From: an uncultured Granulosicoccaceae bacterium
GTDB taxonomy: Bacteria; Pseudomonadota; Gammaproteobacteria; Granulosicoccales; Granulosicoccaceae
Direction: 5' to 3'
Assembly (NCBI GenBank): GCA_937957915.1
Contig: CALGNZ010000048.1
Coordinates: forward strand, 1 to 35,406
Length of the DNA stretch: 35,406 nt
Positions 1 to 35,406 of the stretch are shown here, in pieces. The notes below the pieces were generated by a model. That model did no database searches. It worked only from the letters and a program-made list of their open reading frames with translations, and had not been told where the DNA came from. How positions within the stretch are numbered: the first letter of the stretch is position 1; each line of letters begins with the position of its first letter. The translations under genes were made by a program, and so were the position numbers.

Positions 1-589
1 ATAAGAGGATAGCTTATAAGGCGGCTCCTCTTGAAGCAGGTTGGCGAGCAGCAGAAAATTTCGGAGGGTGTTCGAATCTGATACTGTGAGCGTTCAGTCT
101 CACTATGTATGCCGCAATTGGTTAATTTCAAGATACGCTGCAGGCGATTCGAGTCAGACATTTGGCAGCTCTGTCAATTCGAATTTATACAGCGGCAACG
201 GGCATAGCGTTGTGCCGCGGTAGCTATCGCAACCCGCTAGTCTGCATTGTTCATCGGGATTCGGCGTTTAGAGGAAATCTGGCTGCACAGGTCGGCCAAT
301 CGTTTGATAAACGTGGCCCGCCGCTCACCGAGGTGGATGTGGCGAGATGAATGGGCCGAGGTGAATGTGCCGAGGTGAATGTGCCGAGGACGATGGGTCG
401 AGATGTGACGCCAGATTTTCTTCTGGCGTCGAATAGACACACTGCTATTTTGTAAAAGGTGCCCAAAAAGTGATTTGGAACTGTATACATAATATTTCGC
501 ATATATTTACTCGTCGCCTTATGAATAATCCAGGCTGGTAGTGCGTGTAAAAAGGATTTATCACAGATCAGGTAAATATTGAGACCGAT
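1..589. other. Gene-poor left edge
   Basis: No convincing gene is seen in this stretch. Open frames here are short, overlap one another on both strands and have no ribosome binding site or recognisable domain. The main structure is a 14-bp tandem repeat at 329-412. The last 50 bases form the leader of the gene at 590. The region could be a remnant of a mobile element or a degraded gene, but no transposase fragment or target-site duplication is visible. Confidence 0.5.
329..412. repeat. 14-bp tandem repeat, about six copies
   Basis: Six consecutive 14-bp units start at 329, 343, 357, 371, 385 and 399. The core is CGAGGTGAATGTGC: the third and fourth copies are identical and the outer copies diverge progressively. 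The array lies in non-coding DNA. On the minus strand it produces spurious repetitive peptides in overlapping frames. It could be a slippage-generated array or a cluster of protein-binding half-sites. Confidence 0.85.
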
Positions 590-970
590 ATGGCAATTGA
601 ACTCAGCAGCCAAGATACCTTTACCCTGACAGAGATCGGGTACGCCAGCGTCATGTATGGTTTAAACGTTGATGTTGAGCCTATTTTCGACGCGCTCAAC
701 CGGCTTTACCCTGATAACACCGCTGGTGCTATTGGCAAAGCGATTACGTTTCTCCATCGAGGAGACCATGACGCTGCCATTGAAGTTCTGCAGAATTGCT
801 TACAACAGTGTTCCACCAATACCGAGGAAGCAAAGGCAATATTAATGCTCGCCATGCACATGGGTGGACGCAACAATGAAGCAGAATTGCTGGCCAGTGA
901 GGTCGATGGAGAATCTGGCGTTGCCAACGTGATGGCTAACTCACTTTTTACAGAGAATCAGCAATCCTGA
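590..970 (+). CDS. Small TPR-like helical protein, possibly a type III secretion chaperone
   Basis: This encodes 126 residues with helix-turn-helix periodicity of the tetratricopeptide type. One clear TPR-like helix pair (GAIGKAITFLHRGDHDAAIE, about residues 46-65) is followed by a second pair rich in Ala and Leu. There is no signal peptide or membrane segment. A GAGA motif lies a few bases before the ATG. The small size and TPR pattern recall YscG/HrpB1-type type III secretion chaperones, and a YscE-like ORF lies nearby at 1336-1596. No core secretion gene is in the window, so the function is a guess; an unrelated small TPR protein is equally possible. A 59-residue ORF follows 39 bp downstream on the same strand. 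Confidence 0.55.
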   Translation: MAIELSSQDTFTLTEIGYASVMYGLNVDVEPIFDALNRLYPDNTAGAIGKAITFLHRGDHDAAIEVLQNCLQQCSTNTEEAKAILMLAMHMGGRNNEAELLASEVDGESGVANVMANSLFTENQQS

Positions 971-1009
971 ACAAACAGTGTTTACCCAAACGCGTGTCTT
1001 GCTCAACCC

Positions 1010-1189
1010 ATGAGTAAACACTACGAGCGGCTTATTAAACTCCGGCGTTGGCGGGAACTACAACGAACGCTGCAGGCGAATCAAATACGCGAACAGCTAA
1101 AAGCCAGTGGAAAAGCCGCCTGCAACAGTGCTGTGGCGCAAGCGAATCAGGAACCTGAGAGCCCGGCGATTACCGATATTGAAAAATAG
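1010..1189 (+). CDS. Hypothetical 59-residue basic helical protein
   Basis: This small ORF starts at ATG 1010 and ends at TAG 1189, 39 bp after the TPR-like gene and co-oriented with it. The N-terminal half is a strongly basic amphipathic helix (SKHYERLIKLRRWRELQRTL). The C-terminal third is polar and Pro/Glu-containing. I do not recognise a family. Position and charge would suit a small partner of the upstream TPR protein. No strong Shine-Dalgarno sequence is visible, so it could depend on translational coupling or be spurious. Confidence 0.4.
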   Translation: MSKHYERLIKLRRWRELQRTLQANQIREQLKASGKAACNSAVAQANQEPESPAITDIEK

Positions 1190-1335
1190 TCACCTGCCAG
1201 ACAGGTAAGTTAGTTGAGGCTACATCCTGGATCAGCTAATCATACACCCAGGTAAACCGCACCTTACCCGGCCCCGCAGGGCTATCTGAGCTTTTATCTG
1301 AATCGCATTGCACACCGGCTATGAAGCAATGCACC

Positions 1336-1596
1336 CTACTCTGGTGACTGCCCGGGCACCTGCTCTTGCTGCACACGCTCCCACAGACCGGGTAACGCAT
1401 TCAATGCTGCATCGTATGCAGAAACGACAGCGGCCAGCTCGTCTGCATCACCAGGTTCCACGCCTTCATCAATACGCCGTTTGTACTGCGCACGATTCTG
1501 CTGCAATTGCTCTACAACCGCATGCAACCGACTCCCATCTGCATCACTACTAAATTGTTCAACAATGTCAAACTTGCGTATTTGCGGGGGTAACAT
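1336..1596 (-). CDS. Small helical protein, possibly YscE/SsaE-like needle co-chaperone
   Basis: This encodes 86 residues, starting at ATG 1596 with AGGA about 9 bases upstream. It has two predicted amphipathic helices: one around residues 22-42 (rich in Leu, Gln and Arg) and one around 52-78 (AAVVSAYDAALNALPGLWER). A short Gly/Pro turn joins them. This two-helix hairpin and the Leu-Pro-x-Leu-Trp ending resemble the EscE/YscE/SsaE needle co-chaperones of type III secretion. The resemblance is from pattern memory only. It converges on the two small plus-strand genes. An uncharacterised helical-hairpin protein is the alternative. Confidence 0.5.
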   Translation of the reverse strand: MLPPQIRKFDIVEQFSSDADGSRLHAVVEQLQQNRAQYKRRIDEGVEPGDADELAAVVSAYDAALNALPGLWERVQQEQVPGQSPE

Positions 1597-2191
1597 GAGT
1601 GTTTTCCTAATGGGCCAGACAGCAGGTCATACGGCTACACGCGACGTGCACTGAGGGACGACTATAAACCTCATAGAATTTGCCCTCCTTTAGCCAGAGC
1701 AGGTTGAAATTCTGTCCACCGAGGCTTTCACCGCTGAGCAACGACAACCCGGCCAATGCATGGATTTTGGCATTTGCCTGTCTCAGCGTCTGAAAACACT
1801 TGAAATCTGTATGCCAATATATTCAGAACTGCTTAACACCACGCACAATGCCAAAAGCAGAAGGCACGGCACCAGGGAAACCGGCGCCGTGTTTGCATTA
1901 CTGGTAATGTCATGGTCGACTTTCCTCTGGTCCGCAGCAGGTCGGAATAGCCAAATCGGCAGCCGGCGCTAAAACGAATGAGTATCCTGCCGCCAGGCTG
2001 TTTTTAATGAGCAAATCTGTAAAAACCAAAGGCTACAGCCCGTTATCCAAAAAATTCGTGGATTTGTGTCGTATTTCAGAAACCGCAAGTCGCCCAACTA
2101 GCATGCACGAGCAGTCGCCAGCCCTACTCTTGAGCTATTGTTCGAACTACAAAAACCTGTAACTTAACTGCCATTTCCAGGACCCCCAATC
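1597..2191. other. Intergenic region upstream of the corrinoid gene
   Basis: No convincing gene lies in these 595 bases; the one open frame (about 70 codons from 1760) has no ribosome binding site or domain. The region must hold the promoters of the minus-strand gene at 1596 and of the corrinoid operon at 2192. I found no clear -35/-10 pair, no cobalamin-riboswitch B12 box and no glycine-riboswitch signature. An AGGA motif about 10 bases before ATG 2192 is the probable ribosome binding site. Confidence 0.5.
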
Positions 2192-2899
2192 ATGTCTGAT
2201 GACGACTATGATGACGAAGAAGAAATCATCCTCTCTGAGCTGGACGATGACGAGCTCGTTGAGCAAATGCACGACGATCTCTACAACGGATTGAGAGAGG
2301 AAATCGTTGAAGGCACCAATATCCTGCTGGAGCGTAAGTGGGGACCTGACAAAGTTCTCAACGATGCGCTGGTAGAAGGAATGCGCATTGTCGGTATCGA
2401 TTTTCGCGATGGTATTCTGTTCGTGCCGGAAGTACTGATGGCGGCCAATGCAATGAAAGGCGGTATGGAAATACTGCGGCCACTATTGGTTGAAACCGGC
2501 GCCGAAACCATTGGCAAAATGGTGATCGGAACGGTGAAGGGCGACATCCATGACATCGGTAAAAACCTGGTTTCCATGATGATGGAAGGTGCGGGCTTCG
2601 AAGTCATCGATCTGGGCATTAACAACCCGGTAGAGGACTACCTTGCCGCGCTGGAAGAACACAAACCGGAAATACTGGGTATGTCCGCACTGTTAACGAC
2701 AACAATGCCCTACATGAAAGTGGTTATTGACACCCTCAAGGAACAGGGACTTCGCGACGACTACATCGTACTCGTCGGCGGTGCACCTCTGAACGAGGAA
2801 TTTGGCGATGCTATTGGCGCTGACGCTTATTGTCGCGACGCAGCTGTTGCGGTTGAAACCGCCAGCAAGCTGATCGCAGAACGTCGCGCCAGCGCTTAA
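2192..2899 (+). CDS. Corrinoid (B12-binding) methyl-carrier protein with acidic N-terminal tail
   Basis: This 235-residue protein shuttles a methyl group on its cobalt between methyltransferases. A helical cap domain of the MetH B12-binding-2 type (VPEVLMAANAMKGGMEIL, about 78-95) is followed by a Rossmann-like B12 domain. The lower axial ligand His120 lies in GDIHDIGKNLV. It resembles the MtbC/MtmC/MttC corrinoid proteins. Unusually, the first 29 residues hold 16 Asp/Glu and no Lys/Arg; typical family members begin near residue 25 with the helical cap. It heads a (+) block of one-carbon genes, and the next gene starts about 25 bp downstream. The expected partners are the MttB-like protein at 10079, the DHPS-like protein at 5605 and the RACo-like activator at 6617. 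Confidence 0.93.
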   Translation: MSDDDYDDEEEIILSELDDDELVEQMHDDLYNGLREEIVEGTNILLERKWGPDKVLNDALVEGMRIVGIDFRDGILFVPEVLMAANAMKGGMEILRPLLVETGAETIGKMVIGTVKGDIHDIGKNLVSMMMEGAGFEVIDLGINNPVEDYLAALEEHKPEILGMSALLTTTMPYMKVVIDTLKEQGLRDDYIVLVGGAPLNEEFGDAIGADAYCRDAAVAVETASKLIAERRASA

Positions 2900-2924
2900 G
2901 CCACTGGTAAACAAGACGGATCTG

Positions 2925-3593
2925 TTGGTGGATGGCGGAAAATCTCTGGTTATTGCCTGTGGCGCATTGGCCAGAGAGATAACAACACTGATTGAGTTAA
3001 ACGACTGGCACTCTATGCGAGTCCAGTGTATACCGGCGAAGATACACAACACACCAGACCAGATTCCTGATGCAGTAAGGAATCTGATCCGGCGGGCACG
3101 CCCACAGTACAGCGATATTTTTATTGCCTTTGCAGACTGCGGGACGGGTGGTTTACTTGACCGGGTCATCGCTGAGGAGCAGGTAGAGCGACTGGAAGGC
3201 GCGCATTGCTATGAATTTTATGCAGGCTCTGAAGCGTTCGCGGCACTTGAAACAGAAGAACTGGGTACCTTTTACCTCACTGATTTTCTGGCACGTCACT
3301 TTGAGCGCCTGATCATAAAGGAGCTTGGTATCAGCGCACACCCTGAGCTGCAGGAGATGTACTTTTCAAACTATAAAAGACTGGTCTATCTGGCGCAGAC
3401 CAACAACCCTGAGTTGCTGCAATTGGCTAAAGATGCAGCACGCAGACTAAACCTTGAGTTTGAGTATCGTCAGGTTGGATACGGACAACTTGAGCGCGAC
3501 CTGAACCATTTCCATACTCGCTGTGGTGGTCATACTGATCATGCCGTGACTGCAACGCCAACTAAAGAATTTCCTGTCCAATGGCAAAATTAA
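2925..3593 (+). CDS. DUF1638 domain protein
   Basis: This 222-residue protein matches the DUF1638 family by its opening LVIACGALAREI, the ADCGTGGLLDRVI motif near the middle and a conserved HCYEFYAG segment. Conserved Cys and His residues in these motifs suggest metal or thiol chemistry, but the biochemical role is unknown. Members recur next to corrinoid methyltransferase systems in archaea and bacteria, which fits its place directly after the corrinoid gene. The start is uncertain: TTG at 2925 or GTG at 2928. It overlaps the next gene by 13 bp, implying coupled translation. A role in corrinoid insertion, protection or reactivation is an inference. Confidence 0.85.
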   Translation: MVDGGKSLVIACGALAREITTLIELNDWHSMRVQCIPAKIHNTPDQIPDAVRNLIRRARPQYSDIFIAFADCGTGGLLDRVIAEEQVERLEGAHCYEFYAGSEAFAALETEELGTFYLTDFLARHFERLIIKELGISAHPELQEMYFSNYKRLVYLAQTNNPELLQLAKDAARRLNLEFEYRQVGYGQLERDLNHFHTRCGGHTDHAVTATPTKEFPVQWQN

Positions 3594-3889
3594 TCACTGT
3601 ATTCTGGCGCGATATTCCAGCGCAGGTCACTGCCAAAGCCGGACGTAAAACGGCAAAAATTCAGCTGCCCGATCGATTCCAGGAAGCGATCGATATGGCA
3701 GCGATGCGAGCAGGTAAAGGCAGTACTGATGAGTATCTTGAGGATTGGCGTCGCGAACAAACCGAATGCGACAATGACCTGCAGGCAGTAGTAGACAAAG
3801 AAGCAGCTCGCATCAATGAAACTTTTACGACAGAGTTTTTGCAGCAGGTTGTAAAAAACAAAGGCTATCTGCAGCAAGACGACGCGTAA
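3581..3889 (+). CDS. Small Virulence_fact-like protein
   Basis: This 102-residue soluble protein starts at ATG 3581 inside the end of the DUF1638 gene. The opening (LITVFWRDIPAQVTAKAGRK) and the following QLPDRFQEAIDMAAMRAG segment resemble the small Virulence_fact family (PF13769 as I recall). That name is historical and gives no mechanism. The C-terminal half is helical and acidic. Recurrent linkage to DUF1638 and MTHFR genes in proteobacteria argues for a role in corrinoid-linked one-carbon metabolism, not virulence. No catalytic motif is recognisable. Confidence 0.75.
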   Translation: MAKLITVFWRDIPAQVTAKAGRKTAKIQLPDRFQEAIDMAAMRAGKGSTDEYLEDWRREQTECDNDLQAVVDKEAARINETFTTEFLQQVVKNKGYLQQDDA

Positions 3890-3914
3890 TTACCCTGCGC
3901 GCGTGAAATACATG

Positions 3915-3948
3915 CACCACAGATACCTGTGGTGTCCGCAACATTTTT
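3915..3948 (+). terminator. Intercistronic hairpin with delayed T-run
   Basis: CACCACAG (3915-3922) and CTGTGGTG (3927-3934) form a perfect 8-bp stem with an ATAC tetraloop. A run of six T lies at 3943-3948, about 8 bases beyond the stem. The gap makes it a poor canonical terminator. It more likely acts as an attenuator or an mRNA processing or stability element between the corrinoid-DUF1638-Virulence_fact segment and the folate segment. Confidence 0.55.
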
Positions 3949-4072
3949 TGCAATTCTGCCCTGCTCCATATGAGTGATGAAGCAAGGCAAACCTTCAGTC
4001 GGTTCTCAGGTCTGGCGATGCGCCGGGTGTTTTACACCCAGTACCTTTGAATTACAGCATGCGAGTTCTCCT

Positions 4073-4534
4073 ATGTACCGTCTACGTCTGTGGTCAGTTA
4101 AACGCGCTCGATGGCTTGAAGTGTTTTATAGCTACTTTGAGAAGCTGATTGTATGGCTGCATCCACTGTGGAAAGCCATCGGCTATCATCGATTGGAAAA
4201 ACCATTTGCCAGCAGTGAAAGGCTTGTTAAGGGCATGCTTTTCGATTGCCAGATGTGCGGCCAGTGCGCACTAAGCTCCACCGGCATGTCTTGTCCGATG
4301 AACTGTCCGAAGAGCCTTCGCAATGGACCTTGTGGCGGAGTGCGCAGCAACGGTAACTGCGAAGTCATTGCCGACATGCCTTGCGTTTGGGTGCAAGCGT
4401 GGGAGGGCAGCCAAAAGATGGCCAATGGCAGTGCGATACAGCACGTGCAAAACGCTGTCGACTATCGACTGAAAAACCAATCGTCATGGCTGCGTATTGC
4501 ACAACAGCACAATCAGAAAGCCATAGAGGATTGA
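4073..4534 (+). CDS. MTHFR C-terminal-domain protein (MetV-like), cysteine-rich
   Basis: From ATG 4073 this encodes 153 residues. The segment starting MYRLRLWSVKRARW is basic and aromatic and may be membrane-associated. It is followed by a dense cysteine cluster (DCQMCGQCALSSTGMSC, then CPKSLRNGPCGG and later Cys), as in MTHFR_C/MetV proteins. In acetogens MetV partners MetF as an iron-sulfur or zinc subunit feeding electrons to methylene-THF reductase. An in-frame upstream extension from GTG 3974 or ATG 3977 adds about 33 unconserved-looking residues. I prefer 4073, although its ribosome binding site is weak. MetF starts 7 bp downstream, so the two are coupled. At least eight Cys could hold a cluster. 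Confidence 0.82.
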   Translation: MYRLRLWSVKRARWLEVFYSYFEKLIVWLHPLWKAIGYHRLEKPFASSERLVKGMLFDCQMCGQCALSSTGMSCPMNCPKSLRNGPCGGVRSNGNCEVIADMPCVWVQAWEGSQKMANGSAIQHVQNAVDYRLKNQSSWLRIAQQHNQKAIED

Positions 4535-4541
4535 CACCCGC

Positions 4542-5552
4542 ATGGAACAACGCAATGTCGATCTCTCGCCAGCAGAACTATTACCGATACTGCCCGGACA
4601 TAACTCACCAGGCAGATTCGAGCGCGTACTCAGAGCAGGCAAATTTGCCGTTACCACTGAACTGGCACCACCAGACTCCGCTGACCCGGCACAGGTATAC
4701 GAACGTGCCAGTGTCTTTGATGGCTACGTTGACGCGATTAATGCCACCGATGGAAGCGGTGCTAACTGCCATATGTCGAGCATTGCGGTTTGCGGACTAC
4801 TGACTCGGGCAGGCTATTCACCAATCATGCAGATCTCGTGTCGCGACAGGAATCGCATTGCAATACAAGGTGAAGTGCTGGGCGCCTCGGCAATGGGCGT
4901 GTCTAACATCCTCTGCCTGACCGGCGATGGTGTACAGGCCGGTGATCATCCTCAGGCAAAACCGGTCTTTGACCTTGATTGTATGTCTTTGCTCGCACTG
5001 GCAACGCAAATGCGTGACGAAAAACGCTTTGAAAGCGGACGTAAGCTTGACCAGCCCCCGGCTGTTTTTCTGGGTGCAGCTGCCAATCCGTTTGCACCGC
5101 CTTTCGACTGGCGGCCGCTGCGACTGGCGAAGAAGATTGCGGCAGGCGCGCAGTTTATACAAACCCAGTATTGCTTTGATATCGAGTTGCTGCAGAACTA
5201 TATGCGTCGCGTGCGTGAACTCGGCTTACACAGGCAGGTGTATATCCTTGTCGGTGTTGGCACGCTTGCATCGGCAAGAACAGCCACCTGGATACGTAAC
5301 AATGTTCCTGGTGTACATATTCCGGATAGCGTTATACAACGATTGTCCGGAGCGAAGGATCAACGTGCGGAAGGCGTAAACATCTGTGTTGATTTGATTC
5401 AGCAAATTCGCGAGATAGAAGGCGTCCATGGCTGCCACATAATGGCATACCGACAGGAGCAAACGGTGCCCGAGATAGTCGAGCGATCCGGCATCCTGAA
5501 AGAGCGCCGTGCAACACCGAACACCCGAACCCGTGTGACTAGACCAACCTGA
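4542..5552 (+). CDS. metF: Methylenetetrahydrofolate reductase (MetF-like)
   Basis: This 336-residue TIM-barrel flavoprotein family member interconverts 5,10-methylene-THF and 5-methyl-THF. Recognisable segments are AVTTELAPPDSADP near the N-terminus (the barrel strand with the general-acid Glu region), GVSNILCLTGDGVQAGDHP (FAD/folate loop) and FIQTQYCFDIELLQNYMRRV. The C-terminal segment GVNICVDLIQQI is also typical. It follows the MetV-like gene by 7 bp. In this cluster it probably runs in the oxidative direction on methyl groups taken from a methylated amine, but the reductive direction is also possible. The last 16 residues carry five Arg, a weaker version of the tails seen on its neighbours. 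Confidence 0.9.
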   Translation: MEQRNVDLSPAELLPILPGHNSPGRFERVLRAGKFAVTTELAPPDSADPAQVYERASVFDGYVDAINATDGSGANCHMSSIAVCGLLTRAGYSPIMQISCRDRNRIAIQGEVLGASAMGVSNILCLTGDGVQAGDHPQAKPVFDLDCMSLLALATQMRDEKRFESGRKLDQPPAVFLGAAANPFAPPFDWRPLRLAKKIAAGAQFIQTQYCFDIELLQNYMRRVRELGLHRQVYILVGVGTLASARTATWIRNNVPGVHIPDSVIQRLSGAKDQRAEGVNICVDLIQQIREIEGVHGCHIMAYRQEQTVPEIVERSGILKERRATPNTRTRVTRPT

Positions 5553-5604
5553 TTTTTGTTTTTAGTGGTTGCCGTCTGTCAACTATTTTCTGGAAAAGCG
5601 TTTT

Positions 5605-6516
5605 ATGACTAATACAGTAATTGGCTCTGCCACTCGTGATCACATCATCGGATTTGATAAACCTTTCACTATGATCGGTGAGAGAATAAACCCTACCGGC
5701 AGAAAGCTGCTGGCCGAAGAAATGAAAAACGGCGATTTCAGCCGAGTAGAAGCAGATGCACTCGCACAAATCGAAGCCGGCGCTCATATGCTCGACATCA
5801 ATGCCGGCATACCGCTGGCCGATGAGCCCGGTTTACTCGCTCAGGCAATCGAGCTTGTGCAATCATTAAGCGATATCCCTATATGTATCGACTCATCGAT
5901 CGTTGAAGCGCTCGAGCGTGGCCTCGAAGCATATAACGGCCGTGCCCTGCTGAATTCGGTAACCGGAGAAATCGAGCAGCTTGAGCGGGTACTGCCACTG
6001 GTAAAAAAATATGATGCCGCGGTCGTTGCGATCTCTAACGATGAAACCGGCATTTCTGAAGACCCGGCTGTACGTTTTGCAGTCGCCAAAAAAATTGTCG
6101 AACATGCAGCAGATTACGGAATCAAGCCCTGCGACATTGTGATTGATCCATTGGTAATGCCAATCGGTGCGATGGGCCAGGCCGGTCGACAGGTATTCGA
6201 TATCGTTGGACGCATTCAGCGCGAGTTGAAATGCAACACCACCTGCGGTGCTTCCAACATCAGTTTCGGCCTGCCCAACAGAAACGGCATAAACAGCGCG
6301 TTTTTAACCATGGCAATCTCGCACGGCATGACGTCGGCAATCACCAACCCCTGCCACAAGGAAGTCATGGAAGCCGTTATGGGAGCCGACGTACTGATGG
6401 GTCATGACCCTGACTGCCTTCGCTGGATTGGTAAGTATCGAGAACCTACCAACAGCGAAGGGCGCGGCCGACGCGTTACACGACGCAGACGCCCACCCAA
6501 AGACGGGGCGGCTTAA
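5605..6516 (+). CDS. Methyl-corrinoid:THF methyltransferase, DHPS-fold (MtgA/AcsE-like)
   Basis: This 303-residue TIM-barrel enzyme of the pterin-binding family transfers methyl between a corrinoid protein and tetrahydrofolate. Motifs include MIGERINPTGRKLLAEEM near the start and HMLDINAGIP. Further along are ICIDSS, NSVTGE, VIDPLVMPIG and CGASNISFGLPNR, the last carrying the pterin/Co-side Asn. ATG 5605 is preferred over an upstream TTG because it precedes the conserved start of the domain. The barrel ends at about residue 280 (DPDCLRWI). It is followed by a 23-residue tail with seven Arg and one Lys, coded by CGC, CGA and AGA in mixture. It acts between the corrinoid protein (2192) and MetF (4542). 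Confidence 0.92.
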   Translation: MTNTVIGSATRDHIIGFDKPFTMIGERINPTGRKLLAEEMKNGDFSRVEADALAQIEAGAHMLDINAGIPLADEPGLLAQAIELVQSLSDIPICIDSSIVEALERGLEAYNGRALLNSVTGEIEQLERVLPLVKKYDAAVVAISNDETGISEDPAVRFAVAKKIVEHAADYGIKPCDIVIDPLVMPIGAMGQAGRQVFDIVGRIQRELKCNTTCGASNISFGLPNRNGINSAFLTMAISHGMTSAITNPCHKEVMEAVMGADVLMGHDPDCLRWIGKYREPTNSEGRGRRVTRRRRPPKDGAA

Positions 6517-6535
6517 CCCGCCGCTGGCAACATAC

Positions 6536-6572
6536 CGGCAGTGATATATTCTTGCTGATACTATCGCTGCCG
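6536..6572 (+). other. Intercistronic stem-loop before the activator gene
   Basis: CGGCAGTGATA (6536-6546) pairs with TATCGCTGCCG (6562-6572), giving 11 bp including one G-U pair around a 15-base loop. There is no T-run, so it is not an intrinsic terminator. It sits 44 bases before the activator start at 6617. Plausible roles are mRNA processing or stabilisation, or a dyad operator that lets the activator gene be expressed separately. Confidence 0.6.
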
Positions 6573-6616
6573 ATAACTCCCTTGCATCCCTGCATCCTTA
6601 GTTGAGATGGCGATTC

Positions 6617-8683
6617 ATGTCAGATCCCACACAAACAACGCCGATTGGCGCAGCAGACGCGAAAGTTGTTTTCACGCCAAGTGGCCGGCGCGGAAGGTTC
6701 CCTGTCGGCACACCGGTTCTTGAAGCGGCCCGCTCACTTGGCGTCGATATAGATTCAGTGTGTGGCGGCCGTGCCATTTGTGGACGCTGCCAAATTTTAT
6801 GCGGCGAAGGTGATTTCGCCAAGCATGGCATCCAGTCGGCAGCTTCACACTTGTCTGGCTTTACGAAAACGGAAGAACGCTGGGAGCGGGTTAAAAAAGT
6901 CTCGCTTAACGGGCGAAGATTGAGCTGCCAGGCGCGTCTTGAAGGCGACGTAGTCATCGATGTGCCTCCTGATAGCCAGGTTCACCGACAGGTGGTTCGC
7001 AAAGGTGCGGATTTGCTGGATATCGAACTCAACCCGCTGGTGCGCCTCTATTACGTTGAAGTGCAGGAACCCGATATGCACACCCCGAGTGGCGACTTGC
7101 AACGTCTGCAAACCGCACTCGAATACGAATGGCACCTCAGCGACCTTACGGTAGAAACATCAATCCTGCCGTCGCTGCAAAAGGCACTGCGTCAGGACGA
7201 CTGGAAAGTGACAGTCGCTGTCGCCGAGAATCAGCGCATTATCGCTGTATGGTCTGGCTTCAAAGAACAAACCCTGGGCGTTGCGGTCGATGTTGGCTCG
7301 ACCACAATTGCAGCACACCTGTGTGACCTGATGACAGGCAACGTTCTCTCATCCAACGGCATCATGAATCCGCAGATCCGATTCGGAGAAGACCTGATGA
7401 GCCGTGTCTCTTACGTGATGATGAATCCCGGTGGCGAGGCTGATATGACAAGAGTGGTCAGGGAAGCGCTGTGCGAGTTGATTCACGAAAGCACCACTGA
7501 AATCGGCGCCACCCCGGATGACGTTATCGCAGTCACCCTGGTTGCTAATCCGGTGATGCATCATTTGCTATTGGGGATTAACCCGATTGAACTCGGCGGC
7601 GCGCCATTCGCACTGGCCAGCGATGGCGCGGTGCTTTGCACAGGGTCAGAACTTGATCTGAATACGCACAGAAATGCTCAGGTCTATGTATTGCCCTGTA
7701 TCGCCGGACACGTTGGCGCAGATACCGCCGGCGTTATTCTGGCCGAGCGGCCCGACACCATGGAAGACATCACGCTGATTGTCGATGTTGGCACCAACGC
7801 TGAAATCGTGCTCGGCAACAGACATCGGCTATTGGCCTGCTCAAGCCCAACCGGACCGGCGTTTGAAGGCGCACAAATCAGCGGTGGTCAACGCGCAGCA
7901 CCAGGCGCGATAGAACGAGTTCGCATCGACCCGGAGACCCTTGAGGCCAGATACAGTGTCATCGGAAGCGATGTCTGGTCCAACGATCCGGAGTTTACCG
8001 AAGCGACATCTCAGGTAGGTGTTACCGGCATTTGTGGCAGCGGCATTATTGAAGTGATCGCGGAGATGTATCTGGCCGGAATTATTGATCGCAACGGCGT
8101 TGTACGTGCTGAACTGGCTGGCCGATCAAACCGCATTATCGAAGACGGACGCACTCACTCGTACCTGTTGCACGAGGGTGAAGTAAAAATAATCATTACG
8201 CAAAACGACGTCCGACAGATTCAGCTTGCCAAAGCAGCACTCTACGCCGGTGTGCGTTTGCTGATGGATCGACTGGAAATAGACCACGTCGATCGCATTC
8301 GCCTGGCTGGAGCGTTCGGCAGCCACATTGACGTCAAGTATGCGATGGTGCTTGGTCTGATTCCCGACTGCCAGTTGAGCAACGTTTCATCGGCGGGTAA
8401 TGCTGCCGGCTCTGGCGCGCGGATCGCGCTGCTGGATATCAACTCACGCGAGGCGATTGAAGGGCTGGTTGATCAGGTGGAAAAAATAGAAACGGCAGTC
8501 GAACAGAAATTCCAGGATCACTTTGTTGCTGCGATGGGCATTCCACATACAACTGCCAGCTTTCCGGAACTCGCGAAGGAAGTTTCCCTCCCTGCGCGAG
8601 GCCCTGAAAGCGGTAACGCTTCAGACAGCCGACAATCCAGAAGACGGCGGCGCCGAAGCAGAACAGATGGTGGTTCTTCTTAG
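6617..8683 (+). CDS. RACo-type corrinoid activation protein (2Fe-2S ferredoxin + ASKHA/DUF4445)
   Basis: This 688-residue ATP-dependent reductive activator returns Co(II) corrinoid to the active Co(I) state. The N-terminal 2Fe-2S domain carries Cys49, Cys55 and Cys58 in CGGRAICGRC, plus Cys104. The large C-terminal ASKHA domain shows VDVGSTTIAAHL, VDVGTNAEIVL and SSPTGPAFEGAQISGG, then GICGSGIIEVIAEM. This is the RACo layout and not the 4Fe-4S RamA layout. ATG 6617 is chosen over TTG 6602. The C-terminus ends in a tail with six consecutive Arg and eight in all, written AGA AGA CGG CGG CGC CGA. Its last 63 bp overlap the convergent regulator gene. Confidence 0.92.
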   Translation: MSDPTQTTPIGAADAKVVFTPSGRRGRFPVGTPVLEAARSLGVDIDSVCGGRAICGRCQILCGEGDFAKHGIQSAASHLSGFTKTEERWERVKKVSLNGRRLSCQARLEGDVVIDVPPDSQVHRQVVRKGADLLDIELNPLVRLYYVEVQEPDMHTPSGDLQRLQTALEYEWHLSDLTVETSILPSLQKALRQDDWKVTVAVAENQRIIAVWSGFKEQTLGVAVDVGSTTIAAHLCDLMTGNVLSSNGIMNPQIRFGEDLMSRVSYVMMNPGGEADMTRVVREALCELIHESTTEIGATPDDVIAVTLVANPVMHHLLLGINPIELGGAPFALASDGAVLCTGSELDLNTHRNAQVYVLPCIAGHVGADTAGVILAERPDTMEDITLIVDVGTNAEIVLGNRHRLLACSSPTGPAFEGAQISGGQRAAPGAIERVRIDPETLEARYSVIGSDVWSNDPEFTEATSQVGVTGICGSGIIEVIAEMYLAGIIDRNGVVRAELAGRSNRIIEDGRTHSYLLHEGEVKIIITQNDVRQIQLAKAALYAGVRLLMDRLEIDHVDRIRLAGAFGSHIDVKYAMVLGLIPDCQLSNVSSAGNAAGSGARIALLDINSREAIEGLVDQVEKIETAVEQKFQDHFVAAMGIPHTTASFPELAKEVSLPARGPESGNASDSRQSRRRRRRSRTDGGSS

Positions 8684-9709
8684 AGAGGTTACTTTTGCTC
8701 CCCGCGGCGTCAACTTCGACGGTGTAGCAGCCTCTACCTGGCCAGCAGCCCTTCTGCGCTCGTCACGCGGAGGCAAACCAAAAGTGTCGCGGTAGCACTT
8801 ACTAAAATGAGGTGCCGAAATAAATCCGCAAGCCAGCGCAATGTCAACGATAGGCATGCTGGTCTGCAACAACAACTGGCGTGCACGTTCGAGGCGAAGT
8901 TCCAGGTAATACCGTGTCGGTACACATTGCAGGTAGCGCTGAAACAGTCGTTCGAGCTGGCGCCTCGACAGACCTACATGAAATGACAGTTCATCGAGTG
9001 TCATCGGCTCTTCGATATTGGCTTCCATCAAAGAGACCGCTTCTGCGAGTTTCGGTTGGTTAGTACCGATTCTTTGCGTCAGTGGCACGCGCTGGCGATC
9101 ATGCTTGTCACGTATACGATCGCACATGAACTGTTCGGTAATTGCCGAGGCCAGATCTGCACCATGCGCGTTTCTTATCTCGTGCAAAAACATATCAAGC
9201 GGCGCTGTTCCGCCAGCGCAGGTGTAACGGTTGTTGTCTACTTCAAAGAGTTCAGGCGAGATGACCAAATGCGGAAACTCTTCTCGCGAGCTGGCCATAT
9301 TCTCCCAATGGATAGTGCAGCGGCAGCCATCCAAAGCATCTGCTTTGGCAAGCAGATAGGTGCCTGTACAAACCGCACCCAACACCATATCCCGTTTTGC
9401 CGCAGCCCTTAACCAGTTAATAACACCGGGATCAGCGTGGTGTTGCACCTGGTTACCGGAACAGACAAACAGTGCATCGAGACTGCCAGCCTTGTCAATT
9501 GGAATATCCGGGGTGATGGTTACACCGTTACTTGCTGATACCGGATGTTCATCAGCGCCTACCGTAAACCATTCGTAGAGCGTGGTGCCAGCCAACTGGT
9601 TAGCCATTCTCAATGGCTCCACAGAAGACGAAAATGCCAGCAAAGAAAAGTTTGGCACTAGCAGGAATCCAATCGAAACCGGACTGCCCGCATTTTTCGC
9701 TTTGATCAT
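8621..9709 (-). CDS. GlxA-family regulator: DJ-1/PfpI domain + AraC HTH (GbdR-like)
   Basis: This 362-residue transcription factor has an N-terminal DJ-1/PfpI-like sensor domain (about 10-200, with the elbow GAVCTGTYLL at 111-120). A C-terminal AraC double helix-turn-helix follows (about 218-318, with LSFHVGLSRRQLERLFQRYL and ALACGFISAPHFSKCYRDTF). This architecture is shared by GbdR, CdhR and SouR, which sense glycine betaine, carnitine and sarcosine. Next to an MttB-like gene it most likely controls quaternary-amine use. A GGAA motif precedes ATG 9709. The last ~44 residues extend beyond the normal end of the family, and the final 21 codons are antisense to the activator gene's Arg tail. 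Confidence 0.9.
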   Translation of the reverse strand: MIKAKNAGSPVSIGFLLVPNFSLLAFSSSVEPLRMANQLAGTTLYEWFTVGADEHPVSASNGVTITPDIPIDKAGSLDALFVCSGNQVQHHADPGVINWLRAAAKRDMVLGAVCTGTYLLAKADALDGCRCTIHWENMASSREEFPHLVISPELFEVDNNRYTCAGGTAPLDMFLHEIRNAHGADLASAITEQFMCDRIRDKHDRQRVPLTQRIGTNQPKLAEAVSLMEANIEEPMTLDELSFHVGLSRRQLERLFQRYLQCVPTRYYLELRLERARQLLLQTSMPIVDIALACGFISAPHFSKCYRDTFGLPPRDERRRAAGQVEAATPSKLTPRGAKVTSLRRTTICSASAPPSSGLSAV

Positions 9710-10078
9710 TTATTTATTCCAGCAATCAGAGTCTTTTTTTCTCGGCTTTACGCTGAGATCTCTTGTCTGAATCAGCGCTACTTTGGCACTGTTCAACAGC
9801 CTCTAAAACAAAATTAACCACTACATGAAGGCTGGCGTTACTTTACTTATTGCGACATTTCGACAGAGTGCCAGTTGAATATACAATCAGGTACCAAACG
9901 ACATTTCAGTTGATTTCCTTAAATTGAAATCTCATGAAGCTTCCATAACCCTATTAAATTACTACGAATTTTATTTTCTACTCCTACGCAAATCAGTTTC
10001 TCAAAATGGGGGTTTCAAAAACCGGCCCCCGGTGAATTCCGGGTAAAAACAGGAATTTAGAGTGATCTAAACCAAAAT
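9710..10078. other. Intergenic region between the mttB-like and regulator genes
   Basis: No gene is seen in these 369 bases. The stretch is AT-rich and must contain the regulator's promoter. An inverted repeat GATTTC (9912-9917) / GAAATC (9926-9931) is a possible operator. The terminator of the upstream mttB-like gene occupies 10017-10043. No single -35/-10 pair stood out. Confidence 0.45.
10017..10043 (-). terminator. Terminator after the mttB-like gene
   Basis: Read on the minus strand, ACCGG-GGG-CCGGT is immediately followed by four more T (T-run 10021-10017). An alternative stem CCCGG/CCGGG spans 10028-10043. It lies about 36 bases past the TAG stop, and would separate mttB-like transcription from the regulator gene. 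Confidence 0.5.
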
Positions 10079-11635
10079 CTAATAGTTTGCATCCGCAAAA
10101 GAGCCTTTTCGCTGGTCAATGTAGTCTCTTAATGCCTCGTCTACTGCCACATCAATCGCCGGTGCTTCGTAGCTGGCAAGCATTTCTTTTACGAGCTTGT
10201 TTGCGCGTGCTGCGGCATCCAGCGCTCCTTCGCTTTCCCATTGTTCAAAGCTGTTGTTGTCGGCAATTGACGATCGATAAAAGGCGTTTTCAAAATTGGC
10301 CTGCGTGTGTTCGCAACCCAGAAAGTGAGCCCCGGGCCCAACTTCCTTTAACGCGCTAAGAGCCTGGCCGTTGTCACTGAAATCGAGCCCACCCGCAAAC
10401 ACATCAAGCATTCCGGCCTGGTCTGCATCCATCACAAATTTCTCGTAACTCATGACCAAACCGCCTTCCAGCCAGCCCGCCGTGTGCAGCATGAAGTTCA
10501 CGCCTGCAAGCAACGCTGCCTGCAAGGTATTGGCTGCCTCATATGCCGCCTGGGCATCTGGCAGCTTCGATGCATTCAACCCGCCACCTGAGCGAAACGG
10601 CACGCCAAGCCGACGTGCCAGCTCAGCTGCGATATACAGGACTGAAGCGGGCTCTGGCGTACCAAAAGTTGGTGCCCCCGACTGCATTGAAACACTGCTT
10701 GCGAATGTGCCAAAAACGACAGGCGCACCTGGCCTGACCAGCTGTACAAAGGCCATCCCCGCCAGCGCCTCGGCAAGAATCTGGGTTACGGTACCCACCA
10801 CCGTGACCGGCGACATTGCACCAGCCAGAATGAACGGAGAAATCACTGTTGCCTGATTCGCCTTCGCATAAACTTCCGCGGCACCTAGCATGGTGTCATC
10901 AAAGGTCATCGGAGAGTTGGCGTTGATGAGATTTATAACAACCGTTTTTTCAATGCCCGTATCGCTGTCAAGGTAGCCATCCCCGAACAGGATTTTCGAC
11001 ATTTCCACGGTATCCTGAGCACGCTCTGCCGCTGTGACAGAACCCATGTAGGGCTTGTCGCTGTAACGCATGTGCGCATAAACCATGTCGAAGTGGCGCT
11101 TGTTTACCGGCAGATCCACCGGCTCGCAGACGGTGCCACCGGAATGATGCAGCGACGGACTCATGTAGGCCAGTTTGACGAAATTTTGAAAGTCTTCGAT
11201 ATTCGCGTAACGCCTGCCATTGTCCAGATCTCTGACAAAAGGTGATCCGTACGCAGGTACTAATACAGTGCTGTCTCCGCCAATTTTTACACTACGTGAA
11301 GGGTTGCGAGCGTGCTGCACAAACTCGCGCGGGGCACTGTCCTGAATTATTTTACGGCACAGACCTCGAGGAAACCGTACTCGTTCTCCGTCGATATCCG
11401 CCCCGGCCTCGCGAAACAGTTCCAGAGCACGCGGGAAATCCCGAAACTCGATGCCTATTTCCTGCAGTACAGTATCTGCGTTGTGCTCAATGAGTTCGAG
11501 CTGCTCGTCGGTTGCATGACAATATGTCGGGACGCGGCGGGTTATAAACGGAGCTCCCTGGCTTTGCGCACGCTGGGCACGCTCAGCTCGTTTACCGGCC
11601 CTGCCACCGGATCTTCTTCGTCTGCCTTCCGCCAC
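10079..11635 (-). CDS. MttB-family (non-pyrrolysine) methylamine:corrinoid methyltransferase
   Basis: This 518-residue TIM-barrel protein of the trimethylamine methyltransferase family moves a methyl group from a quaternary or tertiary amine to the corrinoid protein. Family stretches include GGTVCEPVDLPVNKRHFDMV, FGTFASSVSMQSGAPTFGTP and the C-terminal AHFLGCEHTQANFENAFYRS. The frame has no internal UAG, so it belongs with the non-Pyl homologues (MtgB, MtpB, MtcB, MtyB), whose substrates include glycine betaine, proline betaine and carnitine. The substrate here cannot be read from sequence. The start is GTG 11635, with AGG about 8 bases upstream and no in-frame ATG before a stop at about 11681. 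Residues 1-25 hold nine Arg/Lys, including four in a row. Confidence 0.92.
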   Translation of the reverse strand: MAEGRRRRSGGRAGKRAERAQRAQSQGAPFITRRVPTYCHATDEQLELIEHNADTVLQEIGIEFRDFPRALELFREAGADIDGERVRFPRGLCRKIIQDSAPREFVQHARNPSRSVKIGGDSTVLVPAYGSPFVRDLDNGRRYANIEDFQNFVKLAYMSPSLHHSGGTVCEPVDLPVNKRHFDMVYAHMRYSDKPYMGSVTAAERAQDTVEMSKILFGDGYLDSDTGIEKTVVINLINANSPMTFDDTMLGAAEVYAKANQATVISPFILAGAMSPVTVVGTVTQILAEALAGMAFVQLVRPGAPVVFGTFASSVSMQSGAPTFGTPEPASVLYIAAELARRLGVPFRSGGGLNASKLPDAQAAYEAANTLQAALLAGVNFMLHTAGWLEGGLVMSYEKFVMDADQAGMLDVFAGGLDFSDNGQALSALKEVGPGAHFLGCEHTQANFENAFYRSSIADNNSFEQWESEGALDAAARANKLVKEMLASYEAPAIDVAVDEALRDYIDQRKGSFADANY

Positions 11636-12085
11636 TTGAAAACCTGCTGTTGCTTTTTTGAGAACTGTTGAGTATTTGCGTTAAACGCATTTGACATTGC
11701 CAGCGTCGCGACGGTCAGCTGCAACTGTGCGTCAAGGCAGACCGATTTCTGCCCGCCGTGAGGACTGATACACCATCAGCGATGGTTTTTGCACAATGTT
11801 ACCTCGCTTGGAAAGGCCGTTTTTCTGTTTTTGATATAGTCCCCCTCAACAAACGTAGCGATCCGCCTGGAACCCGAACCAGCCGGCGACTTTCCGAGCA
11901 GTAACCATATAGCGACCAACCACTGGCACAGGTCTTATGGTTATCAGCTGGAAAGACAGCTATTAAATAATGCATTACCTACGCAATTCGGCGAAAATTG
12001 CTGTAACTCCTATTTTCCCAATTTAACCACTTAACTTTACAGCGATTATCGAAGATTGGCTGTAGCAATAAACAGGGGACGCAAC
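11636..12085. other. Divergent promoter region, mttB-like / OmpA-like genes
   Basis: No supported gene lies in these 450 bases between two divergent genes. It should hold promoters for both the methyltransferase and the envelope operon. TATAGT at 11835-11840 is a candidate -10 for the rightward operon, but no well-spaced -35 was found. AGGGGA just before ATG 12086 is a good ribosome binding site. Confidence 0.45.
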
Positions 12086-14881
12086 ATGGCTTTACCACCT
12101 GACGACAAGAAAAAGTCTACCGATAAACCAACAGAGGTCACGCCGGCAACAAGAACCACACCGCCGCCGCTGGACAAGAGCCCTGCGTACTCAGAGGCGC
12201 GCAAAGCAGCCATTGCACAAGCGGCGGAGAGACAAGGCAAGACCGCAGCAGGCACCACGAATCTGGCATCAGCAGCAGACGCAACAAAAGCAACTGCAAC
12301 CAATGTGACACGTGACACCAAGACCACTGCCGATCAAATTGAGACCAAAGTTGCCAGCGCATCTACTTCGTCAGCTATCCGCACGCGGGAGCGCGGCGAG
12401 TACCCAGAGCCAAAAGGCAATGTGCGCCAGGCTTCCGGCGCTGCCACATCGTCATCAGTAAACCTCGCCGGCTCTGCTTCCGCGGGTGCCGATGCGACGC
12501 CAAAACTGACTCGCGAAGTGGTAAAGGACCCGGCGATTCCGGCCAAACCAGCTGCACAAACACCACCCGCAGCAAACGCAAAGACTGAAATCAAGACCGT
12601 CACTACTCGCGCTGATGCGCCGCGCAGCCCTGTCAGCCCGGGCGACCCAGACCGTGATTCTGTAAAAAGTGGTGCTGTAAAAGCTGGGGCCATGACAGAT
12701 GGCCCCGTGCAAGGTGGTCGCGTGCAAGGCGGTCCCGGCGATGGCCCGACACGAATTGCAGATCGAGGCCCGGTACGCGGCGAAGATCGTGGACGCGTGC
12801 GCAGTTCAAGCCGTGAAGCTGAGGCTGGTTATCGGCGCGGTCCTCCTGGCCGTCAATCACCACCACCAAACTATCGACCAGCCAGAGCGCGGCCAGCCAG
12901 ACCCCAGCGTAAAATGGGCCCGCCACCGGCCAGCTCTCGCAAAGGTGCCATCGTCAGACGTGGACGGCCGGTTCCGCACCACACTATTCACCCCGCAACC
13001 CCACATGACGGCAGCCCTTGGGGCCCGTTATTGATCGGCCTGCTGTTGTTAGCCGGCGTTGCGTGGTACGCAGTCAGGCATTACACACCACATATCGAGT
13101 CGGATCTTGCTCGCCGCAGCAATGAAGCACTGGCCGCGGAAGGTCTTGCCAGTGCAAATGTCACCATTGACGGGCGCACTGCACTACTCAGTGGATCAGT
13201 GGAAAGCAGTGATCAAAAGGATCTTGCAGAGCAAACCGTTGCCGGAACATTTGGTGTAAGAGCGGTTGACAACCAGCTGACTGTTGGCTCAGGCGGCGAA
13301 GTAGCGATTGAAGCACGCAGTCAGCCTTCTTTCTCGCTGACCAGAACCGATGACACGATCGAATTGACAGGTACCGTCTCAGACGAGCAGTACGCTACAG
13401 CGATGGAAGACGCCGCCAAAGCACATTTTGGAGCGGATCGAGTAAATGCATCAATAGCCGTTGTGCCCGGCACGACAAACCCCGGCTGGATGAGTGCTGT
13501 AAATCAGCTGGTTCCAGAGATGGACAAAGTCGACAATGGTGCGCTCAGCATTGAGAACGGTACGCTAACCCTGACTGGTTCCAGTGACGCAGAAACCAAA
13601 ACTCAAATCGGCGCAATCGCAACGGAATTAACAGCCGGCCAGTTGCAGGTGGAAAACCTAATCGACGCTCCGGAACCCGCGGTAGAAGCAGAACCTGTAG
13701 TTGAAGCAGAACCCGTAGTTAAAGCAGAACCCGTAGTTGAGCCCGAACCTGTAGCAGAACCTGAAATTCCAAAATTACCGGCATTCGCAGCAATTCGCGA
13801 CACTGGCGACGGCATCACGGTTAACGGGTTTATGTCTGCAGAGGGGGCCGAGCAGATACTCGCAGCGCTCGGAACAGACAAATCGATCACCAATAACATT
13901 AGCGTCGACGAGCGTGCAGAAACACCGGCGTGGACGGCGCAACTGGGTGATTCTCTTGGCGCACTGGCCACCGGCAATGTTGCCAACCCGGCTGTGACAA
14001 TGACGCGTTCGGGAAGTGTCAAACTGCGCGGTGTTGTGGAGAGTGAAGAAGCCCGGACAGCTGCAGAACAGGCGATAAGCACTGTGTATGGCGAAGAATT
14101 TGAGATTGCCAATGAACTTGAAGTTGTTATCCCACCGCCAGTGCCGACACTGACACCGTTTGCATCGATAACCTCTGACGATAACACCGTCACCATTACG
14201 GGGCTCCTACCCCCGGCAACGGCAAAATCAATCTCGGCCAGCTATAGAGCCGCTGGTAAGAGCGTTATTGAAAACGTCACTAGAGACGAGCGCGTCATAG
14301 AGCCGGTTTGGACCGATGCTTTTACCCAAACCGTCGACAATATGGGTGGCGTCGATGGACAGGCCGTCACTGTTACCAGCAATGGAGAGGTTATCCTGCG
14401 CGGCACAGTGGAAGATGAAGCTGCCAGGCAGACTGCCAGTGACAATATCGCCGCACTGTTCGGTGACTCTGTGAGTTTGCGCAACGACATTCAGGTAACA
14501 CCCACTATAGTTCCAGCAGATGAACTGGCAAAGCTGTTTGATGCAATCGACTTGTCTGGAATTCGTTTCGGCTCTAACAGTGCCGACCTCACTGACAATA
14601 GCATTGGTATTCTTGATCAGGTTGTGGACGCGCTTAGCAGCATTCCGGGCGTTGTTGTAGAAATCAGCGGGCACACAGACTCAGCTGGTAGCTATGACTA
14701 CAACCTGGCGTTAAGTACTCAGCGCGCTGAGGCAGTTCGTGATTACCTGGCGGACAACGGTATTGATGGCGACCGCCTGCAGTCTGTTGGATTTGGTCCC
14801 AGTCGCCCTGTTGCATCAAACGAAACCCGTGCCGGCCGCGCTTTAAACCGCCGAATCGAGTTTAATATTTCTGGAGAATAG
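12086..14881 (+). CDS. Transmembrane BON-repeat OmpA-domain envelope protein
   Basis: This 931-residue protein has four parts. Residues 1-310 are disordered: first Ala/Thr/Lys-rich, then strongly Arg/Pro/Gly-rich. One transmembrane helix follows at about 312-331 (PLLIGLLLLAGVAWYAV). Then come several BON-like alpha/beta modules with alternating LTGTV-type strands, interrupted by an EPVVEA linker. An OmpA peptidoglycan-binding domain occupies about the last 115 residues (EISGHTDSAGSYDYNLALS, with closing AGRALNRRIEF). Basic residues before the helix predict a cytoplasmic N-terminus and a periplasmic BON/OmpA part. ATG 12086, after AGGGGA, is preferred to TTG 12056. The next gene starts one base after the stop. 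It probably tethers a cytoplasmic partner to the wall. Confidence 0.88.
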   Translation: MALPPDDKKKSTDKPTEVTPATRTTPPPLDKSPAYSEARKAAIAQAAERQGKTAAGTTNLASAADATKATATNVTRDTKTTADQIETKVASASTSSAIRTRERGEYPEPKGNVRQASGAATSSSVNLAGSASAGADATPKLTREVVKDPAIPAKPAAQTPPAANAKTEIKTVTTRADAPRSPVSPGDPDRDSVKSGAVKAGAMTDGPVQGGRVQGGPGDGPTRIADRGPVRGEDRGRVRSSSREAEAGYRRGPPGRQSPPPNYRPARARPARPQRKMGPPPASSRKGAIVRRGRPVPHHTIHPATPHDGSPWGPLLIGLLLLAGVAWYAVRHYTPHIESDLARRSNEALAAEGLASANVTIDGRTALLSGSVESSDQKDLAEQTVAGTFGVRAVDNQLTVGSGGEVAIEARSQPSFSLTRTDDTIELTGTVSDEQYATAMEDAAKAHFGADRVNASIAVVPGTTNPGWMSAVNQLVPEMDKVDNGALSIENGTLTLTGSSDAETKTQIGAIATELTAGQLQVENLIDAPEPAVEAEPVVEAEPVVKAEPVVEPEPVAEPEIPKLPAFAAIRDTGDGITVNGFMSAEGAEQILAALGTDKSITNNISVDERAETPAWTAQLGDSLGALATGNVANPAVTMTRSGSVKLRGVVESEEARTAAEQAISTVYGEEFEIANELEVVIPPPVPTLTPFASITSDDNTVTITGLLPPATAKSISASYRAAGKSVIENVTRDERVIEPVWTDAFTQTVDNMGGVDGQAVTVTSNGEVILRGTVEDEAARQTASDNIAALFGDSVSLRNDIQVTPTIVPADELAKLFDAIDLSGIRFGSNSADLTDNSIGILDQVVDALSSIPGVVVEISGHTDSAGSYDYNLALSTQRAEAVRDYLADNGIDGDRLQSVGFGPSRPVASNETRAGRALNRRIEFNISGE
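13672..13770 (+). repeat. In-frame 18-bp repeats encoding an EPVVEA linker
   Basis: About five imperfect 18-bp units encode EPVVEA-like hexapeptides (EPAVEA, EPVVEA, EPVVKA, EPVVEP and EPVAEP). They lie between BON-like modules of the OmpA-domain protein. It is an acidic, Pro-rich, probably extended periplasmic spacer of the TonB type. Copy number may vary by slippage. Confidence 0.8.
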
Positions 14882-14882
14882 T

Positions 14883-17800
14883 ATGAATACCTACGTCATT
14901 GGCGAAATAGCAATGCTACTGGCAATTACTGCCGTGGCTGGTATGCTGATCGGTTGGTGCATTAAAAGTTTATTGAGTGGGCGATTCGAGCAACGAGTTC
15001 GCACTAATGTCGCCCGCGATATTGACCAATCGGCCGCTGACGTAGAACACATGCGAGCCAATCTGCATAAAAAAGATGCGGAATTGCAGAGCACAATGCT
15101 CGAACTTCAGCAACTGCGTGGGCGCGATGTTTCCCTGTCAGCAGGCAACACCACGCAGGTTGAAGAAATCAACGATCTAAAGGTGGAGCTGTCCAGAACG
15201 CGTCAGACGCTGGACCAAAATCGATCTGAGTTCGCAGCTTTTCGCAATGAAAAGCTACAAGAGTTGCAATCTGTCTCCAACGAACTGGCAAGCTTTAAAA
15301 CAGGCGGAGCGATTCACGACAAAAACCTGAATCAGGTGCACGACTCGATCGCAGCCATGCGCGCTGCGGCAAGAGAAAACGATAAAATTATTGAAAGTCT
15401 GCGTGCTCGCAACAAAGAGGCAGATACCACAGTCGAAAACCTGCGAAGCCAGTTGAAGCAGTCAGAGACATCACAACACGAAGCGATAGCCGCACGCCAA
15501 GAGCAGGAAAGAGCGTCAGCCAGACTCACTGCACAGTTGCAGGAGAGCAACGCCGGTCTGGAAAAACAAAAACGCGACTACACAACAATGCTCGAAACCA
15601 AGAATCGGGACATCGCAACACACATGAGCCGTCTCGAGGAGCTTGGCAGCGTGCAGTCGCTGTTAAAGCAAAAAGAGCATGACTTCGATAAGCTCAATAC
15701 CGTGATGCACGAGACTGCCAAAAACACGGGCTCTGAAATCAACGATCTCAATCGCAAACTCGAGATCAGTGAACAGGCATTGGCAGATTCTCGCACCGGC
15801 ATAAAGAACTTGCAGGATCAATTGGCAGAACTGACTCGAGCTAACAAAACACAAATCGAGCGCCATCAGGAGGCAGTCGCACAACTTCAGGATAAACACA
15901 GTGTTGAGCTGCTGGAGTTACGCAAGGTTATTGAAAACAACCGTACCGAACTACAGTCTGTGCAGGCACTGAAAACACGAATAGAAAACAAAGATGCTGA
16001 GGTCGTTGCACTCAATGACATGTTGCGCGATGTGAGTGGCAAGCGTGATCAATCAGTACAACAAATCAATCAGCTCGAATCAAAGCTACAAGGCGCCACT
16101 GACCAGCAACAAAAACTGGAAAAAAGTGAACAGCAAATGGCTGCGCTAGCTAGTGCGCTAAAACAACGCGAGGCCGACTACACAAAACTAAGCAGCGAGA
16201 AAGACACGCTGGAAACCAGCCGCAGCACACTCGCGACTCAGGTAAGTGACCTGCAAAGCCAGTTATCCAAACTCGAGAAGGTTAATCAGGAAGTTGAATT
16301 ACTGCGACCGCAAAAGCAGGCTGCCGATGAAGCTAAAAGCCAGATCGCCGGGCTACAAACAGTCATTGGTAACCACGAGCGAGAGATTAAGCAGCTTAAA
16401 TCCAGCGCTGAAAATGCAGCTGAGCAGAACAGACTGATAGCCAACCTGCAAACTACACTCAAGCAAAAAGATGCCGAAGTGCAAAAACTTCGCAGCACCA
16501 GTGACAACCTCTCTGCACTAAATACCGAAGTGAACAGCCTTGGCGCTACAATCGGTAAACGCGATACCGATTTATCAGATGCAAGGCTTCGAGTTAAAAA
16601 CCTTACCGCATCTTTAAAGTCGCGAGATGAAGAAATTCAATCGCTGCGCAAAAACTCTGAGGAGCAGAAAAGAGCACAACTCGAAGCTGACAGGCTTACG
16701 GCAACATTGACTCAGCGCGACGTTGAACTGGAAGCACTGAAGACTCAAATGTCATCCCTGGCAGAAGAGCGGAAGAATGCGGCACTTGAGATTCAACAAC
16801 TCAAAAGTGCGCAGGCGACAGAAAAATCCAGATTACAGTCGAGTGAAGCTCAACGCACCGAGGCTTATAAAAAACTGCAATCCGAGTTTGATAAAATTTC
16901 GAAAGTTCGAGACGACTACGAAAGACGGTCACGCGAGCTCCAAAGCCAACTCGATCAGCAACAAAAACAGTTCGACGAACAGTTAAAGCAATCACAACAA
17001 AAAGTCACTGAGCTACAGCCACAGATTGGCAGCCTGCAAACTCAGATCTCCAGTCTCTCAAGTGAGAAGCAACAACTCACTGCCAGTTTATCTGACGTGG
17101 AGACGTTAAAGCTTAGACTAACTGAACGCGATGCCGAGATCCGCAAATTGCAGATTGAGGTAAAGGAAGCCGGAACCAACGGTCCACTTCAAACATCGCT
17201 GCAAGAGCAAACCCGCAAGGTCGACAGCCTGACCTCTGCGATGCGCGAGCGAGATGACGAAATCAGTCGCCTGAACAAAATTGTTACTGACAATCGCGTC
17301 GGCAGCAAACAACATTCATCTGAAGCCAACCTGTTGAAGGAAGAGATCGAAGCGCAAAGCAAGCTGATTCGGTCTCTCGAGGAGCAGGCGGAGAACACAC
17401 TGCAGCTGCACAAGAAAATTGCCACGCAATCTACAGAGATTGAGTCACTGCGTGCCGACCTTCACCTCAGCCGCAGCCAGACTCAAGCCACGCCGTCAGC
17501 AGACTACAGCCAGGAAATTGCGCAATTGAAAACATCCCTTGCGCAAAAAGATGCCGAGCTACGCAATGTGCGAGCAAGTAACACATCTACAACAGACCGG
17601 CGCAACACCACACGCACAGTCAACACCAGGGTTACCACTGCTCAGTCCGCTGATAAACCAACAACGTCGGACAAACCAAGATTGTTTGTTCGTCACGGAG
17701 AGAACACGGATGCAATTGCTGCTTCAGCGCAGGTCGCAGAGACAAGAGTAACTCGCACCTCTGCCGCTGCTGCAACAGCAAGTGCGGAGAATCTGGCAGG

Positions 17801-18152
17801 TACTCAGATGCCGGCAAAGCCCGCCAACAAGGCGTCCAACGCTGCAAGCGGCGGTTCACCGCAACGTGCTCTCTACACTGGTGATGGCTATCGATTGAAA
17901 CGACCAGACGGTATCGACGACCTGGCTCTGCTTCCAGGCTTTAATAACGATCTGGCAGATGCTCTGCGCAAGAACGACGTCAGGGAATTCGAGCAGGTAG
18001 CACTGTGGACTCAGCGCGAAGTTAAGCACTTTGCCGATCGGCTTGGCATCAGTGGGGCAAAAGCCGAGAGCTTGCAATGGCCCCACGCCGCCAAAGAGAT
18101 TCTGGCGGGCAGATATCGTGTCGATACGCATCGAGAAGCTGAGAAAAACTAA
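14883..18152 (+). CDS. Membrane-anchored giant coiled-coil protein with C-terminal helix-hairpin-helix-like domain
   Basis: This 1089-residue protein starts one base after the OmpA-domain gene, so the two are coupled. A transmembrane helix at about 6-28 (IAMLLAITAVAGMLIGWCI) is followed by Lys/Arg, placing the remainder in the cytoplasm. Residues ~40-890 are almost continuous heptad coiled coil rich in Gln, Glu, Lys and Ser, with recurring QLxSLxxxLxxKDAE-like blocks. A Thr/Ala-rich flexible segment follows. The last ~85 residues (DDLALLPGFNNDLADALRKN and EFEQVALWTQREVKHFADRL) match the 'gigP-type' helix-hairpin-helix fold seen at the ends of many bacterial proteins. It is SMC-like in shape but has no ATPase motifs. 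A strong terminator follows. The function is unknown. Confidence 0.88.
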   Translation: MNTYVIGEIAMLLAITAVAGMLIGWCIKSLLSGRFEQRVRTNVARDIDQSAADVEHMRANLHKKDAELQSTMLELQQLRGRDVSLSAGNTTQVEEINDLKVELSRTRQTLDQNRSEFAAFRNEKLQELQSVSNELASFKTGGAIHDKNLNQVHDSIAAMRAAARENDKIIESLRARNKEADTTVENLRSQLKQSETSQHEAIAARQEQERASARLTAQLQESNAGLEKQKRDYTTMLETKNRDIATHMSRLEELGSVQSLLKQKEHDFDKLNTVMHETAKNTGSEINDLNRKLEISEQALADSRTGIKNLQDQLAELTRANKTQIERHQEAVAQLQDKHSVELLELRKVIENNRTELQSVQALKTRIENKDAEVVALNDMLRDVSGKRDQSVQQINQLESKLQGATDQQQKLEKSEQQMAALASALKQREADYTKLSSEKDTLETSRSTLATQVSDLQSQLSKLEKVNQEVELLRPQKQAADEAKSQIAGLQTVIGNHEREIKQLKSSAENAAEQNRLIANLQTTLKQKDAEVQKLRSTSDNLSALNTEVNSLGATIGKRDTDLSDARLRVKNLTASLKSRDEEIQSLRKNSEEQKRAQLEADRLTATLTQRDVELEALKTQMSSLAEERKNAALEIQQLKSAQATEKSRLQSSEAQRTEAYKKLQSEFDKISKVRDDYERRSRELQSQLDQQQKQFDEQLKQSQQKVTELQPQIGSLQTQISSLSSEKQQLTASLSDVETLKLRLTERDAEIRKLQIEVKEAGTNGPLQTSLQEQTRKVDSLTSAMRERDDEISRLNKIVTDNRVGSKQHSSEANLLKEEIEAQSKLIRSLEEQAENTLQLHKKIATQSTEIESLRADLHLSRSQTQATPSADYSQEIAQLKTSLAQKDAELRNVRASNTSTTDRRNTTRTVNTRVTTAQSADKPTTSDKPRLFVRHGENTDAIAASAQVAETRVTRTSAAAATASAENLAGTQMPAKPANKASNAASGGSPQRALYTGDGYRLKRPDGIDDLALLPGFNNDLADALRKNDVREFEQVALWTQREVKHFADRLGISGAKAESLQWPHAAKEILAGRYRVDTHREAEKN

Positions 18153-18186
18153 CAGCGGGTTTTTACGCTGAATTGGTTAACCATTT

Positions 18187-18215
18187 AAAACCCGGCAGAC
18201 GCCGGGTTTTTTTTT
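18187..18215 (+). terminator. Strong intrinsic terminator of the envelope operon
   Basis: AAAACCCGGC (18187-18196) and GCCGGGTTTT (18201-18210) form a 10-bp stem with an AGAC tetraloop, followed by an unbroken T-run to 18215. It lies 34 bases beyond the coiled-coil gene's stop. The A-tract on the 5' side could allow bidirectional use, but no gene faces it from the right. Confidence 0.95.
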
Positions 18216-18376
18216 GAGTGAATTAGTAAACCGCAGTAATCCTCGCCTGCTGCTACTTCGTCAAACTGAATTTCTGAGCGACACAGAGATTTCATGGCAC
18301 GCCGCCTGATGTTGAACACTGGAAAATCCGACGCCCGTGTGCTTTATAGTAGCGACTAAAAGCCGAGGATCTTCGA

Positions 18377-19501
18377 ATGCCAACCAAAGTTAATTCGTGG
18401 AACGAATTTGACCCACTGAAACACGTCATTGTCGGACGCGCCGATCACACGTGTATCCCGCCAACCGAACCGGCCACGGAAGCAAAAGTTCCGGAAGACA
18501 GTGATATGAGGGGCATGTGGGGGCCTCGTCCATTGGAGACAGTGGAGAAAGCCAATATTCAATTGGACAATCTGGCCAGGCTACTGGAAAGTCGTGGAAT
18601 CACCGTGGACCGCCCCACTCCCATACAATGGAACCAGGCGGTTTCTACTCCCGATTTCAGTACGGCGTCAATGTTCGGCTGTATGCCGCCAAGGGACGTG
18701 CTGCTGACCGTTGGCAATGAAATCCTTTCGGCTCCCATGTCGTTTCGCTGCCGCTATTTCGAGTATCTGGCCTACCACTCACTGATGCAAAGATACTTTG
18801 ACGAAGATCCTGACTTTCGATGGGAACAGGCACCCCGACCAAGGCTATCTGATGATTCCTTTAAATCCGGATACTTTGACGAAATCACAATAGAAGAGCG
18901 ACTAGATCGAACTGCTGCTCTGGATTTTGTGACCAATGAGCATGAGCCACTGTTCGATGCCGCAGATGTGATGCGGCTGGGCAAAGACTTGTTTTGCCAG
19001 CACGGGTTGACTACAAATCGCCGCGGTATGCTATGGCTGAAAAGACACTTTCCGGATCACAGAGTGCATGCGGTTAACTTTCCCGGTGACCCCTACCCCA
19101 TCCACATTGACGCCACTTTTGTACCGTTGCGCCCAGGTCTGATCATCAACAATCCCAATCGACCGTTGCCCGATGAGCAAAGAAAGATATTTTCACAAAA
19201 CGACTGGGAAATCATCGACGCTGCAGCTCCGGTTCATAACTCGCCACCTCCACTGTGTTACTCCAGTGTCTGGTTGTCTATGAATTGCCTGGTCCTTGAT
19301 CATAAAACGGTGGTCGTCGAAGCCAGCGAAACCAGACAAATGGAGCAAATGGACAAGTTAGGCATGGAAGTGCTGCCCATGCCCTTTCGCGATGCGTACC
19401 CTTTTGGCGGAGGCTTGCACTGCGCGACTGCTGATGTTCATCGTGAGGGTAGTTGCGAAGATTACTTTCCCAAACAGGTTGGTGGCACACTGTTGAGTTA
19501 A
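18377..19501 (+). CDS. Glycine amidinotransferase-like enzyme (AGAT family)
   Basis: This 374-residue amidinotransferase moves the amidino group of arginine to an amine acceptor; in AGAT the acceptor is glycine and the product guanidinoacetate. Homology to animal AGAT runs the full length: VGNEILSAPMSFRCRYFEY, FDAADVMRLGKDLF, PIHIDATF, and GGGLHCATADVHREGSCEDY. The catalytic triad is Asp197, His243 and Cys349. Two residues beside the catalytic His differ from human AGAT: Tyr240 and Ile242 stand where human has Asn300 and Met302 (from memory). The acceptor may therefore not be glycine. It stands alone, 224 bp after a terminator. No guanidinoacetate methyltransferase is in the window. Confidence 0.9.
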   Translation: MPTKVNSWNEFDPLKHVIVGRADHTCIPPTEPATEAKVPEDSDMRGMWGPRPLETVEKANIQLDNLARLLESRGITVDRPTPIQWNQAVSTPDFSTASMFGCMPPRDVLLTVGNEILSAPMSFRCRYFEYLAYHSLMQRYFDEDPDFRWEQAPRPRLSDDSFKSGYFDEITIEERLDRTAALDFVTNEHEPLFDAADVMRLGKDLFCQHGLTTNRRGMLWLKRHFPDHRVHAVNFPGDPYPIHIDATFVPLRPGLIINNPNRPLPDEQRKIFSQNDWEIIDAAAPVHNSPPPLCYSSVWLSMNCLVLDHKTVVVEASETRQMEQMDKLGMEVLPMPFRDAYPFGGGLHCATADVHREGSCEDYFPKQVGGTLLS

Positions 19502-19540
19502 CAGGCAGGTGTTAAGTACCCACCAGCCCAGGATCGATTT

Positions 19541-19560
19541 GCGCCCCCTGGCCGGGGCGC
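19541..19560 (+). other. GC-rich hairpin after the amidinotransferase gene
   Basis: GCGCCCC (19541-19547) and GGGGCGC (19554-19560) make a perfect 7-bp stem with a 6-base loop, 40 bases after the stop codon. No T-run follows. It may be an mRNA 3'-end stabiliser or a rho-dependent termination aid. Confidence 0.55.
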
Positions 19561-19638
19561 TGTCAACCGGCAATTAACTAAACAGATAGTAGCAACGCTG
19601 CAGATCTCCACTATTGCAGATCCAAGCAGCACCGTTTC

Positions 19639-19669
19639 ACTGGGAGATACAGACTCCCGTATCTCCAGT
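19639..19669 (+). other. Long imperfect stem-loop upstream of the EamA transporter gene
   Basis: GAGATAC (19644-19650) pairs with GTATCTC (19659-19665). The stem extends outward to ACTG/CAGT with one bulged G, giving about 11 pairs around AGACTCCC. It lies about 110 bases before the transporter start. There is no adjacent T-run. It could be a leader structure or an operator dyad. Confidence 0.5.
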
Positions 19670-19778
19670 TAGCTTTACAGCAGTCAAGTAAATATTCGAA
19701 CTCCCTCTGTTCATTGTCTGTAAGGTAACAACCCTTAATCATGGATCCGGGCGCGGTTTAAAGCGAGGGTCATCACGG

Positions 19779-20720
19779 TTGCAGAGATGGCATCGCATTG
19801 AACAAACCACAGTGACCGGACACACGCAGAATTCAGGCATCTCCGCCACAGTGCAGGCGTTTTTGTTTATGGTCGCGGCAACTGCAGCGCTTGCAGTGAT
19901 GCATGGCATTGTTCGATACCTGAGCCGTGATCTCGATGTTTATACCATTACTTTTTTTCGAAATCTGTTTGGCTTGCTCGTCGTCATGCCGTTGGTACTG
20001 CGTAATGGTTTGGGCAGCTTGCGCACCACCCGATTCGATTTACATGCACTGCGAGGCATCACCGGTATTGGTGCTATGTTGATGTGGTTCAGTGCGCTGG
20101 CAAAAGTTGAAATAGCGACCGCTACAGCACTTAGTTTTACCGCCGCACTATTTGCCACACTGGCTGCGGTACTTTTTTTGAAAGAGCGCATTCGACTACG
20201 ACGGTTGGGGGCCATTGTCATCGGTTTTATTGGGGTGCTTGTGGTTCTCAGGCCGACCACTCAATCCGTTAACTACTCGGCGCTGCTGGTGCTTGGCTCG
20301 ACCATGTTTTGGGGGTTCAACGTCGTCGTTGTAAAAACGCTGTCAAAAACAGATCGCTCAGCAAGCATTGTTGCCTGGAGTGCAATACTGCTTTCCTTAC
20401 TTTCATTTCCGCTACTTTTGCGCTTTGGTACATTACCTAATTCCGACCAGCTGGTTCTACTGCTTTTTATTGGAGCGTTTGCGACCATCGGGCATATGTG
20501 TTTGACGACAGCACTATCAATGGCAGACTCGACAGCCGTGATGTCACTGGATTTCCTGCGACTGATATGGAGTGTCATGATCGGTGTGTGGTTCTTTGCG
20601 GACGGGATTGATGTCTGGACGCTGGTTGGCGCTGTCATTATTTTCAGCAGTGGCATATACATCGTCTTCCGGGAGTCAAGAGCGACCAACCCCGCCACAA
20701 CTGAATCAGCCAATACCTGA
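19779..20720 (+). CDS. EamA/DMT-family transporter
   Basis: This encodes 313 residues with ten predicted transmembrane helices in two EamA repeats, the usual size for drug/metabolite transporters. The first repeat shows RNLFGLLVVMPLVL and FTAALFATLAAVLFLKERIR, a typical end of helix 4. The second ends in VGAVIIFSSGIYIVFRE. The TTG start at 19779 is supported by GAGGG about 10 bases upstream; GTG 19812 is an alternative, and no in-frame ATG precedes the first helix. The substrate is unknown. Its position after the amidinotransferase gene (277 bp apart, with structures between) does not prove a link. Confidence 0.9.
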   Translation: MQRWHRIEQTTVTGHTQNSGISATVQAFLFMVAATAALAVMHGIVRYLSRDLDVYTITFFRNLFGLLVVMPLVLRNGLGSLRTTRFDLHALRGITGIGAMLMWFSALAKVEIATATALSFTAALFATLAAVLFLKERIRLRRLGAIVIGFIGVLVVLRPTTQSVNYSALLVLGSTMFWGFNVVVVKTLSKTDRSASIVAWSAILLSLLSFPLLLRFGTLPNSDQLVLLLFIGAFATIGHMCLTTALSMADSTAVMSLDFLRLIWSVMIGVWFFADGIDVWTLVGAVIIFSSGIYIVFRESRATNPATTESANT

Positions 20721-20832
20721 AACACGGCTAGTCGGCATTATTCACGAGATTCGTTTCCCGGCAAAGATCCGGGCTTCAGCCATTTAAACGAATGGCATCT
20801 CCAAAGTTAAGGGTTTAGCAAAAAGGACTTTC

Positions 20833-20852
20833 ACGATAAACTAATTTATCGT
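20833..20852. promoter_or_regulatory. Perfect 8-bp inverted repeat, candidate operator
   Basis: ACGATAAA (20833-20840) and TTTATCGT (20845-20852) flank a CTAA spacer, 17 bases before ATG 20869 of the crotonase-like gene. The AT-rich arms and the 20-bp span fit a dimeric repressor site. As RNA it would be a weak hairpin just before the start codon. Confidence 0.5.
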
Positions 20853-20868
20853 TCATGTGAGATACGCA

Positions 20869-21663
20869 ATGTCTAATCCGCTCGATCCTGCAAACACCGA
20901 TATTCTCTATGAAGTATCCGATGATATTGCAACCCTGACCTTTAACCGCCCTGATGCACGCAATGCTCTAACGTTCGAAATGTACGATGCAGTTGCTGCA
21001 GTCGCAGACAACCTGCAAAAGCAGGCAAACGAAGTAAAGGCACTGATTGTCACGGGCGCCGGAAACAAAGCATTCGCAGCGGGTACTGATATATCACGCT
21101 TCAGAGATTTTTCGACGGCTGAACACGCTCTCAACTATGAACGAACAATGGATAAGGTGCTGGGCGCATTCGAATCTATTCCTATCCCAACCATTGCAGC
21201 AATCAACGGAGCGTGTACCGGTGGTGGTGCCGCAATAGCCGCATGTTGCGACCTTAGAATTGCCTCCGAATCTCTCAAATTCGGATTCCCGATAGCACGC
21301 ACCCTCGGAAATTGCCTGTCCGCTTCGAATATTTCCCGGCTTGTTTCTCTGCTCGGTTCGGCCAAAACCCGCGAGATAATTTTCACCTCCAGGCTTATTC
21401 GCTCGGAAGAGGCATTGGCTTTAGGGCTTGTCTCGGAAATTTGCGACAGCGTAAATGCCAGAGCCCGCGAACTCGCAGAACAAATGAAAGGCCACGCGCC
21501 ATTAACGCTTACTGCCACCAAGGAAACGATGCGCAGACTTCGCGAAGCTTCATCCCATGTAGATTGCGATGACCTTATTGTTTCATGCTACACCAGTCGC
21601 GATTTCAAAGAGGGCCTTGAAGCATTTCTGGCTAAGCGAAAGCCTGACTGGCATGGTTGTTAA
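20869..21663 (+). CDS. Enoyl-CoA hydratase/isomerase (crotonase) family protein lacking catalytic Glu residues
   Basis: This 264-residue crotonase-fold protein shows the CoA/oxyanion segments AFAAGTDISRF (about 75-85) and NGACTGGGAAIAACCDLRIA (about 118-137). In enoyl-CoA hydratases the second motif reads GGGCELA, with a catalytic Glu that is Ala here. The later QPE motif, with the second Glu, reads FPIARTLGNCLSAS. Both catalytic carboxylates are therefore missing. Classical hydratase activity is unlikely; other crotonase chemistry such as hydrolase, decarboxylase or isomerase is possible. ATG 20869 is chosen over GTG 20857. It appears monocistronic. Confidence 0.88.
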   Translation: MSNPLDPANTDILYEVSDDIATLTFNRPDARNALTFEMYDAVAAVADNLQKQANEVKALIVTGAGNKAFAAGTDISRFRDFSTAEHALNYERTMDKVLGAFESIPIPTIAAINGACTGGGAAIAACCDLRIASESLKFGFPIARTLGNCLSASNISRLVSLLGSAKTREIIFTSRLIRSEEALALGLVSEICDSVNARARELAEQMKGHAPLTLTATKETMRRLREASSHVDCDDLIVSCYTSRDFKEGLEAFLAKRKPDWHGC

Positions 21664-21828
21664 ACCTGATACCAGAGGGCACTGTAGTCAGGCATATAGT
21701 CACGGTCTGTAAGTATAAAGTGCGCCTTAAATCGCAGTTAAACCGTGTACACTTGATTTAGACTGGCTGCAGGATTTACGATTCTCGCTTGAGACATCGC
21801 ATAACTGTTCACAGGGAGGAGAATTGAC

Positions 21829-22587
21829 ATGACACTACGGTTAAAGCTGATCGGCCTGGCACTGGCGGCTTCATTGGGAACCGCCAATGCAGAGGATTAT
21901 CGAAAACTCTCTTTCGAACTATTCGATGCTGCTCGTGATGGAAACCTCGAAGCGGTCAGCGATCTGCTGCAACGCGGCGTACCAATCCACGCACGTAATC
22001 GCTTCGGCAATACCGCACTGATCTTCGCAGCGAGAGCAAATCAGACCGAGGTCATCAACCTGCTTCTCGATGCCGGTGCAGATATCAACAAGCCCAATTT
22101 ATCTGGCAAAACCGCATTGATGGAAGCCAGCCTTAACGGCGACCTGGCACTCGCACAGCACCTCGTAGCAAAAGGGGCTAATGTTAACGCTGAAACAATC
22201 GAACACTTTACCGCCCTCATTTTTGCTACCTATCATGGGCATAACAGTGTGGCGGAATTCCTGATTTCTCAAAAAGCACAACTGGACGTAATCGATAACT
22301 CTGGTAAGTCCGCCGGACTCTATGCAGCCGCCAACAACAACGCCACTTTACTCGATGTTTTTATCAGCGCTGGTATGGATGTCAATGAAAAATACAAAAA
22401 TGATCTTACCGCGTTAATGTGGGCCGCCGGCTACGGTAGTGTAGACACGGCAGAGAAACTACTCGCCGCTGGCGCCAAACAGGAATATAAAGATAATCGC
22501 GGTAAAAGCGCGCTGGATATAGCAACTGAGAAAGGCCACAGCAAAATAGTTGATCTACTACAGAAAGATTCAAAGGGCAATGGCTGA
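21829..22587 (+). CDS. Secreted ankyrin-repeat protein
   Basis: This 252-residue protein has a Sec signal peptide (LKLIGLALAASLGTANA, cleavage near residue 22) followed by about six ankyrin repeats. Recurrent ANK signatures are RFGNTALIFAARANQTEVIN, SGKTALMEASLNGDLALAQH and DLTALMWAAGYGSVDTAEKL. It probably works as a periplasmic protein-binding module. An excellent ribosome binding site (GGGAGGAG) precedes ATG 21829. It converges on the cytochrome c/PQQ dehydrogenase operon, and the partner is unknown. Confidence 0.92.
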   Translation: MTLRLKLIGLALAASLGTANAEDYRKLSFELFDAARDGNLEAVSDLLQRGVPIHARNRFGNTALIFAARANQTEVINLLLDAGADINKPNLSGKTALMEASLNGDLALAQHLVAKGANVNAETIEHFTALIFATYHGHNSVAEFLISQKAQLDVIDNSGKSAGLYAAANNNATLLDVFISAGMDVNEKYKNDLTALMWAAGYGSVDTAEKLLAAGAKQEYKDNRGKSALDIATEKGHSKIVDLLQKDSKGNG

Positions 22588-22672
22588 ACGAAAAGAGCCG
22601 TCAGTCAACAGACTATTTACACCTCGAAAGCGATTCACGGGGATCGACACAATACATTCAGGGCATACCTCA

Positions 22673-22707
22673 ATTTAATTAAAGGCTACTACGCTCAACG
22701 TAGTGGC
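22673..22707 (-). terminator. Probable terminator of the PQQ dehydrogenase-cytochrome c operon
   Basis: On the minus strand a stem of about 10 bp (including two G-U pairs) at 22707-22684 is followed by a T/A-rich stretch (CTTTAATTAAATT). It lies 19 bases beyond the cytochrome stop codon, between two convergent genes, and might serve both directions. Confidence 0.4.
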
Positions 22708-22725
22708 TATACGAGGCGCTGATGT

Positions 22726-23364
22726 TCACCTGGGCTGATTCAGCGTTGCCAGATACTTCGCCACCGCGATCAGCTCCTCATCCGAAAATGAACCTATCAG
22801 TGAGCCCTTGGATGGCGAGTTGTTGCGTGATTTGGTTTTAAAATCAAGCATGGTTTTTTGCAAATAGTCTGCGTACTGCCCATTGGTTCTCGGGACTCTG
22901 CTGTCACCTTCGAATCCGCCCAGATGGCATGCAACACACTGCCCTGCATTAATAACTTTTTTCGCGGCATTTGCTGTCTCTGAGTCGACCGTAGCCTCGC
23001 GCGCAGGCCAGTTCTGCTTTGAAAAATACTCGGCGATCAGCTTCATTTGGTCTTTATCAAGCGTGTCAGCCAGCGGCGACATGATGGGGTTGTCACGGCG
23101 TCTGGCCTTAAAATCTTTTAACTGCACGTAGGTGTAGTAGAAGTGCTGGCCACTTAACGTGGGGTTAGTAGGTATTGTCGAGTTTCCACCTTCACCATGA
23201 CAACTTTCGCAGGTCTCTATAATCGCCATAACCGACGCATACTTATCGTCATCAGCGAAAGCACTACTGACGGGCGCGATAAACAGGCCGGTAACCACCA
23301 GCAAGCATAGTGATGTGATTCGTGCTCGGTACGAGGTCAATGACCAGGAGTATTTTTGTCGCAT
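22726..23364 (-). CDS. Dihaem c-type cytochrome (cytochrome c4-like)
   Basis: This 212-residue exported protein has a signal peptide (ITSLCLLVVTGLFIAPVSSAFA). It has two class I cytochrome c domains with haem motifs CESCH (Cys52, Cys55, His56) and CVACH (Cys143, Cys146, His147). Likely distal Met ligands lie in the NPIMSP and SKGSLIGS regions. It is a periplasmic electron carrier, most simply the acceptor for the PQQ dehydrogenase encoded 209 bp upstream on the same strand. The open frame extends 58 codons upstream, but those codons cover a tandem repeat and precede the signal peptide. ATG 23364, with GAGTG upstream, is therefore chosen. Confidence 0.9.
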   Translation of the reverse strand: MRQKYSWSLTSYRARITSLCLLVVTGLFIAPVSSAFADDDKYASVMAIIETCESCHGEGGNSTIPTNPTLSGQHFYYTYVQLKDFKARRRDNPIMSPLADTLDKDQMKLIAEYFSKQNWPAREATVDSETANAAKKVINAGQCVACHLGGFEGDSRVPRTNGQYADYLQKTMLDFKTKSRNNSPSKGSLIGSFSDEELIAVAKYLATLNQPR

Positions 23365-23491
23365 TAATTGCACTCGAAATGAAATTCGGAATGGCTCCGT
23401 GCAGACGGCATTCGCTACAGTAAGGTCTTTGGATTGAACATTGAATAACACGGCTCGCGCACTGCGAGCCGCATCTCGGGCTATAGACCTT

Positions 23492-23546
23492 AAGACACAG
23501 GGCATCAAGATACAGGGCATCAAGACACGAGGCATCAAGGCACGGG
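23492..23546. repeat. 15-bp tandem repeat, about 3.7 copies
   Basis: Units AAGACACAGGGCATC (23492-23506), AAGATACAGGGCATC (23507-23521) and AAGACACGAGGCATC (23522-23536) are followed by a partial fourth copy, AAGGCACGGG. The array sits between the PQQ dehydrogenase stop and the cytochrome start, so it lies in the intercistronic mRNA of that operon. Confidence 0.9.
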
Positions 23547-23573
23547 TTTACTTAGCCCCGTTTCAGTCAGTGG

Positions 23574-25274
23574 TTAGCGACCATCGAGTTTATAGGCAAT
23601 TATTTCATTGCCACGTTTATAGTTGAGCTGAACATTACCGCCGGCGCCTACAACAATATACTGAGTTCCGGCAACATTATAGGAAGCAGGAGGTGCATTG
23701 ACACCAGCATCTGCCTGATCCTGCCAAAGCAGCTCACCGGAAGCTGAATCATAAGCTTTGAATAAACCATTGCCCTCACCGGTGAACACTATGCCACCTG
23801 CTGTTGCAAGGATTCCACCAATCATAGGTTGCTGTGTTTTGACTTTCCAGCGTATAGAGCCGGTATTGTAATCCACCGCGGTAACATTACCCCACTGCTG
23901 CTCGTCCGGTATCACCTTGAATGCGCCACCCAACCAAAGCTTGCCATCGGGGTAAGGGGTTTCCTCCACATGATAGGTCATCGGTTGATGCAGGTTGATC
24001 GCATAAGTTAACCCTAGAGTAGGATCTATTGCCATAGGCGACCATTCAACACCACCGTTAGCACCGGGCAACATGCGTGCACCCTCTTTCGTGGGCAGCA
24101 CCCATCTGCTTTCCTGTGAGACCATTGGGTCACTGTAGCGAATGAGACTGCAATCACTGGCGTCATGGACATAGACATACCCTGTTTTTCCGCCGTGCAG
24201 TATGCCTTTTACCGTACTGCCGTCTTTGGCGCGCACGTCAGTGATAATTGGCGGACTTACCGCGTCGAGATCCCATACGTCGTGCGCCACGTACTGAAAG
24301 TGGCATTTGTATTCACCCGTCGTTAAATCAACCGCTACCAGTGAATCGGTGTAGAGATTGTCGCCCGGTCTGATTGCACCATAGAGATCAGGTGAAGGGT
24401 TACCAACTACGAAATATACCGTATCGGTTGATTTATCGATTGCCATGTTTTGCCAAACACCACCACCGAGGGTTTTGTAGGGGTCGCCCAACTCTTCATA
24501 GGCTTTCTTTTCAGCTTCTATGTCGCGAAGATAATCACCGCCGGTTGGATCATGTGTTGCCCAAACACCACGTGAATCTTCTGCTGTCGTGTGAAACGTC
24601 CAGAGTACATCGCCATTGTCGACATCCAGTGCTTTTACAAAACCACGAATACCATACTCACCGCCATTGGTGCCGATTAACACCATATTGTCGACTACGG
24701 TAGGTGCCATGGTTTCGCTGTAGCCTAGTTCCGGGTCAGCCAGCTGTGTCTCCCATAAAAGTTCGCCGCTGGTGGCGTCCAGTGCTACCATTTTGGCATC
24801 GAGTGTCCCCATAAACACCCTGTCGCCATAAACCGCCACACCGCGGTTATTTGGTCCGCAGCAGTATGTCGTTATCGGTCCCATCTCATGTTTATAGTGC
24901 CACTTCTGCTCACCGGTTTGCGCGTCCAGTGCATACACATGGTTAAATGAGGAAGTAACATACATGGTGCCGTTGACCACAATCGGCGTCGTCTCGAGCG
25001 ATTCAACGACCTCCATGTTGAACGTCCAGGCGCGGGTTAGTGTGTGCACATTGTCGCTGTTGATCTGTCGTGCGGGATAATAACGAGTCTGATGGTAGTT
25101 TGCGTTGGTGTGTAAAAAATTGTTTGAATCACCCGCGGCGTTATCCAGCATATCCTGCGTTACGGTGTCCATATTGCCGAACAGAGTGCCACCCTGCACT
25201 TCCTGGGCGATAGCCGATCCGCTGAACGCCATAACAGATGTGACTGCAATGGCAGCCATCGTTTTATGGAACAT
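23574..25274 (-). CDS. PQQ-dependent alcohol dehydrogenase, lanthanide-type metal site
   Basis: This 566-residue periplasmic quinoprotein has a signal peptide ending ...GSAIAQ and an eight-bladed propeller fold. Blades repeat patterns such as [11 protein letters not shown] and [10 protein letters not shown]. The adjacent cysteines Cys138-Cys139 ([10 protein letters not shown]) form the vicinal disulfide of methanol/ethanol dehydrogenases. Metal ligands are Glu206 (GGEYGIRG), Asn292 (GNPSP) and the catalytic Asp335 in VWDLDAV. Asp337, two residues on, is the extra carboxylate typical of lanthanide enzymes (XoxF, PedH, ExaF); calcium enzymes usually have Ala or Ser there. No cytochrome domain is fused. 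AGAGGGG precedes ATG 25274. The substrate alcohol is unknown. Confidence 0.93.
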
Positions 25275-25590
25275 TCCTTTCCCCTCTTTGTTTTAACTTT
25301 GTCAGCCAGCAAGTTGCATTGCCACGCAGCTTGCAGACAATCAAGTGTCGGTCCCGACCATGCCAGTTTGCACCCTTGTAATCACGGTTGCAATACATGA
25401 CCTGTTAAACCAGAGGCTTAGAACAGGGGTTTATAGAGATGTGTCAGCTGCACGTGGCATCAAAAGACATGCCTGGTGCCTGCGGAACGCTGTGATCGCC
25501 CCACAGCTGATTGCACTGCAGTGTACTAATAAATTTTTGGCTTGTGAGGCCCCGAACGCGCTGACTCCCATCACTCCGGGCGTCAACTGA
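25275..25590. other. Intergenic region upstream of the PQQ dehydrogenase gene
   Basis: No supported gene lies in these 316 bases. The stretch must contain the dehydrogenase promoter and the 3' end of the aminopeptidase/editing operon. I found no convincing terminator hairpin or -35/-10 pair. Confidence 0.4.
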
Positions 25591-26145
25591 CTACTCGCTG
25601 ACAGGTTCTATTTTATCAAAATCCACAATCACCGGAGGGTTGTGCAGTGACTCGATGTACATGAGAAGATCATCGGCCTCAACTGTTGTTGTCATTGAAT
25701 TATCGCAAGGGTGGAAATGCAGCGGTTTTTTCTCAAGCAGCGCTTTGTCGAGCACCACCGTTACAGCCTTGCTTTTATCGTTAATCACCGCGAGCGGCGT
25801 GACTGCACCCGGTATCACTCCAAGATAATGCATCAATCGCTGCGGACTGGCGAAGCTCGGCTTACCAATATCCAGATACCTGCCCAGCGCTTTCAGATTA
25901 ACCATTCTATCTTCGAGTAAAGTCACCAGTACCATACGACCTTTGCGGTTACGCAGGAACAGATTTTTCGAGTAGCCACCCGGCACACCCTCCCTGAACG
26001 CGATGGAATCTTCAACGGTACGCATGGGCTCATGTGTAATGGTTGAGTGGCTAATTTGCAGTTTGTCGAGCGCAGCAAATACCTGGTCCGGTGTAGCCGG
26101 TTGCGCTCCATCTAACAACAATCTATCGACAGGGGTTTCAGTCAT
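25591..26145 (-). CDS. YbaK/ProX-type aminoacyl-tRNA deacylase
   Basis: This 184-residue single-domain protein of the YbaK/ProRS-INS family hydrolyses mischarged tRNA, as ProX/PrdX does for Ala-tRNA(Pro). The motif GGYSKNLFLRNRKGRMVLV carries the conserved Lys of the YbaK core. Later segments VIPGAVTPLAVINDKSKAVT and FHPCDNSMTTTVEADDLLMY are typical of ProX. It starts 11 bp after the stop of the aminopeptidase gene and is probably co-transcribed. Exact specificity cannot be read from sequence alone. Confidence 0.9.
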   Translation of the reverse strand: MTETPVDRLLLDGAQPATPDQVFAALDKLQISHSTITHEPMRTVEDSIAFREGVPGGYSKNLFLRNRKGRMVLVTLLEDRMVNLKALGRYLDIGKPSFASPQRLMHYLGVIPGAVTPLAVINDKSKAVTVVLDKALLEKKPLHFHPCDNSMTTTVEADDLLMYIESLHNPPVIVDFDKIEPVSE

Positions 26146-26156
26146 TGTAATGTCAG

Positions 26157-27542
26157 CTAGCGCATCCCAACGAAGCGCAGTTCGAGCGTGGCAAGCATTG
26201 CTCGCAATCCCATTGCCTCACCGCCTATAGGGCGGCCCGGACGATTGCGAACATTCCACGCCATAATGTCAAAGTGTAGCCAGGGCACTTTTACGTCGAC
26301 GAATTTTTTTAAATATAATGCTGCTGTTGTCGCACCGCCAAACGGGGTAGAGGCACAGTTTTGAGTATCGGCTATATGGCTTTTTAGCAGATTCGCATAA
26401 CCCTCATGCAGTGGCAACTCCCAGGCCGGATCAACCGCCTGAACGGACGATTCCATCAATTGATTCGACAGCTCCCGATTGTTGCAAAAGTACGCAGCGA
26501 TCTCAGTACCAACAGCTACTCTTGCGGCACCCGTGAGAGTAGCAAAGTCGACCAGCAATGCTGGTTTCTCGGTACACGCTTCAGTAAGTGCATCGCAGAG
26601 TACAAGCCTTCCCTCCGCATCGGTGTTGTCTATTTCGACTGTCAGCCCGGCGCGAGTGGTAATCACATCTCCTGGTCTGAATGCGTTGGCAGAAATAGCA
26701 TTTTCAGCTGACGCCACCAGCAACCTGAGGTTGACTGGCAACTCCAGAGCCATAACCAGTTGCGCGAGACCAATGGCGTGCGCGGCACCACCCATATCTT
26801 TTTTCATGTTGCGCATACCACTGGCGGGCTTGATGTCCAACCCACCACTATCAAATGAAATACCCTTGCCAACCAGAGTTACCAGTGGATGAGACGGGTC
26901 TCCCCAACGAAGCTCAAGCAAGCGTGGGGCGTTTACACTGGCACGACCAACGGTATGTATACAGGGATAGTTTTCGGCCAGCAATTCGTCACCAACAATT
27001 TCTGTAAAGCTCCCCTCGTGAGTCTGCGCCAGTTCCGCCACAACGGCCGCAATGTGCTGAGGCATCATATCTTCTGCTGGCGTATTGATCATATCTCTGA
27101 CCCGGTAGGTCGCTGCCACTATTTCATCAATTCGTTGCTGATCTGCCGAGTTGGGAATTTTAAGTTGCGCAGGCTCCCGCACTGCTGCTTTGTAGCGGGT
27201 AAATTGATAGGCGCCCAAACCCCAGCCAACAGCCAGAGACGAAAAATTTGCCTTAACGCCAGTCCCTTCAAGACTGTATAAACCTGGCGGCAATCGCGTG
27301 GGCAAGTCTGCCACGGCGAATGGATCTTCAACATCCGCCACCCCGATAAGAAACCTGTCCACCGTGCCATCTGGCGAAGGCAATCCGCAGAGCTGGCCAT
27401 TGCGCGCGGAAAAATCGTTTTGCTCAAGCCACAGCAGCTGTTCAGGCGCCAGCTTTTTCTTGAGTCGTGCATAACTTGCGGTATTCACTAGTACGACTGG
27501 CGTTGCAAGGTCTCTACCGCCAAAGGTGAAGCAGTTTGTCAT
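26157..27542 (-). CDS. M17 leucyl aminopeptidase family protein
   Basis: This 461-residue cytosolic metallopeptidase removes N-terminal residues from peptides using two metal ions. Signature segments are VGKGISFDSGGLDIKP (catalytic Lys and metal Asp), MKKDMGGAA and NTDAEGRLVLCDAL (metal Asp/Glu and catalytic Arg). The C-terminus has TPFGGATTAALYLKKFV and WLHFDIMAW. The N-terminal domain is shorter than in PepA, so this is a PepB-like/short M17 form. GGAG lies 5 bases before ATG 27542. The ProX-like gene follows at 11 bp. Confidence 0.93.
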   Translation of the reverse strand: MTNCFTFGGRDLATPVVLVNTASYARLKKKLAPEQLLWLEQNDFSARNGQLCGLPSPDGTVDRFLIGVADVEDPFAVADLPTRLPPGLYSLEGTGVKANFSSLAVGWGLGAYQFTRYKAAVREPAQLKIPNSADQQRIDEIVAATYRVRDMINTPAEDMMPQHIAAVVAELAQTHEGSFTEIVGDELLAENYPCIHTVGRASVNAPRLLELRWGDPSHPLVTLVGKGISFDSGGLDIKPASGMRNMKKDMGGAAHAIGLAQLVMALELPVNLRLLVASAENAISANAFRPGDVITTRAGLTVEIDNTDAEGRLVLCDALTEACTEKPALLVDFATLTGAARVAVGTEIAAYFCNNRELSNQLMESSVQAVDPAWELPLHEGYANLLKSHIADTQNCASTPFGGATTAALYLKKFVDVKVPWLHFDIMAWNVRNRPGRPIGGEAMGLRAMLATLELRFVGMR

Positions 27543-27666
27543 CAGTTCTCCGACAAATTAAACAAACCGCTATTGTAGCTCTTGTGTTGACTACTTGCGC
27601 TGCTATGACACCAGCAGTGAAAAAGGTTTTTCGGTCGTCAAACAGCAGTGCCGGTTTCTGTTGCAA

Positions 27667-28611
27667 CTATGAATTAGCCTCGTTGTAGTGCTTAAACGCT
27701 GCTTTGTTCCTGGACAATATATAGTCAGCCGCAGAGATTGGAGGATATTCCGCTTTCTGGTCAGGCAATAAGTCGAGCGGATCAACAGTCGCTGTTGGAT
27801 TGGGGTCGTAAAACATTGCGATGGAATAGCGAGGTTCCGCAGAGCGATTTCTAACCCGATGCAAGGTCGACGGCAAAATGCGATTGGACCAGCGCTCCAG
27901 CAAATCCCCAATATTGATTACCAGTGTGTTGTCTACAGGTGGCGCTGCAACCCATTCGCCATCAGGGAATTGCACTTCTAGACCCGCCGTTTCCTGCAGC
28001 AACAGAGTAATACAGCCGAAATCACTGTGCGGTGCGACGCCGAACTGATCAACGTCATCTGAACAGGGCGGATAGCACAATAGTTGTCCACGCAGCATGG
28101 TGCGATCGTAGCGAGATGCAAAAAAAGCCGGATCCGCACCGAGAGAATGCGCAACTATTTGCAGAATTTTATCGCCTGTTTCGCGAATGTAAGCGGAATA
28201 ATCTGCAACAGCTTTGCTGAATTCAGGTAACTCTGCCGGCCATTGATTCGGACCGCACAGTGGAACTTTACCAATCACATCAGGATCGTCCGGCCCGGCC
28301 TCGCGACCCCAGAAAAACACTTCTTTCTGGTCAGTACGCCTGGCACCGTGCATCTGTGCCTTGCCCATCCCGAGGTAGCCGCGATTGTTTTGATCGATTG
28401 ATATCGCTTCTTTACGCTCGAGCGGTTGTGCAAAAAAAAGCCGCTGTTGATTGCGCAGCGAACTGATATAGTTTGCGGCGCGTTCGTCCATGCGAACGTA
28501 CAGAAAGCCGCACTCTCGTGTCGCTACCCTGAATTGTCTCGCAGCGTCATCAAGGTTGAATGTCGCCGGCTTTGACAAATCCAGCACAGAAATTTTTGTG
28601 GTTTCAGCCAT
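27667..28611 (-). CDS. 2-oxoglutarate/Fe(II) oxygenase, isopenicillin-N-synthase-like
   Basis: From ATG 28611 this encodes 314 residues. An N-terminal DIOX_N-type domain (ISVLDLSKPATFNLDDAA...) precedes the double-stranded beta-helix. The iron triad is His195 and Asp197 (PHSDFG) with His251 (STLHRV). Arg261 (PRYSIAMFY) would bind 2-oxoglutarate. The frame runs 70 codons further upstream, but these are not family-like and AGGGA sits 7 bases before 28611. It is transcribed divergently from the homocysteine methyltransferase gene, 127 bp away. The substrate is unknown; hydroxylation or oxidative demethylation of a small molecule is possible. Confidence 0.9.
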   Translation of the reverse strand: MAETTKISVLDLSKPATFNLDDAARQFRVATRECGFLYVRMDERAANYISSLRNQQRLFFAQPLERKEAISIDQNNRGYLGMGKAQMHGARRTDQKEVFFWGREAGPDDPDVIGKVPLCGPNQWPAELPEFSKAVADYSAYIRETGDKILQIVAHSLGADPAFFASRYDRTMLRGQLLCYPPCSDDVDQFGVAPHSDFGCITLLLQETAGLEVQFPDGEWVAAPPVDNTLVINIGDLLERWSNRILPSTLHRVRNRSAEPRYSIAMFYDPNPTATVDPLDLLPDQKAEYPPISAADYILSRNKAAFKHYNEANS

Positions 28612-28738
28612 AGTGAATTCCCTGATCAGATCTCGCACCGGGCACTCAGCATACCTGTGACTGCCGATGGCGGATACTGTAAAGTCCCGGCGCAAAAGCT
28701 CAAAGCGGTAAATAAAAAAATCTAATGGAAATTGTTGT

Positions 28739-29797
28739 ATGAAAAACGTGATTACAGAAATGCTGGATGAAAAATCGTACATCCTTGCAGATGGTGCAAC
28801 CGGTACAAACCTGTTTAGCATGGGGCTGCAAACCGGCGACGCACCGGAATTCTGGAATGCGGACCATCCTGATCGCGTAACCCGCCACTACGAGAGCTTC
28901 ATCGAGGCGGGCTCGGATCTCGTCCTCACCAACACCTTTGGTGGCAATCGCTACCGACTACAGCTGCACCAGGGTGAGCATCGGGTGGCCGAGTTAAACG
29001 AGCAGGCTGCCAGCCTGCTCAGGAAAGCAGCTGACGCGTGTGAGCGCAAAGTTCTGGTCGCAGGTGATATCGGTCCAACCGGAGAAATATTTGAACCCAC
29101 GGGCACACTATCTATCGAGGCTGCAACAGAAGCCTTTGCAGAGCAGGCTCAGGCACTGGCTAACGGTGGAGCAGATCTGATCTGGATTGAGACTCTGTCG
29201 TCGATTGAAGAAGCCCAGGCAGCATTTGCCGGGGCCAGATCTACCGGATTACCGGTTGTTTTTTCAATGAGCATCGATACCAACGGGCGCACGATGATGG
29301 GGGTAACGGCCGCAGACATCATCGGGCTTGCTGGCGAAATGGTGCCGGAACTGGCCGGTTGTGGCAGCAATTGCGGAGTTGGCGCCGCAGAGGTAGTCGC
29401 TGCCATGGTCAACATGAAAACGGCGTGCAAGTCGCTGCCGCAGCCACCTGCACTGATTGCCAAAGCAAACTGTGGCATACCGGAGTGGGTTGATGGCGAA
29501 ATTGTCTACAACGGAACCCCTCAGCTAATGGCCCGCTATGCCCAGCTCGCGTTTGATTCCGGCGCTCGCATTATTGGTGGATGCTGTGGAACAACGCCTG
29601 CTCATATCAGCGCAATGCGTGACGCCATGGACAACTATCAACCCGGTGAGGCGCCGCAAATTGACCAGATTATCGGTGAGCTGGGAGAAGTCTCGCTCGG
29701 CGCCAGATCGCAACTGGACGGTGACATGAGCGTTGCTGGCGGGTCTGCATCAGGTGCTACCCGAAAACGGGGCCGGCGAACAAAACGTTCGGTATAG
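28739..29797 (+). CDS. Homocysteine S-methyltransferase (BHMT / MetH-Hcy-module family) with Arg-rich tail
   Basis: This 352-residue TIM-barrel zinc enzyme methylates homocysteine. The start ILADGATGTNLFSMGL resembles the first module of cobalamin-dependent MetH more than animal BHMT. The zinc ligands are Cys212 (GSNCGVG), Cys282 and Cys283 (GGCCGTTP). The barrel ends near residue 300. A Gly/Ala/Ser-rich linker and a C-terminal tail with seven Arg/Lys (TRKRGRRTKRSV) follow. The same kind of tail is on the methyl-corrinoid enzymes at 5605 and 6617. Methyl donor candidates are glycine betaine or the methylated corrinoid protein at 2192. It stands alone, divergent from the oxygenase. Confidence 0.9.
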   Translation: MKNVITEMLDEKSYILADGATGTNLFSMGLQTGDAPEFWNADHPDRVTRHYESFIEAGSDLVLTNTFGGNRYRLQLHQGEHRVAELNEQAASLLRKAADACERKVLVAGDIGPTGEIFEPTGTLSIEAATEAFAEQAQALANGGADLIWIETLSSIEEAQAAFAGARSTGLPVVFSMSIDTNGRTMMGVTAADIIGLAGEMVPELAGCGSNCGVGAAEVVAAMVNMKTACKSLPQPPALIAKANCGIPEWVDGEIVYNGTPQLMARYAQLAFDSGARIIGGCCGTTPAHISAMRDAMDNYQPGEAPQIDQIIGELGEVSLGARSQLDGDMSVAGGSASGATRKRGRRTKRSV

Positions 29798-29851
29798 CCT
29801 GCGTAAATAACCCTCGTGACACGCGTGGTAATGATCCCGCGCGCCCACCGC

Positions 29852-29880
29852 TTTAAAAAAACCGTTACCAACCTAACCGC
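29852..29880 (-). terminator. Weak terminator at the end of the membrane-protein gene
   Basis: On the minus strand GTTA-GGTTGG-TAAC is followed by GG and seven T (29861-29855). The 4-bp stem overlaps the TAG stop codon and is weak, but the T-run is good. Confidence 0.3.
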
Positions 29881-30649
29881 TGGACGGCGCTGATGCCATT
29901 TCCCGGCTGCGGACTCGAACGGGTGCGTTTTCACGGCGCCCCAGATAAACGTGACGGTAGCTTACGTACAAATAGATACCGAACAGTGGCAAACACGCCA
30001 CAGCCACGGCCAGCGCGAGTTCACTGAACATAAAAAGCACAAAAAACGCGCTGAACGGCAGGTAGCTGGCCACAACAATCACCACAAAGTTCTTTTGCTC
30101 ACCACGCTTGGCAAGTTTCATGGCGTCGATGAGGCTCAGCTTGTGGAATACGGTCAGCGGCAGCAAGAACCACAGTGTCGTGATCATCACTCCGATGTAC
30201 ACAACAAACAGGCTGATGGTTCCCGGATAGAGCCATTGCAGGAACGAAATAGCAGGTGGCCCGGAGTCAATCCCCAGTAAGTCATCGACAACCAAAAATG
30301 ACGCGACTTTGGCAGCAACCAGCCACATCAGCACATAAAAAACCGATAGCAGCACCACCGTCAGAATACTGTTAAGCAGTGCCTGGTAACAGCGCTGAGT
30401 GGAAACGGGCTGCGAATGATCTGATGCACTGGCGATTTCAATCGTCACTGCCAACACCGCCTGGCAAAGGATCAGTCCAGCAAAAAATGTGATGTAGCTG
30501 AACATCTGTAACTTAAAAGCAGCGACAAAAAAGCCCAGTGAAAATGGCAGATAAAGCCAGTACTTTCTTCTCAGCAGCGCCACGCTCTCACGCAACCAGA
30601 TACGCACGTCTGACAGCACAACTTTTTCTGGTTCCAGCGAAGCCGTCAT
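29873..30649 (-). CDS. Polytopic membrane protein of unknown function
   Basis: This encodes 258 residues with about six hydrophobic helices (for example LCQAVLAVTIEIA, ILTVVLLSVFYVLMWLVAA and ISLFVVYIGVMITTLWFLLP). A cytoplasmic N-terminus carries RIWLRESVALLRRKYW, and the C-terminal tail is basic. The pattern resembles BPSS1780-type proteobacterial membrane proteins, which have no established function. Its ATG overlaps the stop of the upstream HNH gene by four bases (ATGA), so the two are translationally coupled. Confidence 0.75.
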   Translation of the reverse strand: MTASLEPEKVVLSDVRIWLRESVALLRRKYWLYLPFSLGFFVAAFKLQMFSYITFFAGLILCQAVLAVTIEIASASDHSQPVSTQRCYQALLNSILTVVLLSVFYVLMWLVAAKVASFLVVDDLLGIDSGPPAISFLQWLYPGTISLFVVYIGVMITTLWFLLPLTVFHKLSLIDAMKLAKRGEQKNFVVIVVASYLPFSAFFVLFMFSELALAVAVACLPLFGIYLYVSYRHVYLGRRENAPVRVRSREMASAPSSG

Positions 30650-30951
30650 TGTTTACTCCCGATAGCACTTGTTACGCGACGCTTTGACACCCACCGCGCG
30701 TGTTTCATAATCGCTTCGTCAGCACGCAACTTTTCCAGACTGTCGTAGGACTTTCCCAACTGCATCTCGTCGTAGAGTTTGTGTAATCCGCGATGGCAAT
30801 CGCGGCACAGCGCAACCACGCGCTGAAGTTCCTCTCGAGTATAGTGTTTTCGGAACCAGTTGCGTCGATGAAGCTTGCGCGGGATCAGGTGATGCGCGGT
30901 CAGGTAGGTGTATCTCTCACAAAGCTGACAACTATCCTTGCCTGATTCCAT
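30646..30951 (-). CDS. Small HNH nuclease-domain protein
   Basis: This encodes 101 residues with a zinc-ribbon HNH fold. CQLC is followed by LTAHHLIPRKLH (the HH of the ββα-metal motif), then CRDCHRGLHKL. The paired CxxC motifs hold a structural zinc, and the His residues would bind the catalytic metal. ATG 30951, with GAGGG 5 bases upstream, is preferred over 31023, which lacks a ribosome binding site. It is coupled to the membrane-protein gene by a 4-bp overlap. No toxin immunity or restriction partner is visible, so it is probably a housekeeping HNH protein of the YajD type. Confidence 0.8.
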   Translation of the reverse strand: MESGKDSCQLCERYTYLTAHHLIPRKLHRRNWFRKHYTREELQRVVALCRDCHRGLHKLYDEMQLGKSYDSLEKLRADEAIMKHARWVSKRRVTSAIGSKQ

Positions 30952-31052
30952 TGCGCCCTCTGCAAAAAAAGCTGGTTGCTGAAACGAACTGTCGATCCGG
31001 TAACAACGTTGCTCATCGCCCACAGCCCGGTGTTTCCCGCTTCGCTGCTGAT

Positions 31053-31134
31053 TAGATTACGTTGGTGAATAGATTACGTTGGTGAGCCAATACAGACCAC
31101 GGCTCCAAACCACGACTCAAAACCACGGCCGTCG
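31053..31134. repeat. Two adjacent short tandem repeats (17-bp x2, 13-bp x3)
   Basis: TAGATTACGTTGGTGA occurs at 31053-31068 and again at 31070-31085. Three 13-bp units then follow from 31096: ACCACGGCTCCAA, ACCACGACTCAAA and ACCACGGCCGTCG. Together they fill most of the gap between the HNH gene and the stop of the HAD gene. No coding role is apparent. Confidence 0.85.
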
Positions 31135-31818
31135 CTACAGGTCGTGTTCTGCCTTGTCTTGTATCTCTTGCACCGCGCGAGGGAGCTCTGTCATAGATGA
31201 GATTGTAATGGTTGCCGCGGAAATTTCCGCATCCGCGGAGGTCAATTCTGGTTTGTAGAGAATGGAACTCATCCCGGCAGCACAGGCGGCCTCGATGCCC
31301 ACCCGGCTATCCTCCACGACGATACATCGCTTCGCATCAAAGCCCATTTTCCGCGAGGCGTACAAAAACAGGCCCGGTTCCGGCTTCCAGCTGCCCACCG
31401 TGTAGGCACTGTAGACCTCGTCACCAAAAAAAGAAGCCAGGCCGGTGATGCGCAGCGCCAGCTCCAATTTGCTTTCCGGACCATTAGACACCACGCACAT
31501 AGCGTTAGACAGCTGCCTGAGCGATTCGACAATGCCGGCGACGGGTTGCAAGCGCCCTTCGAAGTGAAGCGCGGCGCGCTGCCGAAAGCGCTGATTGAAG
31601 TCTGCATCGAGGTCTATATCGTGTTTTTGTTGCAGTTCGTCGAGCACGGCGCTGAACATATAGCCGCGATAGTGGTGAAGCAGATACCCGGGGGATTCAT
31701 CAATACCGGACAAAGCGAGTTCGGCAGACATCGCCTCGCAGTTCAACAACTCACTATCGACCAGCGTACCATCACTGTCGAATAACAGGCAAAATGACTG
31801 ATTGGGATTTTGGCTCAT
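31135..31818 (-). CDS. HAD-superfamily phosphatase (YieH/Gph-like)
   Basis: This encodes 227 residues from ATG 31818; a TTG at 31854 is the alternative. All four HAD motifs are present: nucleophile DSDGTLVDSE, Ser/Thr motif VVSNGPESK, Lys in GSWKPEPGLF and metal-binding VVEDSRVGIEAA. A helical C1 cap with HHYRGYMFSAVLDEL resembles the 6-phosphogluconate phosphatase YieH and the beta-phosphoglucomutase-like subgroup. The middle D of DSDGT is replaced by Ser relative to the common DxDGT spacing only in its neighbour, so the catalytic Asp pair is intact. The substrate is a small phosphomonoester, identity unknown. Confidence 0.9.
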   Translation of the reverse strand: MSQNPNQSFCLLFDSDGTLVDSELLNCEAMSAELALSGIDESPGYLLHHYRGYMFSAVLDELQQKHDIDLDADFNQRFRQRAALHFEGRLQPVAGIVESLRQLSNAMCVVSNGPESKLELALRITGLASFFGDEVYSAYTVGSWKPEPGLFLYASRKMGFDAKRCIVVEDSRVGIEAACAAGMSSILYKPELTSADAEISAATITISSMTELPRAVQEIQDKAEHDL

Positions 31819-31874
31819 CGAACAGACTATGCGAAGGTTTGTACGATTAAACAAGCGCCATGTGCAGAACTTCG

Positions 31875-32216
31875 TTAAAAATCGGCCTCAACAACCGTTT
31901 GTGGCTCCGTAGCACGCGCCAGCCATTGAATCCTCTGCTCCGCCACTGTCAGCAAACACTGGTTAATCTGTTGTGCCCTGCGGCAATCCTGAGCCAGGCT
32001 GTCGCGCAGCCACTGCGACTGCGCGCGATCGATCTGCCCGGAGCCAAGCGCCTGGTCAGCCAGCGACGACAAGCGACGCTCGACCGCAAGCAGTCGAGGG
32101 TCAGTGCAAATTGCCTGTTCCAGTTTCGTGTAGGCATTCTCACAGTCAACCGTTACGCCGGTCGCCGGCGCTATCAGTAACATTACACCTGTAACTAAGC
32201 TCTGAGCCCATTTCAC
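31875..32216 (-). CDS. Secreted LprI/DUF1311-like protein
   Basis: From GTG 32216 this encodes 113 residues with a signal peptide (QSLVTGVMLLIAPATGVTV). It continues with the DUF1311/LprI pattern CENAYTKLEQAICTDPRLLA and a helical region with paired Cys (AQDCRRAQQINQC). LprI-type proteins are periplasmic and some inhibit lysozyme. AGGGAG lies 9 bases before the GTG. The in-frame ATG 32246 is the alternative but has no clear ribosome binding site and would put charged residues before the signal. Confidence 0.75.
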   Translation of the reverse strand: MKWAQSLVTGVMLLIAPATGVTVDCENAYTKLEQAICTDPRLLAVERRLSSLADQALGSGQIDRAQSQWLRDSLAQDCRRAQQINQCLLTVAEQRIQWLARATEPQTVVEADF

Positions 32217-32427
32217 TAAATGCTGCTCCCTGAGTAATGCGGCCATTCAGGCAGTGGGTCAACACAGACAATCCATCGCGGCACGCTTAACGGGATTGGT
32301 TGATTCCACAGCAGCGCGGTGTATCGGCCACTGGCGCGACAACTTGAGGGGCCGCCATTGAAGCAACAGTTTATTGCCGATTTTGTGGAATTTTTATAAT
32401 ACAGACACGTATTTATGCACGTCTTGC

Positions 32428-32456
32428 TTGAAATGGTTTGACGCTTCCCCTATATT
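32428..32456 (+). promoter_or_regulatory. Sigma-70 promoter of the EF-G2 gene
   Basis: TTGAAA (32428-32433) and TATATT (32451-32456) are separated by exactly 17 bases, matching the sigma-70 consensus well. Transcription would begin near 32463, giving a leader of about 250 nt before ATG 32714. A second TTGACA at 32491 has no properly spaced -10. Confidence 0.6.
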
Positions 32457-32673
32457 CCGCTCCGCAAGCCTGCCTTCGGCATCACGCGTGTTGACAATAC
32501 ATCTTGTATATATTGGCGCCGCTGTTCCCCCTCCTCAGGCTGAGCACCAAACCTGCATGTAAGCTAGCATCCGCGCGAGTGTAACGGATGGCAACTCAGC
32601 CATTGCAGCAGATGAGGCAGAACAATTGCCCATCTTTCGACTTAGCAGGGTAACCGGCCTGAAGCCGGCACGC

Positions 32674-32703
32674 GCACTGGCATTGGCCGGTGCTTTTTAT
32701 TTT
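32674..32703 (+). terminator. Terminator-like hairpin immediately before the EF-G2 start (attenuator candidate)
   Basis: GCACTGGC (32674-32681) pairs with GCCGGTGC (32686-32693) over 8 bp (one G-T) with an ATTG loop, followed by TTTTTATTTT. It ends about 10 bases before ATG 32714. ACCGGCC (32653-32659) is a perfect complement of GGCCGGT (32685-32691), which disrupts this hairpin, so two mutually exclusive folds are possible. The weak GAG ribosome binding site lies just after the T-run. Confidence 0.6.
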
Positions 32704-32713
32704 GAGAACAGAC

Positions 32714-34798
32714 ATGACTGACTTATCGCTGTACAGAAACATAGGGATTTTCGCGCACGTTGATGCGGGTAAGACCACCACTACCGAGCGGATACTGAAA
32801 CTGACCGGCAAGATTCACAAGATCGGTGAGGTGCATGATGGTGCAGCTACAACGGACTTTATGGATCAGGAGCAGGAAAGAGGAATTACGATCCAATCTG
32901 CTGCCACAACCTGTTTCTGGAACGACCATCGACTGAACATTATCGACACGCCCGGCCACGTTGACTTCACTATCGAGGTATATCGCTCGTTGAAGGTCCT
33001 GGACGGCGGCGTAGGCGTCTTTTGCGGCTCTGGTGGCGTTGAGCCTCAGTCTGAAACAAACTGGCGTTACGCCAATGAATCCGGCGTCTCACGAATCATC
33101 TATGTCAACAAGCTTGATCGCATGGGTGCGGACTTCTATCGAGTGGTCAAGCAAGTCGTTGATGTACTGGGCGCGACCCCGCTGGTGATGACACTGCCAA
33201 TTGGCATTGAAGACGATTTCAGCGGCGTTGTTGACCTGCTGACACGCAAATCGTGGATCTGGGATGACTCTGGCGACCCAACTAAATACACCGTTGGTGA
33301 CGTGCCTGAAGACATGGTTGATATCGTCGAAGAGTATCGCGAGAAACTCATCGAAACAGCGGTTGAGCAAGATGACGATGCGATGGAAAAATATCTGGAA
33401 GGCGAAGAGCCGGACATGGATACCCTGAAGCGCTGCATCCGTACCGGCACCATCAACCTGGACTTCTTCCCGACCTACTGCGGTAGTTCGTTTAAGAACA
33501 AGGGCGTGCAAAATGTACTCGATGCTGTCGTTGATTACCTGCCAAACCCGACTGAAGTCAAGCCTCAGCCGGAGGTCGATCTTGAAGGAAACGAAACTGG
33601 CGAGTTCGCTATCGTTGATCCGGAAAAACCACTCCGCGCACTGGCATTCAAAATCATGGATGACCGCTACGGCGCGCTGACGTTCACCCGGATCTATACT
33701 GGTACGTTGAAGAAGGGTTCAAACATTCTCAACACCTTTACCGGGAAAACAGAGCGGATTGGTCGAATTGTAGAAATGCATGCCGATTCCCGAGAGGAGC
33801 TCGACTCGGCTCAAGCTGGTGATATTGTCGCTATTGTCGGAATGAAGAACGTTCAGACAGGACACACCCTGTGCGATCCTAAAAACCCGGCAACGCTGGA
33901 ACCAATGGTTTTCCCTGATCCTGTTATTTCGATTGCGGTTTCTCCGAAAGACAAAGCAGCATCGGAAAAAATGGGTCTGGCGCTTAGCAAAATGGTTCAG
34001 GAAGATCCGTCTTTCCACGTCGAAACAGACGAAGAGAGTGGCGAGACAATCATCAAGGGCATGGGTGAATTGCACCTCGATATCAAGGTTGACATCCTGC
34101 GTCGAACTCACTCAGTCGATGTTGAAGTCGGCAAGCCACAAGTGGCATATCGCGAGACAATTACTCAACGAGTTGAAGATACTTACACTCACAAGAAGCA
34201 AACCGGCGGTTCAGGTCAATTTGCGAAAATTGATTTTGTTATCGAACCTGCAGAAGTGGGTACCGGCTTTGCGTTCCAGTCTAAGGTGACTGGTGGTAAT
34301 GTCCCCCGTGAATTCTGGCCAGCAGTGGAAAAAGGCTTTAAGCAGAGTATTGAGACCGGCGTTCTTGCGGGTTACCCGTGCCTCGACTTTCAGGTAACAC
34401 TGATGGACGGCGCTTTCCATGCTGTGGATTCATCAGCCGTTGCTTTTGAAATTGCCTCGCGAGCTGCTTATCGCCAGTCAATGCCTAAAGCCGGTCCGCA
34501 ACTTCTGGAGCCGATCATGAAGGTTGACGTGTTCACTCCGGAAGATCACGTGGGAGACGTCATCGGTGATTTGAACCGCCGACGCGGCATGATTCAGGGA
34601 CAGGAAGCAGGCGTGACCGGCGTTCGTGTCAAAGCAGATGCGCCCCTGAGCGAGATGTTCGGTTACATTGGAGACTTGCGTACGATGACTTCCGGTCGCG
34701 GACAGTTCTCGATGGAATTCTCGCACTACGCTCCATGCCCGGCTAATGTTGCCGAAGTAGTCATTGCCCAGGCAGCTGAGCTGAAAAAGGCGTCGTAA
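32714..34798 (+). CDS. Elongation factor G, second paralogue (EF-G2/FusB-like)
   Basis: This 694-residue translational GTPase promotes tRNA-mRNA translocation on the ribosome or ribosome recycling. G-domain motifs are [12 protein letters not shown] (G1), ERGITIQ (G2), DTPGHVDF (G3) and [10 protein letters not shown] (G4). Domains II-V follow, including [10 protein letters not shown] and the closing [20 protein letters not shown]. The whole reads like the standalone second EF-G of vibrios and other marine gammaproteobacteria, and not the fusA of the str operon; no rpsL, rpsG or tuf is nearby. ATG 32714 is chosen over the upstream TTG 32690, which would lie inside the attenuator hairpin. It is monocistronic, with a strong terminator. 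Confidence 0.95.
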
Positions 34799-34830
34799 GC
34801 AACCATCGAAGTACCGAAGTTCAGTACCAG

Positions 34831-34857
34831 TGCCGGTGGGAACCCCACCGGCATTTT
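34831..34857 (+). terminator. Strong intrinsic terminator of the EF-G2 gene
   Basis: TGCCGGTGGG (34831-34840) pairs perfectly with CCCACCGGCA (34844-34853) around an AAC loop, followed by TTTT. It lies 33 bases after the stop codon. Confidence 0.93.
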
Positions 34858-34988
34858 CAATTTCAAGGCGCACCGTTCCACCACTATCGCGGTCTCTGCA
34901 CGCGATGCCAGAGTCCGGAGCAAACCATACAGCTCCACTTCAGCGTAATACCGTTAACATACCTGCCATCTGATTGAGGAAACCAACG

Positions 34989-35306
34989 ATGAAACTAATA
35001 CTGGTTGCAGCAAGTCTGCTTATGCTCAGCACCGCCTCACACGCTGCCGGAGATGCAGCTGCCGGTAAAGCAAAAGCCGCTACCTGCGGTGCCTGCCATG
35101 GCGCAAATGGAGTCAGCCTGATTCCCAACTATCCGAATCTGGCCGGGCAGAAAGCTGATTATCTGGTTGCACAGCTCAAGGCATTCAAATCAGGAGAGAG
35201 AAAAGGCGCAAACGCGGCGATCATGGCGCCGATGTCAGCTGCACTCAGTGATCAGGACATGATGGATCTGGCGGCGTACTACAGCGAAATGGATGCTGCC
35301 AAGTAG
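34989..35306 (+). CDS. Small monohaem cytochrome c (class I)
   Basis: This encodes 105 residues with a signal peptide ([18 protein letters not shown]) and one haem motif, CGACH, followed by [17 protein letters not shown]. The distal Met is probably in [13 protein letters not shown]. It is a periplasmic electron carrier of the cytochrome c553/c5 type. The ATG 34989 follows GAGGAAA; an in-frame TTG at 34974 is less likely. Sequence style matches each half of the dihaem cytochrome at 22726. Confidence 0.92.
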
Positions 35307-35327
35307 CACAGACCTCAACTCACCGAT

Positions 35328-35355
35328 GACTGCACGATCATTCGGTTGTGCAGTC
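35328..35355 (+). other. Hairpin after the small cytochrome gene
   Basis: GACTGCAC (35328-35335) and GTGCAGTC (35348-35355) form a perfect 8-bp stem with a 12-base loop, 22 bases past the stop codon. No T-run follows, so it may be a 3'-end stabiliser or a rho-dependent terminator element. Confidence 0.5.
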
Positions 35356-35406
35356 GAATGTCTCACCAGACAATCTACTCACATTTCTGCCAGTGCTCCG
35401 GCGGTC

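Follow-up and report, generated by a model that had tools for sequence, protein, structure and literature searches.

Arg-rich termini as candidate docking tags for a shared, acidic corrinoid carrier in a split methionine synthase

The closest described relatives of the locus studied here are the MtgBCDE systems of Ruegeria pomeroyi and Phaeobacter inhibens which, with RamA and DUF1638, are presented in the available sections of PMC12478193 and PMC5764234 as a split methionine synthase and glycine-betaine demethylase. According to the same sections of PMC12478193, the R. pomeroyi system is needed for methionine synthesis and for growth on glycine betaine, and the carrier gene is often more highly expressed across the global ocean than other glycine-betaine pathways. 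Both descriptions depict a multimeric enzyme around the corrinoid protein MtgC, and in the sections available neither mentions Arg tails or an acidic arm. The words "arginine", "tail" and "electrostatic" are absent from the main text of PMC12478193, as is the term "arginine-rich" from the available part of PMC5764234. Our literature search, whose coverage of subscription journals and preprints was thin, found no paper describing such tails, and the literature searched leaves unexplained how the split subunits meet their single B12 carrier.

The window, a 35,406-nucleotide stretch from an uncultured Granulosicoccaceae bacterium, resembles these systems in encoding a PF06253 MttB, MtgC, a pterin-binding MtgD, a homocysteine-binding MtgE, a RACo/RamA-like activator, DUF1638 and a second MetF (Table 1). 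Profile searches place the MtgC, MtgD, MttB and MtgE homologues, RACo and DUF1638 all within it and, judged by these matches, the window proteins probably belong to the known aerobic MtgBCDE/RACo system, a split methionine synthase with a glycine-betaine demethylase. Several narrower models score below their cut-offs: window MtgC reaches 206 and 182 bits with the NCBIfam MtgC models (cut-offs 370 and 310), MttB 250 bits with TIGR02369, trimethylamine methyltransferase with pyrrolysine (cut-off 525), and RACo, which matches the general RACo domains, 384 bits with NF040756, the AcsV corrinoid activator (cut-off 800). The metH profile also matches window MtgC, MtgD and MtgE, and the organism has a MetH-like frame of 1243 codons as well. 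An Rfam search of the window gave no match.

Table 1. Features of the window, with the evidence for each.
Feature	Position	Strand	Evidence
MtgC-type corrinoid carrier, 235 aa	2192..2899	+	PF02607, PF02310; 68-81% identity to 22 relatives
MtgC residues 1-22, acidic N-terminal arm preceding the B12 cap domain	2192..2257	+	PF02607 begins at residue 23; net -14 in first 25 residues; acidic start in relatives
DUF1638 protein, tail-less control	2925..3593	+	PF07796; C-terminal Arg cluster in 0/69 relatives
Small PF13769 protein, control without C-terminal tail	3581..3889	+	PF13769; Arg cluster 0/65
DUF5981, MTHFR C-terminal-domain protein, control	3974..4534	+	Domain match; Arg cluster 1/32
MetF2-like methylene-THF reductase, basic end unconserved	4542..5552	+	Domain match; Arg cluster 1/32
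MtgD, methyl-THF:corrinoid methyltransferase	5605..6516	+	NF005719 (PRK07535), 361 bits, above the cut-off of 259; PF00809
MtgD Arg tail, last 23 residues	6445..6513	+	8 Arg/Lys; cluster in 41/42 genomes, 58/58 named loci
RACo-like corrinoid activator	6617..8683	+	PF14574, PF17651, PF17650
RACo Arg tail, last 20 residues, encoded opposite the GbdR-like gene's end	8621..8680	+	8 Arg, six consecutive; cluster in 42/42 genomes, 56/56 named loci
GbdR-like AraC regulator	8621..9709	-	NF052371, 467 bits, just below the cut-off of 480
MttB-superfamily (MtgB-like) methyltransferase, GTG start	10079..11635	-	PF06253, 754.6 bits
MttB Arg-rich N-terminal tag, residues 1-25	11561..11635	-	9 Arg/Lys; 41/41 genomes, 33/33 named loci; 60/60 paralogues (looser measure)
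MtgE, homocysteine methyltransferase	28739..29797	+	NF005718 (PRK07534, betaine-homocysteine methyltransferase), 439 bits, above the cut-off of 338; PF02574; betaine use predicted
MtgE Arg/Lys tail, last 12 residues	29759..29794	+	7 Arg/Lys; cluster in 41/41 genomes, 15/15 named loci

The residue counts that the initial annotation gave for these charged ends all hold on re-reading the window sequences, as do the strongly acidic start of the carrier and the mixed Arg codons of the tails. Its placement of the tails beyond their domains is right for the C-terminal tails, which lie outside the Pfam domains, and wrong for MttB: PF06253 matches from residue 8, and most of the MttB tag therefore lies inside the Pfam model. 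The weak basic end noted on MetF drops out of the pattern given its rarity among relatives. The N-terminus of the OmpA-domain protein was considered in the window. The MtgD query sequence began at 5602, one codon upstream of the ATG.

Conservation was followed in 42 genomes with the system, the window's genome among them, drawn from 398 of the phylum, and in 80 named MtgC loci. The latter were the top-ranking 80 among 588 confirmed loci, are therefore close relatives and may overlap in species with the 42 genomes. A C-terminal Arg cluster, defined as at least 4 Arg in 8 residues inside the last 30, was found in 98 of 98 RACo, 99 of 100 MtgD and 56 of 56 MtgE proteins (253 of 254 together; 1 RACo and 4 MtgD truncated at contig ends excluded) against 2 of the 272 remaining conserved ORFs at the named loci. 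On two named plasmids, whose system genes bear tags with annotated starts, 3 of 66 other annotated CDS have such a cluster. Most other proteins of the cluster are without tails (DUF1638, PF13769, DUF5981 and MetF2; Table 1). At N-termini, where start codons are uncertain, the 8-residue window with at least 4 Arg separates poorly (MttB 29/41 and 25/33, background 18/275, MetF2 9/34, PF13769 9/66), and 20-residue windows were therefore used. Defined as at least 5 Arg in 20 residues, the MttB tag is present in 74 of 74 proteins (L325, a partial match, excluded) but 36 of 275 background ORFs, whose starts are uncertain, reach the same level; PF13769 still shows at least 6 Arg in 5 of 66. By count alone, the MttB tag stands out less than the C-terminal tails. 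The MttB paralogues that passed the looser measure are 27-56% identical, and by eye the window genome has a tag on each of its five full-length paralogues. In several MttB proteins (genomes of family f52, G280, G315) acidic residues stand ahead of the Arg and bring the net charge of the first 25 residues to 0 to -2. A Tat-type signal as the identity of the MttB tag was rejected by eye. The MtgC start is net negative in 122 of 122 proteins, 2 of which have a positive C-terminal tail. In genomes and loci with MtgC, almost every counted member of four different Pfam families is tagged; the tail observation is correct and is not peculiar to the window genome.

GC-rich Arg codons, the high Arg content of random high-GC frames and the background ORFs that reach the N-terminal threshold would fit a compositional artefact of high GC, repeat expansion or wrong reading frame. 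Such an origin can hardly be right and is already contradicted: Arg number shows no increase from 44 to 70% GC and all six Arg codons are in use, which rules out GC or repeats, the plasmid tags have annotated starts, and other conserved ORFs almost never have the C-terminal cluster. Low-GC loci have Lys partly in place of Arg, which is preferred to Lys overall. The linkers of RACo, MtgD and MtgE are 13-22% identical, yet their Arg content persists, and 60-75% of paired Arg in the three proteins have different codons. Past composition, residue order in the RACo tag is hardly conserved (window identity 0.49 versus 0.47 shuffled). Each tail probably has a single origin within its family, which leaves few independent events. 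The antisense overlap with a GbdR-like gene, examined in the window, was rejected as what gave rise to the RACo tail: 25 GbdR-like ORFs were detected, whereas 56 of 56 RACo proteins at the named loci have tails.

Homologues outside the system are mostly untagged. Where genomes have only a divergent RACo, a tail is found on 1 of 40 RACo proteins and a tag on 1 of 26 MttB proteins, and a further RACo set gave 0 of 4 (excluded were the RACo of L416 and L424, incomplete; L466 and L489, cut; and L490 and L492, no match). Alignments of MttB, RACo and MtgD with their PDB homologues span the domains only, with one tagged exception, 4yyc; for the 2qne chain, named as MtgB in the available part of PMC9842639, the comparison covers the aligned part, which 19 residues precede. 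The corrinoid chain 1y80 aligns to MtgC only from residue 24 and lacks the acidic arm. We looked for acidic carriers without Arg tails, or the reverse, occurring without pattern, and found instead that tails and acidic MtgC co-occur in the 42 genomes and in the named loci, the latter judged where the partner gene falls inside the retrieved stretch. Among second-phylum loci MtgC was seen in L396 and L397, in both at the locus edge, and in L353, the loci to which its search extended. The exceptions to co-occurrence inside and absence outside are the single RACo and MttB above and one MtgD within the system. In two genomes one partner escaped detection, MtgE in G086 and MttB in G103, and the tags persist there. 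The tails are nearly restricted to the MtgBCDE/RACo system. Since tails and an acidic carrier co-occur and outside homologues are mostly tail-less, a shared MtgC-linked function of the tails is very likely, of which docking would be the simplest form. That each tail serves its own enzyme, through oligomer contacts, autoregulation or stability, with the likeness convergent, is very improbable when the same composition recurs in four Pfam families nearly only within the system, even though N-terminal residues of Methanosarcina barkeri MttB stabilise its oligomer (PMC9842639, available part).

MtgC occurs once per genome in 42 of 42, other matches being 31-37% identical and mostly MetH-sized frames. 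MttB reaches 9 copies in the 42 genomes and nine or ten at most overall, and partner genes are often far apart or on different contigs. We favour, with moderate confidence, the reading that the Arg-rich ends serve as flexible tags by which enzymes dock on this one shared carrier. One MtgC would meet four partners in turn: the MttB that donates the methyl group, often one among several, as well as MtgD, MtgE and RACo as the activator. With the terminal pieces set aside, all five proteins have a net negative charge (208 of 208), and the tags would be the positive parts that hold or steer each enzyme to the acidic N-terminal arm of MtgC. This arm would sit beside the B12 cap, which is expected to move in each transfer. 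Weak, multivalent and exchangeable contacts would let one carrier serve many clients. Beyond the composition, conservation, charge pattern and near restriction that we observe, the tags may be disordered and bind the arm, and binding may raise transfer rates. The uniformly negative cores and carrier, together with the barely conserved order of the RACo tag, would also suit tags that merely offset repulsion, steering the enzymes electrostatically to higher encounter rates with no defined receptor on MtgC. We consider this quite unlikely, as the acidic arm, absent in 1y80, would worsen the repulsion unless it were a receptor.

The proposal of the initial annotation, electrostatic docking or a condensate or scaffold, is partly supported. 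Charge co-variation is clear in the 42 genomes and weak in the named loci. In phylogenetic contrasts across the 42 genomes, a more acidic MtgC arm goes with more positive tails (r -0.58, -0.52, -0.42 and -0.41 at the largest branch floor), and control regions give r about zero or positive. For MtgE the contrast with the first-40 measure is not significant (p 0.11) and the plain rank correlation is positive (+0.24). Contrasts over 56 named loci have the same sign and are weak (p 0.15-0.26 for RACo, 0.36-0.41 for MttB, 0.036-0.10 for MtgD); there a cruder arm boundary gives no relation and an anchored one a weakly negative relation. The co-variation in the 42 genomes would be unexpected if the tags bound another polyanion (RNA, nucleoid DNA, polyphosphate or a membrane surface) that co-localises the enzymes, with the MtgC arm acidic for other reasons or as a competitor. 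Arg/Gly-rich ends are typical of nucleic-acid binders, Arg is preferred to Lys here, and MtgC itself almost always lacks a positive C-terminal tail, all of which fit such binding. We nevertheless judge it unlikely: the tags are on direct MtgC partners, DUF1638, PF13769, MetF2 and DUF5981 mostly lack them, and homologues in other systems are mostly untagged.

Docking to MtgC has points against it. DUF1638, genetically linked to reactivation (PMC5764234, available part), is tail-less, and P. inhibens Bmt (MtgE), purified alone, makes methionine in vitro when given betaine or DMSP (PMC12366255, available part). To these are added the weak named-locus contrasts, the positive MtgE correlation, the few independent events, the MttB starts with neutral or negative net charge, the partial exchange of Arg for Lys in low-GC loci and genome G191, which has an acidic-start corrinoid protein with a tail-less RACo and was kept out of the 42-genome set for want of an orthologue. 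More tentatively, the Arg segment could be a portable address tag that defines the clientele of the single B12 carrier, such that any methyltransferase gaining it plugs into MtgC; we regard this as plausible but somewhat doubtful. If true, this would account for the sharing of one carrier, with no fusion, by as many as nine or ten demethylases of the MttB type together with the folate enzyme, the enzyme that forms methionine and the activase for repair, and further MtgC clients could be predicted from the tag in sequence alone, the conserved charge being a possible mark of new client enzymes. The tag might also gather its clients into one dynamic assembly.

MetH, the one-chain cobalamin-dependent methionine synthase, has the same homocysteine, folate and cobalamin modules as the split system. 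In MetH these are covalently joined, whereas the split system consists of separate proteins with charged ends, and Arg ends with an acidic arm look like a charge-based docking tag that would replace the covalent links of the one-piece enzyme. The anaerobic MtgABC, MttBC and MtaBC methyltransferases and RACo/AcsV have homologous domains, and their PDB homologues align over those domains only. Docking has a precedent there: according to the available part of PMC9842639, an additional N-terminal domain of MtaC fits between MtaB subunits and the MttC cap contacts the MttB dimerization loop. The MtgC studied here has a short acidic arm instead of such a domain. Modular synthases use charge-complementary docking domains, in which short segments at the protein ends bring separate modules together. 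Those domains pair one to one, whereas the MtgC arm would act as a single receptor for clients from four unrelated families.

The cluster lies on contig 48 of a 5.4 Mb draft genome, and profile searches assign its products to an MtgC-type corrinoid carrier, DUF1638, a PF13769 protein, DUF5981, MetF2, an MtgD-type methyl-THF:corrinoid methyltransferase, a RACo-type activator, a GbdR-like regulator and an MttB-superfamily protein; an MtgE-type homocysteine methyltransferase is encoded 17 kb from the rest. The initial annotation had described an acidic start on the carrier and Arg/Lys-rich ends (tags) on RACo, MtgD, MtgE and MttB, and its charge counts all proved correct on recounting the window sequences.

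Positions of the charged termini and of neighboring features
Feature	Position	Strand	Observation
MtgC acidic arm	residues 1-22		B12 cap domain (Pfam) from residue 23
RACo Arg cluster	beyond residue 652 of 688		Pfam domain ends at residue 652
MtgD and MtgE Arg clusters			likewise outside and beyond the Pfam domains
MttB Arg cluster	protein start		Pfam match there from residue 8
~1.2 kb stretch directly ahead of mtgC	971-2191		no ORF of at least 100 aa; no Rfam match at gathering scores
Overlap of RACo and GbdR-like genes	8621-8683	RACo +, GbdR-like −	63 bases, tail to tail; encodes the RACo Arg tail
folB (dihydroneopterin aldolase), plasmid pAZKH	L496:48632-49090		C-terminal IRRRRTRA; betaine and sarcosine genes nearby

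The tags are conserved in nearly all members counted. When 398 genomes, sampled evenly across the phylum, were searched for RACo, 43 gave a match; 42 of these, including the window's, are at ≥56% identity and one, in genome G191, is distant. Each of the 42 genomes has one MtgC at ≥69% identity, all possess MtgD, and by the thresholds used MtgE and MttB are each present in 41. Named genome contigs were also scanned, using an alignment of MtgC as query, and the 80 best of 588 loci were retained; most come from alpha-, beta- and gammaproteobacteria, and three are labelled actinobacterial. In this set the MtgCs nearest to that of the window are those of Granulosicoccaceae MAGs. A C-terminal Arg cluster (at least four Arg in eight residues, within the last 30) is found in RACo in 42/42 genomes and 56/56 named loci, in MtgD in 41/42 and 58/58, and in MtgE in 41/41 and 15/15. 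The best 20-residue N-terminal window of MttB holds 6–8 Arg in 41/41 genomes and 5–8 in 33/33 named loci, against a background, with uncertain starts, in which 36 of 275 other conserved ORFs reach five and 14 reach six. The MtgC start is net negative in 122/122 cases (the 42 genomes and 80 named loci), its first 25 residues carrying −8 to −14 in the genomes; the range is −4 to −14 for the named loci, some of whose starts were placed too early. RACo, MtgD and MttB are also tagged on Azoarcus sp. KH32C pAZKH and Paracoccus aminovorans plasmid IV, two named plasmids for which the starts are annotated.

By the same measure, C-terminal clusters are absent from DUF1638 (0/69), the PF13769 protein (0/65) and the MttB C-terminus (0/72), and rare in MetF2 (1/32), DUF5981 (1/32), the GbdR-like protein (1/23), MtgC (2/122), other conserved ORFs of the named loci (2/272) and plasmid CDS outside the cluster families (3/66 in the two annotated plasmids). 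The DUF5981 protein of P. aminovorans plasmid IV has one. ORF matches in the 80 named loci number 69 for DUF1638 and 66 for the small PF13769 'virulence factor' protein, both without a C-terminal tail. Three further homocysteine-methyltransferase-family proteins of the window genome all lack a tail. The pAZKH folB product could be a further tagged folate enzyme or a chance occurrence. At a locus filed under Candidatus Planktophila lacus (L334), one of the three labelled actinobacterial, the RACo, MtgD, MttB and MtgC ends are almost identical to those of a proteobacterial MAG locus (L330), possibly through binning contamination.

The window genome encodes two B12-binding_2 domains, that of MtgC and one in a MetH-sized frame, and five other full-length MttBs, all tagged as judged by eye. 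Among 60 MttB paralogues hand-chosen from the matches listed (20 genomes, 27–56% identity), all carry, within a window of 20 residues close to the start, at least four Arg and at least five Arg+Lys, and 56 have at least five Arg.

Across GC contents of 44 to 70% the tags gain no Arg as GC increases, and in MtgD the number falls slightly. Lys/(Lys+Arg) is 0.05–0.11 in the tags compared with 0.30–0.46 in the cores; for tags at less than 50% GC it is 0.13–0.23, with single loci as high as 0.56. All six Arg codons are in use. Tag-window identity is 0.49, 0.48 and 0.61 in RACo, MtgD and MtgE, respectively, and 0.47, 0.37 and 0.53 in shuffled windows, while the linkers ahead of the tags have diverged (0.13–0.22 versus 0.64–0.75 in the folded parts) and 60–75% of paired Arg in these three proteins use different codons; selection thus appears to act more on tag composition than on exact sequence. 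From this composition, we infer that the tags are disordered. Once the terminal pieces are removed, each of the five proteins is net negative (208/208 sequences); the pieces themselves average −9.9 in MtgC and +3.7 to +5.1 in the partners.

In contrasts computed for the 42 genomes along a tree built from their concatenated cores, a more negative MtgC start accompanies more positive tails (at a 0.05 branch floor, r = −0.58 for RACo, −0.52 for MtgD, −0.42 for MtgE and −0.41 for MttB; p = 6e-5 to 0.008, and up to 0.017 at other floors), although with a plain first-40 measure MtgE was not significant in these genomes (p = 0.11). Control termini and cores gave r near zero or positive. In 56 named loci r was −0.15 to −0.28, mostly not significant. 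This co-variation supports a link to MtgC without settling it, and the partner of the tags may instead be some other polyanion.

Outside the system the tags are largely missing. Alignment to the window MttB starts only at residue 34–35 for MtgB structures 2qne and 9yce, the alignment of RACo chain 3zyy ends at residue 647 of 688 of the window RACo, that of methyl-THF:corrinoid methyltransferase chains ends at residue 276–281 of 304, and that of corrinoid chain 1y80 begins at MtgC residue 24; the exception is 4yyc, a putative trimethylamine methyltransferase, in which the tag is present. In the phylum of a MAG labelled Acidimicrobiia, 149/396 genomes have a RACo-like match. Among genes complete enough to score in its best 30 loci, the Arg cluster occurs in RACo (24/24) and MtgD (22/23) and the tag in MttB (19/19), the cluster sitting after the domain, often with more residues behind it. 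RACos of this phylum at 42–45% identity lack it (0/4), and at 31–37% it was found in 1 of 40 C-ends fetched. Of 122 genomes with only a divergent RACo (≤45% identity), an MttB search covered 80 and gave matches in 27; among 26 scorable of 30 loci fetched, one (L476, whose GTG start is doubtfully placed) has at least five Arg in 20 residues, and a median of 18 residues precedes the domain. For MttB loci of 16 genomes with the system, 29/30 pass and the median is 45.5. At the G191 locus, possibly an outgroup, a distant corrinoid protein starts acidic, yet RACo lacks an Arg tail.

The simplest reading of these sequences is a putative shared docking code, in which the single carrier MtgC, whose acidic arm adjoins its cap, would receive the positive ends of its clients. 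The tagged enzymes might also form a condensate. No earlier mention of the tails turned up in the literature searched. The window protein set is that of the roseobacter split methionine synthase and glycine-betaine demethylase (PMC12478193, PMC5764234). Known structures make a docking code plausible: MtaC binds MtaB through an extra N-terminal domain, the MttC cap contacts the MttB dimerization loop, and the N-terminal strands of MttB lie near twofold axes (PMC9842639).
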